From: Deltaproteobacteria bacterium RIFOXYA12_FULL_61_11
GTDB taxonomy: Bacteria > Bdellovibrionota_F > JAHFAK01 > YA12-FULL-61-11
Assembly: GCA_001799195.1 (NCBI GenBank)
Contig: MGSU01000239.1
Location: 1 to 6,915 of the forward strand
Reading direction: 5' to 3'
DNA: 6,915 nt
How positions within the stretch are numbered: the stretch's first letter is position 1; every line of letters begins with the position of its first letter. This document shows, in pieces, positions 1-6,915 of this stretch. The notes under the pieces were generated by a model that worked only from the letters and a program-made list of their open reading frames with translations, ran no database searches and had not been told where the DNA came from. The position numbers were made by a program, and so were the translations under genes.

Positions 1-1184
1 ACCTCCTCCTCCGCACCTCCTGGTTGTATGGACCGATCGGCAGGAACTTCGTCCTCGGCATGGCCGCGCGGCTGGGCCGAGGTGAGACCGTCACCGTGGT
101 CGACGATCAGCTCGGCACCCCCACCACGACCAGGCAAGTCGCCGACCTCACGCTCGCTCTGCTCGAACGAGGGGAACGAGGCCTCTACCACCTCGCCGGC
201 GAAGGCGTGACCAGTTGGTTCGGCTTGACCAGCGCCGTGGCCGAGGAACTCTCGCGACAAGACCAGGTCAGGTCCTGCCCGAGCAACGCCTTTCGCCTCC
301 CCGCCCAACGCCCGGCGAACTCCGCTCTTTCCACGGCCAAACTCACGGCCCTCCTCGGCCGGAGCCCAGGCCACTGGCGCGAACAGCTCCGGGGAGTCCT
401 GACGGCAGCCTCTCTCCTTCTCCTCGTGCTGGTGTTCACCAACTGCGCTGGGACCAAGAAAGAGCAGGTCGAGGACCCCGACATCCTCACCCGGGTTGCC
501 GAAGACTATATCCGGAAGAACGAAAACCTGCGGGCCCTCCAGGCTCTCAGCCAAGCGGAACAACTCACGCCCGACGACGTGCGCGTGGCAAAGCTGGCCG
601 GCATCGCCCACTTGGCCCGCGGCCAATACGCGACCAGTGAAACCTATCTCCTGCGGGCGCTGGCCTTGACCGACGAACCCAGCGAGATCCACCTCCTGCT
701 CTCCCACCTCTATCTCGTCCTGGGTCGCTGGGAGCAGGTCATCAGCCAGTGCGAAGAAGCCCTGCGCGATCCCCTGACTCCGTTCCCGCACATCGCCTAC
801 AACAACATGGGTTGGGCGTACCACCAACTCGGCGACCACGTCCGCGCGGTCGAAAACTTGCGCATCGCGGTGGCCAACCGCGCCGGATACGTCCTGGCCT
901 TGCACAACCTCGGTCTGGTCTACCTCAAGCTGAAACGCTACGCTCTGGCCGGCAATGCCTTCGTCAAGGCCCTGCGTGCCTGTCAGCAGTGCGAAGCCCC
1001 GGTCCAGTCAGAGCTGTACCAACGCCTCGCCTCGGCCTTCAGCCTGATCGGCAACACCGAAAAGGCCCTCGAGTACTACCGTCGCTGCCACGACCTGGCT
1101 CCGGCCGCGCCACCTGGGAAGGAATGCGCCCGTATGGCCGTGCTCCTCGATCCGACCTTCCAACCGGCCAAGTCCCAACCGTGA
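1..1184 (+). CDS. rfbD: dTDP-4-dehydrorhamnose reductase C-terminal half, continuous in frame with a TPR-repeat domain (5' end outside window)
   Basis: The reading frame is open from the first complete codon (position 3) to TGA at 1182-1184, so the true start lies upstream. The TTG at 24 is only the Leu of RTSWLYG and not a start. Residues encoded by about 3-401 match the C-terminal half of RmlD, which reduces dTDP-4-keto-rhamnose to dTDP-L-rhamnose with NAD(P)H in the cytoplasm for surface polysaccharide. Visible RmlD signatures are RTSWLYGPIGRNFV, VVDDQLGTPT, GLYHLAGEGVTSW and RPANSALSTAKL, then the usual terminal WREQLRGVL. The catalytic YxxxK and the NAD(P)-binding Rossmann fold would be upstream. 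A normal RmlD stops near 400, but here no stop occurs and the frame enters a hydrophobic segment and TPR repeats. This may be a real fusion, an unrecognised second start, or an indel in the sequence. The RmlD identity is firm; the single-polypeptide status is not. Confidence 0.85.
   Translation, partial: LLLRTSWLYGPIGRNFVLGMAARLGRGETVTVVDDQLGTPTTTRQVADLTLALLERGERGLYHLAGEGVTSWFGLTSAVAEELSRQDQVRSCPSNAFRLPAQRPANSALSTAKLTALLGRSPGHWREQLRGVLTAASLLLLVLVFTNCAGTKKEQVEDPDILTRVAEDYIRKNENLRALQALSQAEQLTPDDVRVAKLAGIAHLARGQYATSETYLLRALALTDEPSEIHLLLSHLYLVLGRWEQVISQCEEALRDPLTPFPHIAYNNMGWAYHQLGDHVRAVENLRIAVANRAGYVLALHNLGLVYLKLKRYALAGNAFVKALRACQQCEAPVQSELYQRLASAFSLIGNTEKALEYYRRCHDLAPAAPPGKECARMAVLLDPTFQPAKSQP
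399..1184 (+). other. TPR-repeat, lipoprotein-like module (PilF/PilW-like) in the 3' part of the rfbD reading frame
   Basis: After the RmlD-like end, the frame encodes a hydrophobic stretch (VLTAASLLLLVLVF) followed by TNC-AG with Cys at 444-446. This resembles a lipoprotein signal peptide, but the lipobox (F-T-N-C) is poor because position -1 is Asn instead of Gly/Ala/Ser. About six consecutive 34-residue TPR-like units follow, with helix signatures such as NNMGWAYHQLGDHVRAVENL and HNLGLVYLKLKRYALAGNAF. The arrangement resembles PilF/PilW-type lipoproteins, which help assemble type IV pilus secretins, but generic TPR lipoproteins look the same. The module would sit in the periplasm, anchored either by a lipid or by an uncleaved membrane helix joined to RmlD. 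No ATG, GTG or TTG codon lies in frame just upstream of the hydrophobic segment. CTG at 399 is the only nearby candidate, with GGGGAG at 391-396 too close to be a good ribosome site. The protein-protein-interaction role is inferred from TPR families. Confidence 0.7.
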
Positions 1185-1951
1185 TGCGAGGTCCGAGCAC
1201 CCCCCTCCGCACCCACGCCTATGTCCTCCGACTCACCCCCTATGCCGAGAGCGACCTGATCGGCCAGATCCTCACCCAGGACCGCGGCAGAATCTCCGTC
1301 GTGGCCCGCGGAGGCCGCCGCAGCACCAAGCGGGGATTGGTGTTGCTGGATTATTTCCTCTGCTTGGACCTCCACCTCGACTACAAGAACGCTGGAGACC
1401 TGCACGCCGTGCGCGAGGCAGCCTTGGTCGAAGATCACACGGCGCTCTGTTCCAACCTCGGTTCGCATCTGGTCGCTTCCTGTTGCACCGAGCTATGCCT
1501 CCTGGCCATTCAACCGGAACAGCCCGGAGAACGGCTCTTCCTGCTCCTGCGTTACCTGCTGCGCGGCCTGGCCGCAGGGCAGCCGTCGGCGACCAGCTAC
1601 CTGGTGTTCCTGGCCAAGCTGCTCAAGATCCTCGGTCTCGGCCCTCCACGCGATCGCTGCCCCGGCTGCGGTCTCGGACTCACCCAGGGGGGGGTGGTCC
1701 ATCAAGGCGAGCTGTGGTGTTCGGCCTGCGTGCCCCTTGCCCAGACGCAGCCCGTCCTGGATCTAGCGAGCCAGACGGTGCTCCAGACTCTGTTCGACCG
1801 CACTCCGGGGCAACTCCGCGACGAGGGTTTGCATACCCGCCCTGCCGATCCACAACTCCGCGAGGCCTTGGAATGCCTTCTCCTCCCGCACCTCTCGGCC
1901 CCGCCGAAGAGCCTGCGGCAGCTCCGCGAGTACCTGCAACGGCCACGGTGA
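1184..1951 (+). CDS. recO: DNA repair protein RecO
   Basis: The 255-aa product matches RecO, which with RecR loads RecA onto SSB-coated single-stranded DNA and anneals complementary strands in RecFOR recombinational repair. The N-terminal OB-fold (about 5-80) shows the family pattern YAESDLIGQILTQDRGRISVVARGGRRSTKRG. A helical middle follows, then a zinc-binding pair C159-P-G-C162 and C179-S-A-C182, and the C-terminal KSLRQLREYL. Length is typical of the family. ATG at 1184 shares its A with the TGA of the preceding frame (TGATG), which suggests translational coupling; GTG at 1181 is also in frame. No strong Shine-Dalgarno is visible. A run of eight G (1687-1694) lies between the two CxxC halves, yet the frame is intact on both sides. 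Transcription probably comes from upstream of the window. The usual recO neighbours era or glyQS are absent here. Confidence 0.95.
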   Translation: MRGPSTPLRTHAYVLRLTPYAESDLIGQILTQDRGRISVVARGGRRSTKRGLVLLDYFLCLDLHLDYKNAGDLHAVREAALVEDHTALCSNLGSHLVASCCTELCLLAIQPEQPGERLFLLLRYLLRGLAAGQPSATSYLVFLAKLLKILGLGPPRDRCPGCGLGLTQGGVVHQGELWCSACVPLAQTQPVLDLASQTVLQTLFDRTPGQLRDEGLHTRPADPQLREALECLLLPHLSAPPKSLRQLREYLQRPR

Positions 1952-1962
1952 GTTTCGTCCCC

Positions 1963-1978
1963 TGGCACTGCTCTTGCT
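1963..1978 (+). promoter_or_regulatory. sigma-54 (RpoN) type -24/-12 promoter upstream of the 202-aa gene
   Basis: TGGCAC at 1963-1968, five bases, then TTGCT at 1974-1978. This matches the RpoN consensus TGGCAC-N5-TTGCW at every consensus position, with the diagnostic ten bases between the GG and GC. It sits 11 bases after the recO stop and points at the gene starting at 2045. It predicts a transcript start near 1989-1990 and a leader of about 55 bases. I found no clear enhancer-binding-protein site within recO, so the activator is unknown. The match is visible in the sequence; activity is inferred. Confidence 0.6.
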
Positions 1979-1992
1979 GTGGAACCCTTCGA

Positions 1993-2008
1993 TCCCGCCC
2001 CGGCGGGA
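1993..2008 (+). other. GC-rich hairpin in the recO to 202-aa gene gap
   Basis: TCCCGCC (1993-1999) pairs perfectly with GGCGGGA (2002-2008) around CC, in practice six pairs with a four-base loop. No T-run follows, so it is not a standard intrinsic terminator. If the -24/-12 promoter is used, the hairpin lies at the very 5' end of that transcript and could stabilise it. It could also mark the 3' end of the recO transcript. Confidence 0.4.
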
Positions 2009-2044
2009 CAGGCCAGTCGCAGGAAACAACCCGAGGAGATTCCT

Positions 2045-2653
2045 ATGCGCAGCGCACTCGTATTGTTTCTCCTATCTCTTCCGTGGTCCATTTTCGCCTC
2101 GTCCATACCCTCCACACACGAGCACCAGTTCGAGACCTTCGCTACTGTCGAGCAATGCTATGAAGCCCGAAAGCTATTCCGGCAAGACATCATGGATGCG
2201 GCCTTCGAGCAGACCCGTGGTCTTGAGGAACAGCTTAACCAAGAACTTCTCGAGCAGGGCATCGATTACGCCATCAAGCTGCGCCCCGAGCGCATCGACT
2301 GTGTGCCGGCCCTGCAGAACGAGCTTGGACCAGCCGCGATACCAGCGACCCTGGCCGCAGAATTCATCCTGGTGATTCCCAGCTTATTCCTGGTCGCCCC
2401 TCCGATGCCCTATTATTTGGCTGGGATGTATGTCTTCGCACTCAGTAACCTACTCGACAAGGTTCATGCCCAAGACCGTCCAGGCCTGCTGCAGCGGCTG
2501 CATCACGCAACCGAGAACCTGCTCGAACGCATGACCGCACGTGCGAAGATCATGGAGGAAAAAATGAATCACCGCTTCGACGTCATGTACGAGGTCGCCC
2601 GTCCGATCACCGGCTATACTTTGATCGCGGTGCTCGCCGTGGAGCGGGGTTGA
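2045..2653 (+). CDS. Unrecognised 202-aa exported or membrane-associated protein
   Basis: I do not recognise this family. ATG at 2045 is chosen because GAGGAG (2033-2038) lies six bases upstream and because it opens a clean signal peptide, MRSALVLFLLSLPWSIFA, with likely cleavage near residue 18. An in-frame GTG at 1979 would place a charged tail ahead of that signal and is less likely. The mature part has a helical, acidic and Gln-rich segment (about 30-80), two cysteines (C38, C86) that could form a disulfide in the periplasm, and a long hydrophobic region (about 97-137) able to form one or two membrane helices. An amphipathic, basic helical tail with Met and His follows (about 145-182), and then a short hydrophobic end. 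Codon choice is somewhat more AT-rich (TTA, ATA, TAT, TTT) than in recO or gpmI. It stands alone, behind a sigma-54-like promoter, and converges on the minus-strand operon. Function unknown; periplasmic or inner-membrane location is inferred. Confidence 0.75.
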   Translation: MRSALVLFLLSLPWSIFASSIPSTHEHQFETFATVEQCYEARKLFRQDIMDAAFEQTRGLEEQLNQELLEQGIDYAIKLRPERIDCVPALQNELGPAAIPATLAAEFILVIPSLFLVAPPMPYYLAGMYVFALSNLLDKVHAQDRPGLLQRLHHATENLLERMTARAKIMEEKMNHRFDVMYEVARPITGYTLIAVLAVERG

Positions 2654-2674
2654 ACGTTCTTTCTGCTCAAATCC

Positions 2675-4084
2675 TCAGCCTTCCTTCTTGCTCTTCTTGC
2701 CGTCGAAGTCGGGGAACAGGGTCGGCAACAGCTCGAGACCTTCTTCGGCCTTCCGTTTCGAGGGCTGCTCTTCGCCGTAGTCCCGCTCGATCTCTTCCTT
2801 CGCCCGCCGGTAGGTTTCCTCGAGGATCTCTTTGATCGACAACGTGCTGAAATCCTCGAGAGTCAAATCCTTGTAGTTCTTACCCCGCCCCTCCGCCGCA
2901 ACCTTGGACTGTTCGAGAATACACCGCTTCTCCTCGTCGGAGAGCACCTGTTCCCGCTCCGCCATCTGGAGGAGATGGGCGACGTTGAGCGTCCCTAATT
3001 CCTGCTGCAGCTCGGCGGCTAAGGACCGGCGATCGTTGGTCTCGGCCCGGTCGAGCACCCCCGCGTTCATGCGAGCCCGCCCTTCCTTGGTCGCCAATAA
3101 TCTGGTCCGGACCTCGGGTACCATGGAGAGCAGGTGTTGCATCTGACGTTCGTCGATGCTGATCAATTCCGTGGCCGACACCGCTCTGACCGTGGCGGAA
3201 GGCACGGCATGATCGAGCAGGGACATCTCGCCAAAGTACTCGCCCTCGTACAAACGGTTGAGGACGATCTTGGTTCCCTCGACCGTGCTGCTCACCTCGA
3301 CCTCACCGCGGCTGATGACGTGCAGGGCGAGTTGTTGCTTGGCTCCTTGGGCAAGGATCACCTCTCCGGGTTTGTAGAACTTCAGGTGAAAGCGGGGGAA
3401 GGAGGACCGCAGGCGGGCCAATTCCTCACCTTTGAGCAAACCCGAGGCGGCGAGACGCTCGGCGATCAATTCCTGGCGATACAAGGTCCCCACCAACGTC
3501 CGCGCTTCTCGCCGGGCAGCAACTTCGGAACGCAGGAACTCGAAGGGCACCTGTAGCACCTTACAGGCCTGGAGCGCAGTGCAGAACTCGGTCCGCACCT
3601 CGGTGTAGAGACCGGTGATCCCAAGGAGCGCCGGGGCTTTGCTGAGCTCGAGGAGAATCTCTTCCTCGAAGACCGAGTAGTGATGCCGTTTCACCTCGCC
3701 TTGGAGAAGGATCAGCAAGGTGGGGGCTTTGTCCCCGCGTTGGTACAACAACGAATAGGGAGAGAACTGCTGCAGCCAGGTTTTCCCACGCACGGCGTCC
3801 TGCTCGCGCAAGGTTCCCAACAAGGGTATGGAAGTACAGTACTGGCGCCACTCGTCCTGGTTCGGCACGCGCCGCCGATCCACCGCGCCCGGAGAACGTT
3901 TTCGGGTCGAGGAAGTACGTTGTTCGCCGAGGGCTCGATCGATGCCGTCCAACCGTTGGAGCAGGTCCCCCCGCTGCTTCTCCACATAGGCAGTCACCTT
4001 GGGGTCCGGAGGTCGATCCGGCTGACCGCGGACCGAACTGAGCAAGTCCCGCAAAGTTCTGTTGAGCTGGTCGAGCTTCTTCAT
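2675..4084 (-). CDS. Tandem cyclic-nucleotide-binding-domain protein without a DNA-binding domain
   Basis: The 469-aa product starts at ATG (4084-4082 on the minus strand), with GAGGGG (4094-4089) four bases upstream. A charged, probably helical N-terminus (1-80) is followed by a degenerate cNMP-binding beta-barrel (about 85-205, with a YQRGDKAPTLLILLQGEVK-type strand pair). A second, clearer cNMP domain covers about 215-330: FYKPGEVILAQGAKQQLALHVISRGEVEV, then the phosphate-binding-cassette region GEYFGEMSLLDHAVPSATVRA at 281-301. In CRP-type domains the cassette reads PRxAT with an Arg that holds the cyclic phosphate; here that position is Ser296, so cAMP/cGMP binding may be lost or altered. 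No helix-turn-helix follows; the C-terminal 140 residues are charged, helical and end in a Lys-rich tail. There is no signal peptide, so the protein is presumably cytoplasmic. It lies ten bases after the beta-barrel gene and is co-transcribed with it. It is probably a regulatory or scaffold protein, not a transcription factor. Confidence 0.85.
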   Translation of the reverse strand: MKKLDQLNRTLRDLLSSVRGQPDRPPDPKVTAYVEKQRGDLLQRLDGIDRALGEQRTSSTRKRSPGAVDRRRVPNQDEWRQYCTSIPLLGTLREQDAVRGKTWLQQFSPYSLLYQRGDKAPTLLILLQGEVKRHHYSVFEEEILLELSKAPALLGITGLYTEVRTEFCTALQACKVLQVPFEFLRSEVAARREARTLVGTLYRQELIAERLAASGLLKGEELARLRSSFPRFHLKFYKPGEVILAQGAKQQLALHVISRGEVEVSSTVEGTKIVLNRLYEGEYFGEMSLLDHAVPSATVRAVSATELISIDERQMQHLLSMVPEVRTRLLATKEGRARMNAGVLDRAETNDRRSLAAELQQELGTLNVAHLLQMAEREQVLSDEEKRCILEQSKVAAEGRGKNYKDLTLEDFSTLSIKEILEETYRRAKEEIERDYGEEQPSKRKAEEGLELLPTLFPDFDGKKSKKEG

Positions 4085-4094
4085 TCCACCCCTC

Positions 4095-4982
4095 TCACCA
4101 CATCACTTCGAAGCCGAGGGACAATCTCCAGTGGTAGTAGCGTAGATAGTCGTCCTGCAACGACAGATTCAAGGCCCCGCGAAAGCTGCGCCCCTCGGCA
4201 TATTCGTAGGCCACGACCGGTGCCAACTCATGCCGTTCCCCCCAGCGACCCTGCCATTGCCCGAGCATTCCCATGAGCAGGGTCAGGCGTTGGTCGAGCA
4301 GGGCTTCGTTGAGCACGGCGACCGCATACGTCACCCGGTCATCATAGGTACCCAACACGCCTGGAAAGCATTTGCAATCTCCGGTGAACTCGTACCCGAG
4401 ATTGTAGAGCACGCTCGTGGCCGCCGGGAACGAGAAGGAACCGAGCAGGGCCGGAGCGAAATCCAGGGTCCCGGCGTCATACCGATGCTGCTGATTGATG
4501 CACACGCTGGTGCCCTTGAAGGCATAGTAACGGAATAACCTCTTGTCCCCGCTGGGGAGCTCGAGGTCTGCAGCCAGGGTGAGCCGGGCGAGGCGCGTGA
4601 GTACCAGGGCGAACCGCAGGTGCAAGGTAATATCCCCGACCGCGGTGACCTGGGTGTCCTCGGCGCGATAGAAGGGTGCCGAGACCCCCAAGGCCAAACG
4701 TTTGATCGGCGTGAACAGCGTGCCGCCTTCGAGGGCATAGGTCATTCCGGCGGAGGTAAGATACATCGCCGCGAGAGACAGGTCCGAGACGAACTCACCG
4801 TCGCGCGGGAGCATGGGAGTGCCGTATTCGGCGAGTCCGTAAGAGCGCGCCGCCACGGGCGTCTGGAGGAACACGCTGCCCAGAGCGACCAAGACGGCCG
4901 CAAAGAGTAATCGTTGCTCCGATCCAGCGGAGATCCTACCTGGTTCCAGACGAGCGATCGGGTCCCCCTTTACAAAGTCCAC
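4095..4982 (-). CDS. Predicted outer-membrane beta-barrel protein
   Basis: The 295-aa product has a long basic n-region, then LLFAAVLVALGSVFLQTPVAA as a signal sequence with likely cleavage after A45. The mature part alternates polar and hydrophobic residues in short strands (for example DLSLAAMYLTS, LTLAADLEL, RLTLLMGMLGQW, GALNLSLQDD). It is rich in Tyr, Trp and Gly and ends in RLSLGFEVMW, with a terminal aromatic residue as recognised by the BAM machinery. These features indicate a barrel of perhaps 10-12 strands, but I cannot assign a transport substrate or named family. Cysteines C161, C203 and C205 lie in probable loops. The start is GTG (4982-4980), the only start codon that keeps the whole signal peptide. 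Only a weak AGGG (4992-4989) precedes it, and no upstream start exists before the in-frame stop near 5021. It is the first gene of an operon with the cyclic-nucleotide-domain gene. Confidence 0.75.
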   Translation of the reverse strand: MDFVKGDPIARLEPGRISAGSEQRLLFAAVLVALGSVFLQTPVAARSYGLAEYGTPMLPRDGEFVSDLSLAAMYLTSAGMTYALEGGTLFTPIKRLALGVSAPFYRAEDTQVTAVGDITLHLRFALVLTRLARLTLAADLELPSGDKRLFRYYAFKGTSVCINQQHRYDAGTLDFAPALLGSFSFPAATSVLYNLGYEFTGDCKCFPGVLGTYDDRVTYAVAVLNEALLDQRLTLLMGMLGQWQGRWGERHELAPVVAYEYAEGRSFRGALNLSLQDDYLRYYHWRLSLGFEVMW

Positions 4983-4997
4983 CGCACACCCTAGAGA
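4969..4997 (+). promoter_or_regulatory. Possible sigma-70-type promoter of gpmI
   Basis: TTTACA (4969-4974) and TAGAGA (4992-4997) are 17 bases apart. The -35 matches five of six positions but the -10 only three, so this is tentative. It would start transcription near 5004 and give a leader of about 36 bases before the gpmI ATG. It overlaps the first codons of the divergent barrel gene. Confidence 0.3.
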
Positions 4998-5017
4998 AGA
5001 GGTGTTCCGTCGCGCCG

Positions 5018-5046
5018 ATCATAACCGGAGGCTCTGCCCATGTCGA
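5018..5046 (-). promoter_or_regulatory. Predicted sigma-70-type promoter of the barrel/cNMP operon
   Basis: On the minus strand, TCGACA (5046-5041) and TATGAT (5023-5018) are separated by exactly 17 bases. Each matches five of six consensus positions (TTGACA, TATAAT). The predicted transcript start is near 5011, about 29 bases before the GTG at 4982. The -35 element overlaps the first codons of gpmI, and the gpmI ribosome site (5027-5031) lies in the spacer. Confidence 0.6.
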
Positions 5047-6590
5047 ACGGAATCCCCGTGCTGTTGCTCATCCTGGACGGTTGGGGTCAAGCAACCCCAT
5101 CCCCCGGCAATGCCATCACCCTGGCTCGCACCCCCCACTTCGAGCGCTTGAAAAAGACCTTTCCCCACACCACCTTGCAAGCCTCAGGACTGGCCGTGGG
5201 CCTCCCCGAAGGTCAGATGGGCAACAGCGAGGTCGGGCACCTCAATCTGGGCGCCGGCCGGGTCGTCTACCAGGACCTCGCCCGGATCAGCAAGGCCATC
5301 GCCGACGGCAGTTTCTTCGAGAACCCGGTTCTGCTCGACGCCATAGGCCACGCACAACGCACAGGCAACGCCCTCCACCTGCTCGGGTTGGTCTCGGACG
5401 GTGGCGTCCACAGTCTCCACACTCATCTCTATGCCCTGCTCGAATTGGCCCGCCGGAAAGGCCTCACCAAGGTCTTCGTCCATGCGTTCCTCGACGGTCG
5501 CGACACCTCACCGACCTCTGGCCGCCAACACCTCGAAGCCCTCGCGTCCGAGTTTCACCGCCTCGGCGTAGGTGCTCTCGCAACAGTCTGCGGACGGTAC
5601 TTCGCCATGGACCGGGACAAACGCTGGGAGCGGGTGGAAAAAGCATACCGTCTACTCACCGACCCGGACCGAACCGAACAAGCCCGTTTCGAGAACGGCG
5701 CCGACTATCTGACCACCTGCTATGCAGAAGGCACAACCGACGAGTTCGTACCTCCGGCCCGCGCTGCCTTCACCGATGACGGCTCGGGCTTGCTCGGGGA
5801 CGGCGATGCGGTGATATTCTTCAACTTCCGCGCCGATCGCGCGAGAGAGCTCACCGCGGCCCTCACCGACGAACCCTTCACCGGCTTCCAGCGTTCGCGC
5901 CGGCCGGAGAACCTCCACTATGTCTGCCTGACCGAATACAGTCAGGACTTCTCCTTGCCCACAGCTTTCCCGTCGGCACGACTCGACGACCTCCTCGCCG
6001 ACGTCCTCCTCCGGCACCGGATCCGCAACCTCCGCCTAGCCGAGACCGAGAAATATGCCCATGTCACCTTCTTCTTCAACGGCGGTAGAGAAGCCAAGAG
6101 CGAGGTCGAAGATCGTATTTTGATCCCCTCGGCCAAGGTGGCCACCTATGACCTCCAACCGGAAATGAAGGCCCGCGAGGTGACCGCCGAAGCCCTGAAG
6201 GCCCTCTCCAGCGGGACCTACCCGCTGTGTGTGGTCAACCTGGCCAACCCCGACATGGTCGGGCACACCGGCAATCTGGAAGCAGCGGTGCAGGCCGTCG
6301 AAGTGGTGGATGAATGCCTGGGGCTCATGATCGCCAAAGTCCTCGAACTCGACGGCCTCGCCCTGGTCCTCGCCGATCACGGTAACGCCGAGCAGATGCT
6401 TGCCGAGGACGGTTCCCCTTTCACCGCACATACCTGCAACCCCGTCCCCTTCATCCTGGTCGATCCCCGTTATCACGGTCCCTTGGCCCACGATGGGGCT
6501 CTGTGCGACGTCGCCCCGACCCTGCTCGCCCTGCTCGGTCTGCCCCAACCCGACGCGATGGAAGGGAAAGACCTGCGCCGACCGAGCTGA
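5040..6590 (+). CDS. gpmI: 2,3-bisphosphoglycerate-independent phosphoglycerate mutase
   Basis: The 516-aa product is full length for GpmI, which interconverts 3- and 2-phosphoglycerate in glycolysis and gluconeogenesis in the cytoplasm, using a phosphoserine intermediate and two divalent metal ions, usually Mn. Alkaline-phosphatase-fold motifs are all present: LILDGWG (metal ligand D13), MGNSEVGHLNLGAGR with the catalytic Ser63, and GLVSDGGVHS (H124). Next come DGRDTSP (about 152-158), GRYFAMDRDKRW (R186), FNFRADRARE (R264, R267) and EKYAHVTFFFNGG (K338). The metal sites are NPDMVGH (D405, H409), LADHGN (D446, H447) and H464. The phosphotransferase insertion (about 77-310) sits inside the phosphatase domain, as usual. 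ATG at 5040 has GGAGG (5027-5031) eight bases upstream. The gene is divergent from the barrel gene and stands alone, with no clear terminator after it. Confidence 0.97.
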   Translation: MSNGIPVLLLILDGWGQATPSPGNAITLARTPHFERLKKTFPHTTLQASGLAVGLPEGQMGNSEVGHLNLGAGRVVYQDLARISKAIADGSFFENPVLLDAIGHAQRTGNALHLLGLVSDGGVHSLHTHLYALLELARRKGLTKVFVHAFLDGRDTSPTSGRQHLEALASEFHRLGVGALATVCGRYFAMDRDKRWERVEKAYRLLTDPDRTEQARFENGADYLTTCYAEGTTDEFVPPARAAFTDDGSGLLGDGDAVIFFNFRADRARELTAALTDEPFTGFQRSRRPENLHYVCLTEYSQDFSLPTAFPSARLDDLLADVLLRHRIRNLRLAETEKYAHVTFFFNGGREAKSEVEDRILIPSAKVATYDLQPEMKAREVTAEALKALSSGTYPLCVVNLANPDMVGHTGNLEAAVQAVEVVDECLGLMIAKVLELDGLALVLADHGNAEQMLAEDGSPFTAHTCNPVPFILVDPRYHGPLAHDGALCDVAPTLLALLGLPQPDAMEGKDLRRPS

Positions 6591-6684
6591 ACGAGTCCCC
6601 GGTCACTTCACCACCGCCATGGACCCACAACGACACCGCGCGTTGCCCGCTTCGAGCTTTCTCCATAATGAGCAATTAATATTT

Positions 6685-6714
6685 TTGATATATATTTCAA
6701 TATACTGGTAGCAT
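6685..6714 (+). promoter_or_regulatory. Possible sigma-70-type promoter in the AT island
   Basis: TTGATA (6685-6690) is a near-consensus -35. After 18 bases comes TAGCAT (6709-6714), preceded by TGG as in an extended -10 element. The predicted start is near 6721, with a leader of about 86 bases to the ATG at 6807. TATACT at 6701-6706 is an alternative -10 without a matching -35. The -35 also forms half of a palindrome, TTGA-N8-TCAA (6685-6700), that could bind a dimeric regulator. Confidence 0.4.
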
Positions 6715-6745
6715 CTCACACCCCAAGACCGCTCCCCTTCCCATC

Positions 6746-6761
6746 TGGTACGAACCTTGAT
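6746..6761 (+). promoter_or_regulatory. Weak sigma-54-like -24/-12 element before the last gene
   Basis: TGGTAC (6746-6751), five bases, then TTGAT (6757-6761) matches the -24/-12 layout with correct spacing. However, the conserved GC of the -12 box is GA. It would start transcription near 6773. It is a competing hypothesis to the sigma-70-like promoter just upstream. Confidence 0.25.
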
Positions 6762-6790
6762 CCAGAGAGGGCCAACGAGCAAAGGATCAA
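6757..6790 (+). repeat. Inverted repeat TTGATCC...GGATCAA in the leader of the last gene
   Basis: TTGATCC (6757-6763) and GGATCAA (6784-6790) are perfect seven-base inverted repeats separated by 20 bases. They end seven bases before the ribosome site. They could form a leader hairpin or a spaced operator. Confidence 0.45.
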
Positions 6791-6806
6791 CCCATCGGAG
6801 GACGGT

Positions 6807-6915
6807 ATGTTGAAGATCATCGTTGCAATGGTGACGGCGCTGTTCATCCTCGGCGGGAGCGCGTGGGCGCAGAGCGAGGAGTGCAACCCCGAAGTGCAGG
6901 ATTGTTACTGGTACG
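6807..6915 (+). CDS. N-terminus of a small exported Cys-containing protein (truncated by window end)
   Basis: Only 36 residues are visible. ATG at 6807 has GGAGG (6797-6801) five bases upstream, a strong ribosome site. The product opens with a classical Sec signal peptide: MLK, then a hydrophobic core IIVAMVTALFILGG, and likely cleavage at SAWA|QS after residue 21. The mature start, QSEECNPEVQDCYWY, has two closely spaced Cys in an acidic and aromatic context, suggesting a disulfide in the periplasm or outside the cell. The family cannot be recognised from this fragment. It has its own promoter region and is not in an operon with gpmI. Confidence 0.75.
   Translation, partial: MLKIIVAMVTALFILGGSAWAQSEECNPEVQDCYWY

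Follow-up and report, generated by a model that had tools for sequence, protein, structure and literature searches.

Genes around the site

The window analysed here is a stretch of 6,915 nt from Deltaproteobacteria bacterium RIFOXYA12_FULL_61_11, and the features that bear on the present question are collected in Table 1. The ATG of recO overlaps the TGA of a preceding rmlD-like/TPR frame, and the sole real gap between these genes and the next one, which encodes a protein of 202 amino acids, is formed by the 93 nt from 1952 to 2044. A sigma-54-like site occupies positions 1963-1978, 11 nt from the end of recO and 66 nt from the start codon of the 202-aa gene. A longer version of this gene, starting at a GTG at 1979, was rejected with a coding score of only 1.1.

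The 202-aa protein has a signal-peptide-like N-terminus and, in addition, a further hydrophobic stretch. No Pfam or NCBIfam family match was obtained for it, no homologue was found in 84,980 species genomes or in 40 relatives, and its AlphaFold model (pLDDT 42) is unusable. An earlier note had located the site between recO and an exported protein of unknown kind, and this description is borne out by the TIGR00613 match of recO and by the exported-type character of the orphan, which lacks a family. Convergent to the orphan gene lies a gene for a 469-aa protein (2675-4084, minus strand) with matches to the cyclic-nucleotide-binding domain (PF00027). The matches of gpmI are at most 57% identical, which indicates that there is no close relative sharing the neighbourhood. 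In a genome of the same class (G001), recO is likewise followed by an exported-type gene, and no sigma-54 motif site was found downstream of recO there.

Table 1. Features at the recO end and around the putative sigma-54 site (positions in the window)
Feature	Position	Strand	Basis or remark
recO	1184..1951	+	TIGR00613, 74.2 bits over cut-off 48.7; ORF
-24 element TGGCAC	1963..1968	+	sequence
-12 element TTGCT	1974..1978	+	sequence; core PWM 21.3 bits
Predicted transcription start	1989..1989	+	C of the -12 GC (1977) plus 12, from sigma-54 geometry
Short GC hairpin TCCCGCCCCGGCGGGA	1993..2008	+	close to the predicted 5' end; without U-run
Ribosome-binding site GAGGAG	about 2033..2038	+	sequence
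202-aa orphan gene, presumed target	2045..2653	+	ATG 2045; coding score 28.8

Motif and leader

The site (TGGCACTGCTCTTGCT) carries the -24 GG and the -12 GC at the correct spacing on the plus strand and falls within the pattern TGGCAC-N5-TTGCW, as the motif TGGCAC-N5-TTGCT with exact GG/GC spacing had been described before. The -24 element is preceded by a C, and the consensus G after TGGCAC is replaced by T. The hairpin next to the predicted 5' end is not an intrinsic terminator because the U-run is lacking, and it is not a repeat, no second copy being present among the loci examined; the structure of the leader is no greater than that of shuffled sequences (z 0.40). A search for a sigma-70-like promoter in 1850-2700 found none. 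Near the end of the window, an AT-rich tract (6661-6807) contains a weak sigma-70-like match at 6685-6714, and a sigma-54-like site with two mismatches (6746-6761) lies about 45 nt upstream of a further gene of signal-peptide type, which leaves the window.

Sigma-54 machinery and the set of sigma-54-like sites in the genome

The organism encodes both sigma-54 and its activators: one strong rpoN (PF04552, 217.6 bits) and about 26 sigma-54 activator AAA+ domains (PF00158) above 110 bits were detected. Among the matches listed (loci L001-L115), about 30 sigma-54-like sites lie 29-53 nt before start codons, with a sharp peak at 35-41 nt. The DNA upstream of this set is AT-rich, on average about 60-70% and up to 90%, a character that generic upstream regions of the genome do not share. 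An exported-type N-terminus, defined as a strongly hydrophobic one and used as a proxy for signal peptides, occurs in 22/30 target genes of the set vs 34/117 other called genes (Fisher p about 1.5e-5), and the targets are mostly exported-type or lipoprotein-like genes.

G001, the one genome of the same class that was examined (36% GC in the loci covered), contains 153 sites vs 23 for the control, and many of these sites also precede exported-type proteins. Together with rpoN, the activators and the set of about 30 sites, these counts indicate that this class uses sigma-54 widely. At three loci of G001 (L198, L199 and L219) a near-identical short ORF, MKRAFITEHGPLVRRLSEL, lies behind sigma-54 sites, always at 47 nt, and may be a leader element that is mobile or repeated. 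Another exact site of the genome under study, in L003:1501-1580 (G000:C101:3569), has an AT-rich upstream tract and is followed within about 60 nt, without an ORF, by a terminator-like hairpin and T-run; it is a candidate for a site that drives a small RNA via sigma-54.

Number and placement of the sites

The genome searched comprises 4.64 Mb in 342 contigs. The exact motif occurs 8 times in it, and so does the reversed pattern; with one mismatch there are 137 motif sites vs 172 for the control, and the window itself holds 2 matches with at most two mismatches vs 2.7 expected. The raw genome-wide count was rejected as evidence since it equals the reversed control, and placement was therefore used instead. 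A simple codon-usage gene caller served to classify 101 sites carrying no more than one mismatch, the one-mismatch sites being drawn from the first 100 places among the 137 in the genome. The simplicity of this caller, which overlooked recO in the window, makes coding calls approximate; with the same caller applied to the controls, 0/8 exact sites lie inside called genes and 7/8 lie 20-100 nt before a start and face the gene, against 6/8 genic and 0/8 at that distance for the reversed pattern.

The fairest control kept both boxes and altered the spacing alone (TGGCAC-N(6-13)-TTGCW, eight spacings). It yielded 22 exact sites when pooled (2.75 per spacing), 20 of them coding and 2 placed 20-100 nt before a start. 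Two upstream sites over eight wrong spacings imply about 0.25 chance sites at the right spacing, compared with the 7 seen, so that location upstream of genes and orientation toward them are beyond chance.

Position of the window site within the set

The core PWM score of the window site (21.3 bits) is near the top of the range across the 30 high-confidence sites of the genome (11.1-22.7 bits), a rank owed in part to its exact match. Its 40 upstream nucleotides are 35% AT vs mostly 60-90% in the set, and its 66 nt to the start compare with the 29-53 nt noted above. Another exact site, L004, shares the AT-poor upstream DNA and the long start distance, and so do both wrong-spacing chance sites located upstream of genes. 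The window site thus has the GC-rich context and distance that are the profile of chance sites, which, like the equality of raw count and reversed control, speaks for an accidental motif.

The main rival explanation takes up this point: the motif would be fortuitous, and the 202-aa gene would owe its transcription to read-through out of the rmlD/TPR-recO operon. The two genes are on the same strand across a short gap, and read-through is possible because no terminator was found between them; it may act alone or alongside a promoter. Against a chance motif, two sites of the AT-poor, long-distance class were seen while about 0.25 are expected at the right spacing (P about 0.03), from which the chance that the window site is accidental is roughly 1 in 5 to 1 in 8. 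Moreover, the bases of the spacer and the two that follow the site played no part in selection, and they appear to match the matrix of the genome's other sites in the case of the window site, less so for L004, and the downstream gene belongs to the exported-type class that the sigma-54 set mostly heads. A chance motif combined with read-through is judged unlikely.

The search for an enhancer

So little DNA separates the site from recO that any enhancer would have to be located within this gene. The gene yielded no recognisable activator site, and no enhancer motif shared upstream of 38 sites rose above shuffled sequences. The earlier note had suggested that recO be scanned for a repeated enhancer site; the scan turned up a single repeat, CARCTCCGCGA, present three times at 1811, 1853 and 1919 with in-frame spacings of 42 and 66 nt. 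It was rejected as an enhancer, as it encodes QLR(D/E) and as, of its 37 copies in the genome (3 of them in recO), none was seen close to the other sigma-54-like sites listed; the repeat is explained by QLR codons.

Sigma-54 binding sites that are unproductive are known in general. That the holoenzyme binds here without productive transcription, or that the site is silent or regulatory at the end of the recO operon, agrees with the failure to recognise an activator site, but is very improbable for a site directed at a gene that has a good ribosome-binding site and lies at a workable distance, in a genome rich in activators.

Proposed function of the site

Taken as a whole, the sequence features suggest that 1963-1978 is probably a genuine -24/-12 sigma-54 promoter of the 202-aa gene, atypical within a large set. 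The claim that it is a functional promoter stands as the most likely reading, in view of rpoN, the activators, the set of about 30 sites and the exported-type target; the missing AT-rich tract and the longer distance count against it. From the site we infer the start point, the dependence on sigma-54, an activator and the conditional expression of the gene. In the mechanism envisaged, sigma-54 RNA polymerase would bind the -24/-12 elements, an enhancer-binding protein acting from upstream, probably within recO, would remodel the closed complex into an open complex, and transcription would begin about 1989, so that the exported protein would be transcribed as a single gene.

Relation to known sigma-54 systems

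Sigma-54-like sites have been reported to be enriched by position, that is by orientation and distance, and not by number, and a link has been drawn between sigma-54 and the exterior of the bacterial cell, including lipoproteins (Francke et al., 2011, PMC3162934). The present case agrees with these classical -24/-12 promoters in motif, spacing, orientation, position before the start and exported- or lipoprotein-type targets, and in this genome, too, the count is uninformative and the placement informative. It differs in the deep, sparsely sampled lineage, the orphan target and the activator site, which was not found.

In the PEP-CTERM/PrsR system, sigma-54 promoters precede single PEP-CTERM export genes at a mean distance of 71 (SD 38.5) (Haft et al., 2006, PMC1569441). 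The window site resembles them in standing before a single exported-protein gene, and its distance is inside their range; it differs in that no equivalent of their shared upstream motif 1 was found. Membership in this regulon was rejected: no exosortase (PF09721) was found in the genome, which is 87% complete, and the 202-aa protein has no PEP-CTERM family match. As no exosortase is detectable, the set of this genome is not a PEP-CTERM system.

Probably the site is real, yet it is an ordinary case within a large sigma-54 set; taken alone, it adds a further predicted sigma-54 promoter ahead of an orphan exported protein. We tentatively suggest, as a possibility short of an even chance, that sigma-54 may serve exported proteins and lipoproteins broadly in this class, as a near-default promoter system with many tens of promoters that are marked by an AT-rich tract and followed about 37 nt downstream by a start codon, the window gene included. 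In context, the site points to a sigma-54 set of unusual size in front of genes for exported proteins, in a lineage that is deep and sparsely sampled. The association of sigma-54 with the cell exterior known from published work is thereby extended, and the genome-wide rule combines the motif, the AT tract and a start codon at a distance of about 37 nt.
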